Source of the DNA: Microbulbifer sp. HZ11
GTDB taxonomy: Bacteria; Pseudomonadota; Gammaproteobacteria; Pseudomonadales; Cellvibrionaceae
DNA: 64,000 nucleotides
Assembly (NCBI RefSeq): GCF_000708675.1
Contig: NZ_JELR01000001.1
Location: 682,001-746,000 of the forward strand
Direction of reading: 5' to 3'
In this document: positions 1 to 64,000 of the stretch, piece by piece
Layout of the letters: the number at the start of each line of letters is the position of its first letter
Numbering within the stretch: the first letter of the stretch is position 1
The notes under the pieces: model-generated
The model's database searches: none
What the model was told of the DNA's origin: nothing
What the model saw: the letters and a program-made list of their open reading frames with translations, nothing else
Translations under genes and position numbers: made by a program

Positions 1-2
1 CC

Positions 3-695
3 ATGCGCGGTATTCGCCGATTGCACGCACAACCAAAGAAGAAGGCCAAAGCCCTCCGCCCGGAACATATTGCCGCCCTCGCACGACATATCCGTAGCAG
101 CCCGGAAAGCCATAAAAGCCGCCGGGACCTGGCGCTGGTGCTGATGGCCTATTTCGGAGCCTTTCGCCGTAGCGAGCTGGTTTCAATCCGGGTGGAAGAT
201 CTGAGGTGGGAAGAAGATGGCCTCATCGTATTTTTACCCCGGTCAAAAACGGACCAAACCGGAGAAGGTATGGAACGCGCACTCCCCTTTGGCACGCCGG
301 ATGTTTGCCCCCTGAGGGCGCTCAGACGCTGGCTGGAGCACGCACTTATTGAACGGGGCCCGGTTTTTCGCGCCGTTACACGTTGGGACCGGGTTCAGGA
401 AAAGCCTCTGAATCCTGGGGCGGTGAATCACATCCTTAAACAGCTTGCGACCGCCTGCGGGTTCGACTTTGTCGATGCCCTGAGTAGTCATAGTTTCCGG
501 CGCGGCATGTCGACTTCGGCGGCCCGGGCAAAGGTAGACTTTGAGCTGATCAAGAAACAGGGCGGCTGGAAGAGTGATGCGACGGTCTGGGAATATATTG
601 AGGAGGGACAGCGGATGACAGACAACGCAGCCAGCACCCTCATGGAAAACCTGGCCGTGAAACTAGCGGAACTGGAACGCGAATCGGGGCCATGA
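3..695 (+). CDS. Tyrosine recombinase/integrase, C-terminal catalytic part (cut by window edge)
   Basis: Catalytic domain of a phage-integrase-family site-specific recombinase, which cuts and rejoins DNA through a covalent phosphotyrosine. The family's catalytic set is visible: Arg55 (in FRRSEL), Lys82 (RSKTD), His163 and Arg166 (HSFRRG), Trp189 (GGWKS) and nucleophile Tyr198 (WEYIEEG). The usual N-terminal SAM-like core-binding domain is missing, so the ATG at position 3 is probably internal and the gene most likely continues left of the window. No attachment repeat or cargo gene is visible to the right, where a housekeeping-type channel gene follows. It could be an integron-like, phage or transposon-borne recombinase; the sequence here does not tell which. 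Confidence 0.85.
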   Translation: MRGIRRLHAQPKKKAKALRPEHIAALARHIRSSPESHKSRRDLALVLMAYFGAFRRSELVSIRVEDLRWEEDGLIVFLPRSKTDQTGEGMERALPFGTPDVCPLRALRRWLEHALIERGPVFRAVTRWDRVQEKPLNPGAVNHILKQLATACGFDFVDALSSHSFRRGMSTSAARAKVDFELIKKQGGWKSDATVWEYIEEGQRMTDNAASTLMENLAVKLAELERESGP

Positions 696-856
696 GCCCC
701 AAAACCAGAGCCATCCCCTGAGCCTTTCCCAGCAACAAGCATTGCGGCGTTTTCCTCCCATCGGCTACACTGCCGCCTGAAATTTCGCCCACCCCAAACC
801 TGCACGCCATACTTAGGCTCTCGACCTGGCAATGATTGTTTCTGCCGGAGGAAGCC

Positions 857-1771
857 ATGGCACTGGCGGCAAACCCTACCGATTACCGATTGACCGAGCC
901 CTTCATGAACAGCGAATTCATTCGCCCTTTATTAGACAGCCAACTAGCCTGGAGCCTGGTGTTAATCGCCGGCATAATTCTGATCCGCTACCTGCTGACA
1001 CACGCTTTTCGCAAAACCAGCTGGGCCCGTCAGGATATTCGCCGGCGGGTGCATATGGTGCACAATTTCGGCAATCTCATCATGGTGATCGGGCTGTTTG
1101 CGATCTGGGTGTCCGAATTGCGCAATTTTGCCCTGTCTATCGCCGCCTTTTCTGTGGCAATCGTAATTGCGCTGCGTGACGTGGTGCAGTGCCTGGTTGG
1201 AGGTATCTATCAGGCCGGCATGCGCTCCTTTACCATTGGCGACTGGGTCAAGATTGGCGAGCAATTTGGTGAGGTGATCGACAATAATTGGCTGAGCACA
1301 ACCTTGCTGGAGATCGACCCGCACGGTCTGGGCAACGGCTACACAGGAACCACACTGTATGTACCAAACAGCGTGTTCTTTTCCCAACCGGTGAAAAACC
1401 TGAACTTTATGCGCCGATATATCGAGCACACATTTTCGATCGTGCGCGAAAGCAAAGGCGAGAACCCGTTTGCCATTAAAGCGTTTATTACCGAGCGTGT
1501 TCTGGAACACTGCGAGTCGTTCAAAGATGTAGCAGAACGCTACTGTAAACTGATTGAAAGTCGCATGGGGGTCGATCTCGCCGGTACCGAACCCAAGATT
1601 AAGATCACCACCAGCGAGCTCGGGCACGATGTACTCACCATCACCCTGTTCTGTCCCCGAGAAGACGCCACCGACATCGAGCAAAAAGTGACCGAAGATT
1701 TTTACCGCTTCTGGTACGGCCCCAAATCTGCGGTCACCGAGGCACCGGTCCTGCCTGTCTCCGGGAGCTAG
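857..1771 (+). CDS. MscS-family mechanosensitive channel protein
   Basis: Small-conductance mechanosensitive channel family, inner membrane; such channels open under membrane tension to release solutes after osmotic downshock. Of 304 residues, the first third has hydrophobic segments, and the pore-lining helix and beta domain follow (the stretch with GDWVKIGEQFGEV, then the conserved LYVPNS motif). The ATG at 857 is preferred because GGAGGA lies at 847-852; an in-frame ATG at 836 has no such site. The 3' end overlaps the convergent anti-sigma gene by 4 bp. Whether this member gates under tension or has a different role cannot be read from sequence. Confidence 0.85.
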   Translation: MALAANPTDYRLTEPFMNSEFIRPLLDSQLAWSLVLIAGIILIRYLLTHAFRKTSWARQDIRRRVHMVHNFGNLIMVIGLFAIWVSELRNFALSIAAFSVAIVIALRDVVQCLVGGIYQAGMRSFTIGDWVKIGEQFGEVIDNNWLSTTLLEIDPHGLGNGYTGTTLYVPNSVFFSQPVKNLNFMRRYIEHTFSIVRESKGENPFAIKAFITERVLEHCESFKDVAERYCKLIESRMGVDLAGTEPKIKITTSELGHDVLTITLFCPREDATDIEQKVTEDFYRFWYGPKSAVTEAPVLPVSGS

Positions 1772-2007
1772 ACCTCGCCGCCATCGGACCCGGAGCCCGA
1801 ATCAGCGGATTGTTTATCGGTCCGCTGACCCGCGTCAGATTTAGCGTAGGCCTTTGCCAAGTCGCGCAGTGTGCCCATCTGCCGGCCAAAATTCCGGCAA
1901 CCGCGGCACATCATGAGATGTACCTTGAGACCCAACTTTTCCCGTGGACTCAGCTCCCGCTCCATGCGTTCAGATAGCAATCGCGTGGCCTGCTTACAGT
2001 TCATCAT
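1768..2007 (-). CDS. Zinc-finger anti-sigma factor (zf-HC2/ZAS type)
   Basis: Predicted cytoplasmic 79-residue anti-sigma factor. It carries the ZAS signature Cys4, His30-x3-Cys34-x2-Cys37, which in the family binds zinc and grips region 2/4 of the partner ECF sigma factor, often with redox or metal control. There is no transmembrane helix, so it should act as a soluble sensor. It overlaps the stop of the upstream sigma gene by an ATGA junction (2004-2007), so the two are translationally coupled. The C-terminal tail is Ser/Gly/Asp-rich and probably disordered. The trigger signal is unknown. Confidence 0.8.
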   Translation of the reverse strand: MMNCKQATRLLSERMERELSPREKLGLKVHLMMCRGCRNFGRQMGTLRDLAKAYAKSDAGQRTDKQSADSGSGSDGGEV

Positions 2008-2663
2008 GACGCTGCCTCCCCACGATCGTTCGAGTCAAACCAGCCATTTTCCAGGCATTCTCGCAATCGCAGGCGCGCACGATACAGAATGACATGCAGA
2101 TTGCTGGTCGAAAGTGACAACTGATCGCAGATCTCATCCGACTCCAGCTCGATAAATTCACGCATCATAAATACCCTCGCCTGCTGCTCTGGTAGCCCAT
2201 TCAGGCATGCATCGAACACCCGCCAGAAATGGTCACTGTGTACCCCTCCCTGGGGACCAGACCAATCGCGCGGGCGTTCAGCCTTGTGCCAGTGCCCGGC
2301 GTGATTGAACAGAATTTCGGAAAACTCCTGCTCCCGGTGCTCATCGTCCCCAAGCTCGCTGGTGGCGATGACTTTCTGCCGATAGCGCAGAAGATCGGTG
2401 ATCTTGAACTTGAGAATAGAAAACACCCAGGTTCGCAACGCCGACTGGCGGCGAAAAGAGTCCGCGTTCTTGAGTGCACCCGCCAAAGCTTCCTGTACAG
2501 CATCCTCCGCCAGATGGTCATCCCGTAGCTGCAAGCGGGCGAACTTCAGCATCTGCTGACGCAGCTCGGTGACGAACTGCGGGTCTTGCAGCGCGGTTCC
2601 TACCGCGTCAGGCTCAGGGGTATGGCCTGTGCTGTCGCGAATATCGGGCGTACTGTCGGTCAT
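2004..2663 (-). CDS. ECF-type RNA polymerase sigma factor
   Basis: Sigma-70 family, extracytoplasmic-function class, about 219 residues. Region 2 is visible (EDAVQEALAGALKNADSF, then RTWVFSILKFKITDLLRYRQ) and region 4 near the C terminus (LPEQQARVFMMREFIEL... ATSN-type helix-turn-helix). The reading frame is open further upstream to about 2936, but ATG 2663 gives a normal ECF length and avoids running through the modA promoter region, so I chose it. It has a mildly long N-terminal leader of about 30 residues before region 2. The gene is divergent from modA and coupled to the zinc anti-sigma gene. The promoters it reads were not identified. Confidence 0.85.
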   Translation of the reverse strand: MTDSTPDIRDSTGHTPEPDAVGTALQDPQFVTELRQQMLKFARLQLRDDHLAEDAVQEALAGALKNADSFRRQSALRTWVFSILKFKITDLLRYRQKVIATSELGDDEHREQEFSEILFNHAGHWHKAERPRDWSGPQGGVHSDHFWRVFDACLNGLPEQQARVFMMREFIELESDEICDQLSLSTSNLHVILYRARLRLRECLENGWFDSNDRGEAAS

Positions 2664-2713
2664 CGGTAATACTCGTAAGGGATGGCCATGGCGGGCACCA
2701 CATGATTTAGTCG

Positions 2714-2719
2714 TATAAT
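2714..2719 (+). promoter_or_regulatory. Candidate -10 box upstream of modA
   Basis: A perfect TATAAT lies 48 bp before the modA start. No good -35 hexamer sits 16-18 bp upstream, and no clear ModE palindrome is seen, so this is only a candidate extended or activated promoter. Confidence 0.4.
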
Positions 2720-2766
2720 GCGCTACATTCTTACACTTCACCATCAGTGCGGCCAGGAGAGCAGTC

Positions 2767-3600
2767 GTGGCGAGTAGGCCTATACAGTACCGGATGATCA
2801 GCCGGGCGAGCGTCGCACTGGTTGCACTGTCGGCACTTCTGCGATGCTCTGCTACCCTGGCTGAAGAGATCACTCTCGCCGTTGCCTCTAATTTTTCCGC
2901 CCCCATGACCGAGATCGTAACGGCATTTGAGTCCACCTCCGAGCATAGGGTGCGCGTCGCCTTCGGCTCTTCCGGAAAACTGCTTGCCCAGATTCAGCAC
3001 GGGGCACCATTTGAAGCCTTTTTTTCTGCAGACCAGGACAAAGTCTCCTATCTGATTAGCGCGGGATCCGCCGATCCCGCCAGCCGTATTACTTATGCGC
3101 GGGGCCGACTTATTCTGTGGACGGCAAATAGCACGCTCGCCGGCGGTGAGCGCCAGGCTCTCGAATCTGGCGCCTTTCGCCATCTCGCCATTGCCAACCC
3201 GAGGCTGGCCCCTTATGGCGCTGCAGCTATGGAGGTATTGCACGCTCTGAAACTCGAAGACGAGACCAGGGCGAAACGGGTTGTGGGTGAAAACATTGCG
3301 CAAACGTATCAATACGTCGCCAGTGGGAATGCGCAACTGGGATTTATCGCGCTGTCACAGGTATTTCTCAACGGTAATCTGACCGCGGGCTCTGGGTGGA
3401 TCGTGCCCGATACTTTGCACCAGCCCATTCGTCAGGATGCGGTTATTCTGCAGCGTGACCGAGAACAGGGAAGGCGCACCGCAACGGACGCATTCTGGGC
3501 CTTTTTCCAGGGACAGCAGGCGCAGCGTATTATTGAACGCTACGGCTACCGGGTTGGGACCCCAACACAGACCCCGGTGGAGAAAGTAGATGCTGGGTGA
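2767..3600 (+). CDS. modA: Molybdate ABC transporter periplasmic binding protein
   Basis: Binds molybdate (and usually tungstate) in the periplasm and delivers it to ModB. The 277-residue product has an N-terminal signal peptide of about 32 residues (hydrophobic [10 protein letters not shown], likely cut after TLA) and the family start of the mature protein ([14 protein letters not shown], with the FGSSGKL motif that contributes ligand-binding serines). The GTG start at 2767 is preferred because AGGAG at 2755-2759 precedes it by 7 bp. It is the first gene of modABC, with modB starting 11 bp before its stop. Divergent from the ECF sigma gene. Confidence 0.93.
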
Positions 3601-4282
3601 ATCCGATCTCACCGCAATCTGGCTGACGCTAAAGCTCGCCGGAACGGTGACCCTGCTTTTGTTGATCCTCGGCACTCCGCTGGCCTACTGGCTGGCAAAC
3701 ACCCAATCCCGCTGGAAGGGCCCGGTGAGCGCCGTGGTTACCCTGCCGCTGGTATTGCCGCCGACGGTGCTGGGATTTTATCTGCTCATTTTTATGGGCC
3801 CCGCAGGCCCCATGGGGAAACTTACCGAGTCCCTCGGGCTCGGCACGCTGCCATTTACCTTCGCCGGTCTGGTTTTTGCTTCACTGCTCTACTCCATGCC
3901 CTTTGTCGTCCAGCCTATTCAGAATGCGATTGAAGCCCAGGGCCGCAGGCACGCGGAAGTCGCGGCTACGTTGCGCGCTGGCCCCTGGGACCGCTTCTGG
4001 CATATCACACTGCCACTGGCGAAACCCGGTATCGTTACGGCAACGGTGCTGGGCTTTGCGCATACCGTGGGCGAGTTCGGCGTTATTTTGATGATCGGTG
4101 GCAATATCCCCGGCGAAACCCGCGTGGTTTCTGTGCAGATTTACGATCATGTCGAAGCGCTGGAGTATGCCCGTGCGCATTGGCTCTCTGCGGCGATGCT
4201 CGTATTTTCATTTACCGTACTGTTGGCCCTGTACACTCTGCAGCGTCGCCACGCAGCATTGAGGTGGCGGTATGGCCCATAA
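3590..4282 (+). CDS. modB: Molybdate ABC transporter permease
   Basis: Inner-membrane channel subunit of the molybdate importer, 230 residues with about five or six hydrophobic helices. The EAA loop that docks on ModC is seen around residues 105-130 ([20 protein letters not shown]). The start overlaps the end of modA by 11 bp and its stop overlaps the modC start by 11 bp, as expected for a tightly coupled operon. Confidence 0.93.
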
Positions 4283-5417
4283 CAAGCGCCCCCCACAAAA
4301 TGTGATCGCCGGACGTTTCTTACTGCCGCTACGGGACAGCACGGGCGGCGAGCCGTTTACACTCGACGTTGATTTCGAAATACCCGGCCATGGGGTTACC
4401 GGTATCTTCGGGCCATCGGGCTCAGGAAAAACCACGCTTCTGCGCTGTATCGCCGGCCTGCAGCCCTGTGAAAATGCCAGTCTTTTGGTGAACGGCACCT
4501 GCTGGCAGTCACCGGATAGCCGCGACAGCAGGCTTGCGGTTCACCGGCGTCCACTGGGATATGTATTTCAGCAACCCAGCCTCTTCCCACACCTCACCGC
4601 CGAAGGCAATCTGTCATTCGCCCGCAAGCGTGCCGCGCAGACGGTCACCGACCAAGAATTCGATGAAATCGTGGCACTGATGGGGATAGCACCATTACTT
4701 TCCCAACGACCAGATGCCCTGTCTGGCGGTGAGCAGCAACGGGTTGCCATTGCCCGCGCACTACTGGTAAAACCCGAGCTTCTGCTGATGGATGAGCCGC
4801 TTGCGGCACTGGATCAGGCCCGCAAGCGGGAAATTTTGCCTTACCTGGAAAAGCTGCATCGCTCCCTCGACATACCCATTCTCTATGTCAGTCACTCCAT
4901 CGAGGAAATTGCCCGTCTTGCCGACCACTTACTGCTTCTGGAGAACGGCCGAATCCAGTGCGCGGGTGCGGCCACCGAATTGCTGTCGCGCACGGATTTC
5001 CCGGTGCAGGTAGGCGATGACCTGGGGGTATTGCTGGGTGCAGAAGTCATGGACCGAAACCCTGAGTGGAATTTGATGCGCGCAAGATTTGGAGGCGGCG
5101 AGCTGTGGCTACGAGACAGTGGTGAGTCCGTTGGTGAGCAGCTTCGCGTTCGAATCCTCGCGCGGGATGTAAGCCTGACCCTGGAGGAAGATCAGCAATC
5201 CAGCATCCTGAACCGGCTACCAATGTGTGTGGATGAAGTATCCGCAGATTCAGACCCGGCGATGGTGTTGGTGCGACTGCGCCCCCGCAACATAACGGGC
5301 AGTGAAAAGCATTCCTGTGTTATTGCGCGGATTACCCGGCGATCATCTCACCTGCTTGAACTTGAAAAAGGCACTGCCGTGTGGGCCCAGATCAAATCTG
5401 TGGCGATCGTACGTTGA
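4272..5417 (+). CDS. modC: Molybdate ABC transporter ATP-binding protein
   Basis: ATPase subunit of the molybdate importer, 381 residues. Walker A GPSGSGKT at 47-54, Q-loop near 100, signature LSGGEQQR at 150-157, Walker B LLLMDEP at 170-176 and switch His208 are all intact. The C-terminal third is a TOBE/MOP-type domain, which in this family senses bound oxyanion. Last gene of modABC; the convergent efflux operon terminator follows. Confidence 0.93.
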
Positions 5418-5445
5418 GCAAGACGTAACTGCCGAACACAAAAAA

Positions 5446-5473
5446 GGCCGGGCTGCTTTCGCGATGCCCGGCC
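5446..5473 (-). terminator. Intrinsic terminator of the RND efflux operon
   Basis: GGCCGGGC (5446-5453) pairs with GCCCGGCC (5466-5473). On the minus strand the stem is followed by a run of T (complement of the A run at 5440-5445), so it ends transcription coming from the efflux permease gene. On the plus strand there is no T run after it. Confidence 0.8.
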
Positions 5474-5498
5474 AAAGGTTTACAGACTTAACATCGGT

Positions 5499-8400
5499 CT
5501 ACGCGGGTTCTGAGCGTCGCTCGGCGCGCTCCGCTTCGATCCCGAGCTTACCGACAAAATTTTCGCCTTCGGTGCTCGCCACCGTTTTGCCGAACAACTT
5601 CTGTACCACGACAAAAAATAGCGGGATAAAGAATATACCCAGCAGTGTGCCCACAATCATGCCACCGAGCACGCCGGTACCGATGGCCTGCTGCGCACCC
5701 GAGCCCGCGCCGGACGCAATTGCCAACGGCAACACACCAAGACCAAAGGCCAGCGAGGTCATAATGATCGGGCGCAGACGGTCGCGTACCGCCGCCATTG
5801 TGGCTTCAATCAGCTCCATACCGGCTTCCAGGTTCTGCTTGGCAAATTCCACGATCAAAATAGCGTTTTTACTGGTAAGCCCCACGGTCGTGAGCATCGC
5901 CACCTGAAAATAGATATCGCGTTCGAAACCGCGCAGGTTACTGGCGACGATCGCACCGAGAATACCCAATGGCGCCACCAGCAGCACGGCGGTGGGCACC
6001 GTCCAGCTTTCGTAGAGTGCCGCCAGGCACAGGAATACGATCAATACCGACAGCGCGTACAACAACGTGGTCTGCGACCCGGCCTGCTGCTCCTGATAAG
6101 ACAGTGCGGTCCATTCAAGGCCGAAGCCTTCCGGCAACTGGCTGACCAGACGCTCCATCTCTGCCATGGCGTCACCGGAGCTCACCCCAGGTGCACCCTG
6201 CCCCTGAATCTGCACAGCGGGCACGCCGTTATAGCGTTCAAGACGCGGCGAACCGTAATCCCAGTCAAACGTCGCGAAGGAAGACACCGGGACCATCTCA
6301 CCGTTACTGTTGCGCACTGACCATAGACGGAAGTCTTCCGGGTTCATACGGAACGGCGCATCGGCCTGTATGTACACGCGCTTGATCCGGCCGCGATCGA
6401 TAAAATCATCGATATATTGGCCACCCCAGGCAACCCCAAGGGTGTTGTTGATATCACCAATGGACACGCCGAGCGACGCCGCTTTGGCATTGTTAACCTT
6501 CAACTTGAATTGGGGCGTATCTTCCTGACCATTCGGGCGCACACCGGCCAGCAGAGGACTCTGGGCAGCCATACCCAGCAGCTGGTTGCGGGCATTGATC
6601 AGCGCCTCATGCCCCTGGTTCGCGTTATCCTTCAGATACATGGCGAAGCCGGCCGAGGTGCCCAATTCCGGCAAAGCGGGTGGAGAGAACGCATAGGCAA
6701 TGGCGTCCTTGATCTGACTCAGGGCACCCATACCGCGCATGGCGACGGCACCAGCCTGCTCCGATTCCTCCTCACGCTCGTCCCAGTCCTTCAGTTTGAT
6801 AAACGCCATGGCGTTATTCTGGCCACTTCCGGCAAAGCTGAAGCCCTGCACCGAGAAAACAGATTCAACCAGATCGGACTCATTATCGAGAAAGTGGTTT
6901 TCCAATTTCTCAACCGATTCCATAGTGCGTTCCTGGGTCGCGCCCACCGGTGTCTGTACCAGTGAGAAAAGCACACCCTGGTCTTCTTCCGGCAGGAAGG
7001 AACTCGGCGAGCGAACAAACAGAAACACCATCAACGCGCTCAGTAGTGCGAAGATCACCATGAAGCGCCCACTGCGAGCAAGAATGCCCCGCACACCGCG
7101 CTGATAGGATGCCGCGCTGCGATCGAAGTTGCGGTTAAACCAGCCGAAGAAGCCCTTTTTGGTACCGTGGTCACCGGGCTTCAACATGGTGGCGCAGAGC
7201 GCTGGGGTAAGTACGATGGCGACGATGACCGAGAAGGTCATGGCGGCGACAATCGTGGCAGAGAACTGGCGATAAATAATACCCGTCGAGCCATCCATAA
7301 ACGCCATGGGTACGAATACCGCGGACAACACAACACCAATGCCGATCAGAGCACCGGTAATCTGTTTCATGGATTTCTTGGTGGCTTCCTTCGCCGACAG
7401 CTTTTCTTCGTGCATCACACGTTCGACGTTTTCCACCACCACGATGGCGTCATCGACCAGCAGGCCGATCGCCAGCACCATCGCAAACATGGTGAGCATA
7501 TTCACCGAGAAACCGAGTACCGACAGAACGCCAAAAGTACCCAGCAGCACGACGGGAACCGCGATCGTGGGAATAATGGTAGCGCGCAGGTTCTGCAGGA
7601 ACAGCAACATCACCAGGAACACCAGAATAACCGCCTCAACCAGTGTCTGGATAACACCCTTGATAGACACCTCAACAAACGGCGTGGTGTCGAAAGGAAT
7701 AACCGTCTTCAGGCCCGTGGGGAAATTCGGCTCCAGTTCTGCCAGCTTTTGCTTCACCGCTTCGGCTGTTTCCAGCGCATTGGCACCGGTCGCCAGGGAG
7801 ATGGCCACACCGGTAGCGGGCGCGCGGTTGTAGCGGGTCAGGAAGTCGTAGCTTTCGGTACCCATTTCAACCCGCGCGACATCCCCCAGGCGCAATACCG
7901 ATCCATCGGAGTTTGCCCGCAACACGACATTGCGAAACTCTTCCGGTGTCTGCATGCGGCTTTGCGCGGTGATACTTGCGGTGAGTTGCTGCCCCTCTAC
8001 TGCCGGTGTCCCACCCAGGCTACCAATCGCAACTTGCGAGTTCTGGTTTTGTACCGAGGCGATGATGTCCGTAGGTGTCAGTTTATAAGCATCCAACTTG
8101 TTCGGGTCCAGCCAGATGCGCATGGCGTATTTGGACCCAAACACCTGAATGCTGCCCACACCAGGCACCCGGCTGAGGGGGTCTACCAGATTGGATACCA
8201 CATAATCGGCGATATCCTCTTTCTTCATACTGCCGTCAGTGGACACGAAACCCGCCACCATCAGGAAGCCCGCCCGGCCCTTGCCGACGGTGAGCCCCTG
8301 CCGCTGTACGATTTCCGGCAACAGCGGCATCGCCAGCTGCAGCTTGTTCTGAACCTGTACCTGGGCAATATCTGGGTCGGTACCATTGGCAAACGTCAGA

Positions 8401-8672
8401 GTCACTTCCGCAGTACCAATAGACTGACTGGTAGCCGACATGTACAGAAGGCCATCAAGGCCTTTCATGTTCTGCTCGATTACCTGAGTCACCGAGTCTT
8501 CGATGACTTTCGCCGAGGCACCGGGATAGGCACCAGTAATGGAGACCACCGGTGGCGCAATATCCGGGTATCGCTCTACCGGCAATTTACTGATCGCGAG
8601 ACTGCCAAACAGCATCACGACGATGGCGATCACCCAGGCAAAAATCGGGCGATCGATAAAGAAACCTGCCAT
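5499..8672 (-). CDS. RND multidrug efflux permease, HAE1/AcrB-MexB type
   Basis: Inner-membrane proton/drug antiporter of an AcrAB-TolC-like pump, 1057 residues, the normal size for HAE1 permeases. The start [17 protein letters not shown] is typical, as is the transmembrane-4 motif [16 protein letters not shown] with the two adjacent aspartates needed for proton relay, and TM10-12 near the C terminus. Two large periplasmic loops are present. It lies 5 bp downstream of the adaptor gene and shares its operon. No outer-membrane TolC-type gene is in the operon, so the pump must use a channel encoded elsewhere. Substrates cannot be predicted. Confidence 0.95.
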
Positions 8673-8677
8673 TTCAA

Positions 8678-9880
8678 TTACCCCTTGCTGGCGTCGTTCT
8701 GCGGCTTACCTGCAGTTTCATTTTTGGGCGCCGGCAGATCCACCGGTGCGGGGGCTGCCGCCTCTCCCGGATTTACCACCACCCCCGGGCGGATTTTCTG
8801 CAGACCTTCGACGATCACCCGATCACCGGCCTTCAAACCACTCTCCACCAACCAGTTGCTGCCAACGGTCTGGGAAACCTGAACCGGACGCACTTCCACA
8901 GTGTTGCCTTCGCCGACCACCATGGCAGTGGTATTACCCTTCGGATCCCGCGCAATACCCTGCTGTGGAACCAGTACCGCGTTGTCGCGCTGACCACTAC
9001 CTACCGATGCGCGCACGTACATGCCGGGCAACAGCAGGTTATCCGGGTTCGGCACCACTACCCGCAGGCGCACGCTGCCGGTGCTCGGGTCCACACTCAC
9101 TTCAGAGAATGCGAGTTTTCCAGCGTGGGGATAGGGACTGCCGTCTTCCAGCAGAATGGTTACGGGCAGGTCGTCGGTTTCCTGCATACTGCCCGTGGCC
9201 AGTGCCTTGCGTAGATTCAGCAATTCGCTGACCGACTGGGTGAGATCCACATAAATCGGGTCCAGCTGCTGGATTGTTGCCAACGGTGCCGCCTGATTGG
9301 TTGTCACCAGTGCGCCCTGAGTCACTGAGGAAATCCCGATGCGGCCGCTGATCGGTGCACTGATACGGGCAAAATCCAGCATCACCTTGGCGCGCTGAAC
9401 CGCGGCTTTCGCCGATGCGACATCTGCTTTCGCCTGTTGCAGTGCAGCAATGGCGGAGTCGTTGTCCTGCTTGCTCACTGCACCGGTCTTTACCAGTTCT
9501 TGGGTGCGATCTGCCTGCAGCTTCGAGACACTCAGTGTGGCCTGGGCACGCTCCAGAGAGGCTTTGGCACTGTCATAATCCGCCTGGTAGCGGGCATCAT
9601 CCAGCTGATACAGAGCACTGCCGGCTTCCACCAGCCCTCCTTCCTTGAACAGCTGATCCTTGACGATGCCATCCACCTGGGGACGAACTTCCGCCACCTT
9701 GAAGGCACTGGTGCGACCGGGAAGCTGTCGGGTCAATGTGACTGGCTGCGTATCCAGCGTGACGACGGTGACCTGCGGCGTGTGTCCCTGCATGGCGGGC
9801 TGTTTTTCTCCGCAGGCTGCTAGCAGCGCTACGGCAAGCAACAGACTGCCGGAGATCAACGACTTCTTTTTGTGCAACAT
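8678..9880 (-). CDS. RND efflux periplasmic adaptor lipoprotein, AcrA/MexA type
   Basis: Membrane fusion protein linking the RND permease to an outer-membrane channel, 400 residues. A lipoprotein signal ends at LLAAC with lipidated Cys23, followed by Gly-Glu-Lys. The order is barrel-sandwich half, long alpha-helical hairpin (Ala/Gln/Lys-rich, about residues 100-170), second half of the lipoyl domain, beta-barrel and membrane-proximal domain. ATG 9880 is chosen since AGAGG lies just upstream and it begins directly with the signal peptide; the frame stays open 36 bp more. Regulated by the operator and leader at 9881-10149. Confidence 0.93.
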
Positions 9881-10051
9881 GACGACCTCTTGATTGCGTC
9901 CATACCGGTGCCACATGGCACCACCGCGATTGATAACAGGAAAAACGGCGCCCCTCAGGCGAACCTGAGCGGCGGTCGTAGAAGAGCGTGACGGGGTGAC
10001 TGAAAGACCCGCTCAGTGTATTGGCCCCATAGGGGCAAGTATGAAAAACCC

Positions 10052-10089
10052 TTGCCGGACTGACCTGACTTTCAGCGACAGTCCGGCAA
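10052..10089 (-). terminator. Terminator-like hairpin in the efflux operon leader (candidate attenuator)
   Basis: An 11-bp perfect stem, TTGCCGGACTG (10052-10062) with CAGTCCGGCAA (10079-10089). Read toward the adaptor gene it is followed by GGGTTTTTC, which is intrinsic-terminator form, yet it sits between the predicted promoter and the start codon at 9880. A competing 6-bp pairing, GGCAAG (10034-10039) with CTTGCC (10051-10056), would break it. Other small hairpins lie at 10024-10036 and 9954-9969. Confidence 0.5.
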
Positions 10090-10097
10090 CTGAGGCG

Positions 10098-10126
10098 ATT
10101 TAAATACATTCATGAATGAATATCAA
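10098..10126 (-). promoter_or_regulatory. Predicted promoter of the RND efflux operon
   Basis: On the minus strand TTGATA (10121-10126) and TTAAAT (10098-10103) are separated by 17 bp. One of the two palindromic operator units lies in the spacer, so a bound repressor would block polymerase. Confidence 0.5.
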
Positions 10127-10149
10127 CTATTTATTCATTCATGAATGTA
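10105..10149. promoter_or_regulatory. Inverted-repeat operator between the efflux operon and its TetR gene
   Basis: Perfect 18-bp inverted repeat: TACATTCATGAATGAATA at 10105-10122 and its reverse complement at 10132-10149, spacer 9 bp. Each arm itself contains the 12-bp palindrome CATTCATGAATG (10107-10118 and 10136-10147). The position, between divergent repressor and pump genes, is the standard one for AcrR/TtgR-type operators. Confidence 0.75.
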
Positions 10150-10217
10150 AAGTAAGATCGGCCATCTTAGCGATGCGCCAGAACCCCGTCGCGCAGTACC
10201 TTTCATCAGGATTCGAT

Positions 10218-10895
10218 ATGGCCAAACGAAGCAAAGAAGACGCCCTGGAAACCCGCGAAAAGATTCTGGATGCAGCGGTGGTAGTCTTCGACCGCAGGGG
10301 CGTTTCTCGCCCCTCCCTAACCGAGATCGCCGAACTCGCGGGCGTTACCCGCGGCGCAGTCTATGGCCACTTCCAGAACAAGGCGGACCTGTTCAGCGCC
10401 CTCGCCGACCGCATTCAGCTGCCGGACGAGTCCCTGTGTCAGGCGCCCCATCAATCCTGCGATCCGCTGGGGGAACTGAGGAACCGCTGCCTGTTCATGT
10501 ACCGGGAGGTTATGTCGAACGAGCAATGGCACCGCATATTCGCCATCATTCTGCTGCGCTGCGAATGGGTCCCGGAAAATGGTGAGATTCACCAGCGCTG
10601 CAGCGAGGGTCACGCAGAAGGCACCGAGCGCTTGCGCACCCTGATCCAGGGGGCGGTGACTGTGGGGCAACTGCCCTCAGATCTGGATGTGGAGGTCGCG
10701 GTTCCGCTGGTACATGCCGGAATTATCGGTTTACTGCAGGAGTGGTTGATGAAGCCGGAGGCATTCAACATTGCCGAAGTCGGTGCCCGTCATGTAGAAG
10801 CGATGCTGGAAATGCTGAAAAATTCCGCCCACCTGAGGAAGAATCCCGCTGCGGCACCCTCAGAGTTGGCAGAAGCAAAGGTTGAATCTGAGTAA
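10218..10895 (+). CDS. TetR-family repressor of the RND pump, AcrR-like
   Basis: DNA-binding regulator of 225 residues. The N-terminal helix-turn-helix (LTEIAELAGVTRGAVYGHF) closely matches the AcrR/TtgR/MtrR type, and the C-terminal domain would bind drugs or hydrophobic ligands. By position it should repress the divergent RND operon and itself. ATG 10218 is chosen because it begins with MAKRSKEDALETREKIL, the usual AcrR-type start, with TCAGGA upstream; an in-frame ATG at 10116 would lie inside the operator. Confidence 0.88.
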   Translation: MAKRSKEDALETREKILDAAVVVFDRRGVSRPSLTEIAELAGVTRGAVYGHFQNKADLFSALADRIQLPDESLCQAPHQSCDPLGELRNRCLFMYREVMSNEQWHRIFAIILLRCEWVPENGEIHQRCSEGHAEGTERLRTLIQGAVTVGQLPSDLDVEVAVPLVHAGIIGLLQEWLMKPEAFNIAEVGARHVEAMLEMLKNSAHLRKNPAAAPSELAEAKVESE

Positions 10896-11108
10896 TTTTT
10901 CACCATGCCAACGCGACTGGCGGGAAATTCCTCCCTCCCATTGCCTTGAGCCAGGAACCTTTCGCCTCGTTCAAGAAGCATTTCATGCCTTTCGGAGCTT
11001 TCAGCCTTTATACTTGTCCTAAGCTATAAGTCGCCACTGCTCCGGAAGCCCCCTTTCGGGAAAATGACAGTGGGACGCCTTGAAGTAGGACGTATAAAGA
11101 GACTCCTT

Positions 11109-13214
11109 ATGCTTAGCAATCGAATAGCCGCGCTGATTTCCGGCCTTTCCCTCTCTCTCCTGGTAATGACTTCACCGGCCGCCCTGGCCGCTGACACCGA
11201 AGAGCTCAAACCCCACGAAGACCAGGGTGGAACCGCCCGCGAGATTGTCAGCAAGCTCGAGATGCTGCATTACAACAAACTGAAAGTCGGTGATGAGATG
11301 TCTGCCGGCCTGTGGGACGAATACATTGACAGCCTCGACCCCACCCGAAGCTACTTCCTGTCCTCAGACATCGATGAATTCCGCCAGTGGCGCACCAAGC
11401 TCGACGACGATTTACGCGCGGGCAACGTGGACCGCGGTTTTGATATCTACAACCGCTACCGCCTGCGCATATCAGACCGCCTGAACAATATCGTGTCGCA
11501 GCTGGAAAATGGCTTGCCCGAATTCGACTTTACCAAGGATGAATCCCTGGAGCTCGACCGGGAAAAAAGCGAGTGGCCCCAGTCCATCAGTGCAGCAGAC
11601 GACCTATGGCGCAAGCGTCTCAAGAGCAGCGTGCTGAATCTGCGTCTCACCGACAAAAGCGATGATGAAATCGCCGATTTGCTCAAGCGCCGCTACAAAG
11701 GCCAGCTGAAGCGCCTCAGCCAACAGAACAGCGACGACGTGTTCGAGCTCTACATGAACTCGCTCACCCGTTTATACGACCCCCACAGCAATTACCTGTC
11801 TCCCCGCTCCCTGGAGAACTTCAATATGAGCATGTCCCTCTCGCTGGAGGGTATCGGTGCCGTATTGCAGATGGAAGATGAGTACACCAAGGTCGCACGC
11901 CTGGTCGCCGGCGGTCCGGCTGACCGCACCGGTAAAATCAAGCCGAACGACAAGATCGTCGCCGTCGGCCAGGATCAGAATGGTGAAATGGTCGATGTTG
12001 TGGGCTGGCGCCTGGACGATGTGGTGGACCTGATTCGTGGCTCCGCAGGTACCTATGTACGCCTCGAAACCATCCCCACAGGCGGCGACGGCAGCCACCG
12101 CACCATCACGATCAAACGCAGCAAGGTGAAACTGGAAGACCAGGCAGCCAAGAAAGCGATTTTCGAGTTTTCCGACGGTGAGCAGAATTACAAGGTAGGG
12201 GTCATTAACCTGCCCACATTCTATATCGACTTTGAAGCCTACCGTCGCCGCGATCCGAACTACAAAAGTACCACTCGTGATGTAGCACGCCTGCTGGACG
12301 AACTGCAGAAGGAAGGCGTGGACGGTGTCATTCTGGATCTGCGTAACAACGGCGGCGGCTCACTACAGGAAGCCACCATGCTCACCGACCTGTTCATTGA
12401 TCAGGGTCCGGTTGTACAGATTCGCCACGCTAATGAGCAGATTTCCCGCCATAACCGCTCGCGCTCACGCGCCATGTACCGCGGCCCACTCGTGGTTTTG
12501 ATCAATCGTCTCTCGGCTTCCGCTTCGGAAATTTTTGCCGGTGCGATCCAGGACTACAACCGCGGTCTGGTGGTAGGAAACCAGTCTTTCGGTAAAGGCA
12601 CCGTGCAGACCATGGCGCCCCTGAAAGAAGGTCAGCTGAAAATCACGCAGTCGAAGTTCTACCGGGTCTCTGGCGACAGCACTCAGCACGCTGGCGTAAT
12701 GCCCGATATCGCCATGCCACAGCTGATTGACAGCGAACAGGTGGGTGAAAGTGCCTACGATACCGCCCTGCCCTGGGATCGTATCCACGCTGTGCGTCAC
12801 GCCAAGTACTTTAATCTGAAAGACATGGTACCGGCGCTCTCGAAAAAACACGAAAAGCGCACCGCGGCCGACCCCGACTTCGTCTTCCTGCGCAAACAGT
12901 TCGAATATCAATCCGAGCGTGCCGATCGCAAAACGGTATCCCTCAATGAGCAAGCGCGCATTCAAGAGCGGGAGAACCTGAATCAGGAAATTCTCGCCAT
13001 GGAAAACGAGCGCCGCAAAGCGAAGGGACTGGAGCCCTACGAAAGCTTTGAAGCCTACGAGAAGAGTGAGTCAGACGACACTGCGCCAGTAGGTGGCCCT
13101 ACTGAAATCACCCTGGAAGATGATCCGGTACTGAATGAAGCCGGCTACATCATGGCCGATTTTATCGGCCTGAAGAAACACGCGAACTCGCCGCAAGTAG
13201 CCAACTTCGACTGA
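11109..13214 (+). CDS. prc: Tail-specific (C-terminal processing) periplasmic protease
   Basis: Serine protease that trims or degrades periplasmic proteins from exposed hydrophobic C termini; in Escherichia coli it acts on penicillin-binding protein 3 and MepS. The 701-residue product has a signal peptide (to about ALAA), an N-terminal Tsp domain, a PDZ domain near 230-320, a peptidase S41 domain, and the C-terminal DUF3340 region. The Ser-Lys dyad is intact: Ser471 in the SASASE motif and Lys496 in FGKGTVQ, with Asp482 between, at the E. coli spacing. ATG 11109 is chosen because the signal peptide starts there. Followed by a strong terminator. Confidence 0.93.
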   Translation: MLSNRIAALISGLSLSLLVMTSPAALAADTEELKPHEDQGGTAREIVSKLEMLHYNKLKVGDEMSAGLWDEYIDSLDPTRSYFLSSDIDEFRQWRTKLDDDLRAGNVDRGFDIYNRYRLRISDRLNNIVSQLENGLPEFDFTKDESLELDREKSEWPQSISAADDLWRKRLKSSVLNLRLTDKSDDEIADLLKRRYKGQLKRLSQQNSDDVFELYMNSLTRLYDPHSNYLSPRSLENFNMSMSLSLEGIGAVLQMEDEYTKVARLVAGGPADRTGKIKPNDKIVAVGQDQNGEMVDVVGWRLDDVVDLIRGSAGTYVRLETIPTGGDGSHRTITIKRSKVKLEDQAAKKAIFEFSDGEQNYKVGVINLPTFYIDFEAYRRRDPNYKSTTRDVARLLDELQKEGVDGVILDLRNNGGGSLQEATMLTDLFIDQGPVVQIRHANEQISRHNRSRSRAMYRGPLVVLINRLSASASEIFAGAIQDYNRGLVVGNQSFGKGTVQTMAPLKEGQLKITQSKFYRVSGDSTQHAGVMPDIAMPQLIDSEQVGESAYDTALPWDRIHAVRHAKYFNLKDMVPALSKKHEKRTAADPDFVFLRKQFEYQSERADRKTVSLNEQARIQERENLNQEILAMENERRKAKGLEPYESFEAYEKSESDDTAPVGGPTEITLEDDPVLNEAGYIMADFIGLKKHANSPQVANFD

Positions 13215-13286
13215 GTCGGGTTCGCCCCAACCAAAGTGGCCTGAGACCGCTGTAAGAAAGGTGGCCAGGCTGAGAAAAACATTACC

Positions 13287-13326
13287 AAGCCCGCGGCTCA
13301 TATCGAGCCGCGGGCTTTGGCTTTTT
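13287..13326 (+). terminator. Intrinsic terminator after prc
   Basis: 13-bp GC-rich stem (13287-13299 with 13305-13317, loop ATATC) followed by TGGCTTTTT. Separates prc from xthA. Confidence 0.85.
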
Positions 13327-13360
13327 GACCGCTTAATAAAACTGATCGGGGGAGGGAAAA

Positions 13361-14176
13361 GTGAAAGTTGTATCCTTTAACGTAAATAGTATCCGTGCAC
13401 GCCTGCACCAGATGGAAGCACTGGTAAAAACCCAGTCACCGGACATCATCGGCCTGCAAGAAACCAAGGTTACCGACGAGGATTTTCCGGAAGATGTGAT
13501 TCGCGACCTCGGCTACGAGGTGATTTACTTCGGCCAGAAAACCCATTACGGCGTTGCCCTTCTCTCCCGTTATCCATTTATCAAAAAGCAATACGGTTTC
13601 CCCACCGACACCGATGACGCGCAACGCCGCCTCGTAGCTGGCCAGTTTGATATCGGTGCAGAGCAACCGCTCACGGTTATCAACGGGTACTTCCCCCAGG
13701 GCGAAAATCGTGAGCATCCGGTTAAATTCCCGGCCAAGCGCAAGTATTACGCGGACCTGGATGCCTACCTGAACAAAAGTTGCGACAAGGAGGCGCCGGT
13801 ACTGGTGATCGGCGACATGAATATCTCGCCGACCGACCTGGATATCGGCATTGGTGAGCCCAATCGCAAACGTTGGTTACGTGACGGCAAATGCAGCTTC
13901 CTGCCGGAGGAGCGGGAATGGCTGGAGAAGATTCACAACTGGGGGCTGGTAGACACCTTCCGCGCGCAGAATCCGGAGACCAATGACCTGTTCAGCTGGT
14001 TCGACTATCGCAGCCGAGGGTTTGACCGCGAACCCCGCCGCGGACTGCGTATCGACCTGATTCTGGCGACGCGGATGCTTGCCGAGCGCTGCGTTAATAC
14101 CGGTATCGACTACGATATTCGCGGTATGGAACGCCCCTCCGATCACGCACCAGTTTGGGCGGAATTTGATATCTGA
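13361..14176 (+). CDS. xthA: Exodeoxyribonuclease III (AP endonuclease)
   Basis: Base-excision-repair enzyme that cuts at abasic sites and removes 3' blocking groups. The 271 residues match the ExoIII family: [15 protein letters not shown] start, metal-binding Glu in GLQETKV, the GDMNISPTD motif, and the C-terminal [10 protein letters not shown] with the catalytic Asp-His pair. GGGAGG just upstream of ATG 13361 supports the start. It stands alone between two hairpins. Confidence 0.93.
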
Positions 14177-14192
14177 CCAAACGGACACAAGT

Positions 14193-14215
14193 GCGCACCA
14201 GCCTGCCTGGTGCGC
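14193..14215 (+). terminator. Hairpin after xthA
   Basis: Perfect 9-bp stem GCGCACCAG (14193-14201) with CTGGTGCGC (14207-14215). Only a pyrimidine-rich tract follows rather than a T run, so termination strength is uncertain. Confidence 0.5.
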
Positions 14216-14290
14216 CTTACCTCCCCCTCCAGCAGCATCCCCGCGCCCTCCTCCCAGCACGTTCATTCCAGCGGGTAGATTCAGGCATTA

Positions 14291-14310
14291 ATATATGCTT
14301 TTGCATATAT
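14291..14310. promoter_or_regulatory. Candidate ArsR operator
   Basis: Perfect inverted repeat ATATATGC-TTTT-GCATATAT, 65 bp before arsR, in an otherwise GC-rich region. AT-rich dyads at this place are usual for ArsR/SmtB repressors, which release DNA on binding arsenite. Confidence 0.6.
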
Positions 14311-14374
14311 ATGCTATTTCGAATATCCTACCTGCAATCCGCATAGAAGCCCCCCCAGGGGCCTGGAGTACCCG

Positions 14375-14719
14375 ATGAACCCGGTATCCGTTTTTAAATG
14401 TCTGGCCGATGACACTCGGCTGCGCAGCCTTTTGCTGATCGCCAGTGAGGGAGAGCTGTGCGTCTGTGAGTTGATGTGCGCACTGAACCAGAGCCAGCCC
14501 AAGATCTCTCGCCACCTGGCACAGCTCCGCAACTGCGAATTGCTGCGGGATGAACGTCGCGGCCAGTGGGTGTATTACCGTCTGGCGCCGGATCTTCCGA
14601 GCTGGGTAACGGAGGTGCTACAGCAGACGCTAAGCGGGAACACCGGCTTTATCCAACCTAACCAACAGGCATTGAACGAAATGCAGGACCGCCCCAGTGG
14701 TGCAAACAACTGCTGCTGA
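14375..14719 (+). CDS. arsR: ArsR-family arsenite-responsive repressor
   Basis: Winged-helix repressor of the ars operon, 114 residues. The As(III) site of the E. coli type is present: Cys29, Cys31 in ELCVCEL and Cys35. The recognition helix is QSQPKISRHLAQL. The protein ends in an extra Cys113-Cys114 pair, which might add a second thiol site; that is inference. GGAG lies 6 bp upstream of ATG 14375. First gene of arsR-arsC-acr3-arsH. Confidence 0.9.
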   Translation: MNPVSVFKCLADDTRLRSLLLIASEGELCVCELMCALNQSQPKISRHLAQLRNCELLRDERRGQWVYYRLAPDLPSWVTEVLQQTLSGNTGFIQPNQQALNEMQDRPSGANNCC

Positions 14720-14808
14720 CCGGTCAAACGAGTGTCCACGATTTTAATCTGACTGCGAAAGTCACCGCACTGAATATCCACTGACCTTCTCTACTAAGAG
14801 TACAACCG

Positions 14809-15285
14809 ATGAAAATTCTCTATATCTGCACCCACAATCGCTGCCGCAGCATTCTGAGCGAAGCGGTTACCAATCACCTCGGCCAGGGTCGCATCGAAGC
14901 CCGTAGCGCGGGCAGCCAGCCCAGTGGTGAGGTACACCCACTTTCCCTCAAATACCTCGCCGAGCAGGGTATTTCGACAGATGGCCTGAAAAGTCAGTCC
15001 TGGGACGAATTTGAAAGCTGGGTTCCAGACCTTGTAGTAACGGTATGCGACAGCGCCGCCGGTGAAGCCTGCCCGATCTGGCTGGGGGAATCGACCAAGG
15101 TCCATTGGGGGCTGGAAGATCCGTCAAAGCTTGAGGGCAGCGAAGAAGAGCTGGCACAGGCATTCAATCAGACGATCGATATTATCCAGAAACGGGTAGA
15201 AAGAATGCTCGAGCAGAACCTGGACAAAAAGTATGGCTCAGAACTTCGTGACGCCGCCCAGGCATTGATTCAAGGCGAAGAGTGA
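14809..15285 (+). CDS. arsC: Arsenate reductase, low-molecular-weight phosphatase (thioredoxin) type
   Basis: Reduces arsenate to arsenite in the cytoplasm. The P-loop Cys7-x5-Arg13 (CTHNRCRS) is of the LMW protein tyrosine phosphatase fold, and Cys80 and Cys88 complete the triad used in the Staphylococcus pI258 ArsC class, so recycling should be by thioredoxin. The 158-residue product has a slightly longer C terminus than that class. Second gene of the ars operon, followed 32 bp later by acr3. Confidence 0.9.
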   Translation: MKILYICTHNRCRSILSEAVTNHLGQGRIEARSAGSQPSGEVHPLSLKYLAEQGISTDGLKSQSWDEFESWVPDLVVTVCDSAAGEACPIWLGESTKVHWGLEDPSKLEGSEEELAQAFNQTIDIIQKRVERMLEQNLDKKYGSELRDAAQALIQGEE

Positions 15286-15317
15286 GCAACTGGCAGTAAC
15301 CATCAGGAGAGCAGAAA

Positions 15318-16379
15318 ATGGGAATTTTTGAACGCTACCTGTCCCTATGGGTTGGATTGTGCATTCTCGCCGGCCTTATTCTGGGAAACATGGCCCCGGG
15401 GTTGTTCCAGCAAATCGCGGGCATGGAAATCGCACACGTCAATCTACCTGTGGCAGTGTTTATCTGGGTCATGATCTACCCGATGATGGTGCAGGTGGAC
15501 TTCTCATCCATCAAACATGTGGGTGATAAACCCAAGGGCCTTGCCCTTACCCTGGTCATCAACTGGTTGATCAAACCGTTTACTATGGCCGCGCTTGGCT
15601 GGCTGTTCTTTCGCGTCCTATTTGCCGATCTCGTCGATCCGCAAACCGCATCGGAATACATTGCCGGCATGATTCTGCTGGGTGTCGCACCCTGCACCGC
15701 CATGGTATTCGTTTGGAGCCAGCTCACTCGTGGCGATGCGAATTACACCCTGGTGCAGGTTTCCGTCAACGACGTAATCATGATTTTCGCATTTGCACCG
15801 ATCGCCGCACTGCTGCTTGGTGTCAGTGATATCACCGTACCCTGGGACACACTGATTCTGTCCGTGGTGCTGTATGTGCTACTACCGTTGATCGCCGGAA
15901 TACTCACTCGCCGCGCCCTGGACAAGGCGAATGATCACAGCCGACTCAACAATTTTCTGCAGCGGGTAAAACCTATCTCCGTGGCCGGATTGCTCGCCAC
16001 CGTCGTTCTCCTGTTCGGCTTTCAGGCCGAAACCATTATCGATAATCCGCTAGCCATTCTGCTGATTGCCATTCCACTGCTCATCCAGACCTATGGCATT
16101 TTTGCCATCAGCTACGCTGCCGCGCATAAAATGAAGCTGCCCCATAACATCGCCGCGCCCGCGTGTATGATCGGTACATCAAACTTTTTTGAACTGGCCG
16201 TGGCCGTAGCCATCTCGCTATTTGGCCTACACTCCGGCGCAGCACTCGCAACCGTTGTTGGGGTACTGGTAGAAGTGCCGGTCATGCTGTCTCTGGTAGC
16301 AATTGCCAACCGCACCCGGCACTGGTTCGACGGGAATGCCGATGTGCCTGCAGCGACAAAAGTGGGAGAGGAAGTATGA
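15318..16379 (+). CDS. acr3: Arsenite efflux permease, ACR3 family
   Basis: Inner-membrane As(III) exporter, 353 residues with about ten membrane segments. The family motif [13 protein letters not shown] with its essential cysteine is present near residue 120. AGGAG precedes ATG 15318. The stop overlaps the arsH start in ATGA (16376-16379), so the two are coupled. ACR3 rather than ArsB type is clear from the sequence. Some annotations call it arsB. Confidence 0.93.
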
Positions 16380-17095
16380 CCAAGCCAATACAGGATATGC
16401 CCAACGTGGTAACTGAGTGCTTTCAGGATACCGACAAAAGTCAACTAACCGCGCCGATTGAAGAGTCGGCGCCAAAGATATTGCTGCTCTACGGTTCACT
16501 CCGAGAGCGCTCTTTCTCCCGGCTTGCCGCGGAGGAAGCAGCACGAATCCTCAATCGCCTGGGCGCAGAGACCCGTGTGTTCAACCCTTCCGGGTTGCCG
16601 CTGCCGGATGATACGGATGCTGACCACCCCAAGGTGCAGGAGCTGCGCGAGCTCGCCAGTTGGTGCGACGGGATGGTGTGGTCATCGCCAGAGCGGCACG
16701 GTGCCATGACCGGAATCATGAAAGCCCAGATTGACTGGATTCCACTGGCCATGCAAGGCGTGAGACCCACCCAGGGAAAAACTCTCGCCGTGATGCAGGT
16801 GTGTGGAGGCTCTCAGTCTTTTAACGCGGTCAATCAAATGCGCATCCTCGGCCGCTGGATGCGTATGGTCACCATCCCCAATCAGTCATCGGTGGCCAAA
16901 GCCTGGATGGAATTTGATGACAACGACCGTATGAAACCTTCCTCGTATTACGACCGTATAGTGGACGTAATGGAAGAGCTGATGAAGTTTACCTACCTGC
17001 TAAAAGACAAGCGGGACTACTTTACCGATCGCTACTCCGAGCGGAAGGAAACCAGCGAAGAGTTTCGCAAGCGGATCGATCAGCGGTCCATGTAA
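16376..17095 (+). CDS. arsH: ArsH, NADPH-dependent FMN oxidoreductase
   Basis: Flavodoxin-like oxidoreductase of ars operons, 239 residues. The motif [19 protein letters not shown] near residues 40-58 holds the FMN phosphate, and the family's [20 protein letters not shown] segment follows. In other bacteria ArsH oxidises trivalent methylated or aromatic arsenicals to less toxic pentavalent forms. It is the last gene of the operon. Confidence 0.93.
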
Positions 17096-17141
17096 GCGCA
17101 AGCCATCTGCATTGTGGCGCCGCGCGCGGCACCGACCTCAG

Positions 17142-17170
17142 GCCCTGTTGCGTATGGAAGCGCACAGGGC
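17142..17170 (+). terminator. Weak hairpin after arsH; rest of 17096-17554 without a recognised gene
   Basis: GCCCTGTTGCG (17142-17152) can pair with CGCACAGGGC (17161-17170) with one bulge; there is no T run. The remaining gap to 17554 is the presumed promoter region of the receptor gene. I see no Fur-type box and no coding signal in it. Confidence 0.3.
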
Positions 17171-17554
17171 GACACCCTCGGAACTCTACCCTTCACGAAT
17201 TACACTCTCCAACGGCTCAAAATGATCCTGATCTGCCGCCCTGCCCTGCATGGCCAGCGCCTACCTCAACATCGGACATAGCTCGGACATCATTGCACTT
17301 TTATTTCCAGGTAATTTGCTCCACCAATTGCGCTGATAGATAGAGAGTATCTGTCACCCGTTTGCGACAATTCGGAAATATTTTCTTCACTCCGCTGCAA
17401 GACTTCTCCACAACAATGGGCGCGCCGAATGTTCGGCCGGCTGCACTGCAGACCGAGACCTACATGAACGAGATACACATTCAGGCCCGCGGGAAAGATA
17501 CCGAGGATACGGTGCGCCCGCACGGCAACCAGAAGTACACATTAGGAGAGTTCC

Positions 17555-20500
17555 ATGATCAGTTCCGTAAAACGCAACGCCTTTCCGGTTGCGCTACTAT
17601 CCGCAGCGGTAATCTCCGCACTGGGAATCGCACCGACCGCCAGCGCGCAACAGACGACTTCGGCCATTCGTGGCGTAGTTACCAGCGATGGGGGGAAACC
17701 CGTCGAAAATGCCAAGCTCACCATCATTCACCAGCCCTCCAATACCCAGAGCGTTATTGAAAGTGGCAATGCTGGCCGCTTCACTGCATCCGGCCTGCGT
17801 GTAGGTGGTCCTTATACCGTGCGCGTTGAGTCCGATTTTGGTGATGAGACGGTTAACGGCATTTATCTTTCCCTGGGCAATCCCTTAGTCCTCCCCATCG
17901 ACCTCGATAGCGATGACGTGGAAGTGAATGAACTTGAAGAGGTTGTAGTGACGGCAGAGGCGCTGCTGTCAAAGAACCGCGGTTCCAGCAGTGTTTTCGG
18001 TGAAGACCAGATTTCCTCCGCTGCAACCTTCAATCGCGATCTCAAGGAAGTCATCCGGGCCAACCCACTGGCGGTGGTCAGCCCCGATGGCACCGAGCTC
18101 AGCATCGCGGGCTCCAACCCGAAATACAACGCGTTCACCATCGACAGCGTGGGTATCAACGATACGTTCGGCCTGCAGTCCAACGGTTACCCGACCAACC
18201 GCCCACCAATCTCCCTGGATGCGGTTGAGCAGATCTCCGTGGATTTCGCACCATTCGATGCCCGTATCGGAAAGTTTGGCGGCGGGAACATTAACGCGGT
18301 GACCAAATCCGGTACCAACGAATATCACGGCAGCATCTACGTCGAAAATACGCCGTGGACTGGCACTGCCAAAGACGACCGACTGCCCACCGATGGCTCG
18401 GTTACTGAGATCGATATCGAGAACGAAGAAGAGACTTACGGTGCGACCTTCAGCGGCGCGCTGGTCCAGGACAAACTGTTTTTCTTCTCTTCCTATGAGA
18501 AGTGGGAAGAAGAAGTCGCGTTTGATTACGACCTGAACACCCTCGCCAATCACGATGTAACCCCAGCGGAGCGCGACCGCGCCCTGGCGATTCTTCAGGA
18601 TGTATACGGCCTGAATGACACTGCAGGATCTGCCCCTGATCCCGATAGCGATGAAAAGGTTCTGGTAAAACTGGACTGGAATATCGCCGATAACCAGCGC
18701 GCCGACTTCACCTACAGCACCCAGGAAACCCGCTCCGCGCGCAACTACACCGACGGCAGCGCCACCCTGAATCTAGGCTCCAACCTGTGGACCATGGCCC
18801 AGGACACCACCTACTACACCGCGCACCTGTTCTCGGACTGGAGCGATGTATTCAGCACTGAGGTGAACCTGTCCTACAAGGACTATGAGCAGGCCTCCCT
18901 GACCAGCTCCAGCTGGGGGGAAATCAATATCCAGACCGAAGATGGGTATATCGTCGCCGGTGCGGATGAAAACCGCCACGCTAACGTGCTGGCCAACGAA
19001 GTATGGAACTTTGGCGTACACGGCACCTACCTGGCCGGTGAAGTCCAGTATCGCTTTGGTGCGGAACTGGAGGACACCTGGAACTACAACCTCTACGGCC
19101 GCGATGCACGGGGCACCTGGACCTTTGACGACCTCGACGCGTTTGAAAACCGCGAAGTCGCCAGCCTCGAGTACAGCAACGCCTACACCAACAACATCGA
19201 TGATATTGCCTACGATGTAAATGGCACCACCTACTCCCTTTACGGTGAAGCCACCTTCGAGCCATTCGCCGGATTTGAGCTTGTGGCCGGTCTGCGCTAC
19301 GAGACCCTGAGCATCGACAGCGCCCCCAACCAGAACGATAATTTTGTGGAAACCTATGGTTTCAGCAACACTGAAAACCTGGATGGACGCGACATCTTCC
19401 TGCCGCGCATCGGCTTTAACTGGGCGGTTCAGGATGACCTGACCCTGCGCGGTGGCGTCGGACGCTTCAGCGGCGGCATGCCGCTGGTGTGGGTATCCAA
19501 TGCCTACACCAACGACGGCACCACCAAGGATTCTTACTACAGCACCGATGTTGACCCTTCCGACGTCGATTTCACCGGTGTCCCTCAGGCGGCGTTGGAC
19601 GCCCTGGAACCCGGTGCCGGCAGCACCAACACCATCGATCCAGACTTCGAGCTTCCTTCCGACTGGCGCTACCAGCTGGCTGCGGACTATGTGTTTGCAA
19701 TTCCGGGCGTGGGTGATGACTTCAGCTGGAGCACCGAAGTCATGTACGTCGATCGTGAAAATGCGGTGTACTGGCGCGACCTGTCGCGGGTCGATAACGG
19801 CAAGCGTATCGGCGACCGCATTATCTGGGACAGCATCTATGATGGCACCGAGTTCGAAGGCAACTACGACCTGGAGCTGACCAACGTCGACAATGGTGGC
19901 CGCAGTATCATTTGGTCCACCGCCCTGGACAAAGCCTTTGACAATGGCCTCTCCTTCAACCTGTCCTACACCAATCAGGACATTACCGAAGTGAATCCGG
20001 GTACCAGCTCCACGGCGGAATCCAACTTCCAGTACGAAGTGACCGAAAACCGCAACCAGCCCTTGGAAGGCACTGCCTACTACGAAATCGAGCATCGCTT
20101 CGTTCTGAATCTGGGCTACCGCGCCGAGTTCATCCAGGGTTACGCCACCAACTTCAACCTGTTCATGGAGCGCCGTTCTGGACGTCCGTTCTCCTGGACC
20201 CTGGACTCCTACCGCGATGCACACTTCGGCGATCAGGCCAGTTTCGACGACTCCGATGTGTACCTGGCCTATATCCCGTCCGGCGCGGATGACCCCAACG
20301 TGGACTTTGAGAATGGTCTGAGCTACGCGGAAATCATGGAAATGGCCCGTGCCGCCGGTGTCGATGGTTATGCCGGTGGGTTTGTAGACAAATACTCCGA
20401 CAACATGCCCTGGGTAACCACCATGGATCTGGCAATCAGCCAGGAAGTCCCAGGCTTTATGCCGGAGCACCGCGGCCTGGTGTACCTGACCATCGATAAC

Positions 20501-20704
20501 TTTGCCAATCTGCTGAATGACGATTGGGGTAAGGTATACGATCTGGAGTTCCCGCAGAACAAACTGTTCGATTTCGAAGTCAATGAAGACGGGCAGTACG
20601 TTTACGACGAACCGTTCGGCGGATTTGATTCGCGCAACTACAGCCGTTTCGAGGCCGCTGAGTCTACCTGGCGTGTGAAGCTGGGCCTGAAATACAACTT
20701 CTGA
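17555..20704 (+). CDS. TonB-dependent receptor, Oar-like with N-terminal carboxypeptidase-regulatory domain
   Basis: Outer-membrane protein of 1049 residues. Signal peptide to about residue 31 (ASA), then a CarboxypepD_reg beta-sandwich (about 34-120), a TonB-box-like segment EEVVVTAE at 129-136, a plug with ARIGKFGGGNINAVTKSG near 236-252, and a 22-strand barrel ending in the terminal Phe. This layout is that of Oar-like receptors, which are common in marine and plant-associated gammaproteobacteria; the substrate is unknown and may be a peptide or a large molecule. AGGAGA lies 6 bp upstream of ATG 17555. It stands alone, with a bidirectional terminator after it. Confidence 0.9.
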   Translation: MISSVKRNAFPVALLSAAVISALGIAPTASAQQTTSAIRGVVTSDGGKPVENAKLTIIHQPSNTQSVIESGNAGRFTASGLRVGGPYTVRVESDFGDETVNGIYLSLGNPLVLPIDLDSDDVEVNELEEVVVTAEALLSKNRGSSSVFGEDQISSAATFNRDLKEVIRANPLAVVSPDGTELSIAGSNPKYNAFTIDSVGINDTFGLQSNGYPTNRPPISLDAVEQISVDFAPFDARIGKFGGGNINAVTKSGTNEYHGSIYVENTPWTGTAKDDRLPTDGSVTEIDIENEEETYGATFSGALVQDKLFFFSSYEKWEEEVAFDYDLNTLANHDVTPAERDRALAILQDVYGLNDTAGSAPDPDSDEKVLVKLDWNIADNQRADFTYSTQETRSARNYTDGSATLNLGSNLWTMAQDTTYYTAHLFSDWSDVFSTEVNLSYKDYEQASLTSSSWGEINIQTEDGYIVAGADENRHANVLANEVWNFGVHGTYLAGEVQYRFGAELEDTWNYNLYGRDARGTWTFDDLDAFENREVASLEYSNAYTNNIDDIAYDVNGTTYSLYGEATFEPFAGFELVAGLRYETLSIDSAPNQNDNFVETYGFSNTENLDGRDIFLPRIGFNWAVQDDLTLRGGVGRFSGGMPLVWVSNAYTNDGTTKDSYYSTDVDPSDVDFTGVPQAALDALEPGAGSTNTIDPDFELPSDWRYQLAADYVFAIPGVGDDFSWSTEVMYVDRENAVYWRDLSRVDNGKRIGDRIIWDSIYDGTEFEGNYDLELTNVDNGGRSIIWSTALDKAFDNGLSFNLSYTNQDITEVNPGTSSTAESNFQYEVTENRNQPLEGTAYYEIEHRFVLNLGYRAEFIQGYATNFNLFMERRSGRPFSWTLDSYRDAHFGDQASFDDSDVYLAYIPSGADDPNVDFENGLSYAEIMEMARAAGVDGYAGGFVDKYSDNMPWVTTMDLAISQEVPGFMPEHRGLVYLTIDNFANLLNDDWGKVYDLEFPQNKLFDFEVNEDGQYVYDEPFGGFDSRNYSRFEAAESTWRVKLGLKYNF

Positions 20705-20745
20705 TCCAGCCCCTGCAGAGCCGGAAAGTTACGGCTCCGCAAAAC

Positions 20746-20778
20746 AAAAAATGGCCTGTCAATGACAGGCCATTTTTT
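20746..20778. terminator. Bidirectional intrinsic terminator
   Basis: Stem of about 15 bp (20746-20760 with 20764-20778) containing ATGGCCTGTC/GACAGGCCAT, flanked by A and T runs on both sides. Serves the receptor gene (+) and the convergent sensor kinase gene (-). Confidence 0.88.
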
Positions 20779-20797
20779 TAACTGCTTCGCGATGAGC

Positions 20798-23002
20798 TTA
20801 TTCGCCGAGCCAACGTTCCAGTGTCTCCGCCAGACTGTCTTTACTCAGCGGCTTGGTAAGGAAATCGTCCATTCCCGCTGCCAGACAACGTCCCTCAAAC
20901 TGCTCTTCCGTGGTACTGGTCAATGCAACAATCGGCAAGCGATCGTCGGTGGAATATTCGCTTTCCCACAACCGCAGCTGCTCGATAATCTCCGCGCTGT
21001 GACCAGTGTTCTGCTGGCAATCCACCAGTAACAGGTCAAAGTTGTTCTCCGGTAGCAACAGCAGTGCCTCTTCGACGGACGGAACCACCTGCACCTGATA
21101 CCCCAATGCCTGCACCATTTCCTCGGTCACCCCCTGGTGCTGTCGAGACTCCTCGATCAGTAACAGGTTGTTTTTGCGGGGCACTGCAGATTGTTGGCTG
21201 ACCACCCGCCGGCTGGCTTTTTTCTGACCACCGAACAATCGCAGTACCAACGCATCGTGAAACTCTTTGCGCGTCACCGGACGGGCCAGATATTGCGCCT
21301 CAGGGTCTGCCGCAGCCAGCGGTGAAAACTCCAGCTTGTGCCCATAACCTCCCAGACACAACAGGGGGAATTTGGTACCTTCCGCCTTATTTGAAGTAAT
21401 CACCTGGGTTACGCCACTCAACATCTGCACATCCCCAGCCGCCGGTGCCAATACCACCAGCTGCCCGCGCTCCATAAACTGCAGCAGCTCATCCATGGGC
21501 GCGGTACTGCCGTCATCCCAGACTTCGCAGGACACCTCCATGCCAAACGACTTCAGTTGTTGCACGATACCACCCACGAACAGGCCGCGCTGATGCAGTA
21601 GCAGAATCTCGGTATCCTGGAGACGCCGGTCTGGCTGCAGGTAAATACGCTGGTTCGGCTCGATTTCGAATTTGATCACCGCCTGGTAACGATTGCCCTC
21701 GTCAGATGAGTGCAGCTGCAGGTAACCCCCCATGGCCTCCGCCAGGCCCTTGGCGATATTCAGCCCGAGTCCAGTGGTCACCTGGGTGGTGTCCATACGG
21801 GAGAATGCACCGAACAGTTCCGACTCGTCCGGCAGGATTTCACCGCGACCGTTGTCCACCAGCTTGAGGGTCAACTGTCCTTCCTCGGTCCCCACCTGCT
21901 CAAACAGGACTTCCCCCCACAGCTCACCGCTTTCGGCGATTACCGTCGCGGAGTCAACCAGGTTGCGAATCAGCTGTGCGGTCTTGCGGTTGTCGCCGGT
22001 CACCATGACCGGCAGCTCATCACTGATCTGAAAATTGAACTCGAGGCGCTGACGCTGGGCAGCGCGCGCGGCGAACTTGAAGGCTTTCTCTATGGTTCGG
22101 ACAAGATTGAACGGCGCGCGTCGCAGGTGAATGTCTTTGCGGGCCACTCGGGTAAACATACCGACATTATCAACCAGCTTTAGCTGTTGATTGCAGGCGT
22201 TCTTGGCCAGTCGCACCCACTCCCGTTGCCGCTCGGAAAGACGATCCCCCTCCAGCAAAGCCAGGGCTCCCAAAGAGTCTGACAGCTGACTGCGAAATTC
22301 CTGCCCGACATTGGCGAGAAATTCATTAGTCACCTCTACCGCGGCCTCGGAATGCTTACGCGCGGCGGCGAGGTTGCTCGCTTTCTGCTGCAATGCCTGC
22401 ATGGCTGCCACGCGATCCCAGTAATTCTCCGACTCGCGCCTAGCCTGGTGCGCCATCAGCCACACAAAGGCCAGCGTTAACGCGCCATAAATAGCCCCGA
22501 GAATATCCGCAGTCATAAACCCCTGAAGGGCCGCGGGTACCAATGAGCCGGCCAGAAACCAGGTCAGAAAACGGTGATAGGGGGAAAACACCGAGGCCAC
22601 ACTGGCGCAGAACACCACTGTATAAAGCCAGAGGAATTGGGTGGCCGGTGAGAAGCCGAGAAGGAATACATGGCTCAGCAGGATAACGCCCCACCACATA
22701 GCACCGAGTGTTGAGGCCAGGAAATAGCGATGGCGCCAGCGTTTGGGGCCCGTGGCGTAAATATTATCGAAGCGAAAAACGTAATAGGCACGGAACAGCG
22801 TGACCAGTACCAATACGATCGCCAGGGAAAGTACCAATTTGGGCGCGATGGTTCTCAGCTCACCAATGGCGACGGCAATAGCAAACGCCACCATGGTGAA
22901 CAGCATTCCACGGCGACTGTACTTGGCTATCCGGGTATCCGTATTGCGGCATACACGGCGATCTTTCTGGACTTTGAGTTCCGGGTGATCAAATAACGGC
23001 AT
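20798..23002 (-). CDS. Hybrid sensor histidine kinase-like protein lacking the H-box histidine
   Basis: Membrane protein of 734 residues. Residues 33-185 hold about six hydrophobic helices, then a short coiled linker, a dimerisation-like region, an ATPase domain (G1 VDNGRG at 382-387, G2 GLGLNIAKGL at 411-420), a receiver-like domain (463-590) and a C-terminal receiver (611-734). The H box reads FLANVGQEFRSQL at 228-240, with Gln234 where the phospho-acceptor His is expected, and the N-box Asn is Ser351. The first receiver lacks its Asp (Ala519) and Lys (Arg574). The last keeps Asp661, Thr695 and Lys717 but has Glu617-Glu618 at the acidic pair. So it is probably a pseudokinase or a regulator of another sensor. 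Monocistronic. Confidence 0.85.
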   Translation of the reverse strand: MPLFDHPELKVQKDRRVCRNTDTRIAKYSRRGMLFTMVAFAIAVAIGELRTIAPKLVLSLAIVLVLVTLFRAYYVFRFDNIYATGPKRWRHRYFLASTLGAMWWGVILLSHVFLLGFSPATQFLWLYTVVFCASVASVFSPYHRFLTWFLAGSLVPAALQGFMTADILGAIYGALTLAFVWLMAHQARRESENYWDRVAAMQALQQKASNLAAARKHSEAAVEVTNEFLANVGQEFRSQLSDSLGALALLEGDRLSERQREWVRLAKNACNQQLKLVDNVGMFTRVARKDIHLRRAPFNLVRTIEKAFKFAARAAQRQRLEFNFQISDELPVMVTGDNRKTAQLIRNLVDSATVIAESGELWGEVLFEQVGTEEGQLTLKLVDNGRGEILPDESELFGAFSRMDTTQVTTGLGLNIAKGLAEAMGGYLQLHSSDEGNRYQAVIKFEIEPNQRIYLQPDRRLQDTEILLLHQRGLFVGGIVQQLKSFGMEVSCEVWDDGSTAPMDELLQFMERGQLVVLAPAAGDVQMLSGVTQVITSNKAEGTKFPLLCLGGYGHKLEFSPLAAADPEAQYLARPVTRKEFHDALVLRLFGGQKKASRRVVSQQSAVPRKNNLLLIEESRQHQGVTEEMVQALGYQVQVVPSVEEALLLLPENNFDLLLVDCQQNTGHSAEIIEQLRLWESEYSTDDRLPIVALTSTTEEQFEGRCLAAGMDDFLTKPLSKDSLAETLERWLGE

Positions 23003-23059
23003 AGCGATTTCCGGCGAACGCTCCCTGTGACGGAAATGTCGAGGCGTTGCAATGGCCTG

Positions 23060-23266
23060 TTACTGGCCGAGGCCCATGACTTCGACCAATACGGTTTTTA
23101 CGAGGAAGCCCAGCAAGCCTAGCCCAAGTGCGGTGAAGAGAATAAAGGTGCCAAAGCGCCCGGCCTTGGACTCCTTCGCCAGATTCCAGACGATAAACAC
23201 CATAAACAGAATCAGGCCCCCGATACCTACAATCAGGGAGTACTCTTCAAACAGCTCGAAGCTCAT
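23060..23266 (-). CDS. Small two-helix membrane protein, DUF2788-like
   Basis: 68-residue protein with two hydrophobic helices (about 8-27 and 40-60) joined by a conserved-looking basic loop (NLAKESKAGRFGTF). It resembles the DUF2788 family of small gammaproteobacterial membrane proteins of unknown function; the assignment is from memory of the family and not certain. ATG 23266 is preferred over the upstream frame because GAGG lies just before it. It lies 58 bp upstream of the sensor kinase gene on the same strand and could be co-transcribed with it. Confidence 0.7.
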   Translation of the reverse strand: MSFELFEEYSLIVGIGGLILFMVFIVWNLAKESKAGRFGTFILFTALGLGLLGFLVKTVLVEVMGLGQ

Positions 23267-23439
23267 GACACCTCTTCCACGCGTAATTCCCGGTCGCGGC
23301 CGGGTTACCACTTATCCCGGCGTGTTACCGGCGAAAAATTGGCGCGTATTGTATAGGAGGTCGCAACGCTTAACCATGTACCTTTCGGGCAGATCGAACG
23401 CGGGCCCCAAGAGCGGATACCCCGTTTTCAGGGTGCACT

Positions 23440-23709
23440 TTACGCGCCCTGATAATAGTCGCTATCGTCGACACGGGTGCCACATTTCACACGACGGACC
23501 TCGCGGTCCCGATACCGGCTGTCTTGCCAGCAACGCGGCAGTGACTCCCCCGACAAAAAGCGTAACTGCTCTTTATCAAACACTTCTGGATCCTGAATCT
23601 CCTCGCCCCACAGGTATCGACCGACAACGGTCAGTTCGTACGGATTGGTCAGGGTGACCACGTCGGCCACATCAATCAGGTGGTTACCTTCGGCATTTCT
23701 CAACAACAT
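23440..23709 (-). CDS. Small conserved-looking hypothetical protein
   Basis: 89 residues, no signal peptide or membrane helix. I do not recognise the family. It has a well-placed GAGG before ATG 23709 and a clear coding-like composition; the middle (DKEQLRFLSGESLPRCW) looks like a conserved core, followed by a charged Arg/Lys/Asp C terminus with two cysteines in total. It lies downstream of the type II secretion operon, separated from gspM by a 215-bp AT-rich gap that holds no gene I can support. Confidence 0.65.
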   Translation of the reverse strand: MLLRNAEGNHLIDVADVVTLTNPYELTVVGRYLWGEEIQDPEVFDKEQLRFLSGESLPRCWQDSRYRDREVRRVKCGTRVDDSDYYQGA

Positions 23710-23924
23710 GCTTGACCTCTATTTCTTCTCAATACCCATCAGTATAGAGAGAAAATGGCGCCATCCGGGAGCAAATCCATCAGCCGATACAAAACCGCAG
23801 CCCATCCAGGATTCCAGATAATCGACAAAAAAAGTGAAAACCAGGCAAAAACCAACAGAAAAAAAAGAAGTGTCGCCCAAAATGCATACAGCACCTGGGC
23901 GAATAGTCAAAATAAAGGAAGGTA

Positions 23925-24413
23925 TCAGCGCTCCAGGGTCAGGCGGGCAGAGACCATGCCCTCCTCAGCCAACGCATCGACACTGACAGAGCGAATGGTA
24001 AAGCGCTGCTGCAGCAGAGTATTCAACCACGGCTGCAGATCCTGATAGCGCGCCTCATCCACCCACAGACGAATACGTCGATCGCCCTCTGGTTCAAACC
24101 GCTTGATGGTGACTTTGTGATTGTCGGCCGCCGCAGTTACCCGCTGCAATAAGGTCCCTCGCCCCTCAGACTGGCCACCACCGGCGCGCTGCACCCGTTC
24201 CAGCTGCGGTCGCTGGCGCTCAATCCATTGCACCAGCTCCTGCGCCGCCTCGGCATCGGCCCGCGCGTTATCGAAATAGGACTGGGCGGGCCTGAACAGC
24301 CCGAACACAATGATCATCAGCCCGAGAAACAGCCCCAGAATTCCCAGCGCGCGCTGATCCCCGGGCGGCAAAGCGAGCCACTTCAGTCGCCATTGTTCCA
24401 ATGTTTGCTTCAT
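23925..24413 (-). CDS. gspM: Type II secretion system protein M
   Basis: Inner-membrane component that partners with GspL in the assembly platform. The 162 residues show a short cytoplasmic start, one membrane helix (LGILGLFLGLMIIVFGLF, about 23-40), a coiled-coil stretch and a small periplasmic ferredoxin-like domain. Last gene of the gsp operon, 21 bp after gspL; no gspN follows. Confidence 0.85.
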   Translation of the reverse strand: MKQTLEQWRLKWLALPPGDQRALGILGLFLGLMIIVFGLFRPAQSYFDNARADAEAAQELVQWIERQRPQLERVQRAGGGQSEGRGTLLQRVTAAADNHKVTIKRFEPEGDRRIRLWVDEARYQDLQPWLNTLLQQRFTIRSVSVDALAEEGMVSARLTLER

Positions 24414-24434
24414 ATTCGCTCTTCGTGATCGCGG

Positions 24435-25796
24435 TTAACGCAGACGAATCCGGCCGGATACGCCCTCTTCCAGCTCGTTGGCAGCCAGTAGCTCAGCCTT
24501 GAACTGCCCCTGCCCCAACTTGCTGACGACGGAGTCCAACTGGCCCAAATTGGCAGCGCGCAGCTGCAGTACCAGCTCCCCGCGATTGCCGTCAAAGCGC
24601 AGCGACTGCAGTTTGAGTTCGCCACTCTTGGCACCGCCCCAAACCGAACTCAACTGCTGTAACTGACCGGCGAACTCGCCGCCGCCACCGCTGGACTGAT
24701 TAAGGTAACCGGTTATCTGACGGCGCAGATCCGCACTGGGAGAATCATCGGGGAAGATCTCGGAAAACAGGTCCCGTGCAGCGGCCTCTGCGTTCGCTGC
24801 TTTGATTTTGAAATAGGTGCCCGCACCGACGAAAAAGACCAGTTGCAATACAAAACATGCGGCCAACGCAATTGCCGGCTTCTTCCACCAGGGGCCTTCG
24901 GCAGATTGCAACGCCACCTGATAAGGGCCTGAGAGCAGATTTCCGGGTACGGATGTGCCCAGGGTACCCACAAACTGGTCTTCCGGAGCTTCATCCACCA
25001 CGTTCGCGGTGCCGAGCTGCTCCAGGGTGGCACGCTCCAACTCCGTTGCATCACCCATCACGCGCAGCGGCAAAGAATCTGAAGCTTCTATGGCAAGCTC
25101 AGCCCCACCACTATCAGCGCCCGGGGCAGTAGCATCGGCGACGAACAGGCTTTCTGCAATCACGCCCGCCAGCGGCCGGTTTACCGATAGCCCGCGCCCA
25201 CTGACGTGCCAGAAATGCACCCTCTCTCCATCAAACCATACTGCCGACTCAGCGCCCGTATTCGCCAGCAGACGGTACTCCGGGATGGCAACGGTGACCG
25301 GCCATCCGAGCCGCTCGAACTGCGACTTCAGAATTGCCAGCTTGAGGCTTGCCACCGCCATCACGCTGCACAGCTCACCCTGCACCGGTTCGCACACAAA
25401 ATGGAGATCTTCGACGTCCTCGGCCAGCTGCTCCTCGACCATATAGCCCACAGCCTGACTCTGCCGGCGGGCAGCGCGGGGTACCGTTTCGAGCCCATTC
25501 CAGACCCAGGTGCCGGGAACCAGCAGAACACCGCGCTCACCCGGCTCAAACTCCAGCGATAGACCCGGAGCCGGCTCGGCTTCGGGTACCGCAACCTGCG
25601 CGTCGACACTACCCGCTACCACTGGCTCCGCCTCGCTGGCGAACGCCTGCACAAAGTCCTCATCAACGGCTACGGGTTGCCACTGCTTCTGGTGCCAGTA
25701 CTCAAGCACAACGGCCCCGGAGCCCAGCACCTGGTCACCGCTATGGGCCCCGGCACCGGGCTCCCGCAGCCGCAATAGTTTTACTTCCTGGCTCAA
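24435..25796 (-). CDS. gspL: Type II secretion system protein L
   Basis: Bitopic inner-membrane protein of 453 residues that ties the secretion ATPase GspE to the platform. The long N-terminal actin-like cytoplasmic domain is followed by one helix (ALAACFVLQLVFFVGAGTYF, about 310-330) and a periplasmic GspL_C domain. The start is a TTG directly after the gspK TAA stop, with GGGGG about 6 bp upstream; no ATG fits better. The cytoplasmic domain carries a long acidic linker (about 60-85). Confidence 0.88.
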   Translation of the reverse strand: MSQEVKLLRLREPGAGAHSGDQVLGSGAVVLEYWHQKQWQPVAVDEDFVQAFASEAEPVVAGSVDAQVAVPEAEPAPGLSLEFEPGERGVLLVPGTWVWNGLETVPRAARRQSQAVGYMVEEQLAEDVEDLHFVCEPVQGELCSVMAVASLKLAILKSQFERLGWPVTVAIPEYRLLANTGAESAVWFDGERVHFWHVSGRGLSVNRPLAGVIAESLFVADATAPGADSGGAELAIEASDSLPLRVMGDATELERATLEQLGTANVVDEAPEDQFVGTLGTSVPGNLLSGPYQVALQSAEGPWWKKPAIALAACFVLQLVFFVGAGTYFKIKAANAEAAARDLFSEIFPDDSPSADLRRQITGYLNQSSGGGGEFAGQLQQLSSVWGGAKSGELKLQSLRFDGNRGELVLQLRAANLGQLDSVVSKLGQGQFKAELLAANELEEGVSGRIRLR

Positions 25797-26849
25797 TTAG
25801 ACCCCCAATAATTCCTGCAAAAACTGCCCGGAGAATTCGCGCCGCTGGCGCTGTATGACTTTTATTTTTCCTGTGGTGGTGTCGAGTTTCAGAATCGACT
25901 CCCAATACTGGCGATGCTCGGTGCCCATCTCCAGGCCCAGCTGCACTGCGATATGCGCAACATAATACGCGCTGTTGAAATCCAGATCCCCCCCACCGGA
26001 GATGTTGAACGGGGAAAGCTCGGACATTTGCGTGAACATCACACCGGATTCCCGCTGCGTAATAAGACTCGCGATATCGGCGGAGGGAAACATTGCCGAT
26101 AACAGCTCGGCAGACGCTGTGTTCACGTTAACGGGAGTCCCGGCCTCCGGCAGCGCACAGAGCTCGCGCTGCAGTTGATGCCACACTTCAGGCTCCATAC
26201 CCTGCACGGCAGTCAGTTCGGAAACATCGGTAATCAGGGTATCCGGTGTGCGATAGGCCAGTTCCAAGCCGAGGTAGCCGGTATCTTCCCCCCCGGAAGC
26301 CAGTGGTGTGTCACCGGGGTCAAGCCAATCCTCGATGGCCAGTGCCATATCTGCCTGCCCGCCCAGATTACTCACCAGGCGCCGCAATACCGGCCCGGGG
26401 CCACTGCCCGCGGTACCACTCCCGCCGGACCCGGAACTGCTTGAGCTCGCGGGAACCGTCAAATTATTTACATTAAAACATCCCTGTAAGTCTTTGATTA
26501 ATATGCGAATTTTACCGTTTCCAGGATTGAACTCGGTCTGATGCTGAGCCCAGAGCTCATGTAGATTGTCACTGGCATTAGCGGCTTCGCGATCCTCTTC
26601 AAAGTCTTTCTCGAGAGTCACTTTCGCCCAGGCTTCGGCGCCGTGTACGAACTCCGCCAACTGGGTGTTGGCGAGAATGGCACTGGTACGGGAAATCGCC
26701 AGGCGGTTACGAGTCACCGCGTGCGTCACTGCCGCCACTGCAATAACCATCACCAGAAGTACGGTAATCAGCGCCACACCCCGCTGATCGCGCAGCAGCC
26801 CTCTGGAAAGTCGGTGGCGAGTGTTTTCAGAATAGGAAGAGGGTTTCAC
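25797..26849 (-). CDS. gspK: Type II secretion minor pseudopilin K
   Basis: Caps the pseudopilus tip with GspI and GspJ. Of 350 residues, the class III leader ends at RDQRG, followed by VALITVLLVMVIAVAAV; position +5 is Thr rather than Glu, which is normal for GspK. The large helical insert domain follows. A Ser/Gly run (ASSSSSGSGGSGTAGSG, about 125-145) interrupts the pilin-like part. Overlaps gspJ by 4 bp. Confidence 0.88.
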   Translation of the reverse strand: MKPSSYSENTRHRLSRGLLRDQRGVALITVLLVMVIAVAAVTHAVTRNRLAISRTSAILANTQLAEFVHGAEAWAKVTLEKDFEEDREAANASDNLHELWAQHQTEFNPGNGKIRILIKDLQGCFNVNNLTVPASSSSSGSGGSGTAGSGPGPVLRRLVSNLGGQADMALAIEDWLDPGDTPLASGGEDTGYLGLELAYRTPDTLITDVSELTAVQGMEPEVWHQLQRELCALPEAGTPVNVNTASAELLSAMFPSADIASLITQRESGVMFTQMSELSPFNISGGGDLDFNSAYYVAHIAVQLGLEMGTEHRQYWESILKLDTTTGKIKVIQRQRREFSGQFLQELLGV

Positions 26850-27658
26850 TGGCGCTCCTCGTCCGAACCATCACCGCTGTCACTGCCGCGGTCGTCATCA
26901 CCACTACCGGAGCTGTCATCATCGTCGCCACCCCCGGAACTGCCACCGCTGCTACCGGTTGCGGAAACAACGGTATATTCCGGAAGGGAAAACAGTCGAC
27001 GCATCTCACCGCCGGTCCGGGTCAACAGCGTAACCTCGATGGCCTGAGGTAATCGGAGATCCACCGCACCGGGTGTGGTGCCCGACGAAGCCGGTGGCCA
27101 CTGGGCCAACCAGGTCTGGGTATCCCGATCAAAATATCGCACATTCAACTCGATAATACCGTCCAATACCGGCTCGGCTACCGGCTCGGAATCCGGGCCG
27201 CGATCAAGGATTCGCCAGCGGCTGCGCAGCAGCAGCGCGGTATCGTCTTCCGCCTGCTCGTACCGGTCATCATCCTCGTCCGCATAGCCGATGCCGTAAT
27301 GGAGCCGCTGCAGATTGCCACGGGGATCGCCGGTGAGGTTCGCGGCGCCAAGGCGGGTGAACTCAAATTCGTTACTCAGCCCCAGAAACGCCGGCTCGTA
27401 ACCGCTGTAGCCATTCTTCACCGGCCGCGCGGTAAACTGTCGCAGGTCATCATCCAGCCGATACATGGCCATGGACAGGCGGCGCATTTCGTCGGCACGG
27501 GCGTTCAACGCGCGGTCAGTGGTAAAAAAAGTTTCCAACAGGGAATAGGAGCCGATGCCGATGATGGAGACGATCACCAGCACTACCGTAACCTCAATCA
27601 GGGTAAAGCCTGACTGGGTCCGATTCGACAGCTTGTGGGGATTGGTTGGGAGCCGCAT
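26846..27658 (-). CDS. gspJ: Type II secretion minor pseudopilin J with acidic tail
   Basis: Tip pseudopilin, 270 residues. The prepilin leader ends at QSG and is followed by FTLIEVTVVLVIVSIIGIG with Glu5. The frame is open for 96 bp more upstream, but ATG 27658 gives a normal short leader and lies 7 bp after the gspI stop. The last 40 or so residues are an unusual low-complexity tail of Gly, Ser and Asp (runs of four Asp), not typical for the family. It may be a flexible or calcium-binding segment; that is inference. Confidence 0.88.
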   Translation of the reverse strand: MRLPTNPHKLSNRTQSGFTLIEVTVVLVIVSIIGIGSYSLLETFFTTDRALNARADEMRRLSMAMYRLDDDLRQFTARPVKNGYSGYEPAFLGLSNEFEFTRLGAANLTGDPRGNLQRLHYGIGYADEDDDRYEQAEDDTALLLRSRWRILDRGPDSEPVAEPVLDGIIELNVRYFDRDTQTWLAQWPPASSGTTPGAVDLRLPQAIEVTLLTRTGGEMRRLFSLPEYTVVSATGSSGGSSGGGDDDDSSGSGDDDRGSDSGDGSDEERQ

Positions 27659-27665
27659 AGTGATG

Positions 27666-28055
27666 TTACTCCGCCACCCAGGAATCGATGGTAAGCAGCG
27701 GCGATTTGTCCGGCCACCCCACCTGAACGATGATGTGCCGCATGCGCGGTTCACTGGTTGACTTGACCTCCGCGGTGACCTCCCACTCCCGCTCCGCCAG
27801 TAATACCCGCTCGGTTTTCTTACCCAAGGGAGGCCAGTCGGTGCGTAGGCGAATCTCTGCCAGCGCCTGCTGCGCCACCAGATTCGCGGTAAGACGCTCT
27901 TCCAGTGCAGCCTGTTGTCGCACGCTATCCTGCATGGTTTTCAGTACGCTCGCGGCGATCACCCCAAAAATCACCAGGGCAACCAGCACCTCTACCAGGG
28001 TAAATCCACGCGCGGATTCAGACCGGGCTCGCAGCGTGGGCCGCTTAGTAGTCAT
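27666..28055 (-). CDS. gspI: Type II secretion minor pseudopilin I
   Basis: 129-residue pseudopilin of the tip complex. Leader ends ARG, then FTLVEVLVALVIFGVIAAS with Glu5. ATG 28055 overlaps the end of gspH by 11 bp and gives the family's short leader, so it is preferred over the longer open frame to 28127. Confidence 0.88.
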   Translation of the reverse strand: MTTKRPTLRARSESARGFTLVEVLVALVIFGVIAASVLKTMQDSVRQQAALEERLTANLVAQQALAEIRLRTDWPPLGKKTERVLLAEREWEVTAEVKSTSEPRMRHIIVQVGWPDKSPLLTIDSWVAE

Positions 28056-28647
28056 CGGTCCGCCACTCCAGCTGCATACCGTAGAGACTGCTATAGGAAA
28101 TGACCGCGCCGCGAGCCACGTCGCCATCGCGCATCAGAAAGAATGCCACTTCCACCGGCAATACTTCACCACTGGACAGGGCCGCGAACTGAGGCTTTAC
28201 CTCTTTTTCTTTATCGTCTTTGGCGCTATTAGAGCGGCCGCTGGGCGTAAAACTGCTGTTGCTGTCCGCACCGGGAAGTTCTGCCTGCGAGAGCACTTCA
28301 AGACGCATATTGGATGGCAGCTCATGGGACATAAACCGACCGGCACTGGAGGTCTTGGCCACACCGGCGACATCGATTTCCTGCCATCTCAGCGCGGAGG
28401 AGTCATAGCGGACAACCTGATAGCGATCATCTTCGAATACCACACCGTAGTGGGATTTATCGATCAATGCGCGGTCAGCCACCAACTGCAGCAGATTTGC
28501 CAGCCGCTGGACCTCTCCGGTCCAATTTCGACTATCGGTACTGCGAAGTGAGAGCGTCGCCATGCCCGCCAGGGTAGCGATTATGAAAATCACCACCAGC
28601 AACTCGATCAGGGTAAACCCCCGTTGGCGGCGGGACGGCACACGCAT
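28045..28647 (-). CDS. gspH: Type II secretion minor pseudopilin H
   Basis: 200-residue pseudopilin linking the tip to the GspG fibre. Leader ends RQRG, then FTLIELLVVIFIIATLAGMA with Glu5; the rest is the beta-rich GspH domain. A charged insertion rich in Ser, Lys, Asp and Glu lies around 130-150. Starts 20 bp after gspG. Confidence 0.88.
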   Translation of the reverse strand: MRVPSRRQRGFTLIELLVVIFIIATLAGMATLSLRSTDSRNWTGEVQRLANLLQLVADRALIDKSHYGVVFEDDRYQVVRYDSSALRWQEIDVAGVAKTSSAGRFMSHELPSNMRLEVLSQAELPGADSNSSFTPSGRSNSAKDDKEKEVKPQFAALSSGEVLPVEVAFFLMRDGDVARGAVISYSSLYGMQLEWRTDDY

Positions 28648-28667
28648 AACGAAATCAGTCTCCGGGC

Positions 28668-29096
28668 TTACAGCTCGGAAGCAAACAGATCCGCGGCCTC
28701 ACCTTCACCGCCCGGCTTGCCGTCGGCACCCAGGCTGAACAGATCGTAGGGACCGCTGCTGCCTGGGCTGATGTACTGGTACTCGTTGCCCCACGGATCC
28801 TTGGGCACGCGCTTCAGGTAGGGTTCAACCCAGTTTTTGGCCTCGGGAAAACCGGATGGTTTGGTTACCAGTGCTTCTAGGCCCTGATCGGAGCTTGGAT
28901 AGACAAAGTTATCCATGCGGTACAGGTCCAGCTGGGAGGAGATGGCACGCAAATCAACGGTGGCCGCCTTGATTCGAGCCTCCCCGGTACGCCCCATGAT
29001 ATTGGGCACGACCAGCGCACCCAATACGCCGAGGATCACGATCACCACCATGATCTCAATCAGGGTAAATCCCTGGCTCTTACGCAAATTTTTCAT
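28668..29096 (-). CDS. gspG: Type II secretion major pseudopilin G
   Basis: Main subunit of the periplasmic pseudopilus, 142 residues. Leader ends SQG, then FTLIEIMVVIVILGVLGAL with Glu5, and the C-terminal GspG loop (SSDQGLEALVTKP, and DPWGNEYQY, which in the family lies near the calcium site) is intact. This is the most conserved pseudopilin and leaves little doubt about the whole operon. Confidence 0.95.
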   Translation of the reverse strand: MKNLRKSQGFTLIEIMVVIVILGVLGALVVPNIMGRTGEARIKAATVDLRAISSQLDLYRMDNFVYPSSDQGLEALVTKPSGFPEAKNWVEPYLKRVPKDPWGNEYQYISPGSSGPYDLFSLGADGKPGGEGEAADLFASEL

Positions 29097-29152
29097 TTCT
29101 CACCTCGCGTGTTCAAAATCCGTTGGCACCACTGTTCCGCTTCGGAAGCAAA

Positions 29153-30370
29153 TCAGACCACCAACTGGTTCATGTTCATAATCGGCATCATGATTGCCAT
29201 TACGATAAACAAAACAATCCCAGCCATCACCAGCAACATCAGCGGTTCAAACAGGCTGACAAACGCGGTAACCGCACCCTGCAGATCCCGCTCCTGGTTC
29301 TCCGCGGCGCGCTCCAGCATTTCATCCAGTGTCCCGGAGGACTCACCACTGGCAATCATATAGGTCATCATCGGCGGGAAGTACTCCACGTCCTCCAGTG
29401 CCCGCCGCAGGCTGCCACCTTCGCGTACAAACTTCTGTGCAGTCTGTAGTCTTTCCTTCAGAAAATCGTTGCCCATGACCCCGCTGGCAATACCCATGGC
29501 CTGCACCAGCGGCACACTACTGCCGGTCAGAATCGCCAGAGTACCGACATAACGCGCGCTCTGGCCGCCGCGCACCAGCCAGCCGATCACCGGCATTTCC
29601 AGCAACCGGTGGTGATAGCGATAACGGAAACCCGGCTGGCGCAGAAGCAGTAGCCAGCCCACCACCAGCAACACGAGCACCGGAGGAATAATCCAGCCCC
29701 AGGAGGAAATAAAATCGCTGATCGAAACCAGGATACGCGTTGCCATTGGCAGCTGTTGCCCGGTACCGGTGAATACTTCGATCACATCGGGAACCACGTA
29801 CACCATCAGGCCGGTTACCACGAGCACACAGATCACCACCAGTACGATGGGGTAAATCAGTGCCAGCTGCACTTTTTGTCGAAACTGCTGCTGACTCTCG
29901 GTGTAATCCGCCAACCGCTCCAGCACGTCGTCCAGGTGCCCGGAGTGTTCCCCCGCCTCGACGGTCGCGCGATAGAGTTTGGGAAACGCCCGCGGGAAAC
30001 TGCCCAGCGCCTGGGCAAGACTGTGACCTTCCAGCACCTTGGCACGAATCGCCAGCACTATGCGGCGCACCTTCTGGTTACGGGTCTGGTTAGCGATAGC
30101 GCTGAGGGTTTCTTCCAGCGGAATGCCGGCGCGCAGCAGGGTTGCGATCTGCCGGGTCAGCAGGGCTAATGGCTTGATACCAAGCCCGGGGCTACCACTG
30201 AGAAAACTGCCCGTGGACTGTTGAGAGGAGTCACCCGCTGCGGTGACCTCCAGGGGAATCAGGCCTTTCGCGCGCAATTGCTGGCGCGCGGCCTTTGCAC
30301 TGTCCGCTTCGAGTGTGCCGCGATTTTTGCGCCCGCCACTATTGAGTGCCGTGTACTCAAATGCCCCCAT
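29153..30370 (-). CDS. gspF: Type II secretion inner-membrane platform protein F
   Basis: Polytopic inner-membrane protein, 405 residues, two T2SSF cytoplasmic domains each followed by membrane helices (about 170-190, 215-240, 370-395). The start MGAFEYTALNSGGRKNRGTL is the family form. One base separates it from gspE, showing tight coupling. Confidence 0.95.
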   Translation of the reverse strand: MGAFEYTALNSGGRKNRGTLEADSAKAARQQLRAKGLIPLEVTAAGDSSQQSTGSFLSGSPGLGIKPLALLTRQIATLLRAGIPLEETLSAIANQTRNQKVRRIVLAIRAKVLEGHSLAQALGSFPRAFPKLYRATVEAGEHSGHLDDVLERLADYTESQQQFRQKVQLALIYPIVLVVICVLVVTGLMVYVVPDVIEVFTGTGQQLPMATRILVSISDFISSWGWIIPPVLVLLVVGWLLLLRQPGFRYRYHHRLLEMPVIGWLVRGGQSARYVGTLAILTGSSVPLVQAMGIASGVMGNDFLKERLQTAQKFVREGGSLRRALEDVEYFPPMMTYMIASGESSGTLDEMLERAAENQERDLQGAVTAFVSLFEPLMLLVMAGIVLFIVMAIMMPIMNMNQLVV

Positions 30371-30371
30371 G

Positions 30372-31850
30372 TCAGGACTCCTGGGTTACCCGCAGCACTT
30401 CTTCCAGTGAAGTGATTCCAGCCAACACCTTGGCCATACCATCATCGCGAATACTGGGGCCGAGTTTACGAGCCTCACTCACCAGCGCACTTTCCGAATC
30501 ACGATCGTGAATCATCTGCCGCAAACGCTCGTTGACCGGTACCAGCTCATAAATACCGACTCGGCCGAGGTAGCCACTGTGATTACACTTTTCACAGCCA
30601 CCGGGCCGATATATGGTCGCCTCCCCATCTTCCGGAATACCGAGCATTCTCAGCTCAAAGGCATCCGCCGCATGAGGCTGTCGGCAATCCGGGCACAACA
30701 CCCGCACCAGACGCTGGGCCAAGACGCCGATAATACTCGAAGAGAGCAGGAACGGTTCGATCCCCATATCCACCAATCGGGTGACCGCACCCAGAGCGGT
30801 ATTGGTATGCAGGGTGGAAAGCACCAGGTGACCGGTCAAACTGGCCTGAATGGCAATCTGCATGGTTTCCAGGTCGCGGATCTCACCCACCATCACTACG
30901 TCCGGGTCCTGACGCAAAATGGCACGCAAACCACGGGCAAAGGTCATATCCGCCTTGGTGTTTACCTGGGTCTGGCCAACCCCTTCCAGGTTGTATTCCA
31001 CCGGGTCTTCCACGGTGAGAATATTCTTTTCCCGATTATTGATACTGGCGAGGCCGGCATACAAAGTGGTGGTTTTACCGGAACCCGTTGGGCCGGTAAC
31101 AAGCAGAATGCCATGCGGCCGGCTCAACAGCTCGGTGATAACCTTCAGGTCACGCTCGGCCATGCCCAGCTGACGCATATCCATTTTACCGGCCTGCTTG
31201 TCCAGCAGACGCATTACCACCCGCTCACCGGCAGATGACGGCATGGTAGATACACGCACGTCCACTTCCCTGCCGCCCATCAATAGGGAAATCCGGCCGT
31301 CCTGAGGAACACGCTTTTCGGCGATATCCAGCTTCGCCATTACCTTGATCCGCGAAACCAGCAATGGTGCAAGTGCGCGACGCGGTTGCAGTACTTCCCG
31401 CAGGACGCCATCCACCCGGAAGCGCACCACCAGGCGTTTTTCAAAGGTTTCGATATGGATGTCCGAAGCCCCCTGCTTGAGGGATTCGGCAAAAATGGCA
31501 TTGATCAGCTTGACGATGGGCGCATCGTCTTCCTGCTCCAGCAGGTCCTCGGTCTCCGGCAGGGAGTCGGCGACTGCCGCAAGATCCAGGTCCTCGCCCA
31601 GCCCTTCGACATCGGATAGGTTACCGCCTTCGCGGTTTTCATATTCCCGCTGCAGCGACTGCTGGAATGTTTCCAGGTCAACCGGGGCTACCCCGAGCGG
31701 CACTTCACATAGTCGCTGCACTTCCGCCAGCACTGAAGGGTTCAGCGGCGCTACATACTGACAGACCGGAGTGCCCTCAACGTCCGCCAGCAGCACCTGA
31801 TGCCGCTTGGCAAACGCATATGGGAGGCGTTTCAGTACCACTTCCGCCAT
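30372..31850 (-). CDS. gspE: Type II secretion ATPase E
   Basis: Cytoplasmic hexameric ATPase driving pseudopilus assembly, 492 residues. Walker [11 protein letters not shown], Asp box, Walker B with GEIRD, the His box (LVLSTLHTN) and the tetracysteine zinc motif (CPDC ... CEKC) are all present. It overlaps the gspD stop by one base (TAATG). Confidence 0.95.
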
Positions 31851-33832
31851 TACTTGACGCCCTCAGGCTCCACCGGAACAGGCTCCTGAGATTCCTGCTC
31901 GTAACTTGCTGCAGGTGGCAGCAGGTCAGGCAGCACATCGCCCCGATTCCAGTCCCAGATACGGCTGGTATCATCACGCATACGCAGCTGCTTCTCCTGC
32001 ATATCGCGGTAGCGGCGACGGGTTTCCTCGTAACCGGCAATCTGATTACTGAGAATACGCGGGCGGATAAACACCATCAGGTTGGTTTTGCTTACATCTT
32101 TTTGGGCATTCCGGAACAGGCGACCAATCCCGGGAATATCCCCCAACAACGGAACTTTATTCTTTAGTTCAGTGACATTGTCTTCAATAAGACCACCCAG
32201 CACGAGAATAGCACCATCATCAATCAACACTTTGGTGCGGATTTCACGCTTACTGGTAATAATGTCTACGGCTTCACCGGAAGCTGTCGCTGCTGGGGCG
32301 ATGTTTTCAACCTTTTGTTCGATTTCCAAAGTAACCGAGTTGTTGTTATTCACTCGCGGGGTCACCTTGAGGATGGTACCGATATCCTGACGCTGGACAG
32401 TCTGAAAGGGGTCGTTATTGCTGCCAGTGGTCAACTGTGACCCGGTAATAAACGGCACGTTCTGGCCCACCAGAATCTCCGCCTCTTCATTGTCCAGCGC
32501 CATGATTTGCGGCGTCGACAGAATATTCGCGTTAGATTCGCTGGCAATTGCGTTTATCGCCACGCGAACATCGGTGCCACTCAGGAACCCAAGGTTCAAC
32601 CCGCTTCCAACAAGGTTTAATGGGTCCAAAGACCCCGGGTTGATAGGAATTCCGTCGACTTCAATGGTGTTGTCCCCATCCGGATCGCCAATCGCCACAT
32701 CGTTATTGAATCCGGCAAAAATATCGTCGTTATTACCTGCCAACCATTTGATTCCCAGCTGGTTACCAGTGCCTTCCGTCACCTCGACGATAATCGCCTC
32801 AATCAAAACCTGTGCCCGACGCACATCCAGTTTGGCAATTACCCCTTTCATCGTTTCCAGCAGCGATGGGGGCGCGGTAAGAATCAGCGCATTCAGTTCC
32901 TCATTCACCTGAATGCTGACCTCGACATCCGCCACCTGCTGATCTTTTTCGGTTTTCTGGATACTGCCGCTCATCCCTTCGAGAATGGGTTTCAGATCCA
33001 CCGCGCTGGCGTACTGCACATAGACCACGGCGGTATTACCCTCGCCGGCCAGCGGCTGGTCGAGGCGCTGGATGACCTTCTTGAGCTGGGTGCGGGTGAC
33101 CGGGTCGCCGGTCAGAAGAATGCTGTTGGAACGCTCGTCTACGGCGATACGCAACGGTTGCACATCGTTACCGGCCTGCTTACCACCGCCCTGCAACAAT
33201 TCGTTCAACACCTGCTTGACCTCTTTGGCGGAGGCAAATTCCAGAGCAACCAGCTCAATATCGATAGCCCCCGCACGGTCCAACTGTTTGATAAGCCGTA
33301 CTATCTGGTCGATATTTGCGGCCCGGTCGGCGACGATCAGCGTGTTGGTATCCGCGTAGGCCGCCAGGTGGCCGGTCTGTGGGATCAACGGCCGCAGCAT
33401 GGCGATCAGCTGTGCAGCGGAGATATTCTCCACCTTGACCGTGCGCACCACCAGCGCCTCACCGGGCGCCCGGGTCTGCTCGTCAATAACCGGAATGGCC
33501 TGTTGCTTGGCCAGTGCGTCGGGCACGACCTTCCAGGCATCCCCCTGCTCCACCAGGCTGAAGCCGTTCACCTGCAGCACAGACATAAAAACGTCGAAGG
33601 CCTGGGCGTGGGTCATGGGATCACCCGCAACCACGGTCACTTTGCCCTTTACATTGGGGTGAACAATGATGTTTTTGCCGGTGAAATCCGCAGCCCAGTT
33701 AATCAGGTCGCGAATATCGGCGTTGTCGAGAGAAAGTGTCACTCTCTCCGGAGAAGACTGAGCCAGCACCGAAAAAGACAACAAAAAACCCATGGCGACT
33801 GCAACCAGTCGTCGGTGTAACACGCTCATCAT
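31850..33832 (-). CDS. gspD: Type II secretion outer-membrane secretin D
   Basis: Forms the outer-membrane exit pore, 660 residues. Signal peptide to about residue 24 (VLA), then N0 and three N1-N3 repeats, the secretin core ([15 protein letters not shown] near 585) and a C-terminal S-domain-like tail. No lipobox is present, so targeting presumably relies on a GspS-like pilotin or GspAB encoded elsewhere. Confidence 0.95.
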
Positions 33833-33936
33833 TATGAATCTGACTCTAATTCTTATCTGGTCGTTAAATGGTTAGGTCTTGAAAGCAAAGCGAATACCCA
33901 AATCCCCATTCGCTCACCGGTTCGCTGGCGAAGTCG

Positions 33937-34617
33937 TCAGCGGCTTGATTGCGCCCCCTGACGCTCCCGAGCCATTTCACGCAACTGCTCAAGGCGTTCG
34001 CGAATGGACTGCTGCTTATCCGCCTGACTACCACTGGAGTTGGCACTGATCACCTTGGCCGCCTGGCGGGCATAGTTGGCGTACTGTTTGGGAACAGTCG
34101 GGCGACCTTCCGCATCTGGGTAGGTCAATTTTTCCATCTGCCCGTTACGGCGAAGGATAATATGGTCGACTTCAACGGAGTAGACCTCGGCGCCCCCCGG
34201 CAAGGTCTGTCCTACAAAAACACGCTCAGCGGGTTTCCCCCTTTCCGCAATCAAGGCACTGGCGTGCTCGTTGACGCTGCTGCTCAGCACGCCAGATAAC
34301 ACCAGATTCAATTGGGTGATAGGAATATTGGCCAGGTCGATCTCAGGCTCTTCCGCCTTTTTGACCGGAGCGACACCAAAAAATGCCGTTGAGGGAAGAG
34401 TTGTGGTGGCATTTTGCGCCACAGAGCGGGTGGTCCGCTCGACTAACAGGCTGTCCGAACCGTCATCGGGGACCGCGAGGTGCCCGTAGGCCATCAGATT
34501 CACGGCAAACCAGCCGCCGACCACCGCCGCAGTAGCGAGTAGCCCTCTCTTGGCACTACTTCCGGGAGCCCCCGGATTCTGTAGTGCGGACGATAATGTG
34601 CGCTTGACCAATGACAT
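33937..34617 (-). CDS. gspC: Type II secretion protein C
   Basis: Inner-membrane protein contacting GspD, 226 residues. One membrane helix (LLATAAVVGGWFAVNLMAY, about 27-45) and a homology-region domain (ITQLNLVLSGVLSS ... SALIAE ... VFVGQTL) are visible. The C-terminal part has no recognisable PDZ domain and instead ends in a charged helical stretch. ATG 34617 is preferred to longer options as it puts the helix near the N terminus. First gene of the operon. Confidence 0.85.
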   Translation of the reverse strand: MSLVKRTLSSALQNPGAPGSSAKRGLLATAAVVGGWFAVNLMAYGHLAVPDDGSDSLLVERTTRSVAQNATTTLPSTAFFGVAPVKKAEEPEIDLANIPITQLNLVLSGVLSSSVNEHASALIAERGKPAERVFVGQTLPGGAEVYSVEVDHIILRRNGQMEKLTYPDAEGRPTVPKQYANYARQAAKVISANSSGSQADKQQSIRERLEQLREMARERQGAQSSR

Positions 34618-34781
34618 GATGAAACCCGTCACAAACAGCATGATTCTAATTATTGGGCGCCTATTCTCGGGGCTTCCCCCCAGAAAGGCAATGTTCCAGC
34701 CTGCATAGGCTAAGGAATAACCAACAGGCAAGTAAAGCATTACTGGCCGCAAAATCCGGCACAGTGTCCCAACATTCACAC

Positions 34782-34820
34782 AAAATAAGAAAGGCGGCCT
34801 GTGGCCGCCCTTCTTATTTT
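34782..34820 (-). terminator. Intrinsic terminator after etfA
   Basis: 18-bp stem with one mismatch (34782-34799 with 34803-34820, loop TGT), GC core and AT-rich base, giving TTCTTATTTT after the stem on the minus strand. Ends the etfBA operon before gspC. Confidence 0.85.
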
Positions 34821-34844
34821 GGAGTGAAGTATATGAACTGATTG

Positions 34845-35774
34845 TTACAGTTTGGTTTCCAGCTCCGGCACCGCATCGAACAGGTCGGCCACCAAGCCGT
34901 AATCCGCTACGGAGAAGATCGGCGCTTCTTCATCCTTGTTAATCGCCACGATTACCTTGGAGTCTTTCATGCCCGCCAAGTGCTGAATCGCGCCAGAAAT
35001 ACCTACCGCAATATACAGGTCCGGCGCCACAATCTTGCCGGTCTGACCGACCTGCATATCGTTCGGCACAAAGCCTGCGTCAACCGCGGCGCGGGATGCA
35101 CCAACAGCAGCCCCCAGCTTGTCTGCCACTTTATACAGCAGCTCAAAGTTGTCACCATTCTGCATGCCGCGACCGCCGGAGATGACTACGCGCGCCGCGG
35201 TCAGCTCCGGACGATCGGATTCCGCCAGCTCTTCACCGACAAACTTGGAAACCGCCGCGTCGTCAACAATATCCACGGACTCTACGGAAGCACTGCCACC
35301 TTCAGCCGAAACCGGATCAAATGCGGTAGCGCGCACAGACGCCACCTTGATGGCATCGGAGCTCTGAACCGTGGCAATAACGTTGCCTGCGTAAATCGGG
35401 CGCTTGAAGGTATCGGCGCTTTCTACGGCAATGATGTCAGAGATGGGCTGCACATCCAGCAATGCTGCGGCACGCGGCAGCATATTCTTGCCAGTCGTTG
35501 TCGCCGGAGCCAGTACGTGGCTGTAGTTTTTACCAAGATCTGCCACCAGCTTGGCGACGTTTTCCGCCAGCTGGTGCTCATATGCAGCATTGTCCGCCAC
35601 CAGCACCTTGGCCACACCCTCAACCTTGGCTGCCGCCTCGCCGACAGCGGCACAGTTATTGCCCGCCACCAGCACATCAATGTCACCACCAATGGCTTTG
35701 GCCGCAGCGATGGTGTTCAGCGTGGCGCCTTTCAGTTCCGCATTATCGTGTTCTGCAATTACAAGAATACTCAT
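34845..35774 (-). CDS. etfA: Electron transfer flavoprotein, alpha subunit
   Basis: FAD-carrying subunit of ETF, which collects electrons from acyl-CoA and other dehydrogenases and passes them to ETF-ubiquinone oxidoreductase. The 309 residues include the C-terminal FAD motif ([17 protein letters not shown] ... [16 protein letters not shown]). It starts 1 bp into the etfB stop, so the pair is coupled. Confidence 0.95.
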
Positions 35775-36523
35775 CAGATTACCTTCGCCTCGCTCTTCAG
35801 TTTTTCCACCAGTTCCGCAACATCGGCAACCTTGATGCCCGCCTGACGTTCTGCTGGCGGCTCAACTTTCAGGGTTTTGGTGCGCGGGGCGATATCCACA
35901 CCCAGCTCTTCCGGATTGGTCACATCCAGAGGCTTTTTCTTGGCTTTCATGATGTTGGGCAGGGAGGCGTAGCGGGGCTCGTTCAAGCGCAGGTCGGTGG
36001 TCACCACCGCCGGAAGGGTCAACTCGACAGTCTGCAGGCCACCGTCGATTTCACGGGTCACCTTGACGGCGCCTTCTTCAACATTGACTTCAGAGGCAAA
36101 CGTGCCCTGCCCCATACCTGTCAGTGCAGCCAGCATCTGACCAGTCTGATTGTTGTCTCCATCGATGGACTGCTTGCCCAGGATAACCAGCTGGGGCTCT
36201 TCCTTTTCCACCAGCGCCTTCAGGCACTTGGCCACTGCCAGCGGTTGCAGCTCAGCATCGGTTTCTACCTGAATACCACGATCGGCACCCAGAGCCAAGG
36301 CGGTACGAATCTGTTCCTGACACTGCTTCGGGCCCATGGATACAGCGACTATCTCGCTAACCACACCCTTCTCCTTCAGGCGAACCGCTTCTTCTACAGC
36401 GATCTCACAGAAGGGGTTGATGGACATCTTGACGTTGGCAGTGTCCACATCTGAACCGTCCGCCTTAGGGCGAACTTTCACGTTGTAATCGACAACGCGC
36501 TTCACGGCTACAAGAACTTTCAT
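35774..36523 (-). CDS. etfB: Electron transfer flavoprotein, beta subunit
   Basis: AMP-binding subunit of ETF, 249 residues. Start [18 protein letters not shown] and the signature near 130-155 ([18 protein letters not shown], then MLAAL) are typical. First gene of etfBA, divergent from the ETF-ubiquinone oxidoreductase gene across a 442-bp region. Confidence 0.95.
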
Positions 36524-36687
36524 GAAAATCCCGTCTCAGTAGTCTACATAAAGGCCACAGCCTGCTGCCGTAACGGCGCTGACCTGCGGCATGGGTAACT
36601 CGCGCAGCCTCGCGGCTGAGTGTTTCAGCGGCCCTGCCAAACCACCCGGAGCGAGTGTTTTAAGGCACCTGCGAGCCAGCCTCCAGT

Positions 36688-36703
36688 TCAAACAAGCGTT
36701 TGA
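36688..36703. promoter_or_regulatory. PsrA-like palindrome between etfB and ETF-QO genes
   Basis: TCAAAC-AAGC-GTTTGA, a perfect dyad, lies 165 bp upstream of etfB and 263 bp upstream of the divergent gene. It fits the reported form of fatty-acid-responsive PsrA operators (CAAAC, 2-4 bp, GTTTG), and etf genes are PsrA targets in Pseudomonas. No other gene is seen in 36524-36965. Confidence 0.5.
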
Positions 36704-36941
36704 GCGGCGTGTATGTTGGCCCTTTCACAGACCAAAATCAATAGTCGAATAGTAAGCCTAGCAGCCATTCACAAGATCAATTTCAAGCCATAAACACGCC
36801 CAATCCCCAGGGTGCAACAACCCGAAAATACGCCAGTATTTGCCAGCAGAAATGAAAATTTACGCAATTGGTGGGGGTGTGCGATGCCCGATATAATCCG
36901 CCTACCTATAAATTGCCTGCCATAATTCGGCGGGTGAATAA

Positions 36942-36955
36942 TTAAACCTGTTTGA
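36942..36955. promoter_or_regulatory. Second, weaker PsrA-like dyad at the ETF-QO ribosome site
   Basis: TTAAACCTGTTTGA (AAAC-CT-GTTT core) directly overlaps the start of the GAGGAG ribosome site of the ETF-QO gene. Could be a second operator half of the same regulator; may be chance. Confidence 0.3.
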
Positions 36956-36965
36956 GGAGAGACCT

Positions 36966-38603
36966 GTGGAACGCGAGTCAATGGAATACGACGTAGTCAT
37001 CGTCGGCGCGGGCCCTGCCGGACTTGCCGCCGCAATCAAGCTGCGTCAGATCAACGAAGACATCGCCGTGTGTGTTGTAGAAAAAGGCTCTGAAGTCGGT
37101 GCGCACATTCTCTCCGGCGCTGTATTCGAACCCACCGCCCTCAATGAGCTCTTCCCCGACTGGAAAGAGCGTGGTGCGCCACTGGAAACCGCCGTCAATG
37201 GCGACGATATATATGTACTGCGCGGACCGGAAAGCGCCTTAAAGGTGCCCGGCATGCTGGTCCCCAGCACCATGCACAACGAAGGCAATTACATTATCAG
37301 TCTCGGCAACCTGTGCCGCTGGCTCGCCGAACAGGCCGAGGCCCTGGGGGTCGAGATCTTCCCGGGCTTTGCCGCAGCCGAAGTGCTGTATAACGAAGAC
37401 GGCTCGGTAAAAGGCATCGCTACCGGCGATATGGGTGTTGGCATGAACGGTGAGGAGAAAGACTCCTACATGCCAGGTATGGAACTGCATGCGAAATACA
37501 CCCTGTTTGCCGAAGGCTGTCGTGGGCACCTGGGTAAACAGCTGATCGCCAAGTTCTCCCTCGATGCGGACCGCGACCCGCAGCACTACGGCATCGGCAT
37601 CAAGGAAATCTGGAAAGTAGACAGCGACAAGCACCAGCAGGGCCTTGTCGTACACACCGCCGGCTGGCCCCTGGACGAGTCCGGCTCTGCCGGTGGTGGC
37701 TTCCTGTATCACCTGGAAGATAGCCAGGTGGTTGTGGGCCTGATTACCGACCTCTCCTACAGCAACCCCCATGTCAGTCCGTTTGATGAATTCCAGCGCT
37801 ACAAACACCACCCGGTGATCAAGCAGTACCTGGAGGGCGGCCAACGCGTGGCCTACGGTGCCCGCGCCATTGTCAAAGGTGGCCTGCAGTCCCAGCCGAA
37901 AATGACCTTCCCCGGCGGCCTGCTGATCGGCGACGACGCCGGCACCCTGAACTTCGCCAAGATCAAGGGCAACCACACCGCCATGAAGTCCGGCATGCTG
38001 GCGGCGGAGTCCGTGGCGGAAGCACTGGCTGCGGAACGCACCAGCGACGAGCTGACCGATTACAGCGAACGCTACAAAAACAGCTGGGCCTGGAAGGAAT
38101 TGCACATGCAGCGCAACTTCGGGCCCGCGCAGCACAAGTGGGGCAACATTCTCGGTTCGGCCTACGCCTTTATTGATATCAACCTGTTCAAGGGCAAGCT
38201 GCCCTGGACCCTGAGCGATAGCAAAGCCGACCACGCCCAGCTGAAGCCAGCCGCGGACTGCAAGAAAATTGACTACCCGAAGCCGGACGGCGTACTCAGC
38301 TTCGACAAACTCTCCTCGGTGTTCATCTCCAACACCAACCATGAGGAAGATCAGCCCTGCCACCTGACCCTGAAAGACAGTGACATCCCGCTGAATCACA
38401 ACCTGCCGATCTACGATGAGCCGGCACAACGCTACTGTCCTGCCGGCGTGTACGAAGTGATCGAGGAAGGTGACAGCAAGCGCTTCCAGATCAATGCGCA
38501 GAACTGCGTGCACTGTAAGACCTGCGACATCAAAGACCCGACGCAGAACATTGTGTGGATCGCACCGGAAGGTGGCGGTGGTCCGAACTACCCGAATATG
38601 TAA
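36966..38603 (+). CDS. Electron transfer flavoprotein-ubiquinone oxidoreductase
   Basis: Membrane-attached iron-sulfur flavoprotein passing electrons from ETF to the quinone pool, 545 residues. N-terminal FAD motif VVIVGAGPAGLAAAIKL and C-terminal 4Fe-4S ligands (YCPAGVYE, then NCVHCKTCDIKDPTQNI) are complete. The GTG at 36966 is the better start because GAGGAG at 36954-36959 sits 6 bp before it; the next ATG is 15 bp further. Together with etfBA it forms the whole ETF pathway. Confidence 0.95.
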   Translation: MERESMEYDVVIVGAGPAGLAAAIKLRQINEDIAVCVVEKGSEVGAHILSGAVFEPTALNELFPDWKERGAPLETAVNGDDIYVLRGPESALKVPGMLVPSTMHNEGNYIISLGNLCRWLAEQAEALGVEIFPGFAAAEVLYNEDGSVKGIATGDMGVGMNGEEKDSYMPGMELHAKYTLFAEGCRGHLGKQLIAKFSLDADRDPQHYGIGIKEIWKVDSDKHQQGLVVHTAGWPLDESGSAGGGFLYHLEDSQVVVGLITDLSYSNPHVSPFDEFQRYKHHPVIKQYLEGGQRVAYGARAIVKGGLQSQPKMTFPGGLLIGDDAGTLNFAKIKGNHTAMKSGMLAAESVAEALAAERTSDELTDYSERYKNSWAWKELHMQRNFGPAQHKWGNILGSAYAFIDINLFKGKLPWTLSDSKADHAQLKPAADCKKIDYPKPDGVLSFDKLSSVFISNTNHEEDQPCHLTLKDSDIPLNHNLPIYDEPAQRYCPAGVYEVIEEGDSKRFQINAQNCVHCKTCDIKDPTQNIVWIAPEGGGGPNYPNM

Positions 38604-38625
38604 TCAGCTGATCACATTACCTATG

Positions 38626-38650
38626 GGGGCGTCTCTGGCGCCCCTTTTTT
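38626..38650 (+). terminator. Intrinsic terminator after ETF-QO gene
   Basis: GGGGCG (38626-38631) pairs with CGCCCC (38639-38644), followed by six T. Confidence 0.8.
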
Positions 38651-38686
38651 ATGCCTGAAAACCGGAAAACTCGTGGGTACACAACG

Positions 38687-38720
38687 AAAAAAGCCGGGCG
38701 CTGTTTCCAGCGCCCGGCTT
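38687..38720 (-). terminator. Intrinsic terminator after the second TonB receptor gene
   Basis: Perfect 13-bp stem AAGCCGGGCGCTG (38691-38703) with its complement at 38708-38720; on the minus strand six T follow (A run at 38687-38692). Confidence 0.85.
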
Positions 38721-38789
38721 ATCAAGCATTCCCTGTTGGTTTATTACCGCTACAACTTCCAGGTTGCTCGTGGTTTCTTCTATTTCAGA

Positions 38790-41510
38790 TCAGAACTGGT
38801 ATTGCGCACTCAGGGCGAAAGATTGACCGGGCTTCTGCTCAAAGACAATCACGTCCGCACGCTCGATCTCAATCGCCTCATCCAACAGATTCTGAACCTT
38901 CGCTTTTACCGTAATTTCCGCAGTGGGGTACCAGGAATAAGTCAGGTCCAGAGAATGGAATGGCTGCTCGTACGCATCCGGCGCGCCATTGCGGCCAGCC
39001 AAGTACAGACGATCGCCGAAAACGTTGTAACCCAGGGTTGCGGAGTGCATACCATCGGGGGAATCGAAGCCCACCAACATGTTCACGACGTAGTCGGATG
39101 CACCAGTCATTTCACGAACCGGACTGGTTGGTGCATCGGCTTCGGTACCGGCAACCAGCTCAGTTTCCTGAACGGTGACATTGCCCTGCAGGAAGAAGCT
39201 GTCCATCACCTCCCCCATAAACCCGAGACTCTTCAAACCTTCGATTTCAATACCGGTGATCTCACCAGACTCCGCATTTACGATCTCACGGGCGATGTTG
39301 GTATCACTGGAAGCGAACTCGAAGAACTCGATCGGGTCAACGATATCTTTGTAGAACGCAGAGATCGTCAGATTATCGCCGTTGTCAAAGTACCACTCAC
39401 CGCGAACGTCGAGGTTGGTAATCTCTGATGGGCGCGCGTTCGGGTTACCCTGAATCTGCTCATCGGTAATCGGATCGATGTAGATCGCATCGGTGATTTC
39501 ACGCAAGTCCGGACGAACCGCGGTTTTACTGGCGCCAAAACGCAGTTGGAAAGTATCCGCCCACAGCGCACCCATGTAAGTCAGAGACAACGATGGGTAC
39601 ACCGCATCCTCTGCGTAGGTTGCCTGCTCAAGCTCTTCCGGATCTGTGGTGATCTGCGGATCGTCCAGGCTGTAACCATAGGGGTTCCAGTCCAAAGCCA
39701 CCTGATTGTACTCTTCCCAGCGCGCGCCGGCAGACAGGCGCCAGGTCTCGTTCCAGGTCCAGTCCATCTTACCGAAGGCAGCATCGGTCAGAGTCGCAGC
39801 GATGTAGCTCTGGTTATTGGCACCCGCGCGGTCAAAAACAAAATTATTTTCGGCATCGTCAATATTGGCATCGCCAAATACGTCGTCCAAGTTGCCGCTC
39901 AGGGAATCGGAATCACCACCCAAGGAACCAAGGCGGAACTCGGTCTGCTTGTAGGAGCGCGCTTTCTCGGTGCGGGCAAAACCACCACTCAGCTCCAGAG
40001 TTGATGTGGAGAACTCCAGCGGCAGCGTGGTGCTCCAGCCATAGTTGATCACCTGGTCTTCCAATTCAGTAAAACGGAAGCCTGAGCTGTTCACACCAGT
40101 ACTTACGCTGGAGGCAACGGTTTCACCCTGGGTATTGGTGACCGTGTCAGCACTGACTGAAACTTCATTCGGAATATCGGTCTCGGCAGTAGCGTCAGAG
40201 TAGAACCAGTCAACCACCAGTTCGTCCGGCGCCCAGTTCAGCAGACCACCCGGCACCAGCGCCTTAGTCGCTGGACCAGCAAGGTGACTACCCTTGACCT
40301 GATTCACCAGCATATTGCGCTCTTCGTACTTCAGGGTGTACTCACGGAAACCACGGCCGTCGGAAACCTGGCGGTTCTCATTGAAGAAATCCCGCACAGA
40401 AGTATCGTCGTCGGTGTTGCGCAGATACAGACTGGTAAGGGTAACCTCCTGCTCGTCCGCGTAGCGGATACCCACATTCAGATTACCAGTAAGGTCCACA
40501 GAGTAGGTTGAAGTCTGCTCGGTATCGATACGTTCTTCCGGGAAGCCATAGCTACGCTTGAGCGTTTCTTCTTCACGCCAGCGGCTCTTGTAGGAGCCAC
40601 CGGCCAAGAAGCCCACTTCCCAGTCATCACTGATGTAAAAGCGGTTGCCGATGCTACCTTTTACATCCATGTCCGGATTGCTGGAATCTTCCTCGATGGC
40701 GATGTCACGATTGAGACTTTTGGCCAGCTGACGGTTGATATCTTGTGCCGCGGCGATGGCTTCAGATGCGGAGCCGTATTCGTTACCTTCCTGCTCCAGG
40801 ACATTGCGGATGTCCTGAACACCAAGACGGCCCTTGAAGCGCTGAAGGGCTTCCGTCAGTTCGGTCGGCAGCGCGCGGGTGCCGTCGTCGGTACCAAAGC
40901 TGTCATCGTCACCTCCGCGATAGGACAATACGTCACCGTCGGTTTCGGAGTTCATGCCGCTACCCAGCTCTACAGAGAAGGTCAGCGCATCGGGGATACC
41001 CTTGGTGCGGATATCTACATTACCACCACCAAAAGTCGCCGCCTGATCAGCGGAGTAGGATTTCTGTACCGCCAGGGAATCCACTACCGAGGTGGGGAAA
41101 ATATCCAGCGGAATCACACTTCGGGTCAGGTCTGGCGACGGCACCGTCGCCCCGTTCAGCGTTGTGCTCGAGTAGCGCTCACCCAGACCGCGCACGTATA
41201 CAAATTTATCGTTGACCAGAGTCAGGCCGGACACCCGGCGCAGCGCTGCAGCAACGGTAGAATCCCCTACCCGGCCAATCATTTCGGAACCGAGAATATC
41301 GGTTACCACTTCTTCTTCCAGGCGTTCGCTGACCAGCATTTCTGCCGAGTCTTTTAGGCGCCCCTGAACCATAACTTCTTCAATTTGCTGCGCCTGCGGG
41401 CCAGCAACATTATCCATTTCTACCTGCGCAAACGCGTTAGGAGCAATGACTGAGGCCGTGGCGATAGCCAATACCAGCGGCGCTCTCTGAAACGTGTCGT
41501 TCTTTTTCAT
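38790..41510 (-). CDS. TonB-dependent receptor
   Basis: Outer-membrane active transporter, 906 residues. Signal peptide to about residue 28 (AFA), TonB-box-like IEEVMVQGR at 43-51, plug domain with the conserved FVYVRGLGERYSSTTLNGA (103-121) and FGGGNVDIRTKG (160-171), then a barrel ending in QYQF with the terminal Phe. Lies downstream of the lipoprotein gene on the same strand, 110 bp apart, suggesting they work together. The substrate is not evident, and no Fur box is visible. Confidence 0.9.
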   Translation of the reverse strand: MKKNDTFQRAPLVLAIATASVIAPNAFAQVEMDNVAGPQAQQIEEVMVQGRLKDSAEMLVSERLEEEVVTDILGSEMIGRVGDSTVAAALRRVSGLTLVNDKFVYVRGLGERYSSTTLNGATVPSPDLTRSVIPLDIFPTSVVDSLAVQKSYSADQAATFGGGNVDIRTKGIPDALTFSVELGSGMNSETDGDVLSYRGGDDDSFGTDDGTRALPTELTEALQRFKGRLGVQDIRNVLEQEGNEYGSASEAIAAAQDINRQLAKSLNRDIAIEEDSSNPDMDVKGSIGNRFYISDDWEVGFLAGGSYKSRWREEETLKRSYGFPEERIDTEQTSTYSVDLTGNLNVGIRYADEQEVTLTSLYLRNTDDDTSVRDFFNENRQVSDGRGFREYTLKYEERNMLVNQVKGSHLAGPATKALVPGGLLNWAPDELVVDWFYSDATAETDIPNEVSVSADTVTNTQGETVASSVSTGVNSSGFRFTELEDQVINYGWSTTLPLEFSTSTLELSGGFARTEKARSYKQTEFRLGSLGGDSDSLSGNLDDVFGDANIDDAENNFVFDRAGANNQSYIAATLTDAAFGKMDWTWNETWRLSAGARWEEYNQVALDWNPYGYSLDDPQITTDPEELEQATYAEDAVYPSLSLTYMGALWADTFQLRFGASKTAVRPDLREITDAIYIDPITDEQIQGNPNARPSEITNLDVRGEWYFDNGDNLTISAFYKDIVDPIEFFEFASSDTNIAREIVNAESGEITGIEIEGLKSLGFMGEVMDSFFLQGNVTVQETELVAGTEADAPTSPVREMTGASDYVVNMLVGFDSPDGMHSATLGYNVFGDRLYLAGRNGAPDAYEQPFHSLDLTYSWYPTAEITVKAKVQNLLDEAIEIERADVIVFEQKPGQSFALSAQYQF

Positions 41511-41550
41511 TTCCCAGGCCTCTTATCGTTCCTGAACTCTTAATCAAACA

Positions 41551-41583
41551 GGGCGCCGACTCCAGAATGTGAAGGCGGCGCCC
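41551..41583 (-). terminator. Hairpin between lipoprotein and receptor genes
   Basis: GGGCGCCG (41551-41558) and CGGCGCCC (41576-41583), 17-nt loop region. No T run, so it may set relative mRNA levels of the two genes or act in mRNA decay rather than end transcription. Confidence 0.45.
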
Positions 41584-41620
41584 TTCAGGTCAGGAATTAA
41601 CTTCCCGACCGGCTAAGCAC

Positions 41621-43309
41621 TTACTGCTGCTCGAACCACAGCGCCTGAGCGCGGCTGCCTTCGTGCAGACCGTAGGTCCAGCCAACAGTCCAGTCAGTAC
41701 CACCGGCACTCAGGGCACCGAAGTACGCGCGGGCAACAGGATCATCAGAGCCGTCGGTGGCACCAACTACCGGGCTGATCGCGATAGCAGCGTCGTTAAC
41801 CATCATGCTCTCGGCATCGATAGAGAACACAGACAGAGGGCCTTCCAGCAGTTGCAGACCGGTGTCGGCAGCGGCAGTCGGGTTCAGGGCAGCGTCAGCA
41901 GCAACGTTTGCGAAGGTGTTGCCATTGGCTTCGGCCCACTCTGCCAGGTCTACGCCGCCGATTTGCTCGCCTTTGGTCTTGTCGGCACAGGCAAAGATAT
42001 TGCCTTCGATCTGAGCCTCACCGCTTTCCAGAGCAGCTGCAGTTTCAACGCTGTCTACGCGCAGGCAGTAGTTGTTACCATCCGCACCGCTTTCATCCGC
42101 AGCGAAGGAACCAACAACCATAGAGTTGGTGATCATCGGGAAGATGCCTTCACGGAAACGCCAGCCAGCGCCTGGATCGTGAGTACCTTCGGCCTGAGCA
42201 GAGATGATGCAGGTCAGCCCGTCGATTTTCGGGCGGCTGTTCAGGCCAGCGGCGATCAGCGCGGAGTAGTCATTTTCACCGTCATAAGAACCGATACCAT
42301 CAGACTCGATACAGTGGTTACCATCGGTTTCGCTCTGAATAACCAGGGCGTTGGTGATGGAACCACTCCAACCTTCGTCGATGTCGATGGAGTCGTCGCG
42401 CACGTACATGGCCAGGTAGTTCTCGAAGCTCACCGCACCACCGAACATTTCGATGCCGTCATCGTAAGTGGAGTAAACCTGCAGATTTTTAACGATGGTG
42501 CCGGCACCTACAGAGCTGAAAGTAATACCGTTCAGCTCGTCGCCGTTGGCAACCTCAGCACCGGTGTGCTTGACGCGAACGTATTCCATGTGACCAGAGC
42601 TATCGTCGTTGTTGTCGCCACCGTAGTTGGACTGGTCTTTACCGGCAGCGCCTTCAGCCAGTACGTGACATTCAGAGGTTTTCAGTTCGGCGTCGTAGGC
42701 ACACTTGTTGGTGATACCGAAACCATTGATCACCATGCCGCCCCACTGCTGTACATCTTCGGCACCTACAGTGCCTTCAACGTCAGACAGAGAAGTAAAC
42801 GTGATCGGGTCTTGCGCGGTACCCACAGCATTCAGCTGAGAACCACGGTTGATTACCATGAATTTGGTGCTGTTCGGGAAAGCAACAGTAGCGCCGGCTT
42901 GTACAGTCAGCTTCGCGCCGTCGCCACCTTCAGCGATACCAGCGGCAGCCATGGTGGTGTCGTCATCGTAGTTGTTACCTACGAACAGGCTGCCTTCAAA
43001 AACGTGCGCACCACCGTTATCCAGCTTGGAGATAACCAGATCGACAGTCAGCGGGTTACCAGAGTCAACGAACGCTGCGCTATAGGTACAGTTACCAGTT
43101 TCCGCATCAAATTCGCCCTGCTTAACAGAACCGGCTTTCTCGTAGGAAGCGCAAGGGTTGTCGGAGGGGGTAGTCGGAGTACCGGTACCTGGGTTGGTCA
43201 CGGAATTGTCGTTATTTTCCGGAGCAATGGTGATACCGCCGCTGTCACAACCAGCCAGCACAGCAGAAATCGCAGCTGCCAGCAGCAGCTTGTTGGATGC
43301 AAGTTTCAT
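41621..43309 (-). CDS. Large lipoprotein with repeat-like beta-helix character, partner of the TonB receptor
   Basis: 562-residue protein with lipoprotein signal MKLASNKLLLAAAISAVLAGC (Cys21, then Asp-Ser-Gly-Gly). After a Pro/Thr/Asn linker the body is rich in Gly, Asp, Asn and short beta motifs (GTIVKNLQVYSTYDDGIEMFGG), compatible with a right-handed beta-helix. I do not know a function. Similar proteins accompany TonB receptors in other Proteobacteria and are sometimes misnamed kinase-like. ATG 43309 is preferred because GGGGGA precedes it. Asp at +2 would mean inner-membrane retention by the E. coli Lol rule, which sits oddly with a surface partner role. Confidence 0.7.
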   Translation of the reverse strand: MKLASNKLLLAAAISAVLAGCDSGGITIAPENNDNSVTNPGTGTPTTPSDNPCASYEKAGSVKQGEFDAETGNCTYSAAFVDSGNPLTVDLVISKLDNGGAHVFEGSLFVGNNYDDDTTMAAAGIAEGGDGAKLTVQAGATVAFPNSTKFMVINRGSQLNAVGTAQDPITFTSLSDVEGTVGAEDVQQWGGMVINGFGITNKCAYDAELKTSECHVLAEGAAGKDQSNYGGDNNDDSSGHMEYVRVKHTGAEVANGDELNGITFSSVGAGTIVKNLQVYSTYDDGIEMFGGAVSFENYLAMYVRDDSIDIDEGWSGSITNALVIQSETDGNHCIESDGIGSYDGENDYSALIAAGLNSRPKIDGLTCIISAQAEGTHDPGAGWRFREGIFPMITNSMVVGSFAADESGADGNNYCLRVDSVETAAALESGEAQIEGNIFACADKTKGEQIGGVDLAEWAEANGNTFANVAADAALNPTAAADTGLQLLEGPLSVFSIDAESMMVNDAAIAISPVVGATDGSDDPVARAYFGALSAGGTDWTVGWTYGLHEGSRAQALWFEQQ

Positions 43310-43404
43310 GGATCCCCCTAACAAGGATGAAGTGAATTAATCCGAGATTTAAAAATTCTTATCGGCCAAAGCATTTTGGACGAGGGGGAGTCTAGGAATG
43401 GAGT

Positions 43405-43422
43405 GTTGCGAAATTGTTACGA
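43405..43422. promoter_or_regulatory. 7-4-7 direct repeat upstream of the lipoprotein gene
   Basis: GTTGCGA-AATT-GTTACGA, an imperfect direct repeat with the 11-bp period of Pho-box-like sites, about 95 bp before the start. Only the spacing, not the sequence, resembles the PhoB consensus. The rest of 43310-43616 shows no gene. Confidence 0.3.
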
Positions 43423-43616
43423 ATGAAAGACGCGAAGAAAAAAAGCGGCAAATCAATTCAAAAACACTGCAATGTTAAACTTATGTTTCCGCAATATTTC
43501 TGCTTGATTTCATAGATATTTCAAAGAGATCTCGAGGGAGCAAAAAACGTACAACAACGAGTCTAAAAAAGTGGCAGCCGGTACACAGGTTCCAGGTTTC
43601 ACTGTTGATAAAACCG

Positions 43617-44183
43617 CTAGTACTGGCCGAGAAGAAATTCCTCGCCCTTACTTAGCAACCACAACTGGCACAGTTTTGCCGGTGGTTCATTGGGCTGGCG
43701 CGGCTCGGCCCAGTCGATCAATTGATAGTAAACATCCCGTGACATTCGCCCCTGAAGCCCATTGCGGACCTCCACGTATGGAACCGGTTGCGGAGGGTCG
43801 CCATAAGGTTTAAGCGAGAGTGGGTGTTCTTTGTCCAGCGGTATAACGTCTGCGGTATTGGTGGTGAGCAATATTTGGCCATCGACCCCTTCACCTTCCC
43901 GCGCCGCCTGAGTAATCAGAAAAGGCACATCTTCGACGCGGATACGCCACTTTTCCACGGGTGTGACAAGGTAATAGTGGCGCCCCTCCTTCTTAAGGAT
44001 ACTGGCAAACAGCTTCACCAATGGTTGGCGCTGTATCTCGGTCCCTTCGTGAATCCAACGGCCGTCCGCCCGGATCAACATGTCCATATCGCCACAGAGA
44101 TCAGGGTCCCAGGAGGACACCGGTGGGTGCCCCTGGAATTCGTCCTGCAGTTTCTGCAGCTGCTGGAAGAGCGGTTCAGCCAA
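43617..44183 (-). CDS. DUF1285-family protein
   Basis: Conserved cytoplasmic protein of unknown function, 188 residues, the usual DUF1285 length. Typical motifs are CGDMDMLIRADGRWIHEGTEI near 30-50 and PLVKLFASILKKEGRHYYLVTPVEKWRI after it. The frame is open to 44285, but that would overlap the tetR gene by more than 100 bp; a TTG at 44183 with GGGGAG 5 bp upstream gives the family length and only a short overlap with the tetR stop, so I chose it. Probably co-transcribed with the TetR gene. Confidence 0.75.
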   Translation of the reverse strand: MAEPLFQQLQKLQDEFQGHPPVSSWDPDLCGDMDMLIRADGRWIHEGTEIQRQPLVKLFASILKKEGRHYYLVTPVEKWRIRVEDVPFLITQAAREGEGVDGQILLTTNTADVIPLDKEHPLSLKPYGDPPQPVPYVEVRNGLQGRMSRDVYYQLIDWAEPRQPNEPPAKLCQLWLLSKGEEFLLGQY

Positions 44184-44874
44184 AACTGCTCCCCGGGGTG
44201 CTCGGGGTGCTCTGTGCCGGCTCGGAGGCCTGGGTTCCGCTGAGGTGACGGCGATTGGAGATATCACCAATATGGACACCCACATCCATGATGAACTCCA
44301 TCAGTCCCTCGCGATCTTCGATAACGTCGGCGAAAGACTTGGAGTGGTAGAGCTCAACGGCGCCCTGTACCAGCGCCCAATAGGTAGAGTAGTAATAGTA
44401 GGCGGGCACCTTCTTCAGAACCCCCTGCTCCATACGACGCTCAAACACCCGGTTAAGGGCGGAGGCATTGGAATTTCGCAGAGCATGCAGCTCGGCGATC
44501 ATCTCAGGCGCCAGGTTCAGGGCGATGATTTTCTCTTCCAGGCGCTGGAACAGGCGGTCGCGCGCCGGATCGGCCATACGAGACTCAAAATAGGCACGGG
44601 CCGGAGCGGTAATATCGCCCTGCTCGGCGGTGGCAACGGCGCTTTTCAGGCGTTCGGTGAGGGATTTCTCGTAGTCCATCAACAAGCGCATATAGATCTC
44701 GGTTTTGGAGATGAAATGCTTGTAGATGGTGCCTTTGCCGATATCGACCCGTTCAGCGATCTGCTCGACGGTAACCTTCTCTTCACCATGCTCGAGCAGC
44801 AGCTCCAACGCCGCATCCAGGATACGTTGCTCCCGCGCGCGGAACCGCTGAACCTTCTCTTTTGCCTTATCCAT
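44176..44874 (-). CDS. TetR-family regulator (second)
   Basis: 232-residue DNA-binding regulator. The helix-turn-helix VTVEQIAERVDIGKGTIYKHF is clear near 33-53; the C-terminal ligand domain does not point to a known subfamily, and the last 20 residues are a Ser/Pro/Thr-rich tail. ATG 44874 is preferred, since an upstream ATG at 44925 lies inside the palindrome at 44919-44937. That palindrome shares its 12-bp core with the RND operator, so this gene may be autoregulated or controlled by the pump repressor. Divergent from tesB. Confidence 0.85.
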   Translation of the reverse strand: MDKAKEKVQRFRAREQRILDAALELLLEHGEEKVTVEQIAERVDIGKGTIYKHFISKTEIYMRLLMDYEKSLTERLKSAVATAEQGDITAPARAYFESRMADPARDRLFQRLEEKIIALNLAPEMIAELHALRNSNASALNRVFERRMEQGVLKKVPAYYYYSTYWALVQGAVELYHSKSFADVIEDREGLMEFIMDVGVHIGDISNRRHLSGTQASEPAQSTPSTPGSSFG

Positions 44875-44918
44875 ACTTCCGACCTTAGCTGTCCGTGAAT
44901 GTGGAGACTGAAATTGAC

Positions 44919-44937
44919 TATTCATTCATGAATGATA
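44919..44937. promoter_or_regulatory. TetR-type palindrome upstream of the second tetR gene
   Basis: TATTCATTCATGAATGATA contains a perfect 14-bp palindrome TCATTCATGAATGA (44922-44935). Its core CATTCATGAATG is identical to the units at 10107-10118 and 10136-10147. The rest of 44938-45320 is AT-richer and holds no gene I can support; it must contain the tesB promoter. Confidence 0.6.
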
Positions 44938-45320
44938 GGCAATTCCCCCGGAATGGAAAAGGATTTCCCAAATTCTACAAGGGACTTTGCGCCTAATTGA
45001 CAGGAAAAACCCGCGCCAGTAGCACATTTTCCGCAGTTTGGCGGGTATCACACGGTGCCACTCCCGTTTCCTCTCATTAAATTTAGCGCTTATAGTTCAG
45101 TCACACTGATCTTTTTTCGTTCAAAACCGATGAATCGCCGGTGGCCCGGCACGATAACGGAGCAGGTGCCGACAGGGAAAATCCGTAAGACAAGGAAATC
45201 AATTTTGATCAGTTCGGCAATGGCCATTCTGGACGCAATTGCTAATATTTCCGGTCTGCCAATTGCGAGAGCACTAGGCGACACATCAAACAACCCCATT
45301 CAGACAGGCAGTAACCGCCC

Positions 45321-46169
45321 ATGTTGGAAAAGTTAAGCAAGCTCCTTGATGTCGAACAACTGGATACCAATCTGTTCCGTAGCCGGGAGCATGTCGAAAA
45401 CTACCGCAAAGTGTTATTCGGTGGCCAGGTACTCGGGCAGGCACTGATGGCGGCCGCGCGGACCGTTGAGGATCGCCTACCTCACTCTTTACACGCCTAC
45501 TTTCTGCGGCCGGGCAGTAGTGAGAAGCCTGTCATATACGACGTCGATCCCATCCGCGACGGCGGTAGCTTTACCACTCGCCGAATAGTTGCCCGCCAGA
45601 ACGGCAAAGCCATCTTTAATATGTCCGCCTCCTTCCAGATCGAAGAACCGGGATTTGATCACCAGGCGGATATGCCCATTGATGGACTGGTTCAGCCGGA
45701 AGAGCTGAAGAACACCCAGCAGCTTGCAGAAGAGGCCGGTATGCAAGGCGCCGCCCAGAACCAACGCAGGTACATGGTGGACTTTCGCCCTATCGACCCA
45801 ATGAGCTATTTTGACAATGCCGTGCGAGAGCCTCGCTGTATGTTCTGGTTCAAAGTGGATAGCGAGTTGACCGATAGCCCCATCGAGCACCGCAGCGCCC
45901 TATGCTACGCCTCAGATATGGCGCTGTTAGGCACCGCTCTGCAGCCACACCCTATCAGCCTGTTCGATCCGCACCTGATGCCCGCCAGTCTGGATCACGC
46001 GATGTGGTTCCACCGTCCCTTTCGCGCGGACGACTGGCTCCTCTACGTAACCGACAGCCCCTCTGCCAGCGGCGCCCGTGGTTACTGCCGCGGCCAGATA
46101 TTCTCGCGGGACGGAAAGCTAGTTGCGTCTACCACCCAGGAAGGGTTGATCCGCAAGATCAATAAGTAA
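45321..46169 (+). CDS. tesB: Acyl-CoA thioesterase II
   Basis: Hydrolyses acyl-CoA esters, 282 residues, a double hot-dog protein of the TesB family. Recognisable pieces are FGGQVLGQALMAAARTV near residues 32-50, HSLHAYFLRPG, and the C-terminal YCRGQIFSRDGKLVASTTQEG. It is of the bacterial TesB length and stands alone, divergent from the TetR gene. Regulation by that TetR is possible but not shown. Confidence 0.92.
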   Translation: MLEKLSKLLDVEQLDTNLFRSREHVENYRKVLFGGQVLGQALMAAARTVEDRLPHSLHAYFLRPGSSEKPVIYDVDPIRDGGSFTTRRIVARQNGKAIFNMSASFQIEEPGFDHQADMPIDGLVQPEELKNTQQLAEEAGMQGAAQNQRRYMVDFRPIDPMSYFDNAVREPRCMFWFKVDSELTDSPIEHRSALCYASDMALLGTALQPHPISLFDPHLMPASLDHAMWFHRPFRADDWLLYVTDSPSASGARGYCRGQIFSRDGKLVASTTQEGLIRKINK

Positions 46170-46224
46170 AATCACCGGTGGTGCCGGAGCGCCACTGAGA
46201 GTTAAAATTAAGTGAAATCAGTGG

Positions 46225-46252
46225 TTTACAGAAGCGGATCGGCTGTTATAAT
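46225..46252 (+). promoter_or_regulatory. Promoter of tRNA-Pro
   Basis: TTTACA (46225-46230), 16-bp spacer, perfect TATAAT (46247-46252) and a GC-rich discriminator GCCGCCCGC, which is typical of stringently controlled stable RNA promoters. Confidence 0.75.
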
Positions 46253-46316
46253 GCCGCCCGCTTCTGCAGGAAGCCGCAGCGGATTCCGCAACGGAGTCAC
46301 ACAATGCTGTACAAGT

Positions 46317-46393
<77 letters not shown>

Positions 46394-46657
46394 TTTTACC
46401 TCCCTCTTTCAATTCCCCATCTTTTTAGCTGCACAATCCTGTACCACCGGTTTGCGATTGTACCCACGCCATTAGGCGTCTGCGCATTTTCAATTGACGA
46501 ATCCCGGGAATTTTAATGTCAGTGTTAGCTTGATTTGAAATTTGTGCGCAGGGTCGCGTCCGGGAAGATTGCGCGCTACCCTCGGGCACTGTTTGCAGGA
46601 TGCACTGTCATATCAGCAAATTCACCCAAGACTTTTCAACAGAGCCAGAACGTATTC

Positions 46658-47923
46658 ATGCATCATTTTTGGAACACCTGCTCTTCTCCTAGATACGCAT
46701 TTTTGGGCGTAATGGCCCTATTTCTCAGCATTTTCATACCTGTTGCGCATTCGGCAGCCGAATCAATTTACGATGTTCGGTATGAAGTCGAGCTGAAGCC
46801 GGGTGAGGATTTCGCACATGTCCGGATCGCGGTTTCCGGCGACGCACTCCCCAGTCAGCTGACCCTGCACCTCAACCCGGAGCGCCATTCGAAAATCGCC
46901 GGGGATAGTGTGACTCTGGATGGTGACAAAGCCATCTGGAAACCTGGCAAAGATCACAGTGAAATCGAGTACCGTTTCAAAATTGACGAAAAAAAATCGT
47001 CCGGTAATTACGACTCCTTGATGACCGAGAAGTGGACGATCCTGCGCAGCGACAAGCTGATCCCGCCGATCTCCGCGCGCGCGCCCAAGTCCCTTCAGTC
47101 ACGGGCGACGCTTCAGGTAAACACTCCGGAGAACTGGAATACACTCGCGCCCTACGCCAAAGACGACAATGGCAATTTCCAGCTGAAAGACCCTGGACGA
47201 CGCTTTATTCGCCCTAAAGGCTGGATGATCTCAGGGCGGATCGGCAGCCGACAGGACATTATCGATGGTACCGACACCGTGATCGCCGGCCCCCTCGGCA
47301 TAGGCCTTCGTCGCCAGGACACACTCGCGTTTTTGGGCTGGACGCTGCCCGAGCTCAAAAAGGTGTTCCCGGAGTTCCCAAACAAACTGTTGATCGTCAT
47401 GGCGGATGATCCCATGTGGCGCGGCGGCCTATCAGGGACTCGCTCCCTCTTTATGCACGCAGACCGACCTCTGATTTCCGGAAACCGCACGAGCAGCATG
47501 CTGCACGAGCTGGTCCATGTGGGTACCGGTATCCGCGGGGACCAGGAAAGCGACTGGATCGTGGAAGGTATTGCCGAGTACTACTCCCTCGAGACACTGC
47601 GCCGCACCGGCGGCATCAGTGAACGGCGCTACCAGGAGGCCCTCGAAGAACTGGCGGAATGGGGCGAAGAATCCCCCAATCTACTGGTCAAGCGCTCTTC
47701 CGGACCTATCACTGCTCGGGCCACGGTGGTGCTCCACCAGATCGATCAACAGATACAGAAATCCAGCAGGGGCAAACGTAATCTCGATGAAGTCGTCACC
47801 GCACTGGCCGCCGAGCGCGGAGAGATAACGTTGGAAAAATTCCGCAAGCTGGTGGAACAGGCCGCAGGTGAGCCCGTGCCGCAGTTGGACCGGACATTTC
47901 TTACAGGCAAAAAAAAGCCCTGA
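46658..47923 (+). CDS. Exported gluzincin-type metallopeptidase, M61-like
   Basis: 421-residue protein with an N-terminal signal peptide (hydrophobic FLGVMALFLSIFIPVAHS). It carries a zinc peptidase motif HELVH at 283-287 and the third ligand Glu303 in WIVEGIAEYY, as in M1/M61 gluzincins. The N-terminal half is beta-rich. The frame is open to 46535, but ATG 46658 puts the signal peptide near the start; no strong ribosome site decides it. Substrate unknown. Its last codons (Gly-Lys-Lys-Lys-Pro) run through an A8 tract that forms part of the hairpin at 47917-47950. Confidence 0.75.
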   Translation: MHHFWNTCSSPRYAFLGVMALFLSIFIPVAHSAAESIYDVRYEVELKPGEDFAHVRIAVSGDALPSQLTLHLNPERHSKIAGDSVTLDGDKAIWKPGKDHSEIEYRFKIDEKKSSGNYDSLMTEKWTILRSDKLIPPISARAPKSLQSRATLQVNTPENWNTLAPYAKDDNGNFQLKDPGRRFIRPKGWMISGRIGSRQDIIDGTDTVIAGPLGIGLRRQDTLAFLGWTLPELKKVFPEFPNKLLIVMADDPMWRGGLSGTRSLFMHADRPLISGNRTSSMLHELVHVGTGIRGDQESDWIVEGIAEYYSLETLRRTGGISERRYQEALEELAEWGEESPNLLVKRSSGPITARATVVLHQIDQQIQKSSRGKRNLDEVVTALAAERGEITLEKFRKLVEQAAGEPVPQLDRTFLTGKKKP

Positions 47924-47950
47924 CGACGGGGGGGGGGAGAGCGTCAGGGC
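47917..47950 (-). terminator. Hairpin with a G10 loop over the peptidase stop codon
   Basis: GCCCTGACG (47917-47925) pairs with CGTCAGGGC (47942-47950). The loop includes a run of ten G (47928-47937). On the minus strand eight T follow the stem, so it has intrinsic-terminator form in that direction, although no minus-strand gene is known next to it. Confidence 0.6.
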
Positions 47951-48249
47951 CAAGACCATTAGGAGTGAAACTTGGAGGATTTCATCCTTACAACACACTG
48001 GGTGTCCGTATGGGGGCAGACACCCGGCCGGCACTACTAAACACGACGTGGGGGGAGATGTGTGCTAGCCAGCTACTCTCAGTATTGGCCAGGTCCGGTG
48101 GATTGCCAGCGGGATGGCCAATTAATTTAGAACAATTGGCAATAGATAGCGCCGATCCATTTCATCCAGTTATTACGCACCGCATTAGCGGCGCAAAACT
48201 AGTCCACAGGTCACTATGTAAACAGTTTTCACGAGATCGTGAAATGGCC
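47951..48249. other. Gene-free structured region before tRNA-Cys
   Basis: No convincing coding frame. Two further hairpins are seen: GGAGGAT-TTC-ATCCTT near 47974-47990 and GGGTGTC (48000-48006) with GACACCC (48019-48025). Several GGA motifs occur on the plus strand. It may hold a small RNA on either strand; unproven. Confidence 0.3.
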
Positions 48250-48277
48250 TTGACTAATCGCGGGCAAACCATAGAAT
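48250..48277 (+). promoter_or_regulatory. Promoter upstream of the tRNA-Cys/tRNA-Leu genes
   Basis: TTGACT (48250-48255), 16-bp spacer and TAGAAT (48272-48277). It lies about 110 bp before tRNA-Cys; a second TAGAAT at 48346-48351 lacks a good -35. A hairpin CTTACACGC/GCGCGTAAG (48286-48309) lies in the leader. Confidence 0.55.
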
Positions 48278-48385
48278 AGCGCCCTCTTACACGCCCTGGC
48301 GCGCGTAAGTATCAGAAAACGCTGGGATTTTTGCTCTCATTCCGCTAGAATCCGCGACGTTTTCATCGCTTCAAGCGACACCTAT

Positions 48386-48459
48386 GGCTAGGTGGCAGAG
48401 TGGTCATGCAGCGGACTGCAACTCCGTGTACGCCGGTTCGATTCCGACCCTAGCCTCCA
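48386..48459 (+). tRNA. tRNA-Cys(GCA)
   Basis: 74 nt with encoded CCA. Acceptor GGCTAGG/CCTAGCC, anticodon loop CTGCAAC (anticodon GCA), T loop GGTTCGATTCC. Confidence 0.95.
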
Positions 48460-48530
48460 TTTTCCTCCGGTCTGATTTTCAGACTGATCCAATCGGCAGA
48501 CTTCCTCCACATCTGTCGATCGCCCTATCT

Positions 48531-48617
48531 GCCCGGATGGTGGAATTGGTAGACACAGGAGACTTAAAATCTCCCGTCCTTTGGGACGTGCCGGTTCAAG
48601 TCCGGCTCTGGGCACCA
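48531..48617 (+). tRNA. tRNA-Leu(TAA)
   Basis: 87 nt with encoded CCA and a long variable arm (class II). Acceptor GCCCGGA/TCTGGGC, anticodon stem GGAGA/TCTCC with loop CTTAAAA (anticodon TAA). Confidence 0.95.
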
Positions 48618-48694
48618 CCTTCCGTTTTCTCCTAAGCTTCACAGGCAACCTTGTTCATCGCAACCTGCTGTGGCGGCACGCCTTTCGGAAGCAA

Positions 48695-50074
48695 ATGATA
48701 TTTATACTTTTCTGCGCAGTCGCGATCATTGCGGCTACCGCCCTGCTCTTCGGGCTTCAGAACCCGGAAACAAAAATATCACAATTGCTGCGACTGCCCG
48801 GCGATGCCATCTATACCTTACTGCACATGAGTGCCAAACTGGCGTGCTCCGCTCACCATATCTCGGGATTTACACCTCAGCGTATCCACCGTGACCTGCG
48901 GAATTACTCACCGCTGTTCGCACTGGTATCCATTGATCAGAGTCGAGACATTACTTGCGCAAAAATTGGTAACCTCATCAGTGTCAAAGCCTGCTTTCAC
49001 CCACTTCAGGGTTGCAGATTGATTCACCAGCAAAGTCCCGCGCAACTCATAGAGCCCCCGTCGCACCGAGATCACTACCCCAAACAATCCGAGAATGAAT
49101 GTGGTTACCAATGGAAGGCAAGCAATCCTGCCCTGCAGGAACTGCTGGATAGCCAACTACACCACGATCACGAGTCAGGGCTGGATACCCGCGCTCTCCT
49201 GGTAACTCAGGGGGGGCAATTGCAGGCGGAAGCCTACGGGCTGGGTATTTCCGCGCACACACCGCTACTGGGCTGGTCCATGAGTAAAAGCCTGCTGGCA
49301 ATACTGTTCGGGCGCCTGGAGACGCTCGGTCTCGCAGACTCCACCTCTTTAAGCCTGTTTCCGGAATGGCAGAACGACCGCCGTAGCGAGATAACCCTCC
49401 AACACCTTCTGCAAATGTGCGACGGGCTCGCCTTCGACGAAACCTACCGCCCCGGCAGCGATGCCACTCGCATGCTGTTTGGCACCCTGCCAGCTTCCCG
49501 CTACGCCCTGCAACGACCGTTGCTGCATACACCGGGACGCCACTTTTCCTACTCATCGGGCAGCACCAACCTGCTGGCACGCTGGATACATCGAGCGCTC
49601 GGTGGTACAGAAGCGACCCTACATTTCTGGAAAAAAGAGTTTGTGGAGCCGCTCGGCCTCACCAGCGCGATACTGGAACTTGATAATGACGGGGTTTTTA
49701 TCGCGAGCTCTTATGGGTACGCCACTGCGCGGGATTGGGCAAAAATTGGCGGCACATTATTGAAGGGTTTAGAGAACGCGTACGGCTCACAACCATTTCT
49801 GGACCCGATGTGGCTTTCCCATGCGCTAAGCCCTAACCGGAGTGACAATGACCCGCGCTACGGCTTTCAGCTGTGGCTGAACAACCGCACCAATCGGCTC
49901 CCACCGCTGTACCCGCAATTACCTGAAGACAGCGCGTTTATGCTCGGCAACCGGGAACAGAAACTGATGATCGCGCCCTCCCACAATGCAGTTGTGGTCA
50001 GGCTTGGATGGTCTGCCTCCCCCTACCCCATCGAAGACCGCTTCAGTGAGATTCTAGAGGTACTGCCAAATTAA
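48695..50074 (+). CDS. Serine hydrolase, beta-lactamase class C fold
   Basis: 459-residue protein with an N-terminal hydrophobic signal or anchor (FILFCAVAIIAATALLF). The active-site SxxK motif is Ser195-Met-Ser-Lys198 (GWSMSKSLLAI) and the second motif YSSGSTN starts at Tyr286, the form seen in 6-aminohexanoate-dimer-hydrolase-like and other non-lactamase members. An extra region of about 130 residues lies before the catalytic domain. Function is probably an esterase or amidase rather than antibiotic resistance. ATG 48695 has CGGAAG upstream; earlier starts would lie in the tRNA. Confidence 0.8.
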   Translation: MIFILFCAVAIIAATALLFGLQNPETKISQLLRLPGDAIYTLLHMSAKLACSAHHISGFTPQRIHRDLRNYSPLFALVSIDQSRDITCAKIGNLISVKACFHPLQGCRLIHQQSPAQLIEPPSHRDHYPKQSENECGYQWKASNPALQELLDSQLHHDHESGLDTRALLVTQGGQLQAEAYGLGISAHTPLLGWSMSKSLLAILFGRLETLGLADSTSLSLFPEWQNDRRSEITLQHLLQMCDGLAFDETYRPGSDATRMLFGTLPASRYALQRPLLHTPGRHFSYSSGSTNLLARWIHRALGGTEATLHFWKKEFVEPLGLTSAILELDNDGVFIASSYGYATARDWAKIGGTLLKGLENAYGSQPFLDPMWLSHALSPNRSDNDPRYGFQLWLNNRTNRLPPLYPQLPEDSAFMLGNREQKLMIAPSHNAVVVRLGWSASPYPIEDRFSEILEVLPN

Positions 50075-50661
50075 CCCCGGTGAGAGTCCTCCAGCATTGC
50101 CAGAAAAAGTCGGGACTCCTGAGGGCTTGCCTGAAGCCCGTATTTCTCCGCAACGGCCATAAACCGTCGCAGGTAGTATTGCCGCACGGGGCCATAGGGC
50201 GGCATCCACTGGTCCGGTCCTTTATGCCCCTTGCTCTGGTTGCGTCCATCATCCACCAGCCACAGGTTATCCGGGTCCTCGGCAAAGGCACGTTTCTTTT
50301 CACGGGGCCAATGGGCGCCGCCACGCTCATGCGCCCATTTAAGCGGCACAATGTGCTCGACATCGAGATCTGACGCCAACTCAAAGAAATTCCCGGTATA
50401 GGGGTCCATCCATAAGCCACTGGCCACTTTGCACCCGCGATCATCGGTATAAGCGATGGGCGCAAGGGAATAGCGGATCAGCAGCTCATGCCGGGTATCC
50501 TGGCAGTCCCGGTCGGCATCGGACCACCGGGGAAGCCATTCGCTGCGGCGATACTTGCCTTCGCTGGCAGAGACCATCGCACTGGCACACAGCAAACCGG
50601 GTAACAGAAAAAGGCAGGCGATAAGGGAACAGGAAGAAGCGAAAGCTTGAGGACGCGGCAC
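50071..50661 (-). CDS. Exported HNH-type nuclease
   Basis: 196-residue protein with a signal peptide (about 1-32, CSLIACLFLLPGLLCASA). The HNH core of the DUF1524/HNH group is clear: DVEHIVP at 100-106, Asn132 in DPDNLWLV, and Asn141 in RNQSKG. So it should cut DNA in the periplasm or outside the cell. Four conserved-looking cysteines of which two (53, 77) may form a disulfide. Its 3' end overlaps the serine hydrolase gene by 4 bp, tail to tail. It could help scavenge extracellular DNA; that is inference. Confidence 0.82.
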   Translation of the reverse strand: MPRPQAFASSCSLIACLFLLPGLLCASAMVSASEGKYRRSEWLPRWSDADRDCQDTRHELLIRYSLAPIAYTDDRGCKVASGLWMDPYTGNFFELASDLDVEHIVPLKWAHERGGAHWPREKKRAFAEDPDNLWLVDDGRNQSKGHKGPDQWMPPYGPVRQYYLRRFMAVAEKYGLQASPQESRLFLAMLEDSHRG

Positions 50662-50760
50662 AACAACTCCATTGGCGTATAAAAGCTCGAATGGAACTAT
50701 CGTACCCGAAGATATGAGGCGCGAAAATTAGCGCCAGTACTGTAAAGTGAAATTTGTGAC

Positions 50761-50791
50761 CGCCTCGACCCGGACACTTCCGGGCGAGGCG
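50761..50791 (-). terminator. Hairpin after pgsA
   Basis: CGCCTCG (50761-50767) pairs with CGAGGCG (50785-50791), with an inner CCCGG/CCGGG stem. On the minus strand an AT-rich stretch follows only after a few bases. Confidence 0.5.
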
Positions 50792-50799
50792 AAAGCCAC

Positions 50800-51366
50800 T
50801 CAGGATCTGGTGGTTTCGTCGCCACTTAATGCGGGCCAGGCGGCACGCAGATAAACCACCATGGTCCACAGCGTGAGGGCCGCGGCAACGTATAGCAGGA
50901 TGTAGCCAATGGTTTCCATAACGGGGAATTCCTGTACATCGAAAGCGAGCAGCACGATGATCGCGGCCATCTGCGCCGTAGTTTTGATCTTGCCGATATA
51001 GTTTACCGCCACACTACTGCGCAGCCCCAACTCCGCCATCCACTCTCGCAGAGCAGACACAGCGATCTCACGGCCAATAATCACGGCAGCGGCAATGGTA
51101 AACAGACGATGATTGTGCAGATCCACCAGCAGCACCAGTGCAGTGGCCACCATCAGCTTGTCGGCCACCGGGTCCAGGAAGGCCCCAAACGGCGTGCTCT
51201 GGTTCATTTTGCGAGCGATATATCCATCCAGCCAGTCTGTTGCGGCGGCAATGGAGAAGATCAGCGCAGAGGCAATATAGCTCCACTTGTAGGGAAGATA
51301 GAAAACCAGCACAAATACCGGAATCAGCGCTACGCGCAGCAGGGTCAATTGATTGGCAAGGGTCAT
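50800..51366 (-). CDS. pgsA: CDP-diacylglycerol--glycerol-3-phosphate 3-phosphatidyltransferase
   Basis: Makes phosphatidylglycerophosphate, the committed step to phosphatidylglycerol and cardiolipin. 188 residues, four or more membrane helices. The CDP-alcohol phosphotransferase motif is complete: [20 protein letters not shown] followed by VADK, with all three aspartates. ATG 51366 preferred because AAGGAC lies 5 bp upstream. Lies downstream of uvrC, 94 bp apart, as in many gammaproteobacteria. Confidence 0.93.
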
Positions 51367-51460
51367 GCTGGTCCTTTTACATTCGCTGAACACACTTCGT
51401 CGGCAGTGCGTAACTTAGCAATCCGCATCCAAAAAATAAACGCCAAGAGGTTTCTTTACA

Positions 51461-53275
51461 TTACTCATTGTGCAGAGTGGAGTAAATTTCCTGGGCAAGC
51501 TTGCGGCTGACCCCCTCCACACTGGCCAGCTGGTTGACCGATGCGCGCATTACTTCCTGCAATCCACCAAAGTGGTGCAGCAATGCACGCCTGCGCGCAG
51601 GCCCGACACCGGGAATCCCCTCTAGGGGTGACTCGCGACGCTTCTTGTCCCGCCGTTGGCGGTGGCCGGTAATCGCAAACCGGTGCGCCTCATCCCGCAC
51701 CTGCTGAATCAAGTGGAGAGCCGGGGAATCGGACTCCAGCACCAGCTCGCGATTCTGGGACACCACGTGCAGCGTCTCAAACCCCGCTTTGCGGGTGGTG
51801 CCTTTGGCGACACCAATAATCTGGACACCGGTGACCCCCAGCTCATTGAGTGTATCAATGGCCTGCCGTACCTGCCCCTTACCGCCGTCGATCAGCAATA
51901 TATTCGGGAAGCGGCCCTCCCCCTTTGATAATCGCGCGTACCGCCGTTGCAGCGCCTGCCCCATGGCCGCGTAATCATCCCCCGCAGTGATATTTTCAAT
52001 ATTGAATCGCCGATAATCCGATTTGACCGGTCCGCCGGTATCAAACACCACGCAGGATGCCACCGTCGCTTCGCCACTGGAGTGACTGATATCGAAGCAC
52101 TCGAGGCGCTCGGGCAACTCCCCCAACCGCAACACCTCCTGCAAGTTCTCAAACCGGTCCTGCAGCTTCTGTTGCGACGCGGTACGACTTTGCAGGTTCT
52201 GGCTGGCGGCCTGCTGGGCCATTTCCACCCAGGAGGCACGATTACCGCGCAGCTTGTGTACCAACTGAACATCTTTGCCAGACTGCTCTGACAGCGCCTG
52301 CTGGAGCGCATCGCCATCTTCCAGCGATTCGGACATCAGGATCTGACGGGGAATCTCGCGGTTCGCACCGAGGTAAAACTGCGGGATAAACGCGGAGAGC
52401 AATTCCGAAGATTCCAGACCGAGCTTTTCACTGGGATAGTAGCTACGGCTGCCAAGAATCCTCCCCTGCCGAATAAACAGGACATGCACACAGCACAGGC
52501 CACCAGAAGTCGCCGCCCCGAGCACATCCACATCGCCACCGGCACTTTCTGCAATCTGGTCCGACTGCAAACGACGCAATGCGACGATCTGATCGCGCAG
52601 GCGCGCGGCTTTTTCAAACTCCAGCGCAGCCGAGGCCCGTTCCATGGAATCGGCCAGCTCGCGGATAATCGTGTCGCTTTTACCGGCAAGGAACATCTGC
52701 GCGTGGCGCACATCGGCCTGGTAGTCTTCCGCCGATATAAAATCGACGCAGGGCGCCGTGCAGCGCTCAATCTGATATTGGAGGCACGGGCGCGAGCGGT
52801 TGGCGAAGACACTGTCTTCACAGGAGCGAATACGGAAGGTTTTCTGCAGAAAGTTCAGACTGTCACGCACCGACGATGCGTTGGGGAAAGGCCCAAAATA
52901 GTCACCTTTCTTACGTTTTGAACCGCGGTGAAACGCAATGCGCGGAAAGGTATCTTTGCTCGACAAAAAGATGTAAGGGTACCCCTTATCATCCTTAAGC
53001 ATCACATTGTAGGGCGGCCGCTGGGATTTGATCAGGCTCTGCTCAAGCACCAGCGCTTCCGTCTCACTGCGGGTAACCGTCACTTCGATATCCGCAATTT
53101 TCTCCACCAGTGCCATGGTTTTTGCGGTGAGCCCGGTGGCCCGGAAATAGCTGCCCAGACGATTGCGCAGATTCTTCGCCTTGCCGACATACAGGACCTT
53201 TCCCTGGCTATCAAACATCTGATAGACGCCAGGTTTACGGGTTACTGTCGATAAAAATCGCTTACTGTCGAACAT
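51461..53275 (-). CDS. uvrC: Excinuclease ABC subunit C
   Basis: Nuclease making both incisions in nucleotide excision repair, 604 residues. N-terminal GIY-YIG domain (KPGVYQMFDSQGKVLYVGKAKNLRNRL split by the Tyr and Gly motifs), UvrB-binding UVR motif near 200 (ALEFEKAARLRDQI), the RNase H-like domain (LLIDGGKGQVRQA) and two C-terminal helix-hairpin-helix motifs. ATG 53275 begins MFDSKRFLSTV, the usual start. Lies next to gacA as in Pseudomonas and E. coli. Confidence 0.95.
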   Translation of the reverse strand: MFDSKRFLSTVTRKPGVYQMFDSQGKVLYVGKAKNLRNRLGSYFRATGLTAKTMALVEKIADIEVTVTRSETEALVLEQSLIKSQRPPYNVMLKDDKGYPYIFLSSKDTFPRIAFHRGSKRKKGDYFGPFPNASSVRDSLNFLQKTFRIRSCEDSVFANRSRPCLQYQIERCTAPCVDFISAEDYQADVRHAQMFLAGKSDTIIRELADSMERASAALEFEKAARLRDQIVALRRLQSDQIAESAGGDVDVLGAATSGGLCCVHVLFIRQGRILGSRSYYPSEKLGLESSELLSAFIPQFYLGANREIPRQILMSESLEDGDALQQALSEQSGKDVQLVHKLRGNRASWVEMAQQAASQNLQSRTASQQKLQDRFENLQEVLRLGELPERLECFDISHSSGEATVASCVVFDTGGPVKSDYRRFNIENITAGDDYAAMGQALQRRYARLSKGEGRFPNILLIDGGKGQVRQAIDTLNELGVTGVQIIGVAKGTTRKAGFETLHVVSQNRELVLESDSPALHLIQQVRDEAHRFAITGHRQRRDKKRRESPLEGIPGVGPARRRALLHHFGGLQEVMRASVNQLASVEGVSRKLAQEIYSTLHNE

Positions 53276-53298
53276 GCAAAATTTACTACCACCCAAAC

Positions 53299-53327
53299 AG
53301 AACAGGGGCCGGAAAGGCCCCTGTTCT
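53299..53327. other. Strong hairpin between gacA and uvrC
   Basis: Perfect 12-bp stem (53299-53310 with 53316-53327, loop GGAAA). Neither side has a T run, so it may process or tune the gacA-uvrC transcript rather than end it. Confidence 0.55.
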
Positions 53328-53398
53328 AACAACACACCATGATGCACCGATTCTATCTGCTCGCGCTAAACGCTTCCGCTGCCAAATACCTGCTGCCG

Positions 53399-54043
53399 CT
53401 ACACAGCCTCTTCCGGGTCCAGCACATTGTGTTTGACCGCGAGCAGGGTCAACTCCACATCGGAATGCAGGCCCAGTTTTTCAAATATCCGGTAGCGATA
53501 GGTGTTGACGGTTTTCGGACTGACCGCAAGGGTTTCGGCAATTTCTGCCACCTTGTTACCGTTGACGATCATGACCGCCGTTTGCAACTCCCGCTCGGAA
53601 AGATCTTCGAAGGGTGATGAGCCACCGCTGACACTGCGCAGGGCCAGTTTGGTCGCCATTGACGAACTGATATAGGTTTCGCCGGCGACTACCGAGCGAA
53701 TAGCCCGCACCATTTCTTCCAGATCCGCGCCCTTGGTGACGTAACCGGAGGCCCCCGCCTGAATCAGCCGGCTGGGGAAAAGGTCGTCGTCCAGTGCGCT
53801 GACCGCAATGACTTTCGCCTTGGGAAAGCGGGGAATCAATTTACGGGTAGCCTCGAGGCCCCCCATTCCGGGCATTCGTACATCCATCAAAATGACGTCC
53901 ACTTCCGTCTCGCGGACAAATGCCAGTGCGTCTTCACCACTTTTGGCTTCGCCGACAACCTGAATGTCATCGACATCTCCCAGCATGCGGGAAATACCCA
54001 TACGCACCAAGTCGTGATCGTCTACCACTAAGACTTTTATCAA
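53399..54043 (-). CDS. gacA: Response regulator GacA/UvrY
   Basis: Two-component regulator of the GacS-GacA (BarA-UvrY) pathway, which acts through small RNAs on CsrA/RsmA. Receiver domain with the phospho-acceptor Asp in ILMDVRMPGM, then a LuxR-type helix-turn-helix near the C terminus (VSPKTVNTYRYRIFEKLG). The likely start is a TTG at 54043 (LIKVLVVDDHDLVR, as in other GacA proteins, about 214 residues) with GGGG 5 bp before it. A GTG at 54058 in frame is an alternative. The partner kinase is not in this window. Confidence 0.9.
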   Translation of the reverse strand: MIKVLVVDDHDLVRMGISRMLGDVDDIQVVGEAKSGEDALAFVRETEVDVILMDVRMPGMGGLEATRKLIPRFPKAKVIAVSALDDDLFPSRLIQAGASGYVTKGADLEEMVRAIRSVVAGETYISSSMATKLALRSVSGGSSPFEDLSERELQTAVMIVNGNKVAEIAETLAVSPKTVNTYRYRIFEKLGLHSDVELTLLAVKHNVLDPEEAV

Positions 54044-54371
54044 ATTAGCCCCAACCACGGATTATCAGCCGATTCTGCGCAAAATTTTCCTACTGAAATC
54101 AGCTAGCACAAAATCGAATTTTTTGTTATTGCTCAGCGAGTTATGTCCCGCAAAGATCCATCCACAGAGCCCTCAGAAAACATACCAGACTAGTGTCTCA
54201 TTGCAAAGCAAGTGGTACGCAACTAAACGCGAAGTTATCTATTGTTTTAACCCACACAAACAGCAGAAAATTTCCCATGCCGCTCCAAGGCCGGCATTTC
54301 CCACTACGGAACCCCTGCACCCCCCGTACTACTATTCATTTAACGTAGCTGAGGGCGAAGGTGACGATATC

Positions 54372-54460
54372 GGGTGCGGTCTTGTGAGACCTTCACCGCC
54401 AGGGATGGCGGTGCAGAGCCCCAGGGATGGGTTTACGGCGTGTCTCGCAAGACCGCATCC
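54372..54460. repeat. Nested inverted repeat, possible dispersed hairpin element
   Basis: Outer arms of 19 bp with two G-T-type mismatches (54372-54390 and 54442-54460), an inner hairpin CACCGCC-AGGGAT-GGCGGTG (54394-54413), and the motif CAGGGATGG twice (54400-54408 and 54422-54430). Looks like a REP-like intergenic element. Only one copy is seen here. The rest of the gap 54044-54519 shows no gene. Confidence 0.55.
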
Positions 54461-54519
54461 GGTAGCGGCGCCGCCACAAAATTACTTAAGTGAGCGGCAT
54501 TGCTGCGATCCCCCGGGCT

Positions 54520-55536
54520 CTACGGGTAAAACCGCGGCTCCGGCTCCAGGGTCACCCCGAACTTGACTTGAATGTCTTCGGCGATATCACGGGCCAGATC
54601 GACTACCTGCTGCCCTGCCCGGTGCCCCGGATTCACCAGCACCAGTGCCTGGCGGTCATGCACCCCGACCCCATCACGCCGAAAGCCACGCCAGCCGGCC
54701 TGATCGATGAGCCAGCCTGCGGCCAGTTTCCATCCGTTCCCGGCTGCATAAGCGACGACGTTCGGGTATGTTTTTTTGATGGCCGTGTATTGAGCCTCGG
54801 ACACCACGGGATTTTTAAAGAAGCTACCGGTATTCGGTATTTCTAGCGGATTCGGAAGCTTACTGTTACGGATATCAATCACCGCTTCCGCGACCTGCTG
54901 CGGGGTCAAGGATTCAAGGCTGGTCTCGTGCGCCTCAAAGTGTTGCTGAAGGGCGGGGTAATCAATCCGCGGCTGCCAGCCACGGTGCAATTTGAGCACT
55001 ACCTCGCAAATCAGGTAGCGATCTTTGGCCTCCCCCTTGAACAGGCTGTCACGGTAACCAAAAGCGCATTCGCGCGCGGTGAAGGTCACCAGCTCGCCCG
55101 TTGCGATCTCCATGGCGGTAAGCTGCTCAAAGTGATCTTTCAGCTCCACTCCGTAAGCGCCAATATTCTGAATAGGTGCCGCACCGATGTTCCCGGGAAT
55201 CAACGCCAGGTTTTCCAGTCCGCCATACCCGGATTCGACAGTACGCATTACCAGCTGGTGCCAGTTTTCCCCTGCCGCTGCACGTACTCGCACCCCATCC
55301 TCAGTATCCCTAAGGTCTACTCCGAGCATGCCAAGATGCAATGCGAGGCCGGGGAAGTCCCCGGTAAGTACAATATTGCTGCCGCCACCGAGGGGCAGTA
55401 TCGGAAGCTGCCTATCGCGGGCAAACCGCAGAGCGTCACGCAACTGCTCTAGAGAGGTCACCGAGCAGAAGTAACGGGCCTGCGCGGCGATCGTCATGGT
55501 ATTAAAAGGCTGCAGGTCGATATCAGATTGAATCAT
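54520..55536 (-). CDS. murB: UDP-N-acetylenolpyruvoylglucosamine reductase
   Basis: Second committed step of peptidoglycan precursor synthesis (NADPH, FAD). 338 residues of the E. coli-type (type I) MurB: FAD motif PILPLGGGSNIVL near 46-58, catalytic Ser in NTGSFFKNPV near 228, and the C-terminal MurB_C domain. 87 bp downstream of kdsB on the same strand. Confidence 0.94.
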   Translation of the reverse strand: MIQSDIDLQPFNTMTIAAQARYFCSVTSLEQLRDALRFARDRQLPILPLGGGSNIVLTGDFPGLALHLGMLGVDLRDTEDGVRVRAAAGENWHQLVMRTVESGYGGLENLALIPGNIGAAPIQNIGAYGVELKDHFEQLTAMEIATGELVTFTARECAFGYRDSLFKGEAKDRYLICEVVLKLHRGWQPRIDYPALQQHFEAHETSLESLTPQQVAEAVIDIRNSKLPNPLEIPNTGSFFKNPVVSEAQYTAIKKTYPNVVAYAAGNGWKLAAGWLIDQAGWRGFRRDGVGVHDRQALVLVNPGHRAGQQVVDLARDIAEDIQVKFGVTLEPEPRFYP

Positions 55537-55623
55537 GCACTACCAGAATATGAATTGACCGTACCGGCGAAATCTTTTTGCGGAGGTACCGAGCGGTATA
55601 CGTGCGCTTGACGCAGGCAACGC

Positions 55624-56400
55624 TTAGCGGAACAGACTGCGCATCCGCGCCAGGTCATGCTCTGTATCCACTCCCCCGGGCACGGCCTCACAGGCGTCCG
55701 CCACATGTATCGGCTGTCCATTAAAGAGGAAGCGCAACTGCTCCAGTGCCTCGATCCGCTCCAACGGTGCCATGGGCCAGCCTACAAACAAATTTAACAG
55801 GGCCGCACGGTAAGCATAGATGCCAATATGACGACGGGGGGTCAGCCCCTCAGGCAGCACAGACCTGTCCGCGGCAAATGCGTCCCGGGGCCAGGGTATG
55901 GGCGCACGGGAAAAGTAGCGTGCCAGACCACTTTCCTCACACACCAGCTTGACGATATTTGGGTTGACGAAGTCCTCGACGGATTCGATAGGCTCCGCCA
56001 GGGTAGCCACACCAGCAGTGGTGTTATCCGCCAGGTTGCGCGCAACCTGGTTGATGACCGCAGGCGGAATCAGCGGTTCATCCCCCTGCACATTCACCAG
56101 AATCCGCTCCTCCGCGAGCCCCAACTTGACCGCCACTTCCTGCAGGCGGTCGGTACCGGAGGCATGATCGGAGCTGGTCATACACACCTGACCACCAAAA
56201 GCGGCCACCGCCTCGGCCACGCGATCATCATCGGTCGCGACGATTACCCGCTCTGCCGCACTTTCACTGGCACGCTCGTAAACGCGCTGCACCATGGACT
56301 TCCCGGCAATTTCAGCCAGTGGTTTTCCGGGCAGCCTGCTGGACCCATAGCGGGCGGGGATAATGACGTCAAAACTCAGGTCATCGGCGATACGGCTCAT
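55624..56400 (-). CDS. kdsB: 3-deoxy-manno-octulosonate cytidylyltransferase
   Basis: Activates KDO to CMP-KDO for lipopolysaccharide core. 258 residues with the nucleotidyltransferase start ([20 protein letters not shown]) and [11 protein letters not shown] motif. Overlaps lpxK by 4 bp (ATGA), so coupled. The YcaR/Trm112-like gene often placed between lpxK and kdsB is absent here. Confidence 0.95.
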
Positions 56401-57428
56401 GGGGCGTCAAAACTCTCGAGGTGTTGGTGTATGCGTTGATAGAACAGATCGGGAAGCTGCGCCCGTGCCTCCAGCGCCCACCAGTGGGTCTGCCAGAAAT
56501 CGCGACATTTCACCGCATCCTTCATGGTCATTATGACCGGTGTTACACCGTCGAGCTGCAGCTCCTGCTGGCAGAACTGATGATGATCCGGGAAAGGCAT
56601 CTCCATCACAGTGAAACCGATCGCACGCAGGGCGTTAAAGAAGCGCTGGGGGTTGCCGATCGCCGCCACTCCGTGGCACGGGCCCACTTCCGGGCCGGAT
56701 TCCAGCTTGAGAGTGGAGGTCTGGTCCAGGTTGAACTGATGCCAGCGCGCCGGCTCCAGGTGCATGGTGAAGTCGACCTTGTCGCCACACTGGGACTCCG
56801 CCAGGGTACCGGCGGTACCATTGACGACCACCATATCCACACTGGACAGGCGCTCGATCGACTCCCGCAGGGGCCCGCGCGGCAACAGGTGCCCGTTGCC
56901 GAGCCCCCGGTGTCCGTCCACCACACAGATTTCCATGCTGCGCCACAGGCCGTAGTGCTGTAGCCCATCGTCGGAAAGGATCACATCACAACCGTGCTGC
57001 TCAACCAGCGCCTCCGCCGCCTCAACCCGCTTTGGTGACACCATAACCGGCAGACCGGTCATCAGGTGCAGCATCAGCGGCTCATCACCGGACTCGAGGG
57101 GATGAGATTGGGCGGTGACATCATAGGGGTAATGCTTGGCGCGACCACCGTAGCCGCGGCTGATAATCCCGGGCTTACGGCCGCGTTCCTTCAGCCAGCG
57201 GCCGAGTTCGGCCACCAGTGGTGTTTTGCCGGCGCCGCCCACGGTGATGTTGCCAACCACAATCACCGGCACCGGTAGCGGCGCCGGTTTATTGCGCTGC
57301 TTGCGCCAGCGGCTACCGTGGCGAAACGCCAGTTCCAGCGGTGCCAGCAGTGGCAACTGGGTGCCGTTATCGTCGCCACCTTCAGTGGCCGGGTACCAGC
57401 GTTTGTTTAACCAGTCTTCAAGCGACAT
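56397..57428 (-). CDS. lpxK: Tetraacyldisaccharide 4'-kinase
   Basis: Phosphorylates the lipid A precursor at the 4' position. 343 residues: membrane-facing N-terminal helix, P-loop VGGAGKTP near 60-67, and the ISRGYGG motif. Lies between msbA and kdsB, the normal order. Confidence 0.95.
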
Positions 57429-57481
57429 TGCGCTCTGCGCCCCCTATCCCTGATGCGATGTATTCAACAATTTGGTGGCGC

Positions 57482-59320
57482 TCAACCCGCGCCCTGCATA
57501 TTCTGCTGTTGCAGCAGGAGTGCGTAGCGCCCGCCCTGGGCAAGCAGCTCGCTGTGGCTGCCCTGCTCCACAATGCGCCCCTGATCCATGACCAGAATGC
57601 AATCTGCGTTCTCAATAGTACTGAGCCGGTGGGCGATCACAAAGGTGGTACGGTCTTTCATCACCTCGGCAAGCGCGGCCTGGATATGCCGCTCGGAAGT
57701 GTTGTCGAGGGCCGAGGTGGCCTCGTCCAGAATCAACAGTGGCGAATCCTTCAGCAGCGCCCGCGCGATAGCCAGTCGCTGGCGCTGACCGCCGGACAGA
57801 ATCTGAGCGTTGTCACCAAGAACCGTCTGCAGCCCCTGTGGCAACTCCTCGATAAAACTGCGCGCGTGGGCCTGGTCCACAGCCCGCTGCACCTCGGCAT
57901 CCGACTTCGATTCCAGCTCCCCGTACGCGATATTGCGGTACACGGTGTCATTGAACAGCACGATATTCTGGGAAACCAGGCTGACTTGTGCGCGCAGATT
58001 AGCCAGCGGCAAGCGCGTGATATCGACCCCGTCCAGTAGTATCCGGCCGCTGGTCGGTTCGTAAAACCGCGACAATAGGCTGACCAGCGTGGTCTTGCCC
58101 GAACCGGATGCCCCCACAAGGGCCACCGTCTGCCCCGCGCGCACAGTGAAATTAATGTCCGAAAGCACTTCGGGGCCGTCTTCGCTGTAGCGGAAACCGA
58201 GATGCTCAAATGTCACCTCTCCGGTCACCGGTTGCGGCAGTACCGCGTCGCCTTCGGCCGGCTCTTTGGGGGCATCGAACACCTCGAAAATACTTTCTGC
58301 GGCGGCGATCCCCTTCTGGATTTCCGCGTACACCTCGGACAGGTTTCGGATCGGCTTGGCCAGGGACGCCGCCGCACCGATGTATGAGGCAAACACGCCG
58401 GCGGTCATGGATTCCACCATCCCCGGGGCCAGCGCAAACCAGACCAGCACCGCTGTGGCAAGCCCCACAAGAATCTGAATCACCGACACACTTGCGTTAT
58501 CCGCAACCACCAGTTTCATAAACTGCTGACGATTGGCATTGCTCGCCGCCTGAAAGCGCGCGTTTTCATACTTCTGCCCACCGTACATACGCACCACCTC
58601 ATAGCCGTTGATGGCTTCCTGGGTAACGTGGGTAACGTCCCCCATGGTGTTCTGGATGCGATGACTGAGCTTGCGAAAACGCTTGCCCACAATGCCGACA
58701 ATGGCCGCAATAATCGGCACAAACAGAAAGAAGGTCAGCGTGAGCTTCCAGTTCACCATCAGAAGGTAGGTGAGCAATCCGATCGCGGTAAACGAGGAGC
58801 GAAAGATCGTCTTGAGCGATTTGGTAATGGAGTTGGTGACCTGCTCGACGTTATACGCCACCTTGGAAATCAGGAAAGCGCCGGTATAGCGGTCGTAATA
58901 GCTGCTTGGCAACCGGCCGATACTTTCGAACAGCTCGGAACGCAGCTGGTGGATCACCGCACGTGCGACATACGCCAGACCATAGCTGCCCACAAAATTA
59001 CCTACCGCGCGCAGTACAATAATGATGAGCATCCCCATCGGTACCAACCAGCGAGCAGTCTCCTGTGGCATTTGGCCATTGGGGAAATAAGAGGCAACGT
59101 ATTTGGAGAGGAAGCCACGGCCGGTATCGATGCCAGCACCCACCGCATCCAGCAGCAATTCCGTCACCGCAATCAGGGCAACTTCCATGGTGGAGAACAG
59201 CAGGAAACCGAAGACGGCGACCACAAACACCGCCCAGTGTGGTGCGGCATACGAGAGCAGGCGACGGTAGGTCCTGGCTCCATTTTTCGGTGTACGGGCC
59301 GGTTGCGGAGATTTTTCCAT
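57482..59320 (-). CDS. msbA: Lipid A export ABC transporter MsbA
   Basis: Flips lipid A-core across the inner membrane. 612 residues: six-helix ABC exporter domain, then the ATPase with Walker A GASGSGKTT, signature LSGGQRQRLAIARALL and Walker B LLILDEATSALD. ATG 59320 is taken; a TTG two codons upstream is possible. Position beside lpxK supports MsbA over other exporters. Confidence 0.94.
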   Translation of the reverse strand: MEKSPQPARTPKNGARTYRRLLSYAAPHWAVFVVAVFGFLLFSTMEVALIAVTELLLDAVGAGIDTGRGFLSKYVASYFPNGQMPQETARWLVPMGMLIIIVLRAVGNFVGSYGLAYVARAVIHQLRSELFESIGRLPSSYYDRYTGAFLISKVAYNVEQVTNSITKSLKTIFRSSFTAIGLLTYLLMVNWKLTLTFFLFVPIIAAIVGIVGKRFRKLSHRIQNTMGDVTHVTQEAINGYEVVRMYGGQKYENARFQAASNANRQQFMKLVVADNASVSVIQILVGLATAVLVWFALAPGMVESMTAGVFASYIGAAASLAKPIRNLSEVYAEIQKGIAAAESIFEVFDAPKEPAEGDAVLPQPVTGEVTFEHLGFRYSEDGPEVLSDINFTVRAGQTVALVGASGSGKTTLVSLLSRFYEPTSGRILLDGVDITRLPLANLRAQVSLVSQNIVLFNDTVYRNIAYGELESKSDAEVQRAVDQAHARSFIEELPQGLQTVLGDNAQILSGGQRQRLAIARALLKDSPLLILDEATSALDNTSERHIQAALAEVMKDRTTFVIAHRLSTIENADCILVMDQGRIVEQGSHSELLAQGGRYALLLQQQNMQGAG

Positions 59321-59440
59321 AAACAATCAGGTCGTGTGTTTGCCGCCCCATCAAACGACGCCGCCCGCAGATTGCGGGCGGGTCGTTACGAAAGGGCTAG
59401 CGGAGCGTCGTAGTCGCCGCCCCGCATCAACACTTATAGA

Positions 59441-59860
59441 TTACTGTTCGTCAGGCTGCCGCGTGGTAATGCTGAGATGCACAAATCCCAGCTGACCAGC
59501 AGCATCCATGGCGCGAACCACTGACTGGTGTTCGGCAGTGGCATCCGCGGTAATGATCAGCGGGCGATTGTACTCGCCAGCAGAAACTTCCGACAGTGCC
59601 GATTTGAGAGTAACCAACTTCTTGTTGATCAGCGCCTGCCCATCCACTGAGTAAGAACCGTCCGCATTGATCAGAATTTCAATGGTGGACGGCGGCACTT
59701 CCGCCTGGGGCCCTGCAGCCTCGGGAAGGTTCAGTTTCAGGTGGCTTTCCTTGGTAAAGGTGGTAGACACCATAAAGAAGATCAGCAGCAGGAACACCAC
59801 ATCGATCAGTGGTGTGAGGTTGACCCCATCCTGCTCTTGGCTTTGGCGACGGAATTGCAT
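59441..59860 (-). CDS. exbD: ExbD/TolR-family energy-transducing protein
   Basis: 139 residues with one membrane helix (VDVVFLLLIFFMVSTTF, about 19-37; the preceding LIDVV includes the conserved membrane Asp) and a small periplasmic domain. With ExbB and TonB it powers outer-membrane receptors. In this locus, common in marine gammaproteobacteria, the pair may serve the two receptors in the window, but no tonB is nearby. Confidence 0.9.
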   Translation of the reverse strand: MQFRRQSQEQDGVNLTPLIDVVFLLLIFFMVSTTFTKESHLKLNLPEAAGPQAEVPPSTIEILINADGSYSVDGQALINKKLVTLKSALSEVSAGEYNRPLIITADATAEHQSVVRAMDAAGQLGFVHLSITTRQPDEQ

Positions 59861-59889
59861 CGAGCGCTCCTGAATGTCTGGCTATGGGC

Positions 59890-60510
59890 TCAGGCGGCTT
59901 CGATACGACGGTCACTGTGCAGCGCGTCCACCAGCTTGACGGCTTCCTGCTCCATGGTGACCACAATGCTATCCAGGCGGCGTTGAAAGTAGCGGTGCGC
60001 CATCAGCGCCGGAATCGCCACACTCAGGCCAGCGGCCGTCGTGATCAATGCCTGGGAGATACCACCGGCAAGGACACCCGCGTTTCCGGTGCCTTCCAGC
60101 ATGATGGCGGTAAACACCTGGATCATCCCCACAACGGTACCGAGCAGACCGATCAAGGGGGCAACGGCAGCGATGGTGCCCAGCACATTCAGGAACCGCT
60201 CCAGGTCGTGCACCACCTGACTGGCGGCCTCCTGAATACTGTCCTTCATGACCTCACGGCCGTGCTTGGAATTGGACAGTCCCGCAGCAAAGATGCGCCC
60301 CAGCGGGCTGGAATCGCGCAGTTCCTTGATCTTCTCTGTGGTCAACTCGTTGTTTCGCAGACTGCCCCATACATCCCCCAACAGGGTCCGCGGCGCAATC
60401 TTGCGCTCATTCAGCGTCCACAGGCGCTCGATAAAGATGGCGATAACGGCAACGGAACAAAGCAGGATTGGCAGCATCAGCCAGCCGCCGGATTTGATGA
60501 TTTCTAACAC
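59890..60510 (-). CDS. exbB: MotA/TolQ/ExbB proton channel family protein
   Basis: 206 residues, three membrane helices; the second and third (VLGTIAAVAPLIGLLGTVVGMI and LITTAAGLSVAIPALMAH) carry the family's conserved Gly, Thr and Ala residues lining the proton path. 29 bp before exbD. Confidence 0.92.
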   Translation of the reverse strand: MLEIIKSGGWLMLPILLCSVAVIAIFIERLWTLNERKIAPRTLLGDVWGSLRNNELTTEKIKELRDSSPLGRIFAAGLSNSKHGREVMKDSIQEAASQVVHDLERFLNVLGTIAAVAPLIGLLGTVVGMIQVFTAIMLEGTGNAGVLAGGISQALITTAAGLSVAIPALMAHRYFQRRLDSIVVTMEQEAVKLVDALHSDRRIEAA

Positions 60511-60643
60511 GTTTGTGCCCCAGACTGCGTACGGGATTCTTATGGTTTATCGAGAGCTTTACAGAGAAATCCCCTGCAAACTCCGGTGCCAGGCCGAGCC
60601 ATTCGGCACTCGTTCAGCACTACAGCGCCAAACTCTACCACAG

Positions 60644-63184
60644 CTATTGGCGGTGGCTAAGTATCTGATTGTTATCTTTTTTGTCGCTGTGATGCTGATA
60701 CCAAAAGCGCCCCCCCTGCCGCGCCCGTGTAATCTCCAGCCCACCAGTATCATCCCATTGGAACTGAATGGCTCCTTCCTGCGCGGTGTTGAAGAGAGTT
60801 GCACCGGCCGCCCGGTACCTCGCAGTCACATCCGGATGCGGATGTCCAAACCGGTGTTTGTAGCCGGCACTGAACACCACGAGGGACGGCTGCGCCCACG
60901 CGATCAGCGCCGCTGAGGAGGAGGTACGCGAGCCGTGGTGCGGTGCAATGAGAAGATCGACTGCCGGCAGATCGGGGTATAGCGCAGCCAATTGCATCTC
61001 TACCCGGCTGGGAATATCACCGGTTAGCAGGATACGCACATGATTCCACTGCAATAGACCGACGCAGCTGTGGTCATTCTCCTCACCATTCACCGATGTT
61101 GTGCGCGGCCACAACCAGTGAATTGAGAAACTGCCATATTGAGCGGTGTGCCCGGCGCGGCAAGAACGCGACCCAGGCTTCGCCAGCAAGCGCTGGCCGA
61201 GACTGCCCGGCGCGACCACATTATCCACCTCCAATTGCTCCAGCACCCCGCCTACACCACCGGCATGATCGCGATCCCCGTGACTGACAATTAGCGCATC
61301 GACCTTTTGCCGGCCCTGTGCCTGGAGGTAGGGCGCAACTATGCTCGAGCCCGCGCTCCACCCGCTAGCGGAACTCGCACCGGTATCAAAGATAACCGTA
61401 TGCGCCCCGCTGACAGCGGTAACCGCCAGGCCCTGCCCCACATCCAGTACCGTCAGCTCGAAAGAGTCCGGCAGCGGCCGCTGCCAGCCGGTGCCGCCAA
61501 CGGCAATGGCCGGAATCAAAAGCCAGCCAAGCCCCCGCCCCGGAACACCCGGCGGCATGACCAGCAGCACCCCACCAACGGCCGCCAGCAATATGACCCA
61601 GGGCCCGGGCACCGGGAGCACATACCAGCCGGGGGCAACTCGGTCTGCGGATTCGAGAAAGGCAACCAGCCAGCCCAACTGTAAGTCGGCCAGCGCCCAT
61701 ATTCCCGCCGCCAGAGGCTCCACTGGACACAGAGCACCCACCAGAATCAGAGGCAAGATCAACAGGCCAACCCAGGGAATCGCGAACAGGTTGACCACAA
61801 GCCCGCTCAGACTTACCCCATGAAAAATCAACACTGAGGGTATCAACATACCAATGACAATGGCCCATTGGCTGTGGACACCACTCACCAGCCAGGTACG
61901 CCACCTTGTACCGAGCGACAAGCAGCCTGTGGAGGGCATCGGCCGATCGTCTACCCGCACCCTGCCCTGAAAACGTAACAGCAAGGCGCCGACTGCGATA
62001 AACGACAGCCAGAATCCAGCATTGAGTACCGCCAGTGGCTGCCAGAACAGGATGCCACACAGGGCAAGCGCCAGCCCCAGGTGACCGTCAAACCGGCGCC
62101 GCAGAACGACTGCCCCCAGTGCCACCATCGCCATCACGAGTGCCCGCTGGGCAGACAGTGGAGCCCCGCTGATCAGCGTATAGGTCAACGCCGCGAATAA
62201 CCCGGCGGCACCGCCCAGGTACACAGGATTGCCCGCCCGCATAGCGCCCAGCACAGCGGCGGTGCGCCCCAGAACGCCTCCAAATAAAAAGAAGCACCCG
62301 GCCACCATTCCCACGTGCAGCCCAGAGATCGCAAGCAGGTGCGCAGTACCCGTATTCTGGAGGAGCTTGCGGGTCGCCTCATCAATTCCGCTGCGGTCGC
62401 CCAGCAATAATGCACGCATCAGCGGCGCCTGTTTATACGCGAGCTCTTGTAGCTGTGCCCCGCTATCCAGGTGACTGCGCAGATCCTCCCGAATGCGGTT
62501 GAGGCCCGCACCGGCTCTGAGAAACAGCGGCTCGTTATCACGATCGCGCACGTAACCCGTGGCAAAAATATCCTGTTCGAGCAGCCAGGCTTCATAGTCG
62601 AAGGTATGGGGATTGACGCTACCACGGGGCTGTTTGACCCGCACTCGCATCCGCCAGCGACTGCCGGCCTCAAGACGCTCAGCGTCCGCCGGAGCCATCC
62701 GATACCAGCCGAGTTGTAAAATGCGGCCAACAAAGCGGGCATCTTCTCCATCAGTAACACGGGCGCGAAAGCGCGCATCCAGATACCCACCGGTGGCCGC
62801 CCGGGGCGCACCGAAAAAGGAAACCGCCGGCGCGGCTTGTGGCAGCGAAACCACTTCCAGTTCCAGGGTGTGGTCGGTACCGTGTAGTGACTCAGGTAGC
62901 CTCCGCTCCAGTGCCTGGTGGTTTGCCCACAGTGCCCAGCATGTCCCGAACAAGAATGGCAGGACGACTCTGAAGAGAAGCACAACTCGCCGGTTGACTG
63001 TAACGGGCCTTACGCCGCTCAGCATCAGTAGCAGAGTGACGGCAAGCAGGCCGAGCAGTGCTGCTCCAGCCACGGTCTGAGACCCGGGCAATTCCGGCCA
63101 GTAGGCAACCTGCCCAATGCCCGCTGCACAGGCCCATAGCCCCAACAAAATATTTGGTCGGTCGTCCAACCTGATCCCTGTCAT
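60644..63184 (-). CDS. comEC: DNA internalisation channel protein ComEC/Rec2
   Basis: Inner-membrane channel for single-stranded DNA uptake in natural transformation. About 846 residues: N-terminal membrane segment, DUF4131 region, the Competence domain (LLAISGLHVGMVAGCFFL), and a C-terminal metallo-beta-lactamase-like domain with SHGDRDHAGG and APHHGSRTSS. ATG 63184 is chosen; the frame is open to a GTG at 63226. Competence itself cannot be inferred, because other com/pil genes are not in the window. Confidence 0.93.
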   Translation of the reverse strand: MTGIRLDDRPNILLGLWACAAGIGQVAYWPELPGSQTVAGAALLGLLAVTLLLMLSGVRPVTVNRRVVLLFRVVLPFLFGTCWALWANHQALERRLPESLHGTDHTLELEVVSLPQAAPAVSFFGAPRAATGGYLDARFRARVTDGEDARFVGRILQLGWYRMAPADAERLEAGSRWRMRVRVKQPRGSVNPHTFDYEAWLLEQDIFATGYVRDRDNEPLFLRAGAGLNRIREDLRSHLDSGAQLQELAYKQAPLMRALLLGDRSGIDEATRKLLQNTGTAHLLAISGLHVGMVAGCFFLFGGVLGRTAAVLGAMRAGNPVYLGGAAGLFAALTYTLISGAPLSAQRALVMAMVALGAVVLRRRFDGHLGLALALCGILFWQPLAVLNAGFWLSFIAVGALLLRFQGRVRVDDRPMPSTGCLSLGTRWRTWLVSGVHSQWAIVIGMLIPSVLIFHGVSLSGLVVNLFAIPWVGLLILPLILVGALCPVEPLAAGIWALADLQLGWLVAFLESADRVAPGWYVLPVPGPWVILLAAVGGVLLVMPPGVPGRGLGWLLIPAIAVGGTGWQRPLPDSFELTVLDVGQGLAVTAVSGAHTVIFDTGASSASGWSAGSSIVAPYLQAQGRQKVDALIVSHGDRDHAGGVGGVLEQLEVDNVVAPGSLGQRLLAKPGSRSCRAGHTAQYGSFSIHWLWPRTTSVNGEENDHSCVGLLQWNHVRILLTGDIPSRVEMQLAALYPDLPAVDLLIAPHHGSRTSSSAALIAWAQPSLVVFSAGYKHRFGHPHPDVTARYRAAGATLFNTAQEGAIQFQWDDTGGLEITRARQGGRFWYQHHSDKKDNNQILSHRQ

Positions 63185-63384
63185 CGACCCATGCCCCGTC
63201 CCTGTGGGAACTCCCCCCGCTTTCACTCCGATTTAACTGCCATACCTGTCACGCATAAAGCGCAGTAGTAACAATTTATTCACTTTATTTTCACATTTCA
63301 CATCTTTGTAACATTTCCGCAGCAAACTGCGCGCAACTCAAGAACACACAGCGTTCATTTTTTACAAACATTACGAGAGCCCCC

Positions 63385-64000
63385 ATGAAAAAGACCGCCA
63401 TGTCGCTCGCGCTGGTTGCAGTACTTCCCTCTTTCGCCAACGCGGAAATCTTTGGCTTTTACGGTAAAGCCAACGCTTCCTTTCAGTCCAACGACGAAGG
63501 TGACGGCGCAACGACCGACGTAAAAAGCAATGCCTCTCGCCTCGGTGTAAAAGGCGAGCTGCCCCTAGACAGTGGTATCAAGGGCATCTACAAAATGGAA
63601 TACCAGGTCAACATGGATGGCGAAGGTGACACCTTCACCCAGCGCAATATCTTTGCCGGCCTCGAAGGCGACTTCGGCCAGGTCATCGGCGGTAAATTCG
63701 ATACGCCGTTGAAGATTGCACAGAAGAAAGTAGATCTGTTCAACGACCTGGAAGGCGATATTAAAAGCCTGATCACCAAAAGCGACAACCGCGAATCCAA
63801 CAATCTGCAGTACACCACTCCGTCATTTGGTGGCTTCCAAGTGGCAGCAGCGTACATCAGCAATAAAGAGGCCGAAATCCTCGACGACGAGGGTGCGCTG
63901 ATCGACACCCGCGACAACGGTACTTCCGTTGCATTTGCGTACGATAACAACGGTGTCTACCTGGCCTACGCCTATGACATGGATGTAGAGGCCAATGACT
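63385..64000 (+). CDS. Gram-negative porin (cut by right window edge)
   Basis: First 205 residues of a trimeric-porin-type outer-membrane protein. Signal peptide ends SFANA at residue 20, followed by EIFGFYGKANASFQ, an OmpC/Porin_4-like first strand; then RLGVKGELPLDSGIKGIYKMEYQVN and the loop-3-like GQVIGGKFDTPLK, typical of family members with a constriction loop. Acidic loops suggest cation selectivity; inference. Divergent from comEC; the 147 bp upstream contains an AT-rich promoter region. Confidence 0.85.
   Translation, partial: MKKTAMSLALVAVLPSFANAEIFGFYGKANASFQSNDEGDGATTDVKSNASRLGVKGELPLDSGIKGIYKMEYQVNMDGEGDTFTQRNIFAGLEGDFGQVIGGKFDTPLKIAQKKVDLFNDLEGDIKSLITKSDNRESNNLQYTTPSFGGFQVAAAYISNKEAEILDDEGALIDTRDNGTSVAFAYDNNGVYLAYAYDMDVEAND

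Follow-up and report, generated by a model that had tools for sequence, protein, structure and literature searches.

Does an identical 12-bp core in front of two unlinked TetR-family genes mean that one regulator reads both promoters? The question is raised by a 64,000-nucleotide stretch of the Microbulbifer sp. HZ11 genome (here called the window), in which CATTCATGAATG is found at the control region of an RND efflux pump and again upstream of a second TetR gene, tetR2, which is joined to a DUF1285 gene. A first-pass annotation took the matching 12-mers as a sign of cross-regulation, or of a shared regulator, between the pump and the tetR2-DUF1285 unit. Here, the copies of the core were followed through the window, the genome, the genus, and genomes outside it, together with the regulators that stand beside them.

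The 12-bp core is shared by two TetR promoters far beyond chance

At the efflux pump, the 12-mer lies exactly where it had been reported, at positions 10107-10118 and 10136-10147 of the window, and the 18-bp inverted repeat described around the two copies is perfect (arms 10105-10122 and 10132-10149, spacer of 9 nt). The third copy does precede another TetR gene, within a perfect 14-bp palindrome as had been noted (TCATTCATGAATGA, 44922-44935), but its true position is 44923-44934, the annotated 44924-44935 being off by one. Allowing one mismatch still gave these three sites only, compared with a mean of 0.16 and a maximum of 1 in 100 dinucleotide-preserving shuffles of the window at the same tolerance. 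A scan of the whole genome (4.22 Mb) returned four exact copies and one copy with a single mismatch, versus none for the reversed pattern, and the 12-mer is therefore not frequent at unrelated places. The statement that it occurs at just these two TetR promoters nearly holds, the exception being the fourth exact copy (C1:1736563), which lies on a ybgC/tolQ-like junction and covers the start codon of tolQ (gene names assigned from the look of the translations). In a relative (G021), the 12-mer likewise overlaps a ybgC-like frame at its end and a tolQ-like frame at its start. This copy was considered as a further operator and rejected because of its overlap with the junction and its presence at the same place in G021; it is likely a coding coincidence.

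Across 48 genomes of the genus, our own included, we counted 61 exact copies of CATTCATGAATG versus 10 of the reversed control (table summed by hand). The tetR2 gene is preceded by 43 of them and the pump tetR by 9 (in seven genomes), so that 52 of the 61 stand before the two TetR genes. The 9 copies elsewhere are close in number to the control count of 10, which places the 12-mer at background outside the two TetR promoters; eight of them lie inside or at frames that span 100 codons or more, and the remaining one (G021, C1:318149) is outside any such frame. The 48 genomes examined outside the genus held 8 exact copies versus 9 controls. Overall, the two promoters do share the 12-mer, to a degree far beyond chance.

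A putative paired operator at the efflux pump

The pump TetR gene (10218-10895, forward strand) encodes a member of the AcrR/TtgR/MtrR subfamily (PF08361, 3.8e-18; PF00440, 2.4e-14) in which TetR_N and MAATS-type C-terminal domains are both present and the recognition helix reads TRGAVYGHF. Its solved relatives include TtgR (8v90, 4.8e-37, the best match), AcrR (2qop, 3.3e-31), and MtrR (7jnp, 7.3e-31). Compared with the named NCBIfam equivalogs, it scored 155.5 bits for PRK10668 AcrR (cut-off, 271) and 148.7 bits for MtrR (cut-off, 280), failing both; judged from its sequence, it is a subfamily relative and neither AcrR nor MtrR proper. The RND pump genes adjoin it, with an acrA-type periplasmic adaptor gene running divergently (8678-9880, reverse strand, assigned by profile matches) and an acrB-type RND permease gene beyond (5499-8672, reverse strand, TIGR00915 above its cut-off). 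The pump TetR was detected in 43 of the 48 genus genomes at 39 to 100% identity, and since a divergent acrA-type frame, 59 to 100% identical, stands beside it in 43 of 43, all of these represent one and the same locus. Elsewhere in the window, at 14375-15285, an ArsR-type regulator frame is followed by an arsenate-reductase-like frame, to go by the look of their translations.

The putative operator region (10105-10149) is formed by the 18-bp repeat, which is the longest perfect one of the nine listed inverted pairs in the window with no more than 60 nt between arms. Site 1 (10107-10118) lies inside the 17-nt spacer of a putative acrAB promoter assigned by eye (10098-10126, reverse strand; -35 TTGATA at 10121-10126 and -10 TTAAAT at 10098-10103), and site 2 (10136-10147), also an exact match, lies on the tetR side. 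The automatic promoter scan, which demands an A at the second -10 position, found none in this stretch. Of the 43 genus pump tetR genes, 21 have the string ATATCAA upstream. Perfect 18-bp arms were seen in this genome only among the 43 upstream regions, the next operator-like repeat being the 16-bp one of G026. The four nearest relatives of the pump TetR (G021, G026, G002, and G001) all have an exact site 1, and the left half of site 2 is variable in near relatives, reading TTCATGAGTGAATG in G021, TTCACCGATGAATG in G002, and TTCATGCGTGAATG in G001. The outer halves of the operator read TGAATGTA here, the same as in the operators of AcrR and TtgR; this string was found upstream of 9 of the 43 genus pump tetR genes and of none of the 48 tetR2 genes, and hence the likeness to those known operators is not genus-wide. 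The pump core itself drifts, being exact in 7 of the 43 genomes.

A conserved palindrome lies over the putative tetR2 promoter

The second regulator gene, tetR2 (44176-44874, reverse strand; PF00440, 1.1e-14; recognition helix IGKGTIYKHF), was present in all 48 genus genomes examined. A DUF1285 gene lies 3' of tetR2 and, in its longest ATG frame, overlaps it (43617-44285, reverse strand; PF06938, 8e-31; PF21028, 1.3e-20); the two adjoin in 22 of 22 compared loci holding tetR2, and DUF1285 structures are treated in the excerpted text of PMC2954208. A divergent tesB-type acyl-CoA thioesterase II gene (45321-46169, forward strand; PF02551 and PF13622) begins 387 bp from the core. Among solved structures, TetR2 has a strong match only to 7w2o (E 9.5e-64) and to six more entries of identical sequence, and no paper on this structure was recognizable among the matches listed.

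The putative tetR2 operator (44913-44943) is nested, with outer arms ATTGNCTAT-N13-ATAGNCAAT flanking the core (44923-44934), an exact copy of which precedes tetR2 in 43 of the 48 genus genomes. A putative promoter (44932-44959, reverse strand; TTTCCA, 16 nt, TATCAT) overlaps the operator with its -10 box. The promoter scan found one such hit versus 0.9 expected by chance; both boxes are kept across the genus, the -10 reading TATCAT or TATTAT in the left half of the site and TTTCCA standing 16 nt upstream. The genus keeps a 40-bp block at tetR2, GAATTGCCTATCATTCATGAATGRATAGTCAATTTCAGTC, with hardly any change, and TTGCCTAT is found upstream of tetR2 in 48 of 48 genomes. Information content averages about 1.9 to 2.0 bits per column over the arms and core, compared with 0.35 upstream and 0.52 over most of the -35/-10 spacer. 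As seen, a conserved palindrome lies over tetR2's own promoter.

The arms single out this place in the genome, the tetR2 site being the sole one that matches them with no mismatch. As a 29-nt pattern, they have one exact copy in 42 of the 48 genus genomes, a second copy in none, and no exact copy in the 48 genomes examined beyond the genus; the six genus genomes without exact arms carry one or two mismatches. Core and arms are thus conserved about equally (43/48 and 42/48). The five genomes without an exact core are G015, G044, G006, G043, and G007, the last of which also has no exact arms: there, the arms are retained as TTGCCTA and TAGGCAA around a destroyed core, in a genome that is 80% complete and therefore weak ground. 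A wide regulon was looked for in this genome with three patterns and rejected. The 27-nt tetR2 operator had no place within three mismatches other than the tetR2 promoter; the 18-nt pump arm, at up to three mismatches, gave one extra place with three (controls, one and zero); and the outer arms, at up to two, gave one extra place with two (controls, one and one).

The core contains an in-frame ATG that would lengthen TetR2 by 17 residues (44875-44925, reverse strand; ORF 44176-44925, 249 aa), and the block at tetR2 might be conserved mainly as a promoter with an N-terminal coding extension, not as an operator. The frame is indeed open upstream here, and frames of the genus orthologs range from 239 to 264 aa, to which C-terminal differences contribute. 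However, the upstream ATG is missing from G006, G043, and G007 while the arms remain, 38 of 48 genomes share AAGGTCGGAAGTATG ahead of the start at 44874, and in Pseudomonas orthologs the match opens with an ATG that corresponds to 44874. A coding extension is, on these grounds, a very improbable account of the block.

The tetR2 site does not depend on the pump TetR

Several observations would fit a single TetR protein binding both sites and linking the pump to tetR2-DUF1285. The two promoters carry identical 12-mers with a single other exact copy in the genome, and the loci are about 34-35 kb apart both here and in relatives (G021 and G018 among them). Furthermore, the right half of the tetR2 site (TGAATGAATAG) equals each inner half of the pump operator here (TGAATGAATA), and two mismatches separate the 18-nt pump arm from the tetR2 site, so that crosstalk is physically plausible in this species. 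Against such a link stand the genomes in which one partner is missing. Five genus genomes have no detected pump TetR (G008, G028, G031, G032, and G040; best match, E 1e-8 to 1e-6) and no close acrA (best identity, 34 to 36%, versus 100% in our genome, G000, and 94% in G021, tested alongside). The tetR2 core is exact in all five, showing no dependence of the site on the presence of the pump TetR. Conversely, G080, which belongs to another family and is 89% complete, has ATACATTCATGAATGTAT upstream of a related pump TetR (37% identity), and no TetR2 ortholog was detected in this incomplete genome (best match, E 5.8e-7). Exact cores stand at both promoters together in only 7 of 43 genomes, the flanks differ, and tetR2-type arms were found at none of the 43 pump promoters (best, 4 to 7 mismatches of 14).

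The pump core varies instead with the recognition helix of its own regulator. Where the helix reads TRGA[VI]YGHF (n = 32), the 260 bp upstream contain the core with at most one mismatch in 28, at most two in 31, and at most three in all 32 genomes, whereas the corresponding numbers with a changed helix (n = 11) are 0, 0, and 1 (G036). Fisher's test of the pump core at up to two mismatches against helix class gave a p of 2e-9, with the classes drawn post hoc, kinship uncorrected, and the counts not independent since the genomes are related. Plain letter shuffles of the pump upstream regions reached one mismatch in 0.09% and two mismatches in 1.0% of trials. The tetR2 core, in contrast, is exact in 30 of 32 genomes with TRGA[VI]YGHF and still in 8 of the 11 whose pump helix is changed, and therefore does not track that helix. 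The genomes with a changed helix are G042, G029, G004, G003, G014, G036, G043, G006, G044, G010, and G009; their pump TetR still lies beside acrA, and their helices, such as TRDSLHSHF, SHGAVTDHF, and TRGSVYDHF, come with no CATTCATGAATG-like operator within two mismatches. Possibly, these 11 proteins have changed their specificity or lost DNA binding.

The proposal of cross-regulation or a shared regulator was thus not borne out: the tetR2 site survives without the pump TetR and with a changed pump helix, the pump core drifts, the flanks of the two sites are different, and G080 has the core at its pump TetR with no TetR2 ortholog detected. We regard a common regulator of the two promoters as quite unlikely.

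TetR2 as the probable reader of its own promoter

TetR2 keeps one and the same recognition helix throughout the 48 genus genomes and, outside them, at all 66 named loci. The core is absent from the tetR2 promoters outside the genus, with 3 to 5 mismatches at best in the 66 loci (mostly Pseudomonas, 300 bp upstream) and 3 to 6 at best in 13 further outgroup promoters; for the arms, the best matches have 3 to 7 mismatches of 14. Operator and helix therefore do not covary across TetR2 orthologs, the same helix occurring outside the genus with no such operator, and what points to TetR2 as the binder is the position of the site and its single-copy conservation. The conserved blocks of Pseudomonas were also looked at by eye for a tetR2 operator, a candidate that was rejected, as no palindrome was seen that the genus site shares. 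Many Pseudomonas tetR2 promoters (110 bp upstream) have conserved blocks of their own, GGATGATCCGTGCAATTT... or GGGATAATCCC, which on visual inspection do not resemble the Microbulbifer operator.

A TetR2 helix that stays unchanged in orthologs whose promoters have no site would also be expected if a third, genus-wide regulator read the tetR2 promoter and TetR2 controlled other targets. The state of G007, with its core destroyed and its arms kept, suggests in addition that core and arms may have different readers. However, the full operator is single in the genome, as for an autoregulator and less expected for a regulator encoded elsewhere, and the near-equal conservation of core and arms does not set the two apart. 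A third regulator is, in our estimate, unlikely.

It could also be that two TetR proteins read the tetR2-DUF1285 promoter, TetR2 on ATTGNCTAT/ATAGNCAAT and another, TGAATG-reading TetR on the core; we give this arrangement a slim chance. The reader of the inner core would possibly be the pump TetR in this species and another genus-wide TetR in other species. If so, the inducer of the pump would also tune an uncharacterized DUF1285 unit beside an acyl-CoA thioesterase gene.

Residues that may set the specificity of the two proteins can be compared through MtrR, whose DNA contacts are R44, G45, Y48, W49, and H50 in the excerpted text of PMC8053128. At these positions, our own alignment places R, G, Y, G, and H in the pump TetR and K, G, Y, K, and H in TetR2, and the specificity of the two is therefore expected to be similar but not equal. 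Taken together, we consider it probable that two distinct local operators of the TetR family lie in the window and use one TGAATG/CATTCA half-site, the pump TetR acting on the first and TetR2 repressing its own unit on the second. The two operators would share the core because the two proteins use a similar half-site, and the best reading of the 12-mer, as far as sequence comparison can tell, is such similar half-site use with no regulatory link. At the pump, the TetR protein would bind the two palindromes at 10105-10149, one facing acrAB and the other facing its own gene, and repress both divergent units until a pump substrate frees it. At the second locus, the operator at 44913-44943 would cover the -10 box and the probable start region of tetR2-DUF1285, through which TetR2 most likely autorepresses the unit.

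An identical 12-mer at two repressor promoters, even beyond chance, can thus still mean no link, and genomes in which one partner is missing provide the test. The analysis also yields a sharply defined, single-copy putative operator for tetR2, beside the DUF1285 gene. A TGAATG or TTGNCTAT half-site in the motif of the P. aeruginosa TetR2 ortholog would support TetR2 as the binder.

Comparison with known TetR operators

A literature search on Microbulbifer TetR efflux operators gave nothing on the present operators among the matches listed. Among the 11 papers listed as containing the 12-mer or a similar string, PMC5666138 was the sole one with an efflux pump title, and its string lies in a PCR primer. 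The closest parallels to the pump locus come from other genera. In the excerpt of PMC10597343, the E. coli AcrR operator of acrAB is given as TACATACATTTGTGAATGTATGTA; as here, a TetR of the same subfamily stands beside an RND pump, with a TGAATGTA half-site and a palindrome in the control region. Unlike that operator as presented there, the pump operator of Microbulbifer sp. HZ11 has a pair of palindromes at a distance of 29 bp that are linked within a perfect 18-bp inverted repeat. The TtgR operator oligonucleotide of Pseudomonas putida, TATTTACAAACAACCATGAATGTAAGTATATTCC, with ...CATGAATGTAAGTATATTCC, appears in the excerpt of PMC4538802; its TATTTA...CATGAATGTAA is also present in site 2, and it forms one pseudopalindrome where two near-perfect palindromes are found here. 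At the protein level, the pump TetR has a glycine where the recognition helices of TtgR and MtrR have a tryptophan. As for the regulatory outcome, SmeT represses both smeT and smeDEF from a single 28-bp pseudopalindromic region by blocking RNA polymerase, according to the excerpted text of PMC3128119. The likeness to the pump locus as proposed here lies in the joint repression of pump and regulator.

For the tetR2 locus, the parallel is PA3973, a P. aeruginosa TetR with palindromes over its own -10 box that controls acyl-CoA dehydrogenase and thioesterase genes, as described in the excerpt of PMC9736018. The palindrome given there, TGAATCCGGATTCA, differs from the tetR2 site, and orthology to tetR2 is not implied; as a layout, PA3973 offers a model for the autorepression proposed for tetR2.
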